NCBI GenBank assembly: GCA_024305745.1
Contig: JAHRBS010000004.1
Coordinates: forward strand, 1-64,000
DNA length: 64,000 nucleotides
Direction: 5' to 3'
Source of the DNA: Polyporus tsugae
Lineage: Eukaryota > Basidiomycota > Agaricomycetes > Polyporales > Polyporaceae
Part shown: positions 1 to 64,000 of the stretch, piece after piece
Layout: each line of letters starts with the position of its first letter
How positions within the stretch are numbered: the stretch's first letter is position 1
Program-made: the position numbers and the translations under genes
The notes under the pieces: model-generated
What the model was told of the DNA's origin: nothing
Database searches by the model: none
The model's input: the letters and a program-made list of their open reading frames with translations, nothing else

Positions 1-120
1 CCCTACGGGAGACGATATTATGACATAACAAGTAGAGCCATGCCATACGAGATTTTCCCCCCTAACCCCCAACCCTGATAGAGATTAAAACCCTAACCCA
101 CAAGAAATAGGAATCCTAAG
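1..120. other. Degenerate sequence outside the telomere tract
   Basis: This stretch lies distal to the clean telomere array. It contains imperfect CCCTAA-like words around 58-108 mixed with unrelated bases. A true chromosome end should finish in pure repeat, so this is most simply noisy read ends or an assembly tip rather than biological sequence. No gene is seen. Confidence 0.5.
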
Positions 121-241
121 ACCCTAACCCTAACCCTAACCCTAACCCTAACCCTAACCCTAACCCTAACCCTAACCCTAACCCTAACCCTAACCCTAAC
201 CCTAACCCTAACCCTAACCCTAACCCTAACCCTAACCCTAA
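121..241. repeat. Telomere repeat array, (CCCTAA)n
   Basis: About 20 uninterrupted copies of CCCTAA, which is TTAGGG on the other strand, the telomere repeat of most filamentous fungi. The C-rich strand runs 5'->3' from the left, as expected at a left chromosome end. The array joins the last exon of the neighbouring minus-strand gene with no spacer, and that gene's stop codon falls inside the array. Confidence 0.97.
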
Positions 242-3200
242 CAGTACAGCAGTGCGAGACAGGGGTATCTCTTGACGTCTGTGACCGGCAGAGAGGGGAT
301 GATGCGCCCGACCATGTCGTTCGTGGCGCGCTCGATGACGGACCTGTCGATCGTGGTGAGTTTGTCGGAGCCTTTTAGCGAGCGGGTCACCGTGTCGCGG
401 AGGACGTTGTACACCGAAAACACTTCCTTGTAGTCGTCCTCGCCGAAGGTGACGGACTTGAAGGCTTCCTTGAGACTCTTGGGGAAGTCGTTCGCGGCCT
501 TGACTTCTTGCTTCGCCCTTGACCCCGAGATGTGCAGCTTCGCGACTTCGCCGTTTAGCTGGTTCATCGACACCGCGTAGAACGACTCGTGTTCCTTCTT
601 GAAGAACGACGTCGCGTACTCGTCGCCGCACGTCCGGATCGTGTCGATGTTCGCCAGGAGCCATTTCGCGAGCTACACTATCGTCAGATGGGATACGCAT
701 GACGGAGCAGCTGGATCGTACCGCGTCGTGGATCTCCGTCGTGGTGGTGAACGAGAACCGATCGGTGTTGCCTAGTAGGTTGCAGACGTAGGAGAGGTAG
801 TCAGGGAACACCGACTTCCCGTCGCCTTGCGCGCGCAGCATCCCGATTTGCGCCAGCGGGTCGAGTGTTCGGGTGATCTGTGTCGGGCCATGTGAGTTGA
901 CATGTCTTACATCCACCATAGACGTAGCTGTGCGAGGACGCAGTCTGCCTGCTTTCTCGCAACATTCCACACGATCATTGCGAGGACGCAGCACGACTGC
1001 TACCTCGCAATATCTCGAACAATCATTGCGAGGTAGCAGGCAGACTGCATCCTCGCATACTTCCCATCCGTACCACCGTCACGGACGCGCAGGACATCCG
1101 ATGTCTGCGAGAACGCAGTGCCTCTGCATTCTCGGACGGATCCAAGGACATTGTGCCCGGATCCGTGCAGCTGCGAGGTCGCAGTCCGACTGCTTTCTCG
1201 CAACAGTCTTGCAACCGCTCGAACGCTGCGAGGACGCAGACGGCCTGCAACCTCGCAACAATCTTGCAACCGCTCGAACGCTGCGAGGACGCAGACGGCC
1301 TGCAACCTCGCAACAATCTTGCAACCACTCGGACGCTGCGAGGACGCAGACGGCCTGCAACCTCGCACACTTCGCACCTCCAGCGCACTCCCGCCCTCGC
1401 CCAATACCTGATCCCGTTCGGCGAACTACTCACCACTTTAAACCCCATCTCCGCCCGGCTGATCACGTTGCTGAAATCTTCCAGGAACTTGTCGCACAGG
1501 AATGGGATGTTCAACCGACGCTCACCGAGCACTTGAAGCTGGTGGAACCACGCAAGCTTCTTCGCAGCCTGGCTCACCGCCAACCGGTTGTCGTCCGTCT
1601 CAGACATCGTCGCCAGCGCACGCTTCCACTCCACTCCCAACACGCTCGTCACCTTCTCCCGGTACTTCGTCATCGCCGTCGTCCACACGTCGCTCTCCCA
1701 GTCCCCGATCTTCGTGTTCGCCGTCGTCACCCGGAACTGTTCGTCGTACATCCCGTCCAGCTTCTCCAGAATCTCCTTGCTCCACACAACAGGCGACAGC
1801 TTGTGCAGCTGAACAAGCTTGTCTTCAGCGCAGTCGTAGTGCCGCTTCGCCCAACTAATACCCATCTTCTCCGCTTGCCGCTGCGCCGCAACCGTCTGTC
1901 GCTTCGCAACATTCGCCAACGACGCCGCCGCCCAGATCTCTTCCGTCACCACTATCTTCGGATTCACCTGCGTCAGCACCTGCTCGTAGTTTCGGAACAC
2001 GTGCGCGTCCTCGTCCTCCGCGTCCGCCAGGTCCGGGAAGATGTCCGTCGTCCCCACAAGCCGAATGTCCCGCATGCACGCGTGAACCATCCACCGCCAA
2101 AGCTGCAAACACAACATATTCAGTACCCCCCCAGTTTCCCTCCCTCCCTCACCAAAATCATCCACGTTCACGTACCATCGCAGATCCAGACTTCTTCGAC
2201 AAGTCCTTCTTCGAAGGTCGACCCAGCGCCGCACTCAGACGCGCAAGTGGAACGCACCCTGACACCTTGAAGTACGCAAGCTGCCACAGATCCCGGATCA
2301 GCGCAAGGTTCTCCTGTTGCGTGAACAGGAAGTTCGTCGTCCCCTCCTTCAACTCCGACTCCTTGAACACCACATTCAGGATCCCCGTCCGAAACTGCGC
2401 CGTCCCCGGCACTGGAAGCGTATCCCCTCCGTGCTCCTCGATCCACCGCCCCATCTGCGCCTCCAGCTTCCAAAACATAATCTGCGCCCGCTCCTGCACG
2501 TCCTCCGCCTTCGCAGGCCGCGCTTCGTTCGACGCAAGCTGTGCAACAAGTGCAGGCTTCCGCTCCAGCTTCGCTGTATCACCCTCGTCAGCGCACACAC
2601 TTCATTCCTCTCTCACACACACTTCACCACTCACTTGAGTCGTACAGCGTCGTCGTCCACAGCGCCATCTCTTCCTCCGCCTTCGTCAGGTCCTCAATTT
2701 GCTCCTCAAGCCTCGTCCCCAACGTGTCCACCATTTCCCCCTGCATGTTCAGCTCCCCCTGCGCCCCCGCTGCCTGCTGCGCCTGGTACAACTCCAGTTG
2801 CCGCTGATACCCAGACTCCTTCTCGACGAACTCCTGGTGCAGCTCTTGCATCGCCTCCTGGCGATGGTTCCCGCTCAGGAAGTGGATCCGCCGCTCCGCC
2901 GCAGGACACGTCCACGAGATCTCCTTCAGGTCCTTCATCGGCACAGGCGACAGCGAGACGCACGCCGGGTTGATGTGCGCCCCGTTCACCATCGCGATCA
3001 TCGGGTGCTCCCAGTCCACCTTCCGCAACCTCAGGCTCTGCTTGATGCTCGCCAAGTGCGCCTTGTTGATCGCCCGCTCGTTCACCACCGTCCACTCCTG
3101 CTTCACCGTCGGGTCGGGGAACACGATCCTCACCCGCACGAACCCGATGATCGCGGCGTCCAGCTCCACCTGGTCAGGAGTCGTGAGATTCACCTTGTCC

Positions 3201-3814
3201 AGATCCAGGTCCTCCACCTTCACCGTAACCTTCGGCGCCTTCGGAGCCTTCCCCTTCTGGAAACGCGCCCCACCGTCAGCATCCCCCTCGCCATAACCCT
3301 GTGAGCCACTCACCGCGCTCCTCCTCCCCTTCACAGCTACCGTCGTCGGCACGCGGTTCGACTGAACACGTCCCCTCATCAGCCCATCGCCGTCCACAAG
3401 CCCTGCCACAACACCCACCTTCGCAGCCGCACCCTTCGTCTCCGTCTTCCCGGCCGACGGACCTCCGGCCGACCCTTGCGCCGCCGCCCCGGCTCCCTGC
3501 TTTCACAAATCCAATCAGACGTTACGCGTCGCACCATCAGATTCTGGGTACCCACCTGCGCTTTCGCTTTCCTCTTCGCTTCCATTGTCTTCTTCAACGC
3601 CTCCATTTGGGCGTCCAGTTCGGACAGTCCCGCCGACTCGTCCTGTTCAATGTCCGCCGTCATTAGCTCATTGCAATTGTCATCATCGCCTCCATCATCG
3701 TCGACGTACCCCGTCGTCGCCCTGCGTCTGTTCCTGCCCATCCGTCGTCTCTGCGTTGTCCTCCCGTAGCTCCATATCCTTCCCTTTCCCTCGCCTCTTG
3801 CTTGCTCCAGACAT
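238..3814 (-). CDS. Subtelomeric ParB/Srx-like domain protein, truncated by the telomere
   Basis: Seven exons can be joined in one frame: 3814-3710, 3642-3556, 3496-2635, 2573-2176, 2102-1434, 877-722 and 672-238, giving about 903 residues. Start ATG 3814 begins MSGASKRRGKGKD. Every junction keeps frame with GT-AG introns of 49-73 bp, except one 556-bp intron (878-1433) packed with palindromic repeats. Residues about 184-285 resemble a ParB/sulfiredoxin-like fold: an INKAHLASIKQSL helix, an HPMIAMV strand, then LSGNHRQEAM like the ParB GxxRxxA box. A Gln/Glu-rich likely coiled coil follows, then a long uncharacterised C-terminal part. The final codon TGT is followed by a TAG supplied by the telomere repeat, so the native C-terminus may be missing. 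The substrate or DNA target is unknown. The fold assignment is inference from a short motif; the exon structure is well supported. Confidence 0.7.
931..1367. repeat. Eight 31-bp quasi-palindromes inside an intron
   Basis: Copies start at 931, 979, 1027, 1106, 1172, 1227, 1282 and 1337. Each has the form TGCGAGRWNGCAG, a 5-bp spacer, then the reverse-complement half-site. The last three lie in near-identical tandem units of 55 bp (about 1203-1367). All eight sit in the long intron (878-1433) of the ParB-like gene. Copy 4 has a degenerate right arm. Fortuitous antisense ORFs through the repeats encode repetitive RGRRRPATSQ-like peptides and should not be read as genes. Confidence 0.9.
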
Positions 3815-4035
3815 GTCGACGTTGTATCGGTGTGTAAAGGCCGTCGATGTGCGAGAATAGATGGTGATGGAGGAGCGCAACGTTGCGCTCCCGAAAATTT
3901 CCTTCGCTGATCACCTGGACCCCAGCCACTCCACCTGCCTGATTCGTCCTGCAGCGCGTGTCATAGCCCCCAAAGACCCTCGGCGCACTCGTTTTCTGTC
4001 GCGTACGTCGCCCGCTGTGTTCTGTTCCCGTACGT

Positions 4036-4752
4036 TGCGAGGATGCAGTCTCACTGCGTTCTCGCACATATCATATACCTCACTTTCCCATCCAACTCCT
4101 GCGAGAACGCAGGACACCTGCTACCTCGCACCAATGCCACTATCCACGTTCGTGAATGCTGCGAGATAGCAGTTGTCCTGCGTTCTCGCAATCATCCACA
4201 GTGTCTGCCTCTGCGATTGTTGCGAAAACGCAGTTCGCCTGCGACCTCGCACCATATGTCCGTTCTTTGCGAGAATGCAGTTCACCTGCATTCTCGCACT
4301 CATCCGTTTCACGCACTCATACAACAAATGCGAGGTTGCAGTCGCCCTGCGTTCTCGCAGTCGATCTCACCCATCCGTGCGAGAACGCAGTTCTCCTGCA
4401 TCCTCGCAGTCGCCCATTTCAACTCATGTGTATACTGCGAGGTTGCAGTCGCCCTGCTTTCTCGCACCATCTCGACACTTCTCGTCGCTTGCAGGAACGC
4501 AGGCCACCTGCTACCCCGCAGTGAATCCTATATTATATATTTCCGTAGATGCTCCGTGATAGCAGGTGCCCTGCGTTCTCGCAGTCATTCACAATATCTA
4601 CCTCCGTGAACATTGCGAGAACGCAGTTCACCTGCGACCTCGCACCGTATGTCCGTTCCTTGCGAGAATGCAGTTCACCTGCAATCTCGCACTCTTCCGT
4701 TGGACACATTCCTGTAAACGCTGCGAGATTGCAGTCGCCCTGCTTTCTCGCA
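4036..4752. repeat. Thirteen 31-bp quasi-palindromes upstream of the ParB-like gene
   Basis: Copies start at 4036, 4100, 4160, 4221, 4268, 4329, 4378, 4436, 4490, 4553, 4614, 4661 and 4722, spaced 47-64 bp. They share the half-site TGCGAGRWNGCAG in inverted orientation around 5 bp. The block 4160-4359 is a diverged duplicate of 4553-4752. Copies at 4490 and 4553 have decayed left arms. The array begins 221 bp upstream of the start codon at 3814, in the promoter region. Such dyads could be protein-binding sites or form cruciforms. Confidence 0.9.
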
Positions 4753-4861
4753 GGTTTTCGGGATTCCTGTGGCCATAACCTAGGTCTAACCATAATCCCC
4801 CCCAACTTTGCACCCTTTAAATTATAGACCACCTCACCCTCCCTCACCCCTCCTCATTCTA

Positions 4862-5746
4862 GCACAATGGACCTCGTGCCAATAAAAACTTCAAAAAATG
4901 GCATAAAATATTGGCGCGAGGCCTGTTGCACAACAACAAGCATAGATATCAACATAACCCTTGTGGGAGGGCCTGTAGAGGTTCTAGAGCTACCTTAAAA
5001 GTGCCTCGCGCCAGTCAGTTGTTAAGTAGAATCAGCCGTCAGACACCTCGCGCCACCCTGCACCAGCTAATACAGACTCAGTTGGCGCGAGGTCGGTTGC
5101 GCCAGAATGAGAAGAGTCACCAACTTCGAACAGCTTAGAGGTGATAGAAGTGATCTTTAGACTTCCATATAATCACCTTACACCAGCTGAACACGCCTTG
5201 TGCTATCACAACGGACCTCGCACCAACGTATTTCACCTATTTCTGGAGGGTCAGTTGGCGCGAGGTCCGGCGAGCAACAACGAGGAGGGTGGCAGCCCCA
5301 AAACTACCTGCACAGGCTAGCCATGATGCATGGGCACCTAATGGACCACCTCGCCCCACCTCGCCCCACCTCGTTCCAGCACAACAGACCTCGCGCCAAC
5401 GGATTTGGGGTACATTACGTGGTAGTTGGCATATTTGAGGTCCGGCAAGCATCAACAGAGGCAGTGACGATCCCCAAAACACCTACAGGGCCTAGCCATG
5501 GTCCTTGGGCACCTAATATACCAGCTCGCCTCACCTCGCCCCAGCCGGTTGTTGCACAACGGACCTCGCGCCAATGGAAACTCCGAAAAATGGCCTAAAA
5601 TATTGGCGCGAGGCCCGTTCCACAACAACGAGCACATGTATCGACATGAGACTTGTGGGAGGACGTGCAAGGGGTCTAGGGCTACCTAAAAAGTGCCTCG
5701 CGCCAGGAAGTTGCTAAGTAGAACGAGCCGTCAGAGCCCTCGCGCC
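4862..5746. repeat. Repeats with CCTCGCGCCAA / TTGGCGCGAGG motifs
   Basis: Two diverged 193-bp blocks, 4862-5054 and 5554-5746, flank a middle part made of two further related units (about 5205-5380 and 5380-5555). The word CCTCGCGCCAA and its reverse complement TTGGCGCGAGG recur about a dozen times, often as inverted pairs about 28 bp apart, as around 5562-5613. No coding potential is convincing. Confidence 0.75.
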
Positions 5747-6634
5747 AACTCGCGCCAGTATTTAAGGGGCTTAGATACAGTATTATAGAGATAGGGTTAG
5801 CCATTGAGCCACTGGTCGACCATGGCCTTTTGCTAATTTTGACAGTAATAGCTATTGTGCAGTGATGGAAGAGGCAGAGATATCATTGTCAACAGAGAAT
5901 ATATGTGATAGTAGCATTAGTAGTAATGGTAGTTAGATAGTGGAAATATGTATCTGGCAGTGACCTTAATAGCCATAGTAGTATAGAGCACAGATGATGA
6001 TAAGCAATGACAAAAGAGGTGAATACAATATTATCTATAAAGTGTATACAAATAGTTGTAATAGTGCTAAACAGAAAGTGCAGGTAATATACTTAAATAC
6101 TGGTAGTATAATAATAATAGTGTGCTCAAATATTGAGTTAATGGTGGCTAAGAAGGTTAGAACAGCATTGATAGAGATGTAGTATGTGTTGAGAGTTATA
6201 TGTGTTAGAGACAAGACAATATATTGGTTGGTGGTAATGTGGAGGTAGAAATAGACCTATATGTGACTTAATATTCCAACAGATTATTCAGTAAGAGTAT
6301 GATTTATGCAATAACAGCTAGTTATAAGTCACAGTGATAATCTGGGCCCAGTTACTATATTGGGAAGCTTATTTAAGCGCCCAAAAAGCGCCCAAAAAGT
6401 CGTTTTGACTTTTTCAGCGCTTAGATAAGCCAAAAAAAGCGCCCAAATAGTTAGATGTGCTTATCTGCGTATACATAAGTGATCAAAGAGAGATTGGAAA
6501 TGAACCAAGATAGGTGCTTGCTTTAAGCCACTTGAACACTATGAGGAATGTTATTACGTGTCTTAAAAAACACCTTGTCCCACCTCACCCCAGTTTTGAA
6601 TAACTCTACACAATATGCAGTGGTAGTTGAAAAG

Positions 6635-7060
6635 TCAAACAGCCGGCAAGCACCAACCAGGAAAGCAATGACCCCGAAACAAAGGGCAGCGCACAGACAC
6701 AGTCCATGGCCATCCAGAAATCCACCTCGCCCCAGCTCGCCCCGGCCCTGGACGCTGCTGCGCACTTGGTCGATAATGCAGGGTGGGCAGATAATCAAAC
6801 AGCCGGCAAGCACCAACCAGGAAAGCAATGACCCCGAAACAAAGGGCAGCGCACAGACACAGTCCACAGCCATCCAGAAATCCACCTCGCCCCAGCTCGC
6901 CCCGGCCCTGGACGCTGCTGCGCACTTGGTCGATAATGCAGGGTGGGCAGATAATCAAACAGCCGGCAAGCACCAACCAGGAAAGCAATGACCCCAAAAC
7001 AAAGGGCAACACACAGACACAGTCCACGGCCATCCAGAAATCCACCTCGCCCCAGCTCGC
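6635..7060. repeat. 160-bp tandem repeat, about 2.7 copies
   Basis: Copies start at 6635, 6795 and 6955; the third is cut short after about 105 bp. They are nearly identical and contain the word CACCTCGCCCCAGCTCGCCC. The overlapping ORFs on both strands are by-products of the repetition. Confidence 0.9.
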
Positions 7061-7452
7061 CCTCCCCCATTGTAGCTCACCGGGCCATATATCCCTAAAT
7101 TGCACAAAATATTACACCAGAAGCCACTACTCATAGGGCCGGCACACAATAGCCAACACAGATAATGACTAGCAACTACTTGGAGGTCATAGAGGACAGC
7201 CCTAGACACCTTAAAACCCACCTCGCCCCACCTCGCCCTAGCCTGTTGTAGCCCACGAGCCTAGATACACCTACAATTTGAGGATTTTTTGTAGTTCTTT
7301 TTTAAATAAAGTGCTGGTGAGCAGAAACCAAGGTAGTGACGGCCTTCCAAACACCTAGAAAGGGTGCCCATGGTCTTCAGGCACCTAAAAATCCACCTCG
7401 CCCCACATCGCCCCGGGCCGTTGTGGCATCAGGAGCCATATACCGAAAAAAC

Positions 7453-7478
7453 CCTGGCCCTAAGTACTTAGGGCCAGG
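7453..7478. repeat. 26-bp perfect palindrome, copy A
   Basis: A fully self-complementary 26-mer whose left arm is CCTGGCCCTAAGT. It lies just inside the right end of repeat unit A and recurs at the same place in unit B. It could form a hairpin or bind a dimeric protein. Confidence 0.9.
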
Positions 7479-7492
7479 ATTATAGAGATAGG

Positions 7493-7939
7493 CGCATTGA
7501 AGGCAGCACCTGGTGTGCAAGGTGGAATGGCAGCAGGAGTAGTCAATCATGATGCAACAAGGCTGAGGATAGATGGTGCCCGGCCATGTGTTTGGCAGCA
7601 AGGAGTGGAGAGGTGATCTGTTCTTCAGTGATGAGGCATGGAGGTGGAAGAGTAGGCATGATCTCCATCAAAGAATTGGCAAAACACTGTGCACCAACAA
7701 TAGAAAAGCAGCTTTTTAGGCAATGGAGCTGGCTCATTTGCACCCAAGTGAGTAGCAATGGCAGTACTGGAGATAAGGGTTGTAATATCGGCAAGTAGAA
7801 AGGTGTAGATGCTAGACACCTGACTAGCTTAAACAGCTATCCGAAGAAAGTTAACAAACTGTGTGAGATGCAACACATTTTATTAGATGTGGGGTTAGTG
7901 ATTGCCTAGATCATACATATAAGTGGCCACTATGATGTT
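7493..7939. other. Spacer between the two repeat units, no gene seen
   Basis: This 447-bp stretch separates the two long repeat units. It holds short overlapping ORFs on both strands (63-83 codons) without recognisable motifs. It has no counterpart elsewhere in the window. Confidence 0.5.
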
Positions 7940-8781
7940 GGGTTAGCCATTGAGCCACTGGTCGACCATGGCCTTTTGCTAATTTTGACAGTAATAGCTA
8001 TTGTGCAGTGATGGAAGAGGCAGAGATATCATTGTCAACAGAGAATATATGTGATAGTAGCATTAGTAGTAATGGTAGTTAGATAGTGGAAATATGTATC
8101 TGGCAGTGACCTTAATAGCCATAGTAGTATAGAGCACAGATGATGATAAGCAATGACAAAAGAGGTGAATACAATATTATCTATAAAGTGTATACAAATA
8201 GTTGTAATAGTGCTAAACAGAAAGTGCAGGTAATATACTTAAATACTGGTAGTATAATAATAATAGTGTGCTCAAATATTGAGTTAATGGTGGCTAAGAA
8301 GGTTAGAACAGCATTGATAGAGATGTAGTATGTGTTGAGAGTTATATGTGTTAGAGACAAGACAATATATTGGTTGGTGGTAATGTGGAGGTAGAAATAG
8401 ACCTATATGTGACTTAATATTCCAACAGATTATTCAGTAAGAGTATGATTTATGCAATAACAGCTAGTTATAAGTCACAGTGATAATCTGGGCCCAGTTA
8501 CTATATTGGGAAGCTTATTTAAGCGCCCAAAAAGCGCCCAAAAAGTCGTTTTGACTTTTTCAGCGCTTAGATAAGCCAAAAAAAGCGCCCAAATAGTTAG
8601 ATGTGCTTATCTGCGTATACATAAGTGATCAAAGAGAGATTGGAAATGAACCAAGATAGGTGCTTGCTTTAAGCCACTTGAACACTATGAGGAATGTTAT
8701 TACGTGTCTTAAAAACCACCTTGTCCCACCTCACCCCAGTTTTGAATAACTCTACACAATATGCAGTGGTAGTTGAAAAGT

Positions 8782-9367
8782 CAAACAGCCGGCAAGCACC
8801 AACCAGGAAAGCAATGACCCTGAAACAAAGGGCAGCGCACAGACACAGTCCACGGCCATCCAGAAATCCACCTCGCCCCAGCTCGCCCCGGCCCTGGACG
8901 CTGCTGCGCACTTGGTCGATAATGCAGGGTGGGCAGATAATCAAACAGCCGGCAAGCACCAACCAGGAAAGCAATGACCCTGAAACAAAGGGCAGCGCAC
9001 AGACACAGTCCACGGCCATCCAGAAATCCACCTCGCCCCAGCTCGCCCCGGCCCTGGACGCTGCTGCGCACTTGGTCGATAATGCAGGGCGGGCAGATAA
9101 TCAAACAGCCGGCAAGCACCAACCAGGAAAGCAATGACCCTGAAACAAAGGGCAGCGCACAGACACAGTCCACGGCCATCCAGAAATCCACCTCGCCCCA
9201 GCTCGCCCCGGCCCTGGACGCTGCTGCGCACTTGGTCGATAATGCAGGGCGGGCAGATAATCAAACAGCCGGCAAGCACCAACCAGGAAAGCAATGACCC
9301 TGAAACAAAGGGCAGCGCACAGACACAGTCCACGGCCATCCAGAAATCCACCTCGCCCCAGCTCGCC
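8782..9367. repeat. 160-bp tandem repeat, about 3.7 copies
   Basis: Copies start at 8782, 8942, 9102 and 9262, the last partial. The sequence is essentially that of 6635-7060, so only copy number differs between the two long units. Confidence 0.9.
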
Positions 9368-9758
9368 CTCCTCCATTGTAGCTCACCGGGCCATATATCC
9401 CTAAATTGCACAAAATATTACACCAGAAGCCACTACTCATAGGGCCGGCACACAATAGCCAACACAGATAATGACTAGCAACTACTTGGAGGTCATAGAG
9501 GACAGCCCTAGACACCTTAAAACCCACCTCGCCCCACCTCGCCCTAGCCTATTGTAGCCCACGAGCCTAGATACACCTACAATTTGAGGATTTTTTGTAG
9601 TTCTTTTTTAAATAAAGTGCTGGTGAGCAGAAACCAAGGTAGTGACGGCCTTCCAAACACCTAGAAAGGGTGCCCATGGTCTTCAGGCACCTAAAAATCC
9701 ACCTCGCCCCACATCGCCCCGGGCCGTTGTGGCATCAGGAGCCATATACCGAAAAAAC

Positions 9759-9784
9759 CCTGGCCCTAAGTACTTAGGGCCAGG
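9759..9784. repeat. 26-bp perfect palindrome, copy B
   Basis: Identical to the palindrome at 7453-7478 and in the same position just inside the right end of the long repeat unit. Confidence 0.9.
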
Positions 9785-9798
9785 ATTATAGAGATAGG

Positions 9799-10452
9799 TG
9801 TGCAGAGTCGGCGACGGAGGAGACCAAGATCGACGCAGCAAGCCCGGGCCGCAGACTAGTACTCACGTCGCGGCGTCGTTGCCCAAAATTGGCACCCTCC
9901 GACGCATCGAGTCAACGCACATCGCACCGGCCGGCGATAGAAATACCCTGCCACCGGTACCTCCAGGGAGCGTTGCTGCAGTTGAGCTCGATCTGCTGGG
10001 CCTTCTTCCACCACGAATGTTGCCTACTAGAGCCATGTGTCTGCTGATTACTTACAACCGTGATCTTTCGGTACACACACTTCAAAAGCCCGGCGAACTG
10101 GTTGACTGTCCGTGTGTGCATGCCGGTGGTCTGTGCGTCCGGAACCTCGCACCACGGTCCCCGTCTCTAGAGAACCACAAATCCGTCTCCTCCGTACTTT
10201 CAGGCGGTGATTGTTCCGCCTTCTCCTCAAAGATGCTGCAATGAACATACCACAAGCAATGAGGCCGACGCAGAGACTCCACTCATTAGATCTGCGGTGT
10301 ATAGCATGAATTACAAACACCTGGCACCGTCTCGGACTACCTGACAAAGTCACTGTTGCGCATGCCTGCACACAAACTCGATCAGAGCCCTGTACACACA
10401 CGCTCGGTCTTCGTCAGCACAATTCAACGCATGCGTCGGAAACCAGACAACG
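9799..10452. other. Boundary region, possible gene remnant
   Basis: This unique, GC-rich segment lies between the subtelomeric repeat and the aminopeptidase gene. A minus-strand stretch near 10240-10050 reads like a hydrophobic segment (GLIACGMFIAASL) followed by basic residues. A gene end truncated at the repeat boundary is therefore possible. No start, stop or splice structure is convincing. Confidence 0.25.
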
Positions 10453-12857
<2,405 letters not shown>

Positions 12858-14381
12858 CTCAGTCTCTCGCAGTGAGTTTTATCCCGCAGAGTGTGGCACC
12901 CCCCCACAAGCGCCCATCGCTGCGACTCGAGGAGGATAGTGATCGCTCTCTTCGTCGTCTCCCCCGACCCCCGACCTTGCGCTACCACGACGATCCCCCA
13001 TCCCACCTGCTCCCTTTTGAATTTTGTACGGCCTTCAGCAGTTACGAGCTCGACTTCAAACTCATACAATCCTCACCATCGACCGACTCGGAAGGAAATT
13101 GCCATGGGGTCCGTCCACATGTTCCCCTTCGTCCTTGTTCCGGTCTCATCGATATCGGGCCTTTATCCTCCTCCTCCATCGCCCTATTCGATTGGCTATG
13201 CTGAGAACCCCCTGCCCGCCTCATCACCGCAGATCCGTACCGTTTCGAGGACCAGGTGCCATCTTACTTATCTTGTGAGTGATCCCCGTTTCAGCATACA
13301 CCGACCCATTCTCGACTTTGAAGAAGTACTTCAAGGGGTGCGTCACTTTCCCTTTCTTCCAACTGGCATTCGTTCACAATACCTGCCTCCTCTCTCTCTC
13401 ATACTGTACACCCGCCGTCTCGCTCGCCGAGCGTGTATCTCGCCCGTTCGCTATCCCATTCCTGGAATGTCACATACGGTCAAACGAGGCATTCAACAGG
13501 TGTCCTCAAGCTATCATCGCATACGAAGGTTGGCACGTCGATACCTTTTCTTTTTGCGCGAAACAACATCGTTTGTGCTGACTCAATCCTTCGTACGTTT
13601 CATATTCAATCATATGTCGAATCGCGATCCAACTCTTGCAACACCAGCACGTTCTAAGTACTCCTCGTGCGCATCTGACTCTGTCGTTCTCAGTTCGACG
13701 ACGGGCTATGTCTACGCTACGTGATCTACAGGGAGATGTTCTCGTCTACCACGATTGACCGCACCTTCAGCGCACGCTAGTGGCGGGTCGATCAGCGTAT
13801 TTGAGAACTGTGTAAGGTCCATCGATGACCCCCGACCTGCGCGCGATGCAACCAGTGCTTCCTTAGACTCCCTTATGGTGACATTTTCTTTCGTTTCCGT
13901 TTCTTGTTGACTGTCACAATATTTGTCGTGGCTATTCAGAGCATTTGGGAAACGGCACCTCACCAAACTCGTTTGGGAGAAGGTACGTCGCCTTCCTCCT
14001 TTTAGTTGCAATTATGGCTGTCGTCAACGAGGGAGAACAGGTGAGTCCCTGAGTCTCGATTGAAGGCCAAAGCGCGTTACAACCGTCACACGGACCTTTT
14101 GCGGCGACTCCGAATTCTCCTTTTGTTGACCCAGTTTGGTATTCATTTCGCTTAACCCAAAGTGCTTTGTCCATGCCCCCCTCATGGTGTCATATAAAAC
14201 CGACCGTCAAAGTCCGTTTCTCGCAGTTGCTACTTACCTTCGTTCCATTCACAGGGTGGAGAAGGATTGTGACTGTTGACTCGACTGGTGATTGGCCTGA
14301 GGCCTTGACGTTCTGTTCTCGCTGTACATCTCTACACCTCTATCCGTCTTCAACGTATACTCCGTTCTCCGTTATACCCTC
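12858..14381. other. 1.5-kb intergenic region with exon-like fragments
   Basis: This region separates the divergently oriented aminopeptidase and the next gene, so it holds both promoters. Plus-strand pieces look coding. Near 13222-13344, DPYRFEDQVPSYLS joins SYTDPFSTLKKYFKG across a GT-AG intron. Near 13694-13770, FDDGLCLRYVIYREMFSS precedes a stop. A short ATG ORF ends at a GTGAGT site near 14040. No start codon connects these pieces, so no gene model is offered. Longer open frames here, such as 12891-13724, lack protein-like composition. Confidence 0.25.
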
Positions 14382-16208
14382 ATGATGGAAGTTGCTCGGT
14401 CGTTTCCCTCGTCCCTATCTTCTTCCCAACCACCGTCTCTATCCCATCCGCGCCACCGACGGGCTGCCTTCAGCGGCAGACTGCTCAATCTGTTCACTAC
14501 AAAGGCCAAGTCCGTTCCCGAACCACCGCGGCCGGTCATCTCCCATCCGCAACCACTTCAAAGCCGGATTCCCTCCCGACCAAAGCGCGTGCACAGGGAG
14601 TTCTCCAACGACGAGAACGAGCCACCCTCTCCATCCCCTCGCCCTCGCTTCCGCGTCCGACTTCATTCGAACAGCAGCATCGCGTCCAACCACACTGTCC
14701 TTCGTTCCCCCTCTCCCGGGCGCAAGCTCCATACCCCTCCCAGAGGCGACAGTGCCCGCCCACTCAAGAGCGCGTTGAAGAAGTCCCCCTCGGAGAACGC
14801 CCCGCCTCCTGCTTCACCTCATAGTCGTGTTCTCAGCTCTTCGTCCCTTCCACCGGACACTCTGCTGAAGCCTTCCAGGTCCAAGGTCACGACGCGTATC
14901 CCCGGAGGTCACTGGATGCCGTTCTCTTCCTCGTCCCGTAACCACGCCACTCGCGCGCCCAGCGAGGTCAGCGGCCCTCGCCCCCTGTCGAACGGAGCCC
15001 GGCAGAAGAAGACGGTCTCCTTCGCTCTGGACGAGCCGGAGCCTCGTTTGTCTACAAGCAAACTTCCACACGTCTCCTCGTCAGGCGAACTCAACCACTG
15101 GGACGAGATCGCGCAGGAGCTCGACGCCCCCGCCACTTCCCGCGCCTCGTCCACGCTGAAGCGCAAGGCTGAGGACTACCCAGACTCTCGAAGGAGTTTG
15201 GTTTCGCCCCGGCTTGGTTCGCCCACCATGACGCGCATGTCCGTGTTCAAGCCCCAGTCGTCTCCCCCCGTCTCGTTCAGGCGTCCGCTCTCTAGCAGGC
15301 GCGTCCCGAATGACGAGAGCCGCCCTGTGGATGAACCCACCGACACCGACGGGCTCATGACTCGACACCTTCCTCACACGCTGGCCCCATCGGAGTTTGG
15401 ACGCCGTCCGGCGCGCACATTCGTAGGTGGAATCGCCGACGAGGCGATGCAAGAGTGTGCGAGGGAGAAGATTCTCTCGCCACCACGCAACGTGAAGGCG
15501 TCGGCGAGGTCCATGGATGGCCCTTCGGGCGTGCTGCGAAGGATCACCGCCGACATCGTCCCCAACGAACGTCACTCGGTCGTGTGGGACGCCAGCGAGA
15601 AGTACGTCTTTCGCATGCCTCTCTTTCGTGTGTCGCGATCGTGACCTAACATCGGGTTTGAAAACAACAGCGACACGTTCGCTTGGGGCGGCACCATCAT
15701 CCTCCGCGACGCCAAGGCCGCGTCGTACTTCTACCCCCGGCACTGCATCAAAGACTTGCAGCTCGAGTTCTGCGCCATCCCCGAGCCGCGCTCCAGCGCC
15801 GGCGTCGTCGACACCTCCCCCTCCATCGACCCCGACGCCCCGCCCACGTACGACTGGCGGGCCTCCTTCACCGGCCACTTCCTCGCGCGGCACGAGATCC
15901 GTTCGCGGCTCGCCGTCGCGCGCGGCATCGCGCTCGAGCCCGACTTCGTGTTCGTCAAGCCGGACGACCCGGACGGCGCGCACGCGTGGATGGTGCACTT
16001 CTGGGTGCCCGTCCCGCTCGCGCTCTTCAGCGCGCGCTCCGTGCACAGGACGTTCCTGTGCCGCGCGAAGATCACCGTCGGCGGGTACGACACCGCGGAG
16101 ACCGTCATCCCGGCGGGCTGCGTCGCGGCGGGGATCGAGAGCCTCAAGTCGGACAAGTTCGTCCCGTTGGCTGCTGGTGTTCGGGACGGGCGGGCGGAGG
16201 ACCGTTGA
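14382..16208 (+). CDS. Hypothetical protein, Ser/Pro-rich N-terminus and conserved-looking C-terminal domain
   Basis: Two exons, 14382-15601 and 15671-16208, encode 585 residues; the intron is GTACGT...AACAG and preserves frame (END-TFAWGG). I do not recognise the family. Residues 1-390 are low-complexity and rich in Ser, Pro and Arg, with basic patches (SALKKSPS, KKTVSF), suggesting a disordered and possibly phosphorylated region. The last 190 residues look folded: FAWGGTIILRDAKAASYFYP, TYDWRASFTGHFLARHEIRSRLA and WMVHFWVPVPLALFSARSVHRTFLC. A tandem ATG at 14382/14385 makes the start ambiguous by one codon. It is divergent from the aminopeptidase, and nothing in the context indicates a role. 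Confidence 0.75.
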
Positions 16209-16998
16209 TGTCGTCGTCGGTTGGGCACTGTGTGGCTTTTTATGGCCCTTATCATCATCGCATTTATCGCATTGTATCATACGCATCATACATATCCGTA
16301 GGTAGGTCCACTCCTTAGTTGTCTCATTAGGTTATTCCGCGGGCGGACACGCCGTCACCGTTACTGTACTCGCATCCTTTCCGGCCCTCAGTATCTCCCA
16401 CTCCTTTGTAGCTTACATATCATGTTGCGAGATCTGTAGTTGTAGGGAGTGTGCGAGCAACCCTCATGTGGCGTATATGCCGTCCATTGGAACAACAACT
16501 TGTCCTGATCGTCACGATATCGTGTGCGAGAAAGCTGGAGATATAGTTCAAAAATCGCGAGCGACTAAAGAAGAGTCGACTCATGAATATGACTCTGGCA
16601 TGCCGGGCTCGTTCTGTGTGGAATCATAGCCTGGGAAGGAAACTATTTTACGGGGCTGAATGGCGACGAGTTGGACTCGAGCATAGTGGCCAAGTCGTAT
16701 ACCCCGACAGTTGGTTGGGAAGAAAAAAAAACAGCTCAAAGTAAAGAACAAACGGCATGTTGCGAGTCATATTATAAACCCTAAATAGCGACACGAGAAA
16801 AACCTATGAGAAGAAAGAATATGCAGGGTATAAAGCGAAGAGGATGATTGCGAGTGAACAGCACAACGACAGCTGGGATGAGAACATATGTCCATGATGT
16901 GGTGGGAGGTTATCGATGCATGTGTGGGGGGGGGGGGGGGGGGGGGGAGTAGCTACGCGATATGTTGCGTGGTGAATACATAAAAAAACGAAAACGTC
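16209..16998. other. Intergenic region between convergent genes
   Basis: This region holds the 3' flanks of two convergent genes and has no coding signal. Its one notable feature is a long G homopolymer at 16926-16947. Confidence 0.6.
16926..16947. repeat. G22 homopolymer
   Basis: Twenty-two consecutive G residues in the intergenic 3' flank. The length is probably not reliable in an assembly, and such a tract can form quadruplex structures. Confidence 0.85.
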
Positions 16999-19900
16999 CT
17001 AGATGCCATTTTTAGGGAGGGAGATAGCGGATGTGCTGGCCGCAGAGATGGGCGCAGCACGGGCTTGCGCTGTGCGGCGCTTGACCTGCGCCTCGAGCTT
17101 GCTACGCTGCTTGCGAACGTCGTCGTCCTTGAACTTCATAGACAACGCGAGCTCGATGAAAGCGTCCGGACTGGGCGGCAGACAAGTCAGCGGAGGGTGG
17201 GATAGAACATGCAGCACAGCTTCAGGTGATGCAGACTGCAGAATAAGACGTCGAGTACACGCGAACAGCGCCAAGCCAGCTCGGAACAAGAACGTTACAC
17301 CTGACAACGATGAGCCAAACATGAATATGTCGGAAAGGACCGCTGACCTGATGAAAACGAGACATACCTTCAAACAAAAATACATCCCAAAGACGAACAA
17401 GGTAGTCTGATGGTAAAGCATCCGCGAATACAGTCGTGAACCTAGATAGCACGGTCAACGGTTGCATAGATAGATCACACGAGAAGCGCGAGTCTCACCA
17501 TGCGCGACAAACAACTATCGGGGAGATTGCCATGTCGCCGAAAACCTTCTTCGCCGACGGAGCATCGTTCGACTCCAAAGCCTTGGCAAACAACGATGCG
17601 TCCACTTCCAGCTGAACGCTGCTTCTCGAGAAGTACGGACGGAGATGGCTATCCATCAGGGAGATAAACGTCCAGAACGCGTCTTCCTCCGGCGACTGAA
17701 GGAGGAGCTGAGCAGCGACCATAGCGAGACCTGCAAGAAACATCGCATTCAGTTTTCGTCGTCAACCCGACACACTACCAGCCCTCCACGCGTGACGCAC
17801 CTCTCGAATACTGGATGTCCGGAACCATGCACAGATACGCCTGCAACAGCTTCGCCAGCGACCCGTCCCGCAGCTGCGGGTGATGCGCGGTAAACGACGA
17901 CCGGATGTCGCGCTCGATCTCCGCATACGCCGCCACCTTCTCGCGCTGCGCCAGCCGCTGATAAAGGCCCTCCATCCGCTTCCCCCTGCTGTCCGCCAGC
18001 GTCGCCCACACCTGGTACCGCACCGACGCCGGCACGCCGTCGAGCACCATCTTCCGGATCTTCTTGCTCTTCCTCGCCTGGGCCGGCGAGATGGACGGCA
18101 ACGCGGAGATCCAGCGGAGTTCGCGCTGGCGGTGCGCTTCGATCTGCGATGCGTCGCCATCCTTGAGCGACCTCGTGTCGCTCGGCGAGACGCTCCCCGG
18201 CTGCGAGTAACCTTGGCTGTGGCCAGAGAGATCCGACATCGCTGGGCTGTTCGCCCGCAGTAAGCCCGGGCGGGCACTGGCACTGGCAGGGCTCGGGCTC
18301 GGGAGGGACTCGAAGCTCCCCCCTAACGGCGACATCGGGAGCGTCGGCTTGACCAGCTCGAAGTCGGTATCTTGAACCTGCACGGTGTCCTGCTCGGCCG
18401 TACACTCGCTCGTCGTCACACTAACGGTGGGGCTCTTGATCGACTGACAAGAACCCTGATCAGTGGCCACAAGGCGGAGTGGGGCCATTTGCGGTCTGCC
18501 GTTGCTACGTATGTTGACATGGAGCCCCATCACACCTCCATCCGACCCTTCTTCCATCCGCGATACGACTGACCGAGACGACGACTCGGACCAAACAGTG
18601 TCAACGGACAGCCGCGGGTCATACAGACCTTGCGAAGCAATCCGAGCGCGGGTTGGGGATGACATATGATTGGAGAACGACGTTCTCGTGCTAGTAGGCA
18701 ACATCGCGGAACGACTGTGGCGGAGGACCCTCGGGGATCCAGGCGGAGGGAAGTTGATCACAGAGCGCGGCGACGGAGGCGGACTCGTGTTGAGCACGAC
18801 GGTCTCAGGCAAGGTCGCCAACGGCGACTGTAGCTGCGGCTCAGGTGACCCTTGCCCGACCCCGTTCATGGCCAGACGCGGCGAAGCAGGACCGTTGGAC
18901 TCGAGTGAAGACCGCTCATCTAGCGAAAACGCCCTAGAAATCTGTTGCTGAGCTGAAGCGACAGCGTCCGCTGGAGGGGGAGACGATGCTGGAAGCGGGT
19001 TCGTAGACGCGCGCAGTGGAGGAGAACGTACAGGCGGAGCGACGACCGCAGACGGGCCCGCCGCGACCGTATTGTTCTGCGACAGCGACAGAGGCGAGGG
19101 CGCATGGCCGCCCCGCAATACCGCGGGCGAGTGCGAAACCGTCGCACGCTGAGGTGCAGGTACGTTCGTGACCGTCGTCGTCGTCGTGGCCATCGCCGAC
19201 TTCGAGCGCTTTGTTGCGATCTGCAGGGGTCGTACTGGCGACAAAGGCGGAGATAGTGGGCTTGGTGACATAGTGACGGAATCATCCCGACTACAAAATG
19301 ATTCAAGAGTCATCGTTATCGAATGCATGACGGAAACGAGATCGAATTAGAACACACACCTTCCCACAATGAGTGGCTGCGTCTTGATAATGTCGCTCGT
19401 GAGCGCAGAGAACGACCGCGACCTCGGACGCAACTTGTGAACCATAGGCGTAAAATTGGTTCTCTGAATCGGCGTGGATCCTACACCCAGTTCGGATACA
19501 GGTCCGGGATTCGGCACAGCCGCGCCCAAAATCTGCTCGATATGCGCCGAGGGCGGAACCGGCGGGGACGCCGCGCTCCGCCTACCTGCAGGGTCCGCAC
19601 TCCTCCGTCCAGCCAGATCAATCGCGAGTTGGGAAGGCGGAGAACCGCCCGCAGCGTTCAGCATCTGCGCCGGGGGCAGTGCCGGGGGAGAGGTTGCACT
19701 GCGGCGGGTCGAGTCCGCGCTCCTCCTTCCCGCGAGGTCGATGGCAAGCTGCGACGCGGGCGAGCCCGTCCGGCTGGGCGTCCACGTCATGGCCGGGCGG
19801 GCGGCGCGGTTCGCGGGGACGTTGTTCTGCGGCTCGTAAGTGAACGTGACTGGGACGGGGCCCATTGACGACGCCAAATCGTACTCAAATCGCCCGTAGA

Positions 19901-22432
19901 CGGTTGGCGGAGCAGGTCGGCCTTCACGCCTTGCGGCGAACGCCGTAGCCAGGAAGTGGTGAATCGAACCCGGGGGCGGCCCGATGTGCTGAGGGGGCGG
20001 CGATGGCTGTTGAGCGGGCTGAGGGCGACCATACATGGGACCTGCGGTCGACGGAGCCGGCTTCGGGGCACCAGGGTGCGGCATGAAAAGACTCTGTCGC
20101 ATGAGCGGATGGGGTGCAGGGCGATTGGGGTCTCGGATGCGGGCCTGGGGATGACTGGGTGGTGGGATGACAACAGGTTGCGGTGGAGGCGAGGCAGCAG
20201 GAAGGGGTACTTGAGATGTTGAAGGACCTGGTGTAGGGACGGAAGCAGGACTAGAAGCGTCACTCGCGGTTGGGCTGTAAGGCGGTGGTGGCGGGCCTTC
20301 AGTTTCGTCCGCGTTCGAAAGCGCCAGCATTCGCTTCTCTTTCGCTGCCGAGGCCTCTGCAGGTCGAGAGACGCCTGCCGGGATTACAGGCGTAGGAGGT
20401 GGTGATTGTCTTGCTGCAGGATGGTCGTCAACGATTTCTCCGGCTTGTGACTTAGCTGTCATGGGCATCCCCTCATGCTCTTCACCCAAGCGGTGGCGAT
20501 AGCTCTCGCGCGAAGCCGACCCGTCGCCTTCGGTACAGTCTTCGACACCCCGTCTCTTCATGCTAATCGCAGCAGCCGTGTTGGACGGATACACCGGAGA
20601 CGCGAACGTCGGGGAGCCGAATGTTCCAGACGTCGCCGAAGGAATAGATGGCGAAGCCTGAGGAGAACCAAACGTGGTATGCAGCAGAGGAGATGGTTCG
20701 GGCTCCTTTCTGAACGTAAGAGGCGCAGGCCTGTTCTTCTCCATCTTGCTCGGCTCCTTCGCGTCCTCGACGTCTGCGGGAGTCATCGACTCCGCTAACC
20801 GCGACGGAAGCTTCCCCTTCGATTCCTTCCGGTCGCGCCCGCTGCTCGTTGACTCCAGACTGGTGCGCTGGTTCGGCATTGGGGGAGCGTCCGATCCAGA
20901 CCCAACGGTGTAGATCGATCCTTTTGAAAAACGAGACATTTTCGAGGCCATGGAGAACCGCGAGTAGCGATATTGGTCGTATATGTCGTCTGCGCCTTCC
21001 CAGTCGCCTTCGTCCTCGGACTCATACTCGGATTCCGAGCGGGCCAACACAGAGGAACGAAATGATGTCGGCGAACGAGGGGACAGCGGCTCTGATGCAG
21101 GTACTGGTCCTGGCGGGGGATGTGTCGCACTCACCGGGGGAGACTCTGAATAGTGCGAGATAGAACGTTGAGAAAACTCTGAACGCCCCGTGAGCGGAGG
21201 CTCAAGCATATTCGATAACTCCAATGTTGCGCTGCTCGGGCTCTCAGAGTAGTGAGACCCGGAGCGACCCGAGTGCATAGATTGCGCGTAGTCGAGGGCC
21301 TGGTCGATGGCAGATTCGGGCGACTGAACTCGTGGAATTGGAATGGAGGGGGAGTCGTAGTCGTCTGAATCAGAATCGTCCCCACCGCCAACGAAGTCCT
21401 GCAAGAGCGATAGACCGATGTTGCCAACGCCGTTGTCCGACATGGCGACAGAGATGCGGTGGTTCGACTGGTCATCGGAGTAGAGGCTCGAATCACGGTC
21501 GACCGGAGGGAAGCGTGAAGTAGTAGGGTCTGGCAAGTGCGGATGTTCAATGGGACTGTCGGTGTTGAGCTGCTTCGTGAGCTGGCCTAAGCGAATCGGA
21601 GGCGCCAAGGGTACGGTGTCGGATTGATCGTCATCACGGTCCGACGCGATGCTAGCCTCGTCAAGACTATAGTCGGCCGGAGTTTCGGGCATCGAGGAGA
21701 GAGACGTCGTCTGGGACTCGTGGCTCATAGAGCGCCCTGGGTGGGATGAAGAGCCCTGGCTGACGGACCGCTCTGGTTGTGGGGACGAGGCATGGGAGAA
21801 GGGAGCTGCGGAGATACTGCTTGAGGACGAGATGCTCGGGGCAATGGGAGGGGAAGAAACCTCTGGCTCGCGGGTGACAGAGATTGTGGGGGACGGCAGC
21901 TCACGAATGGAGGTCACGATGGGGGAGGGCGGACTACGGGGGTTAGATACAGCAGGCGAGGCCACGTCGCGGGCGAAGACGGTGAGGGCACTCTGAGAGG
22001 ACGAGGGGCGGGAGATGGGAGAAGCAGTTGACTGCCTCTTTGTGAGAACGGGTTTCTTGAGGCGGGTCTGGAATCGTACGGCCTCTCCACGAAAGTGGCC
22101 GACGACGCCCTCGCAATAACCCTTGCACAGCATCAGCGACGAAAGTGTAAATGGGGATTAACAGCGTACTTACGAGATACAGGTCTACCTGACCTGGAAC
22201 TTGCATGAGGACTGTGATCTCGTCGTCCTGTGATGACGTCGGGGGGGGAGTGTGGATGGGAGATTGGGATTAATCTCGGGTTGGGTGCCATGTGGGCGCG
22301 TCGGGGCGGGCGTACCTGCATGAACATGAGATCCTCCGCTCGCTCTGCCACGCAATCTTGCATTGCAGTGCATTTCCCAATCCCTCCCTTGGCCGCGAAG
22401 CGGGTCCACCTCCCCAGCTGGCTGGCATCCAT
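16999..22432 (-). CDS. SH3 and TBC (Rab-GAP-like) domain protein, about 1676 aa
   Basis: TBC domains normally accelerate GTP hydrolysis by Rab GTPases on membranes. Seven exons join in frame: 22432-22316, 22227-22174, 22121-19360, 19290-17801, 17730-17499, 17441-17368 and 17300-16999. Two long open frames that look like separate genes are linked by a short intron (19291-19359). The first 85 residues form an SH3-like domain (TAMQDCVAERAEDLMFMQ, DDEITVLMQVPG, GYCEGVVGHF). About 1,300 Ser/Pro-rich residues follow, then a TBC domain with RKMVLDGVPASVRYQVWATL and YLVRLWDVFLFEG. The usual IxxDxxR finger reads IERDIRSS, with Arg one place early, and the usual YxQG reads YSRG, with Arg for Gln. GAP activity is therefore doubtful. 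A Lys-rich tail ends the protein. The N-terminal start could instead be an upstream in-frame ATG at 22510. Confidence 0.85.
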
Positions 22433-22891
22433 GTTCGATAGAACGTTCCGGGAATAAGTGAGGTCGGTTGAAATTGAAGTCTCTGACGAAGCCGAAAGGA
22501 GTGGATGCAAGTGAGGAAAGAAATGGGCCTATGGAGAGAATGAAGCAGAAGGTATGGCCAGTCGACGACGAGCAGGACGTCGTCGTCGTCGTTGACGGTG
22601 AGGATGGAGACGAGTGCACCGGCCTTCTTCCAGCAAACCCTAACTCCGCTTCGGATCAACATAATAGGGTTAGGGGTAGGGTTAAGTAACTTACTTCTAC
22701 ATGTACCTCCGCAGCTGCATCTTGTCAAAGAATTGCGCTTGGAGGCTTGATTGCCATTTGGTGTATTACATATATATACTACATAACACATACGAACTCG
22801 ACTCTTGGCCATGGCAACAACTTGCCCACTGCCGAACTTCCTACACCTTCGCCCCACACGACAACCAGTTTCTCGTCTTCAACCTCACCAC
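22433..22891. other. Intergenic region with interstitial telomere-like words
   Basis: This is the 5' flank of the SH3-TBC gene and the 3' flank of the first NTPase pseudogene. It contains AACCCTAAC (22636-22644) and, in opposite orientation, TAGGGTTAGGGGTAGGGTTAAG-like sequence (22665-22686). Confidence 0.6.
22636..22686. repeat. Short converging telomere-like islands
   Basis: One CCCTAA word and, about 20 bp further on, about three degenerate TTAGGG words on the same strand. They face each other like a decayed telomere-telomere junction or filler captured during break repair. They mark the border between conventional genes and the NTPase/HNH cluster. Confidence 0.7.
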
Positions 22892-25035
22892 CTAACCCTC
22901 CTTACTCGCCCTCCTCCTCAACCTCACCATCCTCCTCCGAGCACTCCGACTCCGTGCCTCTCCCGCTCTCCCTCGCCCTCTTCGCACCAGACCTCCCCCC
23001 CCCCCGCCCCCATCATCTCCTCCTCGTCCCACGCCCGCTTCCCTCTCGCATTCCAAAACCGCCCCCTTCTTCCCGCCGCACGCGCCCCATCCATAGAACT
23101 CGTCCGGCCTAGGCACCCCCAACACGTCCGCAACCCTCCCCCCAAACACCCCGACGCCCAACGACAGGACGAACACCTCCCCCCTCTGCTCCTCGAACTG
23201 CGCCGGAAGCCCCCAGTCGACGCTAGAGCTCGGCTCCTCGTCCGGCACCACCAGCACGTACTTCACCTCGACCACCGCCGGCAGCCCCGCCCGCTCTCTC
23301 TCTCTCGCTCTCTCCGCGCGCGCTCCCGCAGCTGCCCGACCAAGCCGAAATCCCGGTCCGCGTCGTGCTTCCCAGCGCTAGCCCGCTTGACGAGGATCTG
23401 CAGCGCCCACAGCACCAACCGTGCCCTTGCCCTGCGCGACCTGGAAGAAGAGCGCGTCGAACAGACGAGAGCGGGAGCCGCCCGAAGGGTCCTCGGGATC
23501 CGAAACGGGGCAGTAACACGACGCGTCGTCGACGACTCCCTCGAGGTCCTCCACCTTCGCGAACTTGACGCGCCGTCGTTGTCGTTTGGTCCAGGGCGCT
23601 GGCGCGGCCTCGGACCGTGCCCCTTCGTCGACGAACGTCCGAGACGAAGACGAGCTCGACTCAGGGAACATCCGCGCGAACCGGGGACGCGCCTCGAAGT
23701 CGTCCGAAGGATGAGATCGGCCCAACGTGTCCACGCTCTCGAAGAGGAAGTCGGCAAAGTCGGCTGTGGTCCTCGGACCGGCGCCCAGTCGCTTGCAGGC
23801 TGCGTACAGCTGGCGGGCCTGATCGGCCTCGAGAGCGACGACCTTGTCGAGCATGCGCTCGTACACAGCCCGAGTCTTGAAGGCGAGGGTAAAGTCGTCG
23901 AAGAAGAAGAAAGCGGTTGGTGAAACCTCTCCCAGCCGAGATGCGAGCATGATTGCATGGGAGTTGTCGTTGGAGAACGTCTCGAAGCCGGAAAGGAGAG
24001 GCGTGATCGCCGGGAGGTGTTCGTAGTAGTCCAACGCCTTGGTCACTGAGGCTTCGTAGCCCTCAGGGCCGGTCAAAACCTTGAGGATGTCGCCCGGACA
24101 CGCCGCAACTGCCGAGCGGAGGGTTCGGATCGCATCAGCGTCGAGCGGAGGGTAGCGCTCCCGTTGCGTTTGAGAGAACTCAGTCACAGGAAGCAGTGAC
24201 CGCAACCTAGGAAATGTTCAGAGATTAGCCCACAGTAAGCAGTCACCACGTTGCAGCTCGGCACGTACAGTGCAAGGAGTTCGTCGTCCGTCTAAATCGA
24301 CATCCACCAAAGTCGGACGGCTTCCTTCTCTGCAGCTTTGTACCGCGAACGGTCTGGAGACAGCACCGCTACGAAGAAGAGACTTCTGGCGCCATATGTG
24401 AGAGATGAAGGGATGGGATTCTTTCCCTCGAGGCAGTCGACCAACGACCAAACACGAGAGGCGGCGTCGGTAAATGGCGGGAGATGCAGCTCACGATCGA
24501 CGTCGGCCATTGCCATTTGCGCTACACCGTCCCCATCGAAGAGGTATGTCTGGCCCGCGCAAGACGTGAAGAGGACGGTTTCTTCTCGTGCAATGCACTG
24601 TATCAGGAAGAAAAGGAGGAAGCACGACTTCCCTGGAAACCGTAGATGAGAAAAAGCGAGATTCGACTCGTGTAAGGAGGAAATTTGCGCTGTCCAGCTT
24701 ACCGATATCCGAGAAGCAGAGCGCCTTGCATGGAATTCGCCGACATGTCCTCGCGCGCATTTCGAAGACATTCGGCGAAAAGCAGGTACTCCTCGCGCAC
24801 GAACAAGGAGCCACCCGTATAAGCCATCTTGACGGCCTCTCGGACAGATGGTTGTTCGATCTGAATAAAACGTTCAAGAGGGGGCTTGTCGAGGACGTCA
24901 TTGAGGAGAAGGGCTTTGCGATGAAAGTCCACCCATCCTGGATCAGCCACTGGCTACCAATATTCCCGGTAGGAGGTCTGGAGGCCCAGGCAGAAACATG
25001 CATATCCGGCGCGGTGGAATGAAGCTCACCGTCAT
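22892..25035 (-). pseudogene. P-loop NTPase family (RHS/Crinkler-like), broken copy 1
   Basis: This is homologous to the intact gene at 56701-59267. Recognisable parts, in order: two-codon first exon ATG ACG (25035); WVDFHRKALLLNDVLDKPPLERF and SLFVREEYLLFAE; LLLG before the P-loop intron; KSCFLLFFLIQCIAREETVLFTS; FFVAVLSPDRSRYK; a long exon AIRTLRSAVAACPGDILKVL...ADFADFLFE; and the tail EVKYVLVVPDEEP...VFGGRVADVLGVP. Defects: the GQPGIG segment is shortened and out of frame at its splice site; WWMSPW is interrupted by a TAG near 24299; and there are frameshifts near 23420 and in a GA-rich microsatellite near 23295. It is a pseudogene unless several assembly errors coincide. Confidence 0.7.
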
Positions 25036-26002
25036 GGTCGTGAATAGAGAGGGGGAACGGTCGTACACTTTGACGAGGAACGAGTCTAACGGTGAGCGAG
25101 ATAGGAGAGAAAGGGGACCGGAAACCAAAACCATCCCGCTGTGGTAACACCTGTCATAGGATTCTCGATTCAACCCAGCCGCGCGGAACGCAGACATAGC
25201 CCGTCTCGAATCCTAATATTCCCCGAGTGACCCTAGCCAGCGGACGAGCCGAGAGAGTAGAACGTAACAAGGAAGCGATCGAAGCCCCGGACAAAGACAA
25301 CGACGGCCATGCAACCGTCCTCCACTATCTCCCCTCGCTTTCTCTCAGGCATCCGCCGGTGCGGTTGGGGCGGTGGTAAAAGACTGAGAGGTTCCTAACC
25401 CTGCGGAGATTCATACTTACCAGGCGCGGGCCCGGGGCGGGGCGGGACCACAACGCGCCATGACTGGCAGTCCGGGTCCCTGTCCCTGTCGTGGTATCCT
25501 CGTCGGCGTGGGTGTGATGCATCCCGCTCTGGCACCGATGCCTATGCATTAGGTCTTACAAGTCCGGGGCCACGTCGCGCGGCACGCGTCCACGAACGGC
25601 ACGAAGAGCGCGTCGGCGGCGTCGCCCCTCTCTACATATGCATCCTTGTCTCCTGCCTTCTCCCCTCCGTCCTCTCTGTTCCTTCCGGTCCGAGCGCCCG
25701 TCGCGATATACATTCCACTCATCTCCATCGGTGTCCCGGTCGTACGCACCCACCCCCTTCTCGGCCTGTAGCCACGCGTGTCGGTGCATGAGACCAGCGG
25801 GCGGGGTACGCAGACCGCAACCGCCAGTGCCAGCTAGAGCTGGAGGACGGTTGTCGTGAACGGGGTAGGAGAGCGCGCCAAAACGCAGGTGGTGAGCCCC
25901 TCGGAACTCGTAGGAGACCACGCTTGAGGGCCGCGTCTAGAAAATGCGCCCGTAGAGCCCAGAAAGAGTATACCGGCGCAAAGACGACGGCTCGGGGCGT
26001 CC
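25036..26002. other. Intergenic, nothing recognised
   Basis: About 1 kb between the first NTPase pseudogene and the degenerate HNH gene. Open frames on the minus strand (25556-25921, 25719-26318) have biased Arg/Gly/Ser composition and no recognisable motif. Confidence 0.45.
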
Positions 26003-28240
26003 TCAGTCCGGGGAGTCGAGATTCTGGAGGAGGGCGAGGGCCGAGTGCGCGGCATCGCATAAGGCAAGTGAAATGCATGAGTGGGGTGCGGAGGAATATT
26101 CTACTGTGCTTCCCGCTGTGGATCTCGCCCAGCAAGCCATCAGGACTCGAGAGGAAGCTATTGGATCGCGAGGGACGCGGGACGCGGGCGCCGCGACCCC
26201 ATCGAACTGGCACAGGGGGGTGATCGCGTCTCCCGTACGCGTGAATACGGTCGTGAAGGCGCAGTTGGGGAATGTATCGCTGGACGAGGTGGTGCAACAG
26301 ATGCATGGAAGAGTACAAGATGACAGACTCGTGCTGTTGGAGGGGGGAAGTTGAAGGTCCGCGAGCACTGTGGGCAGGGCAGGGGGATTCGTGCCTAATG
26401 AGCGTCCGGCTACAAGGGGCGAATACAAACGAAGCCTCGGAACGAGGCTCGGGATAATATGAGAAAGCGATACGAATACAGGCGGGCGAGTACAGTACAA
26501 TGCATCCAGGCCTAGGGACGACGAGTGGCGAGCTTCATTTCTGCACAGCGAGCTCCTGAGCTCTCGAAACGCCTCCTGGACGCTACCGCCCAGCGCGTGA
26601 ACTTCTTGGAACTCGCTTATTTGTTCGTCGAGGACCACGGGTGTTTGACGTTTAGAGAGGAACAGTGTCGGGAAAAGGACAGGCACGGGGATCAACAGCG
26701 AGTGCGCTCCGGGGCTAGAGACCGGCTCCGAGTCCCTGAACTCCGCCAGTGCTACGATCGAATCGCGCAGCTCAGCCTCGAGACAGATCGCTGGCCCCTC
26801 ATACTCGACGACCGACCTCCAGAACGCCGTACCACTCGGCGAGGGATGGGCCGGCAGACTGCCGAGGGGGGGAACCCGCAAGCTGTCGAACACCGCGGCA
26901 GCGCCGCTGAGCCGGAGCCCGCCCGCCAGCGTAGCGTGGAGCCGTAGCAAGTCTCGGCTCGGAAGGTCCACCCCGCCTTCAGGCATCGAATAGCCGAACA
27001 TGGCAGCAGCCTGCTTTACGAGGGGCGAGGTGGTGCTGTGATCGACGAACGTGACATAGTCGCTGATGTTCTGCGAGCCGTCGAAGCGGGACTCGGGCTT
27101 GTGGTCCTTGAACTCGTAGCAGTTCGGTTTCTAGACGGCCGTGAGTCCGTGTCTAAAGAGGAAGCAGACGCGATGGCGAAGGCGACGGACCTCCGTAGGA
27201 CGTAAACAGAACATAAATCGTTGGAAGCCGGTCCGCGAACTGACGTTCATCGCCAGACCGTTTTGAGGACCGTCCAGCCTCTCGTAGAGCGTCTCATCTA
27301 TGCCAAAATATCCTCTCAGGACGTGCGCGGCCATTCCCTGCGATGCCGCTGAGCACGGAGCCATACGTTGCTTGTGCGGAGGAAAGAAACTCACGTGTTC
27401 AACAGCGTCTCCCCGCCTGTCGCGCGTCAACACGACACGCTGGATAATGGGTACTGCTACAAGGTCCATGAACCGCGCATCGGGTGGCAGGGCGGGGAGG
27501 TCGCATACGGCATACTCATAAGATCCGGATATGGGACACAGGTGATTGCCCCGAGCCATGACCTGGGCATGCCCTCAGTGGCTGTCAAGCACGAGCAACC
27601 ACACACAAAGGAAACCCCTCACTCGATTTGTCCAGCACCGATGTTGCTCTCTGGCTCGGCTTGCGGTCACACTCTGTGCAGTCGGCGTAGAATCCCCCGA
27701 GTCATGGGTTGGCTCGCCGTCGCGCATATGTCCACGGGCATAGACTGAGGCGGAATGTTGAAAACAGAGAACAAGTGGAAGAAAAAAGAAACTCACAGGG
27801 CCATAACACGAACGCCGCCCAAATCGTAGAAAGCTGACTGAGCACCTCAGCCAACAATGTCGCTTGTCCCTCTGACGTCCCAACGGCATTTGCGACATGG
27901 TCCGCACAAGCGCAGATGGCAGCGGAGACATACCGTTTGCCGGCAACCAGGGAAAGCTCGTCTGCTGTTTGATACATGGCGTCGAAGAGCTTCCTTGTTG
28001 TGAAGATGGGCCGCCTGGGTGTTGCTTCGTGGATGCGTTCCGCCCATTTGGGTCCGTGGAAGAGTTCGACCGGACCTGATTCGTCGAAGACTTTGAGAAT
28101 GTGTCTAGCACGACTGTGTAAGGCATCCTCAACGAGGTCCGAGTCATGGAGGACGTTGTCGACGGCTCGCGTGAACCCAGCCGTCCAAGAGAGTAGTCGG
28201 TGAGACGAAAGAACGTGGACACAGGGCGCAGGAGATAGAG
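26003..28240 (-). pseudogene. HNH_2-type nuclease homologue lacking catalytic histidines and a start
   Basis: This is a paralogue of the gene at 28430-30165. Exons that join in frame: about 28240-27797 (LFDAMYQTADELSLVAGKRY, VSAAICACAD), 27744 to about 27621, 27562-27395 (VMARGNHLCPISG), 27337-27191 (HVLRGYFGIDETLYERLDGP, QNGLAM) and 27130 leftward (YEFKDHKP, GVDLPSRDLLRLHATLAGGL, FWRSVVE). Where the paralogue has VAHLFKR this copy has VAVPIIQR, so the first His is Pro. The final His of LHTPF is replaced by Arg (SRTGF). No ATG was found in frame for the first exon. It is probably a decayed or catalytically dead copy. The C-terminal frame stays open to 26003, but its last 150 residues look non-coding. 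Confidence 0.6.
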
Positions 28241-28429
28241 GGGGCAGATTGCGATTTGAGAGCCAAGTGTGAATATATGAATGAGCAGCACGACCATGGT
28301 GTACTTAGTTAAGTACTTAGGTGAGGCAGTATTAGGTCCCAACTCAGGTCCTCGGACGCTCATATCGGTTTCAACACGACAATTACAGTATTTCATTCGG
28401 CCCAGGGCACGCGCACGGCAAACAGATGT

Positions 28430-30165
28430 CTAACAACACCCCCAGAACCATTCTACACAGAGGGACCAAGCTGCATGCCAGTGTTGATCGACTCCCGCAA
28501 GTCGTCGATGACCTGACCGTCCACCACCTCCTTCCAGAACGTCTCCCCGTCGGTGCTCGGCACGGGTGGGCCTCCGCGGTTGTGCCTGTCCGCGATCAGC
28601 TTCAAAATACCTGCCGCGCCGCTCAACCCCGGTCATGGCACCATTGAGACGTATCAGCTCAGGGCTGGGAAGATCGACGCCCCGTTGATCGCGAGTGCGT
28701 TTCCCCAACGATTGCGACTCGCCGGACGATTCGGGTTCTTGAGGGGGCTCGTCCGCGATGCTGTGGTCCTTGAATGTGACGAGGGACGGGATGCGTCTAA
28801 GTTGACTCAGGTTAGGCGAATAGTCCTTGAATTGGTACACGTGGGGAGTCTGTGGCATACTTTTCAACGAAAGGGGCGGAACCAGAGGGATGACAGAAAT
28901 GTGCAAACCTCTGTGGGAATCAAGCACCAGGAAAGGTTGTCAAACGGCGTGTGCAACCTCTCCGCGATTGTGAAGGCGTTTTCCGGGGTGTCCACGAAGG
29001 CCATGTCCTTGATATACTTGTCGCTGATTTGACAATAGTGTTGGAGGATCTCGAAAGTCACCGCCATGGACCGGAACTGCGGTATGGATGAGAATGGCTG
29101 TCTCTGTCGCTGAACGTTCGAAAACGCACTTTTGTATTGTTGGCTTCGCCATATACCGCAACGGAACGCTTGAAGAGATGCGCAACTTGCAGATAACTCG
29201 TGAAGATCCCTGGAGGCGCAGGGTATGGAGTACCCTCTTCATCGTCGTCCCCGGTCACCGTGCACTTCCGGCCATCCCGCCGAAGGACCTGTCATTCGGG
29301 ATCAGTTCATGAGGCGATCGGATGTTAGAACAGATACACTCACATCACCTGATCGGTCCGGGTGTAGGCCATCGCTCATCATTACCTCGGTCATGTCTCT
29401 CGTCGGAGTAGCGTTCCCAGAAATGTCATCGATGGAAATTGGCGCGTTGCTAGGCGTTCGCCCGTAAACTGGGGACGAAGTGATGGCTCTCAACTCGAGT
29501 ACATGCAAATGTAGGGAGAAAAAAAAAACATACACGGCCACAGACAGGAAGAAGGCTGCCCAAGTTGATGCAAGGCGTCCGAGGCCGTGCGCTAGCGCCA
29601 GTTCCGGCTGTGCGTCTTCGGCGGGATCCTTCAAAGCATCGTCGGCGCAGGCGCAGATAGCGGCCGAGACGTATACTTTGCCGCGTTTCAGGCCGAGGGT
29701 CTCCGAAGTGTCGTACATCGCCTTGATGAGACTGCTCACAGTGAACAGCCTGAGCACCTTCGCCTTGTCCGAGACGCGTTGCACCCAGTCGGGGACGTCC
29801 AGGTCTCTGTATCGCGGGTCGGTGAAGACAGCCATATGCTTCTGGGCTAGTTTATGCAGTGCAGGCTCTGCATCCTTAGCTGTGTCGTTGAGGATGGCTA
29901 GAACCGCGCTACCCACGCCGGCAATAGGGTACGGGTACGGCCCAGAAGAAAGCCCGAAGCTCTTGGTGGAGTTCGGCGACGACGCCTTCGAGGAGCCCGA
30001 GGGCGAGAAGGTTAGGTCTGGAACTTGGCCGGTGGTCGGCGGCGGGGTATGCGGTCCAACGCGGTGATGGGCGAGGCGATCGGAGCCGGACGATTCCAAG
30101 CTGGTTAAGCTAGATTCGCTCCCGCCATCGGAAACGGATAAAGGGTTCCGTGCATGGGTAGACAT
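28430..30165 (-). CDS. HNH_2-type endonuclease domain protein, frameshifted near its C-terminus
   Basis: HNH nucleases cut DNA with a beta-beta-alpha-metal site. Start ATG 30165 opens a Ser-rich N-terminus, then YPIAGVGSAVLAILNDTAKD and GKVYVSAAICACADDA. After an intron of uncertain borders (about 29530-29485) come exons ending at 29344, then 29288-29130, 29076-28909 and 28849 leftward. The catalytic region reads VLRRDGRKCTVTG, YLQVAHLFKRSV (first His), then DTPENAF and LHTPFDNLSWCLIPTE (Asn and final His), the HNH_2 pattern. The last exon contains GVDLPSPELIRLNGAMTG and then shifts frame near 28624. A second frame continues SGAAGILKLIAD...FWKEVVDGQ to a stop at 28453, matching the paralogue. 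It may encode an active nuclease core with an altered tail, or be an early pseudogene. Confidence 0.6.
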
Positions 30166-31872
30166 CGGTGTATGAAGGGTAGTTTGCGGTGATGGGATAC
30201 TGAGAGTTGAGGATGGAAGAAAGGGGAATGCTGTCTCCTCGATGGGAGTGTCGCAGTATGTATGCCAGCCGGAGGCGGATGATCTTCTACGAGTGTTGTA
30301 GCGCCCTCGTACTTGGGCACTGCCCTTGTATTGTTGAAGAAGAATCGATGGATCGCGACGATGTAACTGTTTCAAGCTGGCTTCGCGGGCGGTGTCTGGA
30401 TAATCAGCGCGTCGCGATCAGAAACACAAGGAGTAGAGCGGCATAAAGAACAAATACCGATGTCCAGGCGAGTTCTCCAAAGCGGCGACGTTGCAAATCC
30501 TCATTCGGTTCACGCCCTATGCATACCAGGCCTCGACATCGGAGTATGTTCAAGAAGATAACAACAATATTGAGCCTTGAAATCACATAAAGCGTGCAAT
30601 TCTCTGCATCAAGCGGCGAGGAAGCGATGTGATCGTGTTCTCGGTCGGCGCCGAGGTAAAACAGGAAGGAGACTCTGTCTGAGCGCGCCCCGCTGCGTTT
30701 CGACAGCCCAAATTATGTAGGAGTTGTCAGGCCGTCAGGCACGGCAACGGTGACGCATCAGAGACGGTTTAGAGATTCGGTGAAGGGGTGAAGTGCCATC
30801 CGTACCCAATCGTTGAGCCGTGGTGAAGGAGGTCAGTGAAAACATGACCCGTGCACCGGAGAGGGCATACCCGCTCGTCGATGACTCGTACGCACAACGG
30901 CGTTACGTATTTCGCATCCTCGATTTGGGTATGCATGCCGGGAGATAGCCGTGCTCGCGATCGCACTGGTGCGGCGAAGTGTGAGTGAAAGAACCAGGAA
31001 AGAACTGACTGGCGCCGCACAACGACGTCCGACACACCGCCTCATGGCGAATCGGTACCCGATAGTTCTCAGCCTGAACTACTCGCGGGGACCGAGAGTG
31101 ACCCTCAGATAACGTCGTGGCATGATACTCGTGTGTCACGGTGTGTGCCAGATGGTAGGTTACAAGCCCGCGAAGCCTCGTCCCCACCCCGCCCCTTCGA
31201 GTTCGCTAGCCTGCCAAGCGCCGAACGGCGACAAAATGACTCTGAACAAGCCCGTAGACTGCTTGCGTGTCCTCTCTAGGCGAGCATGGGTGTACGAAGA
31301 GAAAAGGGGAGGACGTGCTATACACAGAAGCGGCGGCGATGATGCGGTGTGGTCCGACGTCAATTCTTAATGGACGTGAGCTCATGGTGAAACACTTGCT
31401 CTCAAGTCAATTGTCGCATGCTGTCCAAGGAGCATAGATGGCCATGTGTGCGCGCACGTCCTGATGTTATCAACGTGGGGGCGCAAGTGGGGTCAACTAT
31501 TGGACATGGCAACATGGCTAGTGCAGGGCAGTGTGGGCTATACACTCTGGAGCGGTGCTGAGAGAGCATCCTGGTCAATGACCCAGGCGATAACAAAGCC
31601 AGAGCGGAAGCACCAACACGGTATGACGGGGGCACGTGCCATCACGCTCTACCTAGCCAACTCGTATCTTGTATCCTCGTCGCCGCCGTGTGCATCCCGC
31701 TCTGTGACCGTACACGTCAGGCTATCACCGTTCTATCATACACCATATCTCTCACAGCTGAGCGCTGAGCGGCCATCCTTCTTTGCTGCCTGTAACTAAC
31801 TAGCCTACGCACATCATCAGAAACAGAACAGAAGGAGCCAAAGATCCGACGGTGAACAGTACCCACCTTTGA
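30166..31872. other. 1.7-kb gap, nothing recognised
   Basis: Upstream of the HNH gene and downstream of the kinase fragment. Only short scattered open frames are present on both strands. No domain, tRNA or long repeat is seen. Confidence 0.5.
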
Positions 31873-32444
31873 TCATATTCCCGGGCCGCGCCTGAAATAC
31901 GCCGGAAGCTGGTAGCCTTGGGCCCACTGCGACGCGCGGGGTGGGGGAACCACAGGATCCGGCTTCCTGAGCTTCCGCATCGCAGCCCTGCACAGCGGCA
32001 TGTCGTAGTCGATCAGCGCGCCCTCCACCTTTCCGTCCTCGGTCTCGAGGATGACGATCGTGTTCGGGTTGATGTCTCCGTGCATGATCCCTCCGTCTTC
32101 GTACAGTCTCTGGTGTGCTGTGGCCCCGGCGTGAACCGCGGCGATATCATGCATGATCAGAGACGTTCGAACGCGTACGTCGGAGGCGGGAGATCACTAG
32201 AAGCTCACGAACCTAAGATAGCGTCGTGCATCACGGAAACGAGCTGGTGTCCGTTCTTGAAGTCGCACAGATCCTTTGCTGAGACCTTCTCGAGACGGCT
32301 CGTGCCACTGGCAGTGGCAGTGGCACGACCCGTGCTAGTCGAATTGGAAGTTGCCAAACTTCCCGCCTTCAAGTTCGTTTCGGATCGACCGGCAAGAGGC
32401 GATGCAGAAGTGATGACGTCCGTCTTCTTCTCGTTACTGGACAT
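31873..32444 (-). pseudogene. FunK1-type protein kinase, C-terminal fragment
   Basis: Two exons, 32444-32213 and 32117-31873, join in frame through a 95-bp intron. The sequence gives ILAHQRLYEDGGIMHGDIN, the FunK1 catalytic loop (usual HRDIS here HGDIN), followed by ALIDYDMPL, the DFG-equivalent metal-binding Asp. The N-lobe with ATP-binding Lys is absent: only about 65 residues of low-complexity sequence precede the catalytic loop. The remnant resembles the central exons of the complete FunK1 gene at 52351-55209, and it probably cannot act as a kinase. Confidence 0.65.
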
Positions 32445-32563
32445 AGCAGCGAGTAACCTAGGTCGATGGCCGAATGGGTCGTGGTGGTTGGGTGGTTTCT
32501 GGTGAGCTCGAGCGCCTCAAGCCACCATCGACTGTTATGCATCACATTCCCACGCTCTCGCAT

Positions 32564-34989
32564 TCATTGTACTCTCAGATTATCGAGTACAAAGTTGGAG
32601 CTGGAGGTCAACTTAATTCCTCCCGAGTCCTTGACAACACCAGTCGTGCCATCCGCGACGGCATCCACGAACACCAAGTGCACACGCGTCAACGGCAGCG
32701 TTGTCCTCGACCTCCGGCACACGCACCCCAAACACATCCTCAATCCTGCACACCCGGGCCACAAACGTCCAAACACTGAACGTACACCTCGCCCTGGTGC
32801 TCCTCAAATCCGTCCCCGTCGCGCGCCACAATAAACACATACTGCACTTCCACCGGCACCCCCCGCCCCAACACCCTCCTCGCGCGCTCGCGTAGCTGCC
32901 CGACCATCCCGAAGCCCCCGCTCGCGTCCGTCCGTGCTGTCTTCCTGCTTGCTCGCCACCTGGAGGGCCCAGAGGACGACGATCTTGAGGGGACCCTGCA
33001 GCTGGCCAGATCGATCTAGAAGAAAAAATCGCGCGTCGAACAGGGCCCCCGGGTAGGCGGTGGCCGGCGGGGCAGTAGTAGTACATACGACGCGCGGTCG
33101 ACCCGGACCTGAGCGAGCTGCTCGACGCTCCCGAACGTCACGAGCTGACGCGGACGCGCAGCCCAAGGCTCGCGCGCGGGAGTACTTAGATGGGAGTGGG
33201 AGTGGGAGTACTTGTGGACTGCTCCGAAATGTCCGGCCGCCTCGATAGTATCCACGCGATACGCCGGCTCTCATCATCGACGACGACGCGCTGTCCGCCC
33301 CTTCTGGCGTGCACTGTCACTAGACGAAACTGACTCACCGGCTGACAGTGACACTCCCCACATGAACTATAAACTGGTGATGGACTCGGAAGGTCTCGCC
33401 CGGGGCGAGCGGGGACTCGGAAACCCTGCAAGTGTGGCGATCAGCCAGCCGCGGGCCAGTGACAGAGCTCCAACAACTTAACATCCACTGCCAGAGGGAA
33501 CAACGCCGCGCGCGTGTATCGTATTGACGAGCGAGCGAGCGTTTTGGAGGAGAAGAAGCCTGCGAAATCCATACGGTAGCGCGGGCCCGGGTCCCCTCAA
33601 ACCCCCGGCAGCTCGATTCCACCACCCGCAGTCTTCCGAGTCGTACAGCGCTCTCCGGGTCCTCTCCTCGATAGGAAGGTCCTGGAGCGGCGAGGCTGTC
33701 CATCACTCCCTGGTACTGTAGGCCCCGCGCGTCGACGACAAAGCTGTCCTCGTGGCACTCGGTCGGCGAAACCTCCCCCGCCCTCGTGGTGATGCCGTCC
33801 ACGGCCGCAGCCCTCTTCGGAGAATATCTCTGCACTGAAGACAGTGAGAGAGACGATCGCCGGAAGACCGGGGTACGCAGCGGTCGAATGCCCCGGTGGC
33901 CACCAAGGAGCTGTATCCGGATGGATCAGCCAGAAACGTGAAAGATGTCGCGGGGACGACCGTGGGCCGCGCGGAGGGAATTGCACGGCGTCGGCATCGA
34001 CAGCTGCGTGGCAGCGAACAGGTATGTGGGTGCTGCACGCTGTAAACTGACCGTGACGGCGTCCCACAGAGACGTTCAGCTCATGAGGTATGTAATGTTA
34101 GTAGTCGGTTAGGTCACACGTACAACGCAAGGAGCTATTGATCGCTCCAAGGTGAGATCTACCAAGACCCAAGACCAGACAGAAAGTCCCTTATCGGACG
34201 TACGTTTGTACATAGCGTGTTTCGCCCGGGGAGAGAACGCAGCTGCGAAAAAGTTAACAGCTGCCAAACTTCGAGGGTAAACAGAGTAGGCCCCGGAGGG
34301 GTAGAGGCACGTTCTCGAGAGGGTAGTCAACCAACGATCAGAATCGGGAGGTGATCGGGGCCAAAAAATCGGACGTCTTCATGATCATCAGCGTCACCAC
34401 ACCGCGTTCGTCGAAGACTCGGAGGAACGTCCTCCCCACAGCTCGTGGTAAAGAAGACCAGTTTCTCGCGCGACAGACATTGCACCAAGAAGAAGAGGAA
34501 GAAAACGGTCAGGCCTGAAAGCCGTGCACGGGTATGAGCGAACAGATGATGAGAGGCAGAAAACAACGGAAAATTTGCATACATACCAATCCCTGGTTGG
34601 CCGAGAAAGCCTCCACGCCGATGCCTTCGGCTCGCGCTTGCTCTGGGTCGCGGGCATTCCGAAGACTCGGACGTTCGGCAAGAAGCAGGTTTTCCTCCGG
34701 CACGAACAAGGAGGTACCAGCATCGGAGCGCACTCCGAGCCCGGGCCAACCCAGGACAGAAGGGGGCTCAAGATCGAGAAAACGCTCGAGAGGTGGCCGC
34801 CCGAGGACCTCGTTGAGAAGAGCTTTGCCACGAGCACCCCAGTACTTGCGCTGGAAATCGGACCAGTCTCGATGGTTCAAGACGGCCTCCCAATGATCAT
34901 CGCGGTAACATGTCTGAAGACCCAAAGGTCAGGGGCTGAGATCCCAGTACTGTGTCCGTCGAGATAGGACTCACGGTCGTGGCTGACAT
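32564..34989 (-). pseudogene. P-loop NTPase family, broken copy 2
   Basis: Heavily degraded homologue of 56701-59267. Start-like ATG 34989 (MSATT), then YRDDHWEAVLNHRDWSDFQ, GKALLNEVLGRPPLERFL and LFVPEENLLLAE. GGFLGQPGIG survives in a different reading frame from the upstream part. After the P-loop intron the expected GKS is replaced by GLT (LTVFFLFFLVQCLSREKLVFFT). Further left only scattered matches in shifting frames remain: a GDIF-like piece near 33950, RQLVTFGSVEQLA near 33130, YYCPAG near 33080 and CRIEDVFGVRVPEVEDN near 32725. With the Walker A Lys lost and many frameshif​ts it is non-functional. Confidence 0.65.
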
Positions 34990-36130
34990 GGATGATGGCT
35001 GCCTGCAACGCTGAACCAGGCCAAAGCACATGCTTCAAGACCGCAGATCGCAGTAGTGTACGTGTGTGAAGGTGGGAGGAAGGAGAGGTCGGCGCGCACG
35101 GTGCTTCAAGTCATACATGTCCACCGATCGAGCCGGGTGAAGAGCAAGGTTCAACATTCCAAGCCTTGTCCGGCCCTACATACTGGGCCCGACGCTCGCG
35201 CAGGGGGCGTTGACCAAACACAACACACGTACCATTAAATAACACGCGAACGAAATAGATACGCCTTCGACTGGCGTGCACGTCGTTCGTTACCGGGCAG
35301 AAAAGCTGGTCATCTGAAAGCCAACTCCTCTCAACAGCCCGCACATCCATCAAGCGATGGTACGTACCCTGTTGCCGTTACAGCGCTGCATCCTGCACTC
35401 TCAGGCTGATGCTCCGAGTCCCCAACAGAGACCCAGACCCAGACGGGCCCTGCTCTGCTCCGACGCGCTCCTCATCCACTTACATTACCCTCCTCGGACT
35501 TTCCCCCAGTAGCCATCTCCTTCTATTTCCACCCAAAAGCGCGACCGTCCGCACTCCCTCCTGGAGCCCAGCGTACCCAAATCGCCCGCCACGACACCAA
35601 TGTGCACCTGGGTCCTGCACCACATCATCATCACCGACCAAGCCGACAGCAGCGCATGCCCGCCGCTGGGAGCGAGGACCAAGATGCCGATCGCGGTGGG
35701 TGACTGTAAGTACGGGATATGTATGCGCTCTGTCCGACTTCTGGAAGCTTTTGCGCGTGCAGCTAACGATTCGCTGCGGACCAGTTCCGAATCTCCCGGC
35801 ACCGAAAGTCATTCAAGGGGCAAGTCGATTACATGGTTGGCCAGTAGGCGAGACGTTTTTCAAAGGCCGAATAGAGGGGAATCGACATCGACAATCGACA
35901 AGCGCAGCCAGGTCAGCAAAGTCAGATGAGGCGAAGACATATTGAAGTTGGGCCGGCAAGTTCAACGACTCGGAGGAGGGGACCGTGAAAGTGGCTGTCC
36001 ACCCTTGGCAAATCTCGGCCGATTAACCCCTAACCTTAGCGTCATATCACGTGATACCCTTTGACATGCATTCAAGACGTTCAGGCTGCCAGTGACTGGT
36101 ATTAGTACAGTATTTAACGGCCAGAGATGA
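34990..36130. other. Intergenic region with a shared CCACCCTTGG/CCCTAA motif
   Basis: No gene is recognised; the open frame 35409-35945 has no protein-like features. GTGGCTGTCCACCCTTGG at 35991-36008, followed by TTAACCCCTAACCTTAG at 36023-36039, recurs near 43601 and 60131. Confidence 0.45.
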
Positions 36131-36565
36131 CAGCTAACTGCAGAAACATAGCTCATCCTGGCGCTGCGAGTGGGCGTGGCATGTTTGGCCACCTGCCTGA
36201 AATGGTAGGCATAGCCGCTGGGTATTTGAGCACGTACTGACGTCCAAGAGAAAGTGAGGGATAGTAATTTTGGCACAAGTATGTGTTGCAGACATAAATT
36301 TACAATTTTGTCAACTCGAAACCCTCCCCGGACGTGGTCGAGGGGGTTGAACATGCGGTTGAAACCAAACGTCCAGAGACCTAGCGCTTAGTGCAAACAA
36401 GCGCGCCAGTCCTGCATCCTGACGCATCCCGACGCATTGGTGTTCGCAACGAACAGCGAGGCCCTGGGACGAGGCCCTCACCTCGGCCTACCATTTCAGG
36501 CAGGTGGCCAAACATGCCACGCCCACTCACAGCGCCAGGACGAGCTATGTTTTTGCAGTTAGCTG
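36131..36565. mobile_element. Foldback/MITE-like element with 79-bp inverted arms
   Basis: Arm 36131-36209 matches the reverse complement of 36487-36565 at 76 of 79 positions; the three differences are transitions. The 277-bp interior has no gene. The arms begin CAGCTAACTGCA. No clear target-site duplication is seen, so it may be a non-autonomous DNA element or a snap-back inversion. Confidence 0.65.
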
Positions 36566-37905
36566 GAAACAGTGATTTCGCGCGAGGTGTGCTGCCTTCA
36601 ATGGGAGGGGCAGTGACACAAGAGTGTAGTGGTTGGATGGGATAGTGTATGAACTAGTATATGATACTGAGAGCCAGGTCGTCTGTCGCATGTGCGGGGC
36701 TGGAAAAGGATGTTTTTCGAGTGCAGGGTTTGTCACGTTTACGGCCAGATGAAATGCATCACTCAACGGTCACAGGAAGCCTTGGGCCGGACAGAAAAAT
36801 ACTGACCACCTCGGAAAACATTGAGTGAGTGGTGGATAAGTGTTTATTTGGCTTGAGATTAATTGCACTTTCATTGGTTGAGAGAAAGCACATTGCGACT
36901 CATGAGATGAGGTGGGGGCCAGACCTGTCCAACCGCATGTGACAAGATGCCGTTGCCCACGTGACCAATTTTGATGCACGTAAACCACAACTTGGGTCGC
37001 GCATCGCGAAGGCGAACTGCGTGTCTCTTGAAAATACTATTGGGTATATGCCATGGAGGAGAATTACTACTGGTAATATGATTTCGTGGAATGGAATGGC
37101 CACCAAAAATCTTTGCAGCTTTCAACCTGCCCAAATGTAATATATTCAACTTTGTGGGAGAATACAGAAGCAGACAAATATTGCACTATCTGTTACCATG
37201 TTCTTGGGTCCAGCTACGTCATTTTCATATAACGCGCAAAAGGTGCGGGGCAGCATGCTCTGGAGAATGCAGCCGTTTCATCTGACCGTAAAATTTAATT
37301 TGGTGTCTAAACACTGTACTACTCATGACATGATTCGCAACCCCATCGGTTTGGAAGCATGAAATGAAACAGCGAGGCGGTTGCAGGGTCATGGGCAAGG
37401 TATGCGTATGCATTGTAAGTATACAACAAGGAGCTCGAGCTGATTTGGGCTCTGCATGATGTTTGGCTCCAGATATTTATGGTGGACGGAGGTATTGAAG
37501 GTGTCGGTTAGTTTCAAGTGATTGAGCATTCTAACTCAACTCATAGAGCACCCAAAGGACACCCTAACACCACTTCTGGCCACCACACATGGTCAAGATC
37601 TTCCGAGGACTTCCGAGTGTCTGGGGAAGTGATGGTGGGCGTCGGGTCCATTGGACCAAGTTCTTTTCACTCGCGCGCGGGTTAACCCGCCATTCCACAG
37701 TTACTCAAGTAGTAGCAGACCACACACGGATGCCGGGTGACAACGCTGCCCCAAAGGGAACAATGGGTGTTTTGTTTCAGCTGCTGTATTGCTCGCGTCT
37801 AACAGACTATACTCGAGAAGATAGTGTTGAGGAATAGTTGTCCGTTCGAGAACATCCAACCTTTCAGTCTCAATCCCAGCGACTTCATTCTGCCTAACGC
37901 TCTCC
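36566..37905. other. Intergenic, partly duplicated from 60.4-60.8 kb
   Basis: No gene is seen. The right part (about 37560-37900) resembles the 5' flank of the membrane-protein gene at 60865, for example the shared CCATTCCACAGTTA word. It is therefore part of an old segmental duplication. Confidence 0.5.
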
Positions 37906-38225
37906 ATGACGCTCCTTTCCTTATATGCCTTTTCGCTCATTGCACCCTTTGACCTGTCGCTTATCCACTCTGGCCTCACTTCCGAACCCGCACTTGAGAT
38001 GGGTCCACCGGACCCAATCGCGGAGCAAGGTGGCCGACCCCCATACATACTATGGCCTACGCGTCTCTGATGCTAGCCCAGTGGTATCAGCAAGGGACAA
38101 CTTCAGCGACACTGTATTCCACTGGGTCGCATTCATCACGGCGGGTACCGAGCTAACCATTGACCTCAGCACCAGTCCTGCCAGCGTTTCAAATACCTTT
38201 ATGATAGAACCGGGAGACAAATGCA
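37906..38225 (+). pseudogene. Truncated copy of the membrane-protein gene at 60865
   Basis: ATG 37906 opens MTLLSLYAFSLIAPFDLSLI and then SEPALEMGPPDPIAE, parallel to the signal peptide and mature start of the intact gene. Relative to it there is a 24-bp in-frame deletion after IAE, then a one-base gain that leads to a TGA in place of VSDSN. Homology continues in another frame (RDNFSDTVFHWVAFITAGTE) and stops near 38225, before the Ser/Thr-rich and transmembrane parts. Confidence 0.75.
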
Positions 38226-38505
38226 AAGACATTTTGGTCGACCAACTCTGCCAAAAGCTGCACCGTATCCTCGAGGCTTGCATAGAACGGGAATACACTC
38301 CAATCATTCGCAGAATAACTAGTCAATAGCATACAACACGCAGTTGAACTTGCACGAGCATCACCATCCACAGCATTCTTTGGCTTCTCTTGGCTTTCTC
38401 CTTGGTCTTGCCAGCCCTCTCCAACTACTCCCGCATACCATTGCTCCCACCTTCCTAACCATCGCACTCGTGCTGGCAGCATGCCCGTCATCCACCATGG
38501 ACATC

Positions 38506-40635
38506 AGCCGGCCAGGTCACCCCCAACACGTCCGCAACCCTCCCCCCAAACACATCGACGTCCAAGAACTAGATGGACACCTCACCCGGATACTCCTCGA
38601 ACCTTGCGGGCAAGCGCCACTCCACCCCAAACCCGGGCTCTTCGTACGGCACGACAATCACGTACTTGATGTCGACCGAAGACCCAGGCTGAGACCACCT
38701 CTGCACAGCAAGATCCCTCAGCCGCACAAGCCTGTCGAACCCGCCGCCCGCATCTATGCTGTGATCCTCCCACGGCTTCATCGCAATCTGGACCGCCCAG
38801 ACGGCGACACCCACAAAAATGTACGTGTCGAACAGGGAGTCCACAGCGGACGCGGGGCAGTAGCATGCCTCCCAGTCGACCGCTCCCAGATCTTCGATGT
38901 GGTCGAACACGATGCGCCGCCAGCATGCCGTTCTACTAGTACCCCAAGGGCGCCAGTGGTTCCACGCGTTGTACAGATGCGCCGGGGGCCGGCACAGCTC
39001 CCATGCCCTCCATTCGATGCGCCAACGGACAGAGCCCACGACAACCGTCGTACGGCACGCGTCCGCATCCGCGTCGTCCGGTCGGTAGCCAAACCGAACG
39101 GGCGCACTCGCGCTCCCCCGCATCGTCCTGCCCGTGCCCGGGAGCGGGCCTATCCTGGTCATCAGCGCAAACTCACGGAAGGTCGTGTCATACATCGTGA
39201 ACTCGAGGTCGGCGAGCACCCAGCGCAGGGCCATGCTCTCGAACAGGAAGTCGGCAAAATCCGCTGGAGACTCCGCCGACTCGGAGCGCCACCACCACCC
39301 CGTGCTTGCGAGCCTGAAGTCGTCGTATAGCCTCGCCCGCGTCTCTTCGGTGCTGAAAGAGAGGACGTTGGCGAGCATGCGGTCGTGGATGGCCCGGGTC
39401 TTGAAGCGGACGACGACGCGGTCACTCAGGTTGTCGACAGCGTCCGGGTCGACCGGCTCCGCCCGCGAGATGAGCACGAGCTTGTGCGGGTCCTCGCTCG
39501 GGTGCGCCTCGAGGGCCCCCGACAGGAGGAGGCAGATCGCCCTGAGGTCGCCAGTGTAGCGGCGCACAGCGGCATCAACCAGCTGTTTGTGGAAGCCGGG
39601 GTCTGTCAGAAACAAGAGGACGTCCCCGAGGCAAGGGCCGACGTCTCGCACAAGGGACCGGACCACGTTCACATCGTCGAACGTGGCGTAGCACTGCGGT
39701 TCTTTGAACTTGAAGGTGAATCCAGTCCGACGCAGCAAGACTAGGCTGACGGGTGCCCAGATAGAACGTTAGCCTGCGAGCGCCGAGCGGTCACAGTGAG
39801 AATTTGAAGTACGTACAGCCCACATAGTTCCTCCTCCGACCAGGGCGACATCCACCAGTTTCGAACGGTTCGTCGCTCTTTCAGCATCTTGCAGCGCGAG
39901 TCGCCTGGAGAGATGGCTGCCACGAAGAACACCTTCTGTGGGCCGTCAGTCACGGATGAAGGTATGGGCTCCGTCATCGCGTCCGGACAGCCTGAGTCGA
40001 CCAACAACCAGACCCGTGTAGCATCAGAAACAGAAACAGAAACTTGAAGATGTGCATCGCAATCGAACCCAGATGTCCACATTTCCCAGACACCATCTTG
40101 ATGGAAGGAATACGTCTTCCCCTGGGAGGACGTGAAGAGTACGGTCTCCTCACGTGACATGCACTGCATGAGGAAGAATAGGAGGAAATAGGACTTTCCT
40201 GGAAATGTTCAAACAAATGAGGAAAAGGCGTTCAAAATTGGCCATGGAACGAACTAGTAAGCTCACATACCGATGCCCCGCTGTCCGAGAAGCAAACAGC
40301 CTCGCGTGTCAGATGCCTGTGTTGTCTCACGAGCCTTCCGGAAATGGTCTGCGAAGAGCGAGTACTCCTCGCGCACGAAGAAGAGACCCTCCGGAAGGAA
40401 GTCCGGCATGAGGTCTCAAACACAGGCTTGCTTGACGTGGAGAAAACACTCGAGGGGCGGCTTCTCGAGGACGGTCTTGAGGGCGGCTCGGCCACAAGCA
40501 CCCCAGTATGTCTTCCAAAACTCGCGCCAGGCTGGATTGAGGACGGGCTCCCAATTATCATGGCGGGAGGTCTGGAAGGTCCGACGTCAGATGCATGCGT
40601 AGGATTATATCCGTTGGGAGAAAGCTTACAGCCAT
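38506..40635 (-). pseudogene. P-loop NTPase family, broken copy 3
   Basis: The best preserved of the broken copies. Exon 1 is ATG GCT (40635-40630). Exon 2 gives WREFWKTYWGACGRAALKTV, LEKPPLECF, LFFVREEYSLFADHF and LLLGQRGIG; after the P-loop intron comes KSYFLLFFLMQCMSREETVL, FFVAAISPGDSR and WWMSPWSEEEL. A 39738-38569 exon supplies the middle and C-terminal domains (ADFADFLFES, VKYVIVVPYEEP-like, GVEWRLPARFEE). Two nonsense changes are seen. A TGA in exon 2 (near 40423) sits where relatives have an Arg-containing SVRE/AVRD sequence. A TAG at 38571-38569 removes the last 20 or so residues (FLDVDVFGGRVADVLGV continues beyond). Both fit single C-to-T changes. Confidence 0.7.
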
Positions 40636-40959
40636 ATGTTTGGAACTTTGGCCTGCAGGGAGGAATTCTATGACTTAATGCATGGTTGGATACAAGGGAT
40701 AACGATAGAGAGACAAGGCATAGGAAAGGGTTCGGCTCCGCCGCGGAGAGGGCCCCTCTTTTAATGGTCCAGCCACTTCGATCGAGCCCCAGAGAGAGGG
40801 GTAGATTGTGCCTGTGTCCATTCCTGCATCTGGACGAGGACGTCAAGAAGGCGGGGCATGGTGGGCAATAGACCCTCGTCAATTGTATCTAACTAAGTCC
40901 TGCATGTCGCCCTCGCCTTCTTCGCAACAACCCCGCCCTCTTCTCGTGTCTCCCTCTCC

Positions 40960-43384
40960 TCATCTTCTACTTCTGGCTCCTCCCACACACGCTTGCCCCT
41001 CGTCCTCCCAGCGACGTCCCCGTCCATTACCGTACCCATCCGCACCCTGAGCGGCATCCAGATCTGCAGACGGCAAGGATGCACGGGCGGACCCGCCCTC
41101 CTGCGGAGCTGGTGGTCCTGCCTGAGGTATGCGCACTCCAATCACGTCTTCCACTCCACACTTGGGTACATCCCAGAGGCCGGACCAAGCCTCACGCCCA
41201 CAACACGCAGAGATGTTAAGGAACTGGACGAACACCTGCCCCCCAGTCCTCTGCGCCTCAAGCTCAACCTCGGACGCCGGGAAGCACCACTCGACGTCAA
41301 ACCGGGCATCCTCCGACTCGGAGTCATGCTGGGGGTCATGCAGGACGATGAGCACATACTTCACCTCGATCTCAACCTTGACCGGCGCCGGATATGCCCT
41401 TGTCCACACCCGGCGCGCGCGCTCGCGCATCTCTCTGACAGTCTCGAAGTTCAGGGTCTCTCTCGGATCCGACTCTGACTCCGAATCCGAGCAGCTGCTC
41501 ACACGTGGCGGTGACTGTGGGCTTGGCTCCCCTGCACAGGCCCAGCCTGAGCATTGCGGGTCCCGCTTGGCGATGATGTGGACGGCCCAGAGGACGACTC
41601 GGGCGACGTAACCGTTGTTGCGACACTCACCCCCAGGGGGCGTGACCTGGAAGAAGAACGCGTGGAAGGGGGGGGTTGGCGCGCGCATGGACGGCCACTG
41701 CGGGGGAGTAGTACGAGAAGTGGTTGACCCCGCCGTTGGGCCTGAGATCGTCGATGGACTCGTACAGAACACCCTGAAGAGCAGCCCACGGCGCGGCAGC
41801 CTCATATGCAGGGGGATGGTGGGAGGCAGCGGCTTGGGACGGATGCGATGTCTGCCATGAGTATGATACAGGCTGGGGTCCCGAGGCATCAACGACGAGT
41901 GTCAATGGACGGCGCGTGTACCCGGGGTGCTCAGGCCGTCGGTAGATGAACCGCATGAACGATGTTGTGCTCCCTACGGCCAACGGAGCGGGGGACATAG
42001 GCACAAAGTGGTGCTGCAGCGCGGTGGCTTCGTCTCCAGAGAACACGCCGAGTGCCAGTGTGCAGCAAATCGCAAAGTGGTCAAACACGAACAGAATGGC
42101 GCCAGCACTCGAGCGACTGCGACCAATGAGGCCGCACAGCTCCCTCGTTCCGGTGATCGCACTCAAGGGGTCCTCGCGCGCCAGAAGGCTGTCCAGCATC
42201 CGCTCGTAAATGGCGCGCGATTTGAAACCGGCGGTACACCCGTCGTCGGCGAACACGGTGGTCGAAGGCGGGTCCAATGGTGCAACGAGTGCGACGGTGT
42301 GAGCGTTCTTATCCGAGCTTGTGTGGGCTAGATTGAGGAGGTGGGCGACTGCGGCGGCCTCTCCGCGGTAGGATTCCACAGCTGAATGCACGGAGGCATC
42401 GTAGCCGTCCGGATCAAGCAGAAATCGGAGAATGTCCCGTGGGCAGGGGCCCACCCACGAGACAAGGGACCCCACCACAGCAGTATTGAACGATGGGAAG
42501 CACTCTTGTGCAGCCGGTGCGAACCAACCTGTGGGTAATGCACGTAACCTAACCAGTGTCAGCCTGAATCCGAAGCAATTATATACACGGCGTAGAATAC
42601 GTACAGCGGGAGGAGCTCGTTGTTGTTCCAAGGTGACATAAACCAACATCGGACAGAGGGGTCCTTTGCAAAACAGTGATACCGCGACTTGTCAGGAGAG
42701 AGAGCGGCTACGAAGAACAGCCCTATGTTGGTAGGACGTGAGTGCAGTGGCTCCTTCTTGTTGGGGCATTCAATTAATGACCACACTCTGGGTGTGTTGT
42801 TGGCAATGTGCGGGAGGTGTTCATAGGCATCAAAGTTAGACGTGTCCATCCTCGCCACACCGTATTTGTTGAAGAGAAACGTCCTCTCGGAGGAAGAGGT
42901 GAACACGACCAGTTCCTCCCGTGACAAGCACTCCACCAGGAGGTAGAGGAAAAAAAGCGGACTTTCCTGGAAACATCAGACATCATAAGTAACACGTATC
43001 AGTGGTGGAAAGGGACAGGACGTCATGCACCGATGCCCGGCTGCCCGAGAAGTAAGACACTACTGGAGAGTCCAGCTCCTTACGACCATTGCGCAAATGT
43101 TCAGCAAAAAGCATGCACTCCCTCCGCATGAACAAGGAGTCAATGTTAGAGTAGATGCAAAGTCGCCTTGCGACAGCACCTAGCCCGTCCAGGAAACGTT
43201 CGTCAGGCGGCTTGTCGAGGACACCTTAGAGAAGTGTGCGACCACCCCACCACTTCCCATGGAAGTCGCACCATTCGGATGTGGCCATCGGCTTCCACAT
43301 TTTCCGGTATGAGGGAGTCTGGAGATCGGACATTGTGAGCTAAGCCAGCAGCACCAGATGGATTGGGATAAAGCTCACCGTCAT
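40960..43384 (-). pseudogene. P-loop NTPase family, broken copy 4
   Basis: Start ATG ACG at 43384. Exon 2 contains GKWWGGRTLL, then an in-frame TAA near 43230, DKPPDERFLDGL and LFMRREC; LLLGQPGIG follows after a frameshift. The P-loop continues KSAFF but is shifted by one base in a T7 run (near 42950). Downstream are LVVFTSSSERTF, FFVAALSPDKSRYH, WFMSPWNNNELL, the long exon 42550-41680, and a one-base shift in a C8 run (41668-41675). Then come HAFFFQVTPPGG, VVLWAVHIIAKRD, EVKYVLIVLHDP, FDVEWCFP and FVQFLNISA. Two of the shifts are homopolymer indels and could be assembly errors; the TAA and the exon-2 shift are not. Confidence 0.7.
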
Positions 43385-44602
43385 GTCCTGACTGCTAGTG
43401 TGCATCGAATAAAGAGACTGGTTGCAGGAAGCGACAGGAAAAGAGAGAGGACTTCGATCGGGCCCAGAGCGGAAGGTACTCGGCTCTCCACGTCGTCGAC
43501 TTGGTCGTCGCTGAGATTGGGCAAACTTGCAGCGCCGTTTCAGCGAGGCAATGCAAGAATATCCGTATGGGGGAAGAAAAGGGAGGAAAGTGAGAGCTAG
43601 GTGGCTGTCCACCCTTGGTACCATCTCGCCCGATGCCCGACGAAAATGTGAAGCTCAACCAATCTCTGTAGCAGTGCGACCAATCCAACTGTCTGACTGT
43701 AATGACTGTTCGAAAATTGAACATCATGGACAATCTCTTAAATACAGCGGGGGAGACTAATGACAAGGACTCACCCAATGTTGCAAGCCAGGATTTTCGG
43801 TTGCCACGGAAGAAGCGGAGGACAGAGAGGACAAGGATGTGCCAAGTTAGGCGAACACACTAGACAGATGGTGGAGGAAGACTTCAAGATGATAATTCCC
43901 CATGCCGCATTTCGCAAGGAGGTACAGACATGGATCGATAGCATATAAGTTACTGAAAGCAGTGACATATGCATCAATGCCTCCCGCCCAACATATGCTG
44001 GCCAGCAATTGCTCACTTTCCAGCGATTCCATCGGAATGTTAGCTCTGATCCTCATTGCCAACCAGCCTCGAACGGTGCATCCTGCCAGTCGGTCTGGAA
44101 AGGCGTCGTGAGGCGTAGGGTTGAAGTGAGCATCAGAGAGAGAGAGAGGCCCTAGTAGAACGGCTGGTGCAAAGACGAAGACATACTTGAGATGGATTAG
44201 GACGAGGAAACAACCCTTGGCGTCATCTCGCCCGATGCCCAACAAAAATGCGACTGCGACCAATCTGACCCTAACCCCAACTCCATACGGTCACGTGAAT
44301 GACTGCTGCAGTGACGCAGCGTCACACTGTATCTGGGGGCCGGCAGCGCCCTGCCAATGGGGCCTAAGCGAGCGGCCAGCGTCTGATTCTCGCTAACCGT
44401 TGGAGTCTCTCGCTCGAGCAGGTGTTGCAACCCCGACCGGTCAAGCAGATGAGATAGACGACGAATCGGACAATGATAAGATACAGTTCTGCACATTTAC
44501 CGAAGCAGAACACTGATGCGTCTTCAGGCCACTCACATACTCACTATGCAACAGATCTTTATGGTGAAAGGTGTACGATTACAGTATATTTTAAGTTGTC
44601 CA
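43385..44602. other. Intergenic region with dispersed motif copies
   Basis: No gene is recognised. GTGGCTGTCCACCCTTGG occurs at 43601-43618. A related CAACCCTTGG..TCTCGCCCGATGCCC stretch (44211-44238) precedes GACCCTAACCCC at 44268-44279. The right end borders the retrotransposon LTR. Confidence 0.45.
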
Positions 44603-44930
44603 TGTTGAACCTGGGGGCAAAGCCCACACCGGGCAGCAACTCTAGCGGAAGCTCCGCATACTCACCTGGAGGGGTTGTTGAGGCTTGTTAAGTGATGATG
44701 GTGGTAGAGTGTAAAGAACTGTCTGTATTGGGGGCTCTGGGGAGCCTGTATATATACTACTAGATTACATAAGAACTGTACAGTAGCATACACGGTGCAC
44801 AGTCGAGCTGTGCGTGATTATCATAGACGAGGCTATGAGTAATCTGGCATGTGTGACAACTGGCGCTATGGCGGTGTCACAGCCTAGCGGCTATGTTGGC
44901 TGCCAGCGCTTGGCAGTGCCGCGCTCAACA
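44603..44930 (-). repeat. 3' LTR of the copia element
   Basis: 328 bp, TGTTGA...TCAACA, downstream of gag-pol on the minus strand. It differs from the other LTR by two substitutions near its left end. Confidence 0.95.
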
Positions 44931-44940
44931 CTCCCCCTCG
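44931..44940 (-). other. Polypurine tract
   Basis: CGAGGGGGAG on the minus strand, directly before the 3' LTR. This is the expected position for the plus-strand DNA synthesis primer of an LTR retroelement. Confidence 0.7.
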
Positions 44941-47900
44941 CTAAGTACTCGGCATGGGTACGAAAGCAGATTTGGCGCTATAAGCTGGCCGTGGAAAGTG
45001 GAGCCCGAGTTGAGAGCGGAATTTAATGAATTTCGTCGCTCCCAAGTTCTTGGTGAATATATCGGCGGGATTGTCGTCACCTTCAATGTAGAATAGGTCG
45101 ACGATGCCCTTTTCATGTACCTCCCGAATGTAGTGACAGCGGATGTCGATGTGTTTAGACCTCGGTTCCGTTACTGGATTTGATGCAATGAAGATAGACC
45201 CTTGGTTATCTCCAGAAAGAGGTATATGATCGATATAGTAGCCGAGTTCTGCAAGTAGGTTGCAAACCCAGACTACTTGGCGACTACAATCACTCATCGC
45301 CATATACTCAGCCTCAGTTGAGGAATGAGCAATCGTTTTCTGTGCACATGAAGTCCACGAGAAAACACCACCCGCTAGTTTCAGGAAGAATCCTGTCTGC
45401 GAGCGTCGAGTGTTGGGATCTGATGCCCAATCAGAGTCAGTACCGGCAACTAAGCCAGTCTGAGCTTTGCCTTTGTAAACCAGGGAGTAATCCTTGGTTC
45501 CAACCAGATAGCGGCAGATATAGAGTGCACGCTTGAGGTGCTCCTCAGATGGGTTGGATGCAAACTGGGACAATTTTGTCACAGTGAAGGCTAAGTCCGG
45601 CCTTGTTCCTAACATGATATACAGTAGGGAACCGATGACTGTCTGGAACCTAGAGCGAAGCTCTGGTGTGGATTGCTCTTTGTTGGGCTCAGGTTGGTAA
45701 CCTGCTGGGAGCGGAGTAGTAGCTGGTCGCGCGTTAGTCATGCCGCAACGTTCCAGTACTTTCTCTAGGTAGGTGCATTGATCCAGGTGGATATCGTTGC
45801 CTTTGCGTGTAATACGCATGCGTAAGAACTCTTTGGCATCACCAAGGTCTCGACACTCCCACTTTCTCATGAAGCGAGCTTTCAGTTCAGCTACGAGCTT
45901 CCTATTTCGCCCACAAAAGAGTGCATCGTCAACGTAGACGATAACAACTACAAGTGCTCCATCAGAGCGTTTGTAGATGTATATGCCTGCATCATTGCTG
46001 AGCCGTTTAAAGCCCATCAATGTCATGGACTCAGACAAGGTGCGCCACCACGCTAAACCTGCCTGCTTAAGCCCATATAGAGCACGTTTGAGTCTGAGGA
46101 CTTTGTGCTCTGTGCCGGGTGTGCGAAACCCTTCTGGCTGCTCCATATATATCTCTTCATCCAGCTTGCCATATAGGTAGGCACTGCGTACATCGAGGCC
46201 TGAGATGTGCCAATCCTTGAGCGTTGCTAATGCTGTGATGAGACGCACTGTCTCGAATCGTACAACTGGGGAGAATATTTTGTCGAAGTCTTCGCCTTCG
46301 ACCTGGGAGAAGCCTTTCGCAACAAGCCTGGCTTTCTTTCGTCTGTCAGTTTTGACGTCGAATACCCAGCGGTTCTTGACGACCTTTCGCCCTTTGGGCC
46401 GGTCAACCAAGTCATACACATCGCGCCTGCGAAGAGCCTCTAATTCTTCGCGGCAAGCGTTGAACCACTCCTTTCGCTCATCCTTTGGTAGGACAGCGAT
46501 ATCACGGAAGGTCCATTCGCGCACATTAAGTGGCGAGGCCTTCTCCCCCTCATCGTCTGGTGGGATAGCCTTAGAAATAAGGTATTGGATGAGATATGCT
46601 CCCCCTTCCCGGCATAGTTCTGCCACATCAGTTCCGTCTGGATCACGCAGGGCATCTTCGACTTCCTCTGAGGACGCGTCTTCATCATCATCATCTTCGT
46701 ATTCAGATGATTCGTCCTCATCATCAGTTTCTTCCTCAGAACTTTCGTTCGAGTGTGCCTCTGAGCTTTGCTCACTAGGAGCGCCTGAGTGAGGTGGAGG
46801 GACTGGCTCTGCAGGTATAGGTTCCGGTATGGGACCAGAGTCATCCTCTTCCTCAGCGTCGCTGCTACTAGGTGAGATCATGGGAGTAGGCTCCCGTGGC
46901 GTGGTCCATTTCGAAGGTGGACGGAGTACGGGTTCATCGCGTGATCGCGGAAGTGATCGAGAAGAGCTAGGCCCGGGAAGCCTCTCATCTCTGGATGGTG
47001 GCGTGGTACGAGAGCGACTCGTTTCTCCACGAACTTCAACCATTTTCTTCCATGATTCCCGTTTCTCTATGTCCTTGAAAATGTCTGTAGGGTGTCGTGA
47101 TTCACCATAGACATTCCCTTCGCGAACTGGTACTTTCCGTTCTCTCCCAGATCGTCGCGGAGAACTCGCGCCAGATCTTTCAACCGGAGGAGATTGCGGC
47201 AACACAGGGCTATGCACACTTCGCGGTGTCTGTCTGCGTGAAATACGCTGTACAGGTAGTTCAGCCGGTGGTGCAGGAGGTGCGACGTCTCGCGCCTTGC
47301 CCTTGTCCTTTTTAGAAGGAAGGTTTTTGGGAGGACAATGTGGCTCCTCATCGTCATCAGGGAGATTCTTAGGAGCGGGGACTTGGTCCGCGGATTCCTG
47401 TGATTCCTCTTCATTGGGCGCAATCTGCTGCCTCTGTCGCTTCTGCTCGTGCGGACACTTCGGAAACATATGTTCATCAAATAGCGCTTGAGCAGCTGTA
47501 AAGATGACATTGTTTGGTAGGCGCATGAACTTATAATTGTGACCTCCATCGCCGATGCCAAGGTAAACCATCAACTCCGATTTGGGGGATAGTTTATTCT
47601 TCCGCACTTCAGATGGCAAGAAGACATAGGCTCCACATCCAAAGATGCGTAGGTGGCTAATGTCTGGCTTGGAGTCGTATAGAAGTTCATAGGGGGTTCG
47701 CCATTCCAGACGACGCATAGGTGTTCTGTTATAGACGTGTGTAGCATGATCAAAGGAGAATTCCCACCAGGACTGAGGTATGCAAGCATCGTGTCGCATT
47801 GCCTCCCCTTTGTCCATGAGCGTACGAATTATGCGCTTGGCACGGCCATTCTGTTGATGAATGTGTGGTGCACTGGTTATAATCTCGATGCCTCTGTCCT

Positions 47901-50289
47901 TGAGCATATTCGTGAAGGCTTTTGATTTCAATTCACCTCCAGCATCAGATTTCCATTTCTGCACCTTCGCGCCATATTGGTTTTCGACATATGTCAACCA
48001 TTGTCGCGTAGATTGTAGGGCAGTGTCCTTGGTACGAAGTTTGACGGTCCACACGTGTGAAGTGTAGTCATCATAGTACAGTATAGCGTACTTGTGTTTG
48101 TGGTACGAAGGGACAGGGAATTCTTTGAGGTCCGTGTGGACTAGCTCAAAAGGTTTCGACGCTCGTCTAAGATTGAGCGGATGGGATTGCAATGGCATTT
48201 TGCCTTCAGCACATCCTCGGCAAATCGAGTCCTCTTTGGGAATCTCAACATGCGGGCACTTGTCAGTGTGTTTCCGAGCATGTCTCAGCACATCGCGCAA
48301 AGGGTGTCCTAAGCGACGGTGTAGAGTATCATAGTCAACAGCTTCAAAGGCTGTGATCATGTTTCGCGCCAGTAAAGGCTGCGTGAAGATGACATAAATA
48401 GTGTCACCAACGTTTCGTGGTTGAAACGTGACTACAAGCTCATTTGCTTGGTAGAAGGAGATACTAGCGGTCAATGCACGCACTTTCATTCCTTCACGGA
48501 GTAATGCTCCCATTGAAACAAGTTTGTTGGTAAGATTTGGGACCAAGGCGACATTCATCAGCCTTATGGTCTTTCCAGACTCTAAAGTTAGGAAGACAGT
48601 CCCTTCACCAGTCATGAACGTGACCCCATCTGCTGTGTATAGCGGTTGATGGACTTTGTAGTACCGGAAATCGGCGAAGTCACTCATGTTGGACGTAAAG
48701 TGCATTGACGCTCCTGAGTCGAGCATCCACATGTTCGAGTCTTGCCATTCAATCTGCTTATTCTTTCCCTTACAGCGCGCACACTTAGCATGTGAAGAGT
48801 GGTGAGGACATGTATTCTGCTCTATAGCTACAGATACATGCGGGCTGTTTACACGACAAGAGGGACTTGCGACATTATCAGCTGCCATTAAGGGCGCGAA
48901 GTCAGCATACAACTTGTTGTGGGGAGAAGAATAGACTGACCAGTACTGATCGAAGAAAGATTCAACTTCATCTTCAACCACGCCGAGCGACACGACGTCC
49001 TCGTCGTCCGTCAGCTCGTTCATCAGGTCGTCCAGAGGGGCGAGGCGCTCCTCTAGGGTGCGCTCTGACATGCGCTCCCTGAGGGTGCGCTTGCGCTTGG
49101 GCGCGCGGTCCTCCTCGCTGTCCGAGTCCTCGAACTGCGAACTGCTGCTCTCCTCGGTGCCACTGGGCAAGTCGTCGCCACCACTCATTGTCGGAGATCG
49201 GGTTGATGAAGATGCGAGTGGGGTGGCTGCGGGCGAGGCCGCGCGGTTCTGTTCCTCCGGGGCGCGAGGGGCCTGTTGGAGTCGGACGAGGTCCTCGAGG
49301 ATGCGGATGCGCTCGAACGTCGGCTGGATGCCGAGTTCCTCGGCGAGGGATATGGCAGACATGAGCGAGGGGTACTTGTTGTCCCCTGTCTTTGCGCGGA
49401 CGGGCTTGCGCATGAGAGCGCGCGGATCCTCCACTCCGCTGGGGCCCTGGGTGATCGTGGTTGGGACGTCAGTGATGTGGGCAAAAGGTGCCACGTCAAC
49501 CATATGGGCAAAATGCGCATGTTGGTGCGCACCTGGCTGTCCACCACGACCACGTCCAGAGCGGCGGCCACGAGAGCGTCCGCCTTGTTGCTGCTGCCTA
49601 TCAGGGCGCTGCTGCTGCTGCTGACGGAAGTTGGGGTCCGGCCCCTTGCGCTTGACAGCGCTGATCTTGTTGGCGTTGTTACGCGACTGGTGATGTCCTT
49701 GGCGCTGTTCCCAGTGCATGATCACGGCCTGGCGGATGCCGGCGAGCGTGATCTTCTTGATGGCAGGGCCAGCAGCGTCATCCTTGAGGCCAGAGATGTA
49801 GACCTGGATGACGGGATCCATGGACTGAGGGAGCTTGGAGACGAGCATCATCCCCTTGACATGCTCTGAAACGTCGAACTTGTTGGTATCAAGGCACTGG
49901 AAGTGCGCCTCGAGCTTGTCGAGGGCTGGGATAGGATTGGAGTCGCTGGGGACGGTGAGACTGATTGCGGCACGGAAGTCTTGATAGACGATGGGGATGC
50001 CTGGCTTCCCGTAGTTCGTCTTGAGGTGGTTCCAGATGTCCGCGGCAGTGGTCTTGCTAGCGATGGCACTGATGATGCTTTGAGCGAGGCGAAGGCGGAT
50101 GTTACCCATGGCCTTGCTGTTGAGTCCATCCCATTCCGCTTGCTTGTCAGCGTCGGTGGCGGGGCGAGACTCGTTGATGACCTTCCACTGTCCTTGTGCC
50201 AGGAGGTAGGACTCCATGGTCACGGCCCACTCGAGGTAGTTGGGGCCCGTGAGGACGCTGGTAACGGCGGTGTAGAGCGTGTTCGACAT
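44941..50289 (-). CDS. Ty1/copia gag-pol polyprotein, 1782 aa, intact
   Basis: A single open frame from ATG 50289. The N-terminal gag part (MSNTLYTAVTSVLTGPNYLE onward) resembles copia-type gag. Protease: MLDSGASMHF near residue 522. Integrase: LHRRLGHP and CRGCAEGK (about 650-690), then the catalytic core with HTDLKEFP and KSDAGGELKS. Reverse transcriptase: NRWVFDVKTD, ARLVAKGFSQVEGEDF and YVDDALFCG near 1450. RNase H: GTDSDWAS near 1615 and SSTEAEYMA. The order PR-INT-RT-RH is diagnostic of copia. No stop or frameshift interrupts it, so it may be mobile. A classical CCHC knuckle is not obvious in gag; a Cys/His-rich CPHHSSHAKCARCKG lies just before the protease. Confidence 0.97.
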   Translation of the reverse strand: MSNTLYTAVTSVLTGPNYLEWAVTMESYLLAQGQWKVINESRPATDADKQAEWDGLNSKAMGNIRLRLAQSIISAIASKTTAADIWNHLKTNYGKPGIPIVYQDFRAAISLTVPSDSNPIPALDKLEAHFQCLDTNKFDVSEHVKGMMLVSKLPQSMDPVIQVYISGLKDDAAGPAIKKITLAGIRQAVIMHWEQRQGHHQSRNNANKISAVKRKGPDPNFRQQQQQRPDRQQQQGGRSRGRRSGRGRGGQPGAHQHAHFAHMVDVAPFAHITDVPTTITQGPSGVEDPRALMRKPVRAKTGDNKYPSLMSAISLAEELGIQPTFERIRILEDLVRLQQAPRAPEEQNRAASPAATPLASSSTRSPTMSGGDDLPSGTEESSSSQFEDSDSEEDRAPKRKRTLRERMSERTLEERLAPLDDLMNELTDDEDVVSLGVVEDEVESFFDQYWSVYSSPHNKLYADFAPLMAADNVASPSCRVNSPHVSVAIEQNTCPHHSSHAKCARCKGKNKQIEWQDSNMWMLDSGASMHFTSNMSDFADFRYYKVHQPLYTADGVTFMTGEGTVFLTLESGKTIRLMNVALVPNLTNKLVSMGALLREGMKVRALTASISFYQANELVVTFQPRNVGDTIYVIFTQPLLARNMITAFEAVDYDTLHRRLGHPLRDVLRHARKHTDKCPHVEIPKEDSICRGCAEGKMPLQSHPLNLRRASKPFELVHTDLKEFPVPSYHKHKYAILYYDDYTSHVWTVKLRTKDTALQSTRQWLTYVENQYGAKVQKWKSDAGGELKSKAFTNMLKDRGIEIITSAPHIHQQNGRAKRIIRTLMDKGEAMRHDACIPQSWWEFSFDHATHVYNRTPMRRLEWRTPYELLYDSKPDISHLRIFGCGAYVFLPSEVRKNKLSPKSELMVYLGIGDGGHNYKFMRLPNNVIFTAAQALFDEHMFPKCPHEQKRQRQQIAPNEEESQESADQVPAPKNLPDDDEEPHCPPKNLPSKKDKGKARDVAPPAPPAELPVQRISRRQTPRSVHSPVLPQSPPVERSGASSPRRSGRERKVPVREGNVYGESRHPTDIFKDIEKRESWKKMVEVRGETSRSRTTPPSRDERLPGPSSSRSLPRSRDEPVLRPPSKWTTPREPTPMISPSSSDAEEEDDSGPIPEPIPAEPVPPPHSGAPSEQSSEAHSNESSEEETDDEDESSEYEDDDDEDASSEEVEDALRDPDGTDVAELCREGGAYLIQYLISKAIPPDDEGEKASPLNVREWTFRDIAVLPKDERKEWFNACREELEALRRRDVYDLVDRPKGRKVVKNRWVFDVKTDRRKKARLVAKGFSQVEGEDFDKIFSPVVRFETVRLITALATLKDWHISGLDVRSAYLYGKLDEEIYMEQPEGFRTPGTEHKVLRLKRALYGLKQAGLAWWRTLSESMTLMGFKRLSNDAGIYIYKRSDGALVVVIVYVDDALFCGRNRKLVAELKARFMRKWECRDLGDAKEFLRMRITRKGNDIHLDQCTYLEKVLERCGMTNARPATTPLPAGYQPEPNKEQSTPELRSRFQTVIGSLLYIMLGTRPDLAFTVTKLSQFASNPSEEHLKRALYICRYLVGTKDYSLVYKGKAQTGLVAGTDSDWASDPNTRRSQTGFFLKLAGGVFSWTSCAQKTIAHSSTEAEYMAMSDCSRQVVWVCNLLAELGYYIDHIPLSGDNQGSIFIASNPVTEPRSKHIDIRCHYIREVHEKGIVDLFYIEGDDNPADIFTKNLGATKFIKFRSQLGLHFPRPAYSAKSAFVPMPST

Positions 50290-50596
50290 CGTGTGAGAGG
50301 GGTTAAAGTCTGGAGGGAAGAAGACGTGTCAGTCAACATCCACAAAGACTTTTTTAGGGCAGCGGTCATGGAAAAACGCGCTGGCATAGGTTCCCCCTCT
50401 ATTTGGTGGAGGGCAGGCAGCGACCTCGAAGGCGCGCCACATCCAGCTCCACTGCTGTGGATGGCAGGCAGCGGATAATCGCGCCACATCCATCCAACAG
50501 GTCATCTGCCATAACGGCGACGAAGGGATTCCAGGCGAGCTGGGAGCCTCACAGGTCGCAGCCAGCAATGAGCGGCGCAGTACCTGGGCATCACCA

Positions 50597-50608
50597 GGGC
50601 TCATAACC
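50597..50608 (-). other. Primer-binding site, half-tRNA-iMet type
   Basis: GGTTATGAGCCC on the minus strand directly follows the 5' LTR. It is complementary to the anticodon loop and stem of initiator Met tRNA (GGGCTCATAACC), not to the tRNA 3' end. Copia and Ty5 elements prime from a 5' half of this tRNA, so the same mode is inferred here. Confidence 0.75.
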
Positions 50609-50936
50609 TGTTGAACCCGGGGGCAAAGCCCACACCGGGCAGCAACTCTAGCGGAAGCTCCGCATACTCACCTGGAGGGGTTGTTGAGGCTTGTTAAGTG
50701 ATGATGGTGGTAGGGTGTAAAGAACTGTCTGTATTGGGGGCTCTGGGGAGCCTGTATATATACTACTAGATTACATAAGAACTGTACAGTAGCATACACG
50801 GTGCACAGTCGAGCTGTGCGTGATTATCATAGACGAGGCTATGAGTAATCTGGCATGTGTGACAACTGGCGCTATGGCGGTGTCACAGCCTAGCGGCTAT
50901 GTTGGCTGCCAGCGCTTGGCAGTGCCGCGCTCAACA
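50609..50936 (-). repeat. 5' LTR of the copia element
   Basis: 328 bp, upstream of gag-pol on the minus strand. It contains the element's own promoter region, with TATATATA-like sequence near its middle. Confidence 0.95.
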
Positions 50937-50938
50937 CC

Positions 50939-51013
50939 GACGACGACGACGACGACGACCTCCTACCCTCTGAGATGTTCTACTCGACGCTCGCGCGGAA
51001 CGTCTTCTACAAC
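50939..51013 (+). pseudogene. Orphan coding tail adjoining the LTR
   Basis: Two bases after the LTR, an open frame reads six Asp followed by LLPSEMFYSTLARNVFYN and a TAG. It looks like the last exon of a gene cut off by the retroelement. No matching 5' part is found on the other side of the element (before 44603). Confidence 0.4.
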
Positions 51014-51198
51014 TAGGACCGTATATGGTCAACGAACAGAGCCATGAAGCACAAACGCGCATCGAGCCCGGGGATGGGTCTACCGGTAGGCGCAGCCACG
51101 TACTGTCAATGGGAACCGTCGCTGTCGAACTTAACTTACGTTGCTGTCGTTCGCGTGTTGCTAGGAAGCGTTAGTCATCTTCGTGGAGATGTACACGT

Positions 51199-51438
51199 AT
51201 GTCTCCTCTCCGACATATATATGATTGTCTCTGTCGGATTCCACGCTCACCCACCCCGTTTCGCAACACCTGGATGTTCTTCTTTCTCGCCTCCTACATC
51301 GCGTCCTCCCCGCTCGAGGCGTTTGCGTTCCACTGCATCCCCGCCGCGACCGGCATGTCGTTCATGCTCATCATCTTCCGCGTCGGCCTCGGGTTCTCCT
51401 GGGCGGAACCCGCTGTCTCCCAGCTCGGCGTCGCGTAA
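51199..51438 (+). pseudogene. Possible membrane-protein fragment
   Basis: The frame from about 51262 gives RNTWMFFFLASYIASSPLEA and MSFMLIIFRVGLGFSWAEPA before a stop at 51438. Two hydrophobic stretches suggest a remnant of a membrane protein. No upstream exons were found and I do not recognise the family. Confidence 0.3.
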
Positions 51439-51457
51439 CTAGAATAGGATTTGCACC

Positions 51458-51494
51458 GCCGGGATAGCTCAGCTGGGAGAGCAACAGACTGAAG
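51458..51494 (+). pseudogene. tRNA-Phe 5' half
   Basis: GCCGGGATAGCTCAGCTGGG begins a normal acceptor strand and D-arm (A box), followed by CAGACTGAAG with anticodon GAA. Homology stops after position 37, exactly where fungal tRNA-Phe introns begin. No convincing second half (B box GGTTCRANYCC, acceptor 3' strand) follows within 250 bp, so this is a half gene or pseudogene. Confidence 0.65.
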
Positions 51495-51499
51495 CCTCG

Positions 51500-52290
51500 G
51501 CCTCAGGCTCCTTTGGCGTCTCGCATACTCATCCTGGCACGTTCTAAATTTCCTGGGAAGCACGCCTTCAGCCTTTGTGTCACTGGCACTGGAATTAAGC
51601 AAGACGTCGTCAATATGTTTTGCCCATGAGTCTCCTCTCCGCTCCATCACCACCTTTCAGTCCTTGTGTTTGGCAAAACTGGCGGGGAACCGATGCACTG
51701 GGGGCTGAGGTCGCGTGTTCAATCGCTCCTGGCATGGTTTGCTCCTCCGTATTTTACTTACGAAACGGATGCAGCCAAGTCGAGGATGATTCGCAATGTA
51801 TATATGGTGGAACCTGATAAATGACGACCTCTGGCTGCAGTCATTGTCAACAGTGACAGCCCGTGGAAGTCGGCGGAGCACTGAGGGTGGCAGTGTCACA
51901 GGTTCTAACCACTCACTGGAGTTCAACTTCCTGTTTCTTTTCAGCTTCTTAACGTCGTTAACAGGAAGAGCAAACACAGTATTCAAGAATAAGTATCTTC
52001 GTAAATGATACATCATTGCATTGTGCAGACTTGGCAGTGAGCGAGTGAACTACCGGCGAGCGGTGGTGAGTTGGGCGCCTATCGCTGCTCACAAGCGAGC
52101 CTCGTGTCGCCCGATTTGGCATCCCAACTTGAACCCGAACGGCCACCATCCGCTTTGTCCCGCCATTTATAAACCCTTTTGTTCTCTCCTTTTCATAATT
52201 CGCTTGGAACTCCGCTATTGAGGGTTCCTTCCTTTCCCATCCGTTACGTGCACGCTTGGGCCACTCGACCGCAATCCCAACCACGACCAC
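51500..52290. other. Intergenic, nothing recognised
   Basis: Upstream region of the FunK1 gene. The minus-strand open frames here (51657-52016, 51958-52491) lack recognisable motifs. Confidence 0.45.
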
Positions 52291-52296
52291 GAACTC

Positions 52297-52303
52297 TATA
52301 AAA
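52297..52303 (+). promoter_or_regulatory. TATA-like box of the FunK1 gene
   Basis: TATAAAA, 48 bp upstream of the ATG at 52351. The spacing is plausible for a core promoter with a very short 5' leader. Confidence 0.4.
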
Positions 52304-52350
52304 CCCCGATTCTCCCGTAAGTTCCATTCTCTCTTTCCCCTGCACATACT

Positions 52351-55209
52351 ATGGTTGAGGCTCCTCACTTCTACACGGGTACTCCGATCTCCAATAGCAA
52401 CAGAACCCGGGACCAACAGTTTCTCTTTGGTGATCCAAAACGCGAAGACCTCGACCAGCGACGCCGCAAGTTCGCCGACGACATGGCACATGCCGCCGAG
52501 CGGCTCGAGTTCTGCGACGCGTTCTTCCCTACCCCCAGCGACCCCGCCGATCTCAAGCGAAGGCCGAAGTTGAAGAAGAACCCCTTCACCGAGCTCCTGG
52601 AGGCCGACAAACTAAAGGAAGCCGTTGTTCGTGCTCGATTCGTGAGTGATCCCGTGCTCCTGCTTGCGTGGTGGTTGGGTGGCTCACTCCGACGTAACAG
52701 ACTAAAGCCATCAACGACAACAATCTCGTGCCCGGTCTCAAGCTCTGCGAATGCGGCGAGCGTCCCGATCCCTCCACGCTCGATCCCGAGAAGCAGAAGG
52801 TCGACGCCGCCTTCTACCGAGCCGAACATGCCCCCACCGATGGCCGTCAGCGCTGGCCCGACCAACTCATCCCCGTGGAGTTCAAGCGCGACGATGTCGG
52901 CCTCGATCCCTGGGACGATGGCAAGGACAACATCAGCACTGAGACGATCTCGCGCAAGCTGGTGCGCGGCCAATGCATCAGCTACGCCGAGCTCCTCTAC
53001 GCCATCCAGCACCGCGTCGCCCTATTCATGCTCGTTATCATCGGGACCACGGCTCGCTTCGTCCGCTGGGACCGCTCTGGCACCGTGGTTACCCGGACGT
53101 TCGACTATGTCGAGGACTGGGAGTTCTTCTGCGACATCCTCTGGCGCATCTCCCTCTGCACCGACGCTCAGCTCGGCCTCGACCCCACCGCGACACGCCT
53201 CCGTCCTGGGGATGTCGACTACGACCGTATGACGACCGCCGCCGAGCCACACGCCAACGACGTTGACGAGAGGGAGCACGATCTCGCGCCCGGGGAGCTG
53301 CCCACGGGCGGCCGGTTCGTCTACAAGTATGTCCGGACGATGTTCTCCGAGTCTGTCGATTCGCCGTGGCCGCGGTACCGCGTCGAGGTCCTCGACGGCA
53401 AGGCCACGCGCCACTTCCTCATCGCAAAGCCGACATTCCGCGCACGCGGGATGTCTGGCCGTGGGACGCGCGGCTACGTCGCGCTGGACTGCAAGACGGG
53501 CGACCTCGTGTGGCTGAAGGACGCGTGGCGGGCGCACTACCTGCTCGTCGATAAGGAGGGCGACGTGCTGCGACGGCTGAACAAGGCCAAGGTGATGAAC
53601 GTCCCTACGCTCATCTGTCATGGTGATATTAAAGACCAGGTCACTCTAACCCCCGAGTGGTGGGAAGCGAAGAACCCGCGGTCGTCGTCCACACCGGAGC
53701 CCGACTCCTCTTCCTCCCCATGTCCTTCCTCTCCGACTCCGCAGAGCCACTCCACTTCGTCATCCTCAACGTCTCGCAAGCGCAAGTGCGACGATGAATC
53801 GAGGTCCGAGGACTGCAGCGCTGGCTACTCGGCATTCCGGGAAGACTGCCCTCTGCGGCTCCACAAGCACTACCGGCTCGTCGAAAAGGAGGTCGGCATG
53901 CCTCTGAACAACTTCACAGACGGGCAGCAGCTCACCTCGCTCGTGTTGGACTGCATCTACGGTAAGCATCCCGTAACGATATTCTGCTGCTGTCCTGCTA
54001 AACGAAGAATCGACAGCTCACTACCATGCTTCCACCAAGCCGAAGATCCCGGTGCTGCATCGGGACGTCAGCGGCGGCAACATACTCATCCGTCCTCGCG
54101 TCGTCGAGGATAAAAGCGGCGCGGAAATCAAGTGGACCGGTCTCCTCACCGATTGGGAAATGTCCAAGCCGAAGGACTGCCAGACGACGCTGGATGATAA
54201 GCCGCGTCAACCCGAAAGGACGGTGAGTGGTTCAGAACCGTTCGCACTGAGCGTCCGCTGATCAGATCTCCAGGGCACATGGCAATTTCTGTCTGTTGCA
54301 CTCTTGTCTGGCACCAAGCACGTCGAGATCTGCGACGAGCTCGAGGCGTTCTTCTACGTCCTCCTGTATTACGGAGTACGCTACCTCCACTCCAACATCG
54401 ACGACTCTGCCGTGGGGACCTGGATTAGCACGTTCTTTGACACCTACGGCGTTAAAGGCGACACTTACGTCTGTGGCGACAAGAAGTTGGCAGCCATCGA
54501 GAGCGGCAAGCTCAGCATCGCCTCGAACACCACATTGGAGTTCGACAGCCCCTTGGACCACTTGCTCAAGAATTTCCTTACGTGGTTCAAGGCGAACCAC
54601 GTGGTCACTCACTACGAGCGCGATCAGAAGAATCGGAAGCCCCCTCCCGAGACCGTCCTCCCTCAGCTCCTGAACCCCGAGTCGTCCGGTTCCGAGCCCA
54701 TGCGCAAACGCCGCCGCGGTCAGCGCGCCACTGACTCTGACTCTGAGGACGAGGCCGAGACGGTCCATGTGCTGAGTTTCGGCAGCGATGTCGTCCAACC
54801 GTCGACAGAGGACTGGGAGCTCTACAAGCAGGTCCGCAAGCACAAGCCCATGATGAAGCTTCTGGAGAAGACCATCGACGACGCCGTGCCCGAGGGGTGC
54901 AAGCCATGGAGGCCGAACGACAAGGTGTGCGACCGCGTAGCCAAGGACTTCCGTCCGCCTATCCTGCCTGCGGGCCCCACGCTCCCCGCGTCGCTCGCTA
55001 GCAACAAGAGGCGGAAGGTCGATGGACCGCAGTTTGCGGTGTCTTTGCCTATATTGACGGCTCGCCGGCCACCCAAGACCCCGGAGAGGAAGCAACCCTT
55101 CGTCCCTCACTACACCACGGGGTATGCGAGGCAGAAGCAGCATCGATTGGTTTCTGTCTTCGACCGAGTTCTTGTCGCTCCTGTTGTACTACTTCTCCAG
55201 CTCGTGTAG
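52351..55209 (+). CDS. FunK1-type protein kinase
   Basis: Four exons, 52351-52641, 52701-53961, 54017-54222 and 54274-55209, join in frame to 897 residues. FunK1 is a protein kinase family expanded in multicellular fungi. The catalytic loop VLHRDVSGGNILI has Asp534, LLTDWEMSK carries the metal-binding Asp563 (DFG replaced by DWE), and RTGTWQFLS is the family's activation-segment signature. Upstream, IPVEFKRDD and FVYKYVRTMF are typical FunK1 N-terminal regions. A Ser-rich insert (about 430-465) and a basic C-terminal tail with SNKRRKVDG suggest nuclear localisation. No frameshift or stop interrupts it, so it appears complete, in contrast to the fragment at 31873-32444. Substrates are unknown. 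Confidence 0.92.
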
Positions 55210-55700
55210 TCTTTTTCAATGAGTTTGCTTTTACGGACTGTCTCGGCGGTTTATCCTGATGTAGCTGATTCCTCATGCCCCGCCAACTTTATGCGCACCG
55301 TCGCCTTATCATATTGTACTGCCTGATTCAACTTTAGATGTACTTGTACGCACCACCGCCCTGCCCCCTTCGTGTGATTTATTTTCGCCCAAGTTCGCAA
55401 CCTCATCAACTCGAACTCCCGCAAACCTTGCCGCAGCGCCGCCATTCAGTAGGACAGCATTGTTGACGGTGTATTCGGACATGGCGGTGAGTTGCGATTC
55501 CTCATAAGTTACCTGCCCGCACCTTACCTTTGCAGATCAAAATAGGACACCAACGCATCTACGAGGAAACATCAATGCGCCCAAGGAGCCGGTGGCACCT
55601 TCCGCACACCGCCGTCTCCAAAGCGCGACGACAATAATGACGGAATAGGCAAGTCGAGAAGCCTCAAACCACAATTCCCTAAGCTGACCGCTATTCATGC
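55210..55700. other. Intergenic, nothing recognised
   Basis: 3' flank of the kinase gene and 5' flank of the next gene. No coding signal. Confidence 0.5.
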
Positions 55701-55706
55701 CCAGGA

Positions 55707-55713
55707 TATAAAA
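55707..55713 (+). promoter_or_regulatory. TATA-like box
   Basis: TATAAAA, 94 bp upstream of the ATG at 55807 of the small H...C-signature protein. Confidence 0.4.
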
Positions 55714-55806
55714 GCGCGCGCATGCCTGAAGCCGTGTACCTAGCTCTCTCTCTTGAGCGTACGACCTTGCCACAGGCCCAAGTTGTGAACAGCATGCCCG
55801 GTCGCC

Positions 55807-56375
55807 ATGGAGCAAACATTACGGGACCGACTACGAAGACTGCTCAGTGCGACAAGTACAACGCGTGAGACTGAGACCGCTCAAGAGGTTGAAGACGAAG
55901 CCAATCCAAACTTGTCAGTCGTCGTTGTCTCAAGGTCATCAAGTGCAACAACCCACTGGGCCATCGCGGTGGTTACCGACGAGCGTTCGCGCAAATGTCG
56001 TGTATTCCACCTATCGGACGCCCACATCCTCGGCTTGCGCGCTCGCGGCTGGACAGCCTTTGTCCGGGACGAGATACTCGACAGATCCTCAGGCTACCGA
56101 GGAGGCGTCCGTGTTGGGCTGGTGGAGAGGGACGATCTGAGTGGACTGCAGGAGGTGCGTGCTCCCCAAACAGCTATCTGGTGTCGCTTAGTGAGCCTTT
56201 CTCGTCGTCGAACGTCGACCAGATCATCTGCGGCAACCAGCTCCCTCCTCCCACCTCCGACATATGGGACTGCGAGGACTGGACGCTCGCAGCGATTAAA
56301 CACCTCGAAGACCAAGGGTTCATGCTCGTCACGTACGGCATGGACGGTGGCACTCTGATCAATCAATTGGTTTGA
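55807..56375 (+). CDS. Small protein with LRAT/permuted-papain-like H...C signature
   Basis: Two exons, 55807-56154 and 56223-56375, join in frame across a 68-bp GTGCGT...CCAG intron to give 166 residues. THWAIAVV (His50) followed about 80 residues later by WDCEDWTLAAIKHL (Cys133) matches the order of catalytic residues in LRAT and related circularly permuted papain-fold enzymes, which share HWA... and NCExF/W motifs. That would suggest an acyltransferase, thiol hydrolase or peptidase activity. No hydrophobic anchor is seen. The gene lies between the FunK1 kinase and the intact NTPase, with no operon-like link. The fold is inferred from two motifs; the gene model is sound. Confidence 0.7.
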
Positions 56376-56700
56376 GATAGCCTACGGGCGCAGAGGCTGG
56401 CTGAACGGCACAACGCCCGTCCGGTCTTTGTGCCGCTCTCTCTGCCTAGTACTGGGGATTAATACCATTGATTATTTGGCTTCGACCTCATGACTTGTCA
56501 TCACAAGCTGGCGCGATTGTGCCATTCGTATACCCCTTCGACCGTGTACTCCCTCGTATTGTGTAAGACTACGTGTACGGGATACATGCCAATCATAGAG
56601 AACGTACAAATACAAGACCGTCCATACTCGTCCCAAACGAGCCTGCTGGCATGGGCATAGCTTCATCTCGGCCCCCAGCTCTCGTCGTCCCTGCCCAACG

Positions 56701-59267
56701 TCAATGCCCGTCAGTCCCTCTAACCTTCTTCGCAAACGGAGGCGTCCCCTCCTCTACACCTCCCTCCATCTCTCTACCTTTGTCGTCCATGCCCCCAGGT
56801 TTCTCCCCCCGCACACGCTTGCACCCCATCCTCGCATCCACATCCACCGCCCCGTCCGCCGCCCCACTCGCCCCAGCAACTCCGACCTTCGGCACATGCG
56901 CCCCAAGCACGTCCTCCACCCCGCACCTCCCCCCATCCCCATCCCATGGCCACGCCCTACCCTCCGCCCTGTCCCCGGCGCAAAACGCAGACACGTCCAA
57001 AAACTGGACGAACGCCTCCGGCCCCGGTGGACCGTCCAGGTCCGAAAAGTCATCAAACTCTCCCTCCGCGGAGGCCGAGGCGCGGGGGAGGCGCCACTCG
57101 ACGTCGAACTTCTCCGATTCCAGGCAGTGCGGGACGGCGAGGACGTGCTTAACCTCGACGCGCCGCCACGACGGTGCGGGCCAGACCTGACGCGCGCGCT
57201 CGCGCAGGCGGCGGATCGACATCGGATCGACGTTCAGAGTCTCGGTCGAGGCCCGGGTGGGGTTTGGGTAAGAGTTGGGGGCGGAGACGCGTGGGCCGCG
57301 CTTGGCCGCGATCTGGAGGAGCCAGAGGACGACGACGGACCGAGACCCGGAGCGTGAGTGTGCGAGTGCGGCGGCAGGGGGGACGGGGACCTCCTGGAAG
57401 AAAAACGCGTTGAACCTGAGGGCGCCGTCGCGCTCGCGGACGGAGGCGGCGGGGGCGTAGTACGTCGAGGCGTTGAGCTCGGCAAGGTCATCGATGTTCT
57501 CGTACGGAACGCGCTGCCGTGCGCGCCATGGTGCTGGGGTAGGGCTTTGACTTTGTGCGGATGCGGATGCCAGTGCTTGCGCCGGTCCAGGTGACGGGGA
57601 CGTCGGCTGGGCGTGCCATGAGATACCGGTCTTGTCGTCGTTGTCGACGACAAGCGTCGGTGGACGGTCCCGCCGCGTGCTCACGTTCGTCCGAGTCGGA
57701 CCACTGTCCCACTGCGATTGGTAGACGAACCGGAGCTCATGCGACGTCTCGAACTCCTCGGAGTCAACCGAGGCTCGGAGAGGGGCCATAGGAACGAAGC
57801 GGTGCCGCCGCATAATACCATCGTCCACCAAAGAAGACTGGCCCATCGTGTACAGCGCGGCAAAGTGGTCGAACAGGAAAGGGAGTATACCGACCATCTG
57901 CCTGCCTGGCATGCTCTCGCAAACGCTATACAACCACCGCGTTCCGCTGGCGACCGTACTCGCACTGGGGCCCCAGGGCGGCGCGGTGAGAAAGCTATCC
58001 AGCGTCCGCTCGTACACGGCGCGCGACCTAAACTCGACCGCAGCGCGGTCGCTCCGCGTGAACACGGCAGTACTGCTGTGAATCTGATCATGACTGGTCG
58101 ATTGATTTTGGATCGGAGTGGCGAGGAAGACGGCGTCAGCGTTGTCGGTCGAGAACGTGTCTTCCTCACGGACAAAGTGCCTGCCGAGTGCGGTGAGTTC
58201 GCCACGGAAGGAATGCACGGCGCGGTCCACCAGCCTGTCGTGTGCGGCCGGGTCGCTGAGGAACGAGAAAATGTCCCGCGGAGAGGGCCCGACGGTCGAG
58301 GCGAGGGACCGGAAGGCGGTAACGTCCAGCGTCGGGTAGAGCTGACGGGCCGCGGGTGCGAACGTGGTCGAGTCTGGATCGCGCTGTCGTGCGAGTGCCC
58401 CGAAGCCGTATCGAGCCCCGATGCGAAAGCTGTTTCACGTAGACCTGGTTAGTCGGAAGGTAGCAGAGTGGAGCATAGAGATACAGTACGTACAGCGCGT
58501 GGAGTTCTTCAGGGCTCCAAGGCGACATCCACCAACATGGGAACTTCGCTTGCCGTCGGAGCTTCTGATAGCACGCAGGATATGAAGAAGGATCGATGAC
58601 GGAGAAGAGCATGGTGAGACAGCAGGTGACGGAGTATGGAGGAGCCTTGGTCGATAGCCAGTCGACCAAGGACAAGAGTCTGGGGGTGCCGTCAAGCGCG
58701 TTTGGGAGACAAATGGTAGGATCGAAGTTGGTCGTGACCGTCTTCCCTACGCCGTCTTCGTCGAAGAGGTAGGTGTTTCCAAAGCGCGAGGTAAACAGGA
58801 CCGGCTCTTCCCGCGCCAGGCACTGCACGAGAAGGAAAAGGAGGAAGAGGGACTTTCCTGGAGATCGCGAATGTGAGGATCAGATGATCAGAGGCGAGAA
58901 AAGAATGGGAAGGGCACGTACCGATGCCAGGCTGTCCGAGGAGCAAAACACCGGGTAACGAAGACATGTTGCGAGCATTCCGGACACGCTCAGCGAACAG
59001 CAAGAACTCCTCACGGACAAACACGGCGTCGCCAGTACAGTCCATCGCAAACGTATCTCGGACCGCGGGTCGCTCTATATGGAGGAATCGCTCGAGAGGT
59101 GGCTTCTCGAGGAGGTCCTTGAGGAGGGCTCTGCCATGAGCACCCCAGTACGTGCGCTGGAAGTGACCCCAAGATGAATCGTTGATGGGTTCCCAAAAGT
59201 CGCGGTAGGAGGTCTGGAGAGTCGAAAGTTAGGGGCTGGAACGGTATATTGAATGACTCACTGTCAT
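56701..59267 (-). CDS. P-loop NTPase family (RHS/Crinkler-like), intact copy, 796 aa
   Basis: Four exons join in frame: 59267-59262 (only ATG ACA), 59213-58922, 58857-58494 and 58429-56701. Walker A is GQPGIGKS at residues 95-102, with an intron splitting the last Gly codon. The next helix is LFLLFLLVQCLAREE. A hydrophobic strand ending in IDPSSYP (about 190) may serve as Walker B. A helical middle domain has the PRDIFSFLSDP motif. The C-terminal part contains FNAFFFQEV, VVLWLLQIAAKRG, VEVKHVLAVPH, FDVEWRLP and FVQFLDVSAF, which recur in all copies and may be an effector domain. Fungal and oomycete RHS/Crinkler-type proteins share such a P-loop arrangement, so this assignment is tentative. 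It is the only unbroken member of six in the window. Nothing indicates a partner. Confidence 0.75.
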
Positions 59268-59544
59268 GACTAGCGTGCTATGGGTATGTATATCGATGAA
59301 ATACCGTGATATACTTCACTTGGGCACAGGAGATGGTGGTGGGTGGAATGAGAGTAAGGAGAGGCTGCGTACGGCACTTTATATCGTCCGCCACTCCACA
59401 CATCCGCCTCTCGATCGGGCCCGAGGAACTTACTGCGAGACATTTGCATTCCGAGCGTTATCCGAGTCCGACCCGGAGCGAGAGTGTCCCTGCGTCGCCC
59501 CTACACACGATGAAGAATGGGAGAAGGCTTGACACGAAGGCTCA

Positions 59545-60070
59545 TTACACATCGCGCCGTGCATCTTTACCTTCATCACTCTCTTTGCCGTCGGGGATCC
59601 TCGTGGCGAACATAACCTTTGTCAAACGCGTATCCGGATGTGGAGAACTGGACGAAGCTTGCCTCCCACTCGAAGTCGTTTTGAGAGGCCGGGAACTGGA
59701 GGCGCGACTCGACGTCGAATTGTTACCTACGCGGCTGGTAAGGGACGGCAAGGACGTACTTGGTTTCAATGCGCCATGGCCAGACCTGATCATGACAGGC
59801 GCGCTGGCGGAGGTTGCGGGTCGCTTCGACTCCGAGGTTCAAAATCTGCGTCGAGGTCGTGCTTGAATCCGGCTCGCCGCAGGCGTGCGCGGGGTATTGG
59901 TCGCGCTTGACCACGATCTGGATGAGCCAGAGGACGACGACGGAGTGCAGTTGCGCGAGGATCTCCTGGTAGAACGCGTTGAAGAGGGGCACGGAGTAGT
60001 ACGAGGATCTGTCGGGGGTCATGGTGAGGCTGTCGATGTTCTCATACATGACGCGTCGTCGGATGGCCTG
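59545..60070 (-). pseudogene. P-loop NTPase family, C-terminal fragment (copy 6)
   Basis: Only the C-terminal third is present: YENIDSLTMTPDRSSYYS, LFNAFYQEI, VVVLWLIQIVVKRD and IETKYVLAVPYQPRR, then an in-frame TAA, then FDVESRLQFP and SFVQFS. The N-terminal two-thirds, including the P-loop, is missing. The truncation coincides with a G13 homopolymer at 60081-60093. Confidence 0.7.
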
Positions 60071-60080
60071 AGGCGTGCTT

Positions 60081-60093
60081 GGGGGGGGGGGGA
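60081..60093. repeat. G13 homopolymer at the truncation point
   Basis: Thirteen G residues mark the 5' edge of the NTPase fragment; its length may be miscalled. Confidence 0.7.
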
Positions 60094-60864
60094 GGGCATT
60101 TTGTGGTGATTGCGACGGGGGATGAGGAGGTGGCGGCTATCCACCCTTGGCGTTTGGTCGACCAATTAACCCCTAACCCTAGTTCGCGCGGTCCCATGCA
60201 TCCGCAACCCTCGCTCCCATCCGGCCTGACATTGGACAAGTGATACCTATCGGTGGGGCCTTGACTGGTGAGACTGCCCTAGTATTCGAAAACACGAAAT
60301 GTAACAGCAGCGATTTCAAAGCTGTTCGAGTATTAACCTGGTCGTAATAGAATCCATCGCATATATCGAGGAGGAGCCATACACAGAGCACCTCAGCACT
60401 CACAGGACGCGCTAGCACAACCTCTAGCCACGACACACGGTCAACGTACTTCCTTTCATCCACTCCCACACTTGAAAATGGTTACACACCAAAGCATGCG
60501 CGACTGCGGAGAAGACATCCCGAAGTCTCCTCGTCGTCGTCGGGTGCCTGGGAAGGTGATGGCCATTGGTAAAAATTGGCACCATTGAAACAAGTTGAGA
60601 GTACATATGAAGTCTGTAGAGCTGAACTCGTTTCATTCACAAGCGGCTGAACCCCCCATTCCACAGTTATCCAGGTCGCAGCAGACATCTAGGCGGATCC
60701 ACTGCACCTTGAAAGCGAACAATGTGCGTTTCGTCTTCATTATCGTATTTCTCGCATTTAGGGTCTAACAGACAGTGTTCAAGAAGACAGTGTTGGGGAG
60801 CAGTCGGTTGTTCGTGGACACACAAACTTCAACGTTCAACCTCAATACCCCCCTACCCCTCTCC
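60094..60864. other. Intergenic with CCACCCTTGG and telomere-like motif
   Basis: GGCTATCCACCCTTGG (60135-60150) is followed by ATTAACCCCTAACCCTAG (60165-60182). The rest is the 5' flank of the membrane-protein gene, part of which is duplicated at 37.5-37.9 kb. Confidence 0.5.
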
Positions 60865-62316
60865 ATGACACTCCCTTCCTTATATGCCTGTTCGCTCATC
60901 GCACGCTTTCTCCTGTCACTTATCGGCCCTAGCCTCGCCTCCGAGCCCGCATTGGAGATGGGTTCCCCAGACCCAATCGCGGAGTGCGCCGAGGGTACTT
61001 TTACCTGGCAAGGTGGCCGACCCCCGTATACACTCCGCCTACGCGTCTCCGACTCCAACACGGTGCTAATTGCGAGAAACAACCTCAGCGACACCGTCTT
61101 CCACTGGGTCGCATCAATCGCAGCAGGCACCGACCTGACCGTCGACCTCACGGATACCGGCATCAACGGCGCCGGCTCTGCCCGCGTTTCGAACAGCTTC
61201 ACGATAGAACCGGGAAGCGACTCGTGCCTTCCGGCTGCGTCCAGTTCCACAGCCCAGACGACCACAAACACTTTAGGCTCGCCCTCGTCTAGTTCTGGTG
61301 CACAACCAACACCTTCAGAGGCCCCACCCCTCCCTTCGTCCAATTCTGCTCAGGCTAGTACCCAAGCGAACACGGACACCGCACTCTCTCTGTCGTCCAC
61401 CGGGGGCTCACCCCCACGCACGCTCACAGGAAGCACATCTAGCCGGGTAGGCCCTGTCGGAGCCTCGAGTAAGTTGACAGCGAAGTACGAGCGCACTCTA
61501 TTAGAACTCTGACATACATGGGCGAAGTAGCAACGTCACAGCCCGCATCGACTTCCGTCGCGCAGCCTTCGGGCTCTCCGGATCCAAGCTCGTCTGGCAG
61601 ATCTAAAAGCTCTGACGGCTCGTTCCACCCTGGCGCCATCGCAGGTGTCGCCATTGGATCGCTGGTCGCCGGCTTTGTGTTGGCAACGGGGCTCTTCTGC
61701 CTCTGGAGGACTCGGCGGGCTCTGAGAAGCGCTGCGGCGGGCCCGGGCATACTGAGGCAGCGACACGGACGTCTCGAACCATACGACTATCCCTCTGCAG
61801 GTGAGTCCCATTGGCCCCCATCTATGTGTCCACCGGCGACCGCACGAGTTCGGGTTCTCCGAGTCAAGCGCGAACGTTGGATTGTTGTGCTCCTCCTGCG
61901 CTCAAGCTAATCATCTATCTTTCTCTTATTCAGATCCGACGACCCGCACTGTTCCGGCCTCATCGACCAGACTACCGCCTCCTGAGCGTGACAACGCTCT
62001 CGACTCCGAGATAGGCCTCCACCGGCCTAATGCCCATCAGGTCGTACAGGAAGGTCCCGTGAAAGAGCGTCGGGGCGGCTCCGTATCACCCTCCATGCAG
62101 CGTGCGACATGTCCAAGGGCGGACGTACTAGCGGCCTTGAAAGGCGCGGAACCCTCGCGGTTGATGGATACTGGGACGGAAGGGAGTCAACTTGGGATCG
62201 ACAACCTTGTCAGACGACGGTGGGATTCGGCAGGAGATCCAAGCGACGCTTTCGACGAAGCGGGCCATGGCTCCGAGCAATCTACTGCGCCCCCACCGTA
62301 TAGCCAAATCGTCTAG
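60865..62316 (+). CDS. Secreted/single-pass membrane protein, Ser/Thr-rich
   Basis: Three exons, 60865-61468, 61528-61800 and 61934-62316, join in frame to 419 residues. ATG 60865 was chosen because it starts a signal peptide (MTLPSLYACSLIARFLLSLI) cleaved near ASEP. The mature N-terminal domain has WQGGRPPYTLRLRVSDSN, FHWVASIAAGTDLTVDL and SNSFTIEPGSDSCL, a pattern common in fungal surface proteins related to the Kre9/KNH ectodomain. A long Ser/Thr-rich stalk follows, likely O-glycosylated. One transmembrane helix (about 237-261, GAIAGVAIGSLVAGFVLATG) precedes RTRRALR and a 150-residue cytoplasmic tail ending PPPYSQIV, which contains a PPxY-like sequence. It is probably a cell-surface sensor or structural protein. 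A truncated duplicate lies at 37906-38225. Confidence 0.82.
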
Positions 62317-62597
62317 CGTTCGCTCTGTCCGCATCTGTACTGTTCTCTGTCTAAGCCAATATTTGACTGAACACGAGGGGTTGCGACGCGTGACACAGTA
62401 CACCTATGAACATAACAAGTAGAAGGTGTGGTCTGATCATACAACACGCGGCCGCACTGGCAACCAGCCCGCTCATCTTCGAATATCCGCAATGTGTTGC
62501 CCGCGTCGTCCTCATGCTTCCCCTTCTTGTGGGTTTCCCCTTGGTGTGAGAGGCATCACCATACAACACACATACGTGCAGCGGTACCCGGCAACCA

Positions 62598-64000
62598 TTA
62601 CAGCCGTGCGCGACCCTTGCCACCCGACCGTGCGCTGTGTTCTCTAAGAACGCGACGCAAAATCTTTCCAGCGCCGTTCTTCGGAATCGCATCGATGAAC
62701 TCGATCCCACCGTCGAGCCGCTTGTACTTCGCCGCCGAAGACGCCACCGTCTAGGTGCCTGCTTAGCTCTAGTATCATGCAGACAGAAAAGGACACACCT
62801 CGTACAGTTTGGCCTTCACCTGTGTGGCCAGCCGTGCGTCCTTCTTCACGGCATCCGCGACCTCGGCCTTAAGCACGACGTACGCGCAGGGGAGCTCCCC
62901 GGCATAGTCGTCTGGGACGCCGATCACCGCGGCGTCTGCCACGTCCGGGTGGCCTAGGAGGTATCCCTCGAGTTCAGACGGGGCGACTTGCAAGCCCTTC
63001 ACCTTGATGAGGTCCTATCTCGCGACGTCATAAGCGGTCAAACGAAAAGGGATAACAGGCGCTCTATAGTGCACGCCGCATACATACCTTGATCCGGTCC
63101 GTGATGAAGATGTTTCCCTCCGCGTCGAACTTGACTTCGTCGCCTGTACGGAGCCACCTTGAGGTTTGGTATCGGATCAGCAACGCGCCTCGCGCGTCCG
63201 GCGTGGGCGAGGGACCTGTCGGTCAAAGGCCGCTTACCCGTTGTCAAACGCTTCTTCCGTCCTGTCAGACGTCCCCCCCCCCCTCGTCAGTCCGCAACCA
63301 GAATATTGAAGGCAATAAATGTAAGCAAAGAAAACTCACGCCTTCGAATTCCGATAGTACCCCAGCACAAGCTGCGGGCCCTGGACGAGCAGCTCGCCAC
63401 TCTCGCCAACACCCGCAAGCGTGCCGTCCGCCTTCACGACCTCCGCGATCGTCCCCGGGACGAGCTGGCCGACGCTGCCCAGCACGCTCACTTTCCTCGA
63501 GATCGGGAACTTTGTCGGTGGAGGGGAATCAGCAAACTAAACGCGCACGGCGTGTGATACCCCGGCGGTGGTGACCTACACCTGCGATGACACACGAGGT
63601 CTCCGTCATCCCTGCGAGTGGCCGGCATTCAACATCACAGTCGAGTGTATCGAGGACGAGACGAGGGGAATGCCAGTGACAGAAACGTACCGTATCCCTG
63701 CCCGAGGTGCGCGTCTGGGAACACCTTCATGAGCTCCACGTTCAGCTCGGGGGAAAGCGGCGCGGCACCGGTCAGGCAGTACCGCACGCTCGAGAGGTCG
63801 TACTTCTTGGTCAGCGGGTGCTGGAGCCTCGTCAACATCCTGAAGTGCATTGCGATGATATTTGACGCGAGCGGCGCACCTTGCAAAGCAACACTGCCAT
63901 GGCGGGCACCATGCTGTGGATCGAGTGTAGTATGCAGCATTCTCGAAGTTAAGGTAGGAATGTAAATAAACACACTTACATGAGGTGGGTGATCCGGTAA
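62598..64000 (-). CDS. AMP-binding acyl-CoA synthetase / 4-coumarate-CoA ligase-like (3' part)
   Basis: This is the C-terminal part of an ATP-dependent ligase that adenylates a carboxylic acid and transfers it to CoA; the 5' part lies beyond the right edge. Exons recognised: about 63880-63691 ([25 protein letters not shown]), 63611-63582 ([10 protein letters not shown]), 63509-63341 ([39 protein letters not shown]), 63261-63238, 63157-63088 ([20 protein letters not shown]), 63014-62799 ([20 protein letters not shown]) and 62750-62598 ([16 protein letters not shown]). The GYGMTET motif, the TGD hinge and PKNGAGK with its catalytic Lys are typical. The C-terminus ends SGGKGRARL, with no clear peroxisomal signal. 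Exon borders beyond 63880 are uncertain. The substrate is unknown. Confidence 0.9.

Follow-up and report, generated by a model that had tools for sequence, protein, structure and literature searches.

Palindrome arrays in a subtelomeric two-gene element of Polyporus tsugae: candidate sites for an element-encoded dimeric protein

What reads the palindrome arrays that stand beside the telomere repeats in this stretch of Polyporus tsugae DNA? The window, by which we mean the whole 64,000 nucleotides analysed, is the left end of contig C1. It contains 21 matches to TGCGAGNNNGCAGNNNNNCTGCNNNCTCGCA at three mismatches or fewer, and the maximum over 100 dinucleotide shuffles was 0. Thirteen of these dyads make up the array at 4036-4752 that a sequence-only reading had picked out, and they were recovered on the consensus given there; to say that every unit fits it was a little too strong, because three of the 13 (at 4221, 4490 and 4553) carry one to three mismatches. 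The remaining eight form a second array, missing from that reading. The relevant features of the window are:

122 to 241, unstranded: CCCTAA telomere repeats, seen in the sequence, capping a truncated copy of element D
244 to 4822, minus strand: the truncated copy of element D, with a precise centromere-side end at 4822 and its other end cut by the telomere repeats at 243/244
244 to 3814, minus strand: 5' part of gene A, starting with the ATG at 3814 and ending near residue 902, where the telomere interrupts it
878 to 1433, minus strand: enlarged intron 5 of gene A, holding the second array
931 to 1367, unstranded: second array of eight dyads inside intron 5, seven exact and one with one mismatch
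4036 to 4752, unstranded: 13 dyads of the form TGCGAGNNNGCAGN5CTGCNNNCTCGCA upstream of gene A, ten of them exact
4779 to 4822, plus strand: conserved 44-bp terminus of D, in 19 genomic places at three mismatches or fewer and in one more diverged, all with different flanks
4823 to 5795, unstranded: family X repeat without D dyads, adjoining the D terminus and closing at 5795 with a fixed end of its own, ...ATTATAGAGATAGG

The first array was said to lie in front of a gene, and it does: gene A runs on the minus strand away from it, its ATG 222 bp from the first dyad. The rest of the layout can be followed in the copy of D on contig C5, to which the window coordinates of intron 5 are tied by a constant offset of 10262. 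On splice models predicted from GT..AG signals and open frames, gene A of that copy comprises 1700 codons in nine exons (C5 14076-8002) and gene B 1422 codons in eight (C5 5419-367), both reading toward the telomere. Thirteen of their 15 introns measure 49-73 nt; the two outsized ones, A intron 5 (556 nt) and B intron 3 (411 nt), are the two that bear dyads. Not one of the 27 exact dyads in the C5 copy falls within an exon, though exons make up 62% of the element: 14 are upstream of A, seven in A intron 5, four between A and B, and two in B intron 3. When up to five core mismatches are allowed, two more dyads appear upstream of A, one more in A intron 5 and three more in B intron 3. Thus the placement before gene A stands, and what had been missed is one specific intron in each of D's two genes. 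Several copies (C7R, C10R, C13L) keep intact arrays after loss of gene A; the arrays may therefore serve something other than A's own expression, or be recent. In the window, at 244-672, gene A is broken by the telomere and a TTAGGG repeat supplies its stop codon. On C17R a third gene, partly seen, lies beyond B and reads inward (stretch L028, 3116-3706, minus strand), with a weak PHD-like finger (E 0.0019, below the cut-off); six dyads with at most two mismatches lie near it.

Gene A had been labelled ParB-like, and this label we could not confirm. The protein has a GxHR motif that we take to be ParB-like, and the ParB-like Pfam model PF18763 matches at E 0.035-0.1 with 13-15 bits, below its cut-off of 27.6. 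The AlphaFold models are of too low confidence (mean pLDDT 41) to settle the matter. Apart from this sub-threshold match, Pfam recognised no DNA-binding domain in A or B. Word-seeded searches brought up protein relatives only in Ganoderma leucocontextum and G. adspersum; the A-B gene pair probably predates P. tsugae, since in G. adspersum the relatives of the two genes have consecutive locus tags, V8D89_006640 for B and V8D89_006641 for A.

Where else does the dyad occur? Across the genome (43.2 Mb, 18 contigs) there are 203 exact dyads and none of the reversed control. Searches with four partial patterns account for 200 of these sites (86, 62, 27 and 25 distinct), and three further exact sites lie at C5 4168, C17 1208 and C17 3048478. 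None of the 203 is more than 119 kb from a contig end, and the clusters that lie deepest are on C14, so that the enrichment at chromosome ends that had been anticipated is borne out and a genome-wide dispersal lacking subtelomeric bias is not what is seen. The motif is not free-standing, however: all 203 fall within copies of D, a repeated element with a precise end. Beyond this genome, the dyad search gave no matches in viral contigs and six stretches with one site each in GTDB genomes, which we take as chance. A literature search, one query of which was swamped by primer sequences, found no publication describing these dyad arrays.

This distribution bears on whether host transcription or silencing factors use the dyads as operators or enhancers, for example in the nucleation of subtelomeric heterochromatin, with D merely carrying these sites. 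Placement in a promoter and in introns is usual for enhancers, the sites are subtelomeric, and Pfam offers no DNA-binding domain in A or B as an alternative. Against this, the exact pattern is found nowhere outside D copies, which would leave such a host factor without exact targets elsewhere, and the sister element described below would need a second dedicated host factor for its unrelated palindrome in the corresponding positions. We regard a host factor as a possible but doubtful answer, the strongest of the alternatives considered here.

D is a mobile-looking two-gene element near chromosome ends, and its two ends differ in kind. The 19 genomic matches to its 44-bp terminus comprise 15 exact ones and four with one mismatch, and all 19 share an identical final base, ...CCATAATCCCCCCCAACTTTGCACCCTTTAAAT (the end also being written ...CCCTTTAAAT), followed by 19 different flanks. 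The terminus of a twentieth copy, at C17R 3037819, is more diverged, yet it ends ...CAACTTTGCACCCTTTAAAT before another flank. All 20 copies point from the fixed end toward the nearer contig end. Sixteen of the termini lie within 72 kb of that end, two on C14 lie at 113-119 kb, and two on C1 lie at about 680 kb and count against a purely subtelomeric distribution. These last two (stretch L046, C1:4976501-4981500) may be the trace of a former chromosome end, of a fusion or of a misassembly. The telomere-side end, by contrast, is truncated at differing points among copies. In the four telomere-capped copies, on C5L, C17L, C1L (the window) and C17R, telomere repeats cut D at C5 coordinates 178, 3195, 10506 and about 1.2 kb further out, respectively. 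Other copies stop at 14100, 14171, 14221, 14238, 14543, 15030 and further points, mostly adjoining the fixed ends of other repeats, and gene A exon 3 is retained in only seven genomic places. The copies are not all independent, because C8L and C11R (stretches L049 and, on the minus strand, L047) share a far junction of D with a neighbouring repeat and differ in their fixed-end flanks, as if the neighbour had been copied along with D.

A terminal-inverted-repeat DNA transposon can be ruled out for D, which has one fixed end only and is cut variably at the other in most copies; nor are the dyads terminal inverted repeats. LINE-like internal insertion was likewise rejected, since D does not resume beyond its truncation points in the short flanks examined.

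The truncated end of one family often abuts the fixed end of another. At D truncations we find fixed ends of family X (C10R, C3L, C7L, C5L2, C2L), family W (C13L, C3R), family Y (C16L and the second C14R copy) and two further families (C7R, the C1 interior, C17R, C8L, C11R); the far flank of the C14R copy that bears gene A belongs to no recognised family. At 4822/4823 of the window D appears to have been added onto a truncated, older X. The X fixed end occurs in 23 places genome-wide (at most two mismatches to the main consensus), and all 23 point outward, two C6 copies being scored by position. Serial attachment at chromosome ends followed by erosion would be expected to leave this pattern, and we infer such a mechanism. 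Among the handful of junctions that can be read against an unbroken target there are overlaps of two or three bases (for instance AGG or GG where X joins D, and AAT where D joins X), which may point to priming from short matches.

The neighbouring families have features of their own. Stacked X copies occupy 4823-9798 of the window, with fixed ends ...ATTATAGAGATAGG near 5795, 7492 and 9798 and 160-bp tandem units inside. Farther in, at 44941-50328, a 1795-codon open frame looks by eye like a copia-type polyprotein. Family W shares the end ...GATAGAGGGCTGAGATGTTCCCATA, with CCCATA followed by ACCC in six of seven places, three of which continue TAA; in the exception, L036, ACACCC follows the end. 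Family Y is a unit of about 150 bp with the end CTCCCTAACCC and a core, CTGATGAG...GAAA, that we take to be a hammerhead core. Its three-way fold has a z of -2.5, three of 200 shuffles folding at least as well, and Rfam made no hammerhead call on it. In this fungus Y may form the 3' end of a retroelement that attaches to telomeres. The W ends and Y units, by examined stretch, are:

W ends: L055 1348; L030 2648; L034 495; L037 1890; L049 176; L023 3588, minus strand; L036 296
Y units: L036 327-476; L048 1672-1820; L049 556-680; L051 568, minus strand; L035 1475, minus strand; L046 1551; L057 418, minus strand

Is the D dyad peculiar to one element, or an instance of a more general design? A sister element, E, lies on C16, where it ends at 38788 and starts somewhere after 24.8 kb. 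Its gene A2 runs collinear with A (three tblastn stretches at E 4e-17, 1e-11 and 1.6e-8, 23-25% identity), and B2, which follows A2, is collinear with B (four stretches of 29-37% identity and a fifth of 30%). The search located A2 at C16L, C2R and C13R, and all three copies share the precise end ...CCCCCCCTGTAAT before three different flanks. Family Y was considered as the end of E and ruled out, because E ends 30 bp earlier in every copy. E carries a palindrome of its own, GTCCGCGCGGAC, gapless, unrelated to the D dyad and mostly repeated at a 25-bp period; there are 14 exact 12-mers of it. Its palindromes are distributed as follows:

Upstream of A2: eight units at exactly 25 bp, degenerate ones included
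In an A2 intron: 13 units at exactly 25 bp, with at most one mismatch in the 10-bp core
In a B2 intron: nine units at exactly 25 bp
Past B2: two units
Near the fixed end: two units, 38 bp apart

The array-bearing introns correspond in the two elements. That of A2 falls after ...YGPAIQM and before VRLLDPL, which is the position of A intron 5 (MGFKV / ITRTLDPL); that of B2 falls between the exons that match residues 177-308 and 390-714 of B, whose intron 3 is at residue 312. The stretch between A2 and B2 has no palindromes, unlike the A-B stretch of D, and a lone one-mismatch match inside the B2 coding stretch is taken as chance. There are no exact D dyads in E and no E palindromes in the C5 copy of D.

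Which positions of the dyad are constrained? We compared the terminal array of the C5 copy with those of seven others (C1L, C2L, C7R, C10R, C13L, C17L and the inner C17R copy) and counted 5 differences in 1800 core positions, 30 in 990 triplet and spacer positions, and 112 in 3283 positions between dyads. The core has therefore diverged by 0.28%, as against 3.4% for the sequence between dyads (Fisher P 4e-16, indicative only, as the cells share ancestry), whereas triplet and spacer do not differ from the intervening sequence (P 0.61, to be read likewise). C1L shows the reverse, on small counts (1/220 core, 1/436 between). Four pairings of duplicated blocks within one array show 2.6-8.3% divergence in the core and 24-39% between dyads. 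Conservation is limited to the 20 core positions. This pattern speaks against regarding the arrays as non-functional minisatellites spread by unequal exchange with the duplicated subtelomere. Identity among copies of D is about 89-99.5% and a block of about 390 bp is duplicated within the array, as such an origin would have it; yet it would not account for constraint on the core alone, for symmetry kept in both motifs, or for matching intron placement in two paralogous elements whose A proteins are about 25% identical, and we consider it very improbable.

The geometry of the dyad is rigid. In the C5 copy 27 of 30 forward half-sites, and in the window 17 of 19, are followed by their partner after exactly five bases. 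Among 39 distinct exact dyads from the examined stretches of the P. tsugae genome, the triplet between the outer and inner arms follows R-W-N, as the sequence-only reading had it, with R first in 77 of 78 half-sites and W second in all 78. The same reading held that the triplets are not complementary within a unit, and they are in fact complementary less often than chance would give: at positions 1-3, in 13, 13 and 11 of the 39 dyads, against expected values of 19.2, 21.5 and 14.2, and at position 2 all 5000 shuffles reached the value of 13. RNA hairpins are disfavoured because the D triplets are anti-complementary in this way and the E palindromes are gapless and leave no loop. That the dyads act as RNA, as tandem hairpins in a transcript ending at the fixed terminus, is accordingly a most unlikely reading, even if an inverted repeat is present on both strands and Rfam microRNA models match dyad pairs (mir-4650, 47.3 of 80.7 bits, E 7e-8); these matches are below the gathering scores, and we treat them as chance and do not assign a microRNA identity. 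The original argument, that a dimer on a fixed bipartite half-site fits the dyads better than an RNA hairpin does, gains from the fixed spacing and the 20 conserved core positions as well.

Could the arrays instead be attachment machinery, multimeric sites near the fixed end by which an integrase or reverse-transcriptase complex is recruited to the chromosome end? About 70 bp separate the precise terminus from the end of the last D dyad, E palindromes lie 100-140 bp from the E terminus, and the terminal array accounts for 14 of the C5 copy's 27 exact dyads. The other 13, however, occupy introns and the stretch between the genes, at distances of 3.6-11 kb from the terminus, and families X, W and Y have fixed ends of a like kind where a search for D dyads finds none. 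We think this an unlikely function.

We propose that the dyads are multivalent sites of a sequence-specific dimeric protein, most likely the element's own, with a specificity particular to its family, and we put the probability of this reading at a little over one half (about 0.55). A dimeric, element-linked binder is suggested by constraint on the core only, rigid symmetry, exclusion from exons and a placement that is conserved while the sequence placed there is swapped. Gene A is the best candidate for encoding it, because A adjoins the main array and because divergence is greater between A and A2 than between B and B2. Its product would bind the arrays in its own promoter and in the introns, would thereby set the expression of A and B, and may mark the DNA as the element's own; D, for its part, appears to have been attached repeatedly at chromosome ends by its one precise end. 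We favour control of A and B through the promoter and intron sites, with autoregulation, silencing and self-marking as candidate roles. In E, with a layout like that of D and another palindrome, protein and sites appear to have changed specificity together, as judged from one comparison of two paralogous families. It is as if each element bore its own address tag.

How does this arrangement compare with known systems? In ParB-parS, iteron/Rep and other systems of cognate protein-site arrays, palindrome arrays adjoin the gene of the putative binder and sister systems have different sites, as in D and E. D differs in being eukaryotic and in having intronic sites; no ParA was seen in it and its ParB homology is sub-threshold. 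The Drosophila telomeric retrotransposons HeT-A, TART and TAHRE share with D head-to-tail attachment at ends and erosion. In P. tsugae, by contrast, TTAGGG repeats are present and no gag or reverse transcriptase was seen in D or E, and the poly(A) 3' end of the Drosophila elements contrasts with D's precise end near the gene starts. Terminons and other endonuclease-deficient Penelope-like elements sit at telomeres in rotifers, and Coprina in mushrooms. In the portions of the terminon account available to us, terminons are 5'-truncated by telomere repeats, form tandem and interspersed arrays, and carry a 3' hammerhead ribozyme with reverse-complement telomere repeats (PMC6431247). D resembles them, to the extent of that account, in its precise centromere-facing end, its variable, telomere-capped truncation and its stacking with other elements, and by analogy its fixed end might be the 3' end of an RNA; family Y resembles them in its hammerhead-like motif and CCCTAACCC at the end. 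Neither 3' feature was found at the ends of D and E by eye or by motif search, and among 150 scored RVT_1 matches of 242 candidates none lay in D or E as represented in copies that all lack D's most distal part; we therefore do not file D and E as terminons. Moreover, unlike in terminons, both A and B run outward, in antisense to an RNA with its 3' end at the fixed terminus, and the same portions of the account mention no palindrome arrays (PMC6431247). Finally, fungal subtelomeric RecQ helicase genes (TLH/Y'-type) are described, in the sections available, as multi-copy, telomere-adjacent and in some cases truncated (PMC7473861, PMC10817607). D is alike in these respects and differs in that A and B have no Pfam helicase match. 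The available part of the telomere-to-telomere paper on G. leucocontextum places RecQ helicases near some telomeres and mentions no D-like element.

More broadly, D and E may represent a form of self-recognition in a eukaryote, in which an element-encoded dimer reads element-specific palindromes in its promoter and in one fixed intron per gene and sister families with incompatible codes each control or propagate their own copies; we offer this as a tentative extension of the proposal above, to which we would give less than even odds. D and E would constitute a natural specificity swap, with A proteins about 25% identical and unrelated palindromes in the corresponding promoter and two introns. 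Protein-site co-evolution and self/non-self recognition between telomeric parasites could consequently be tested with two proteins and two DNA probes. The architecture of these contig ends suggests, too, that subtelomeres in a mushroom with ordinary TTAGGG telomeres are built up from several end-attached families stacked on one another, which bears on how telomere-associated mobile elements coexist with telomere repeats.
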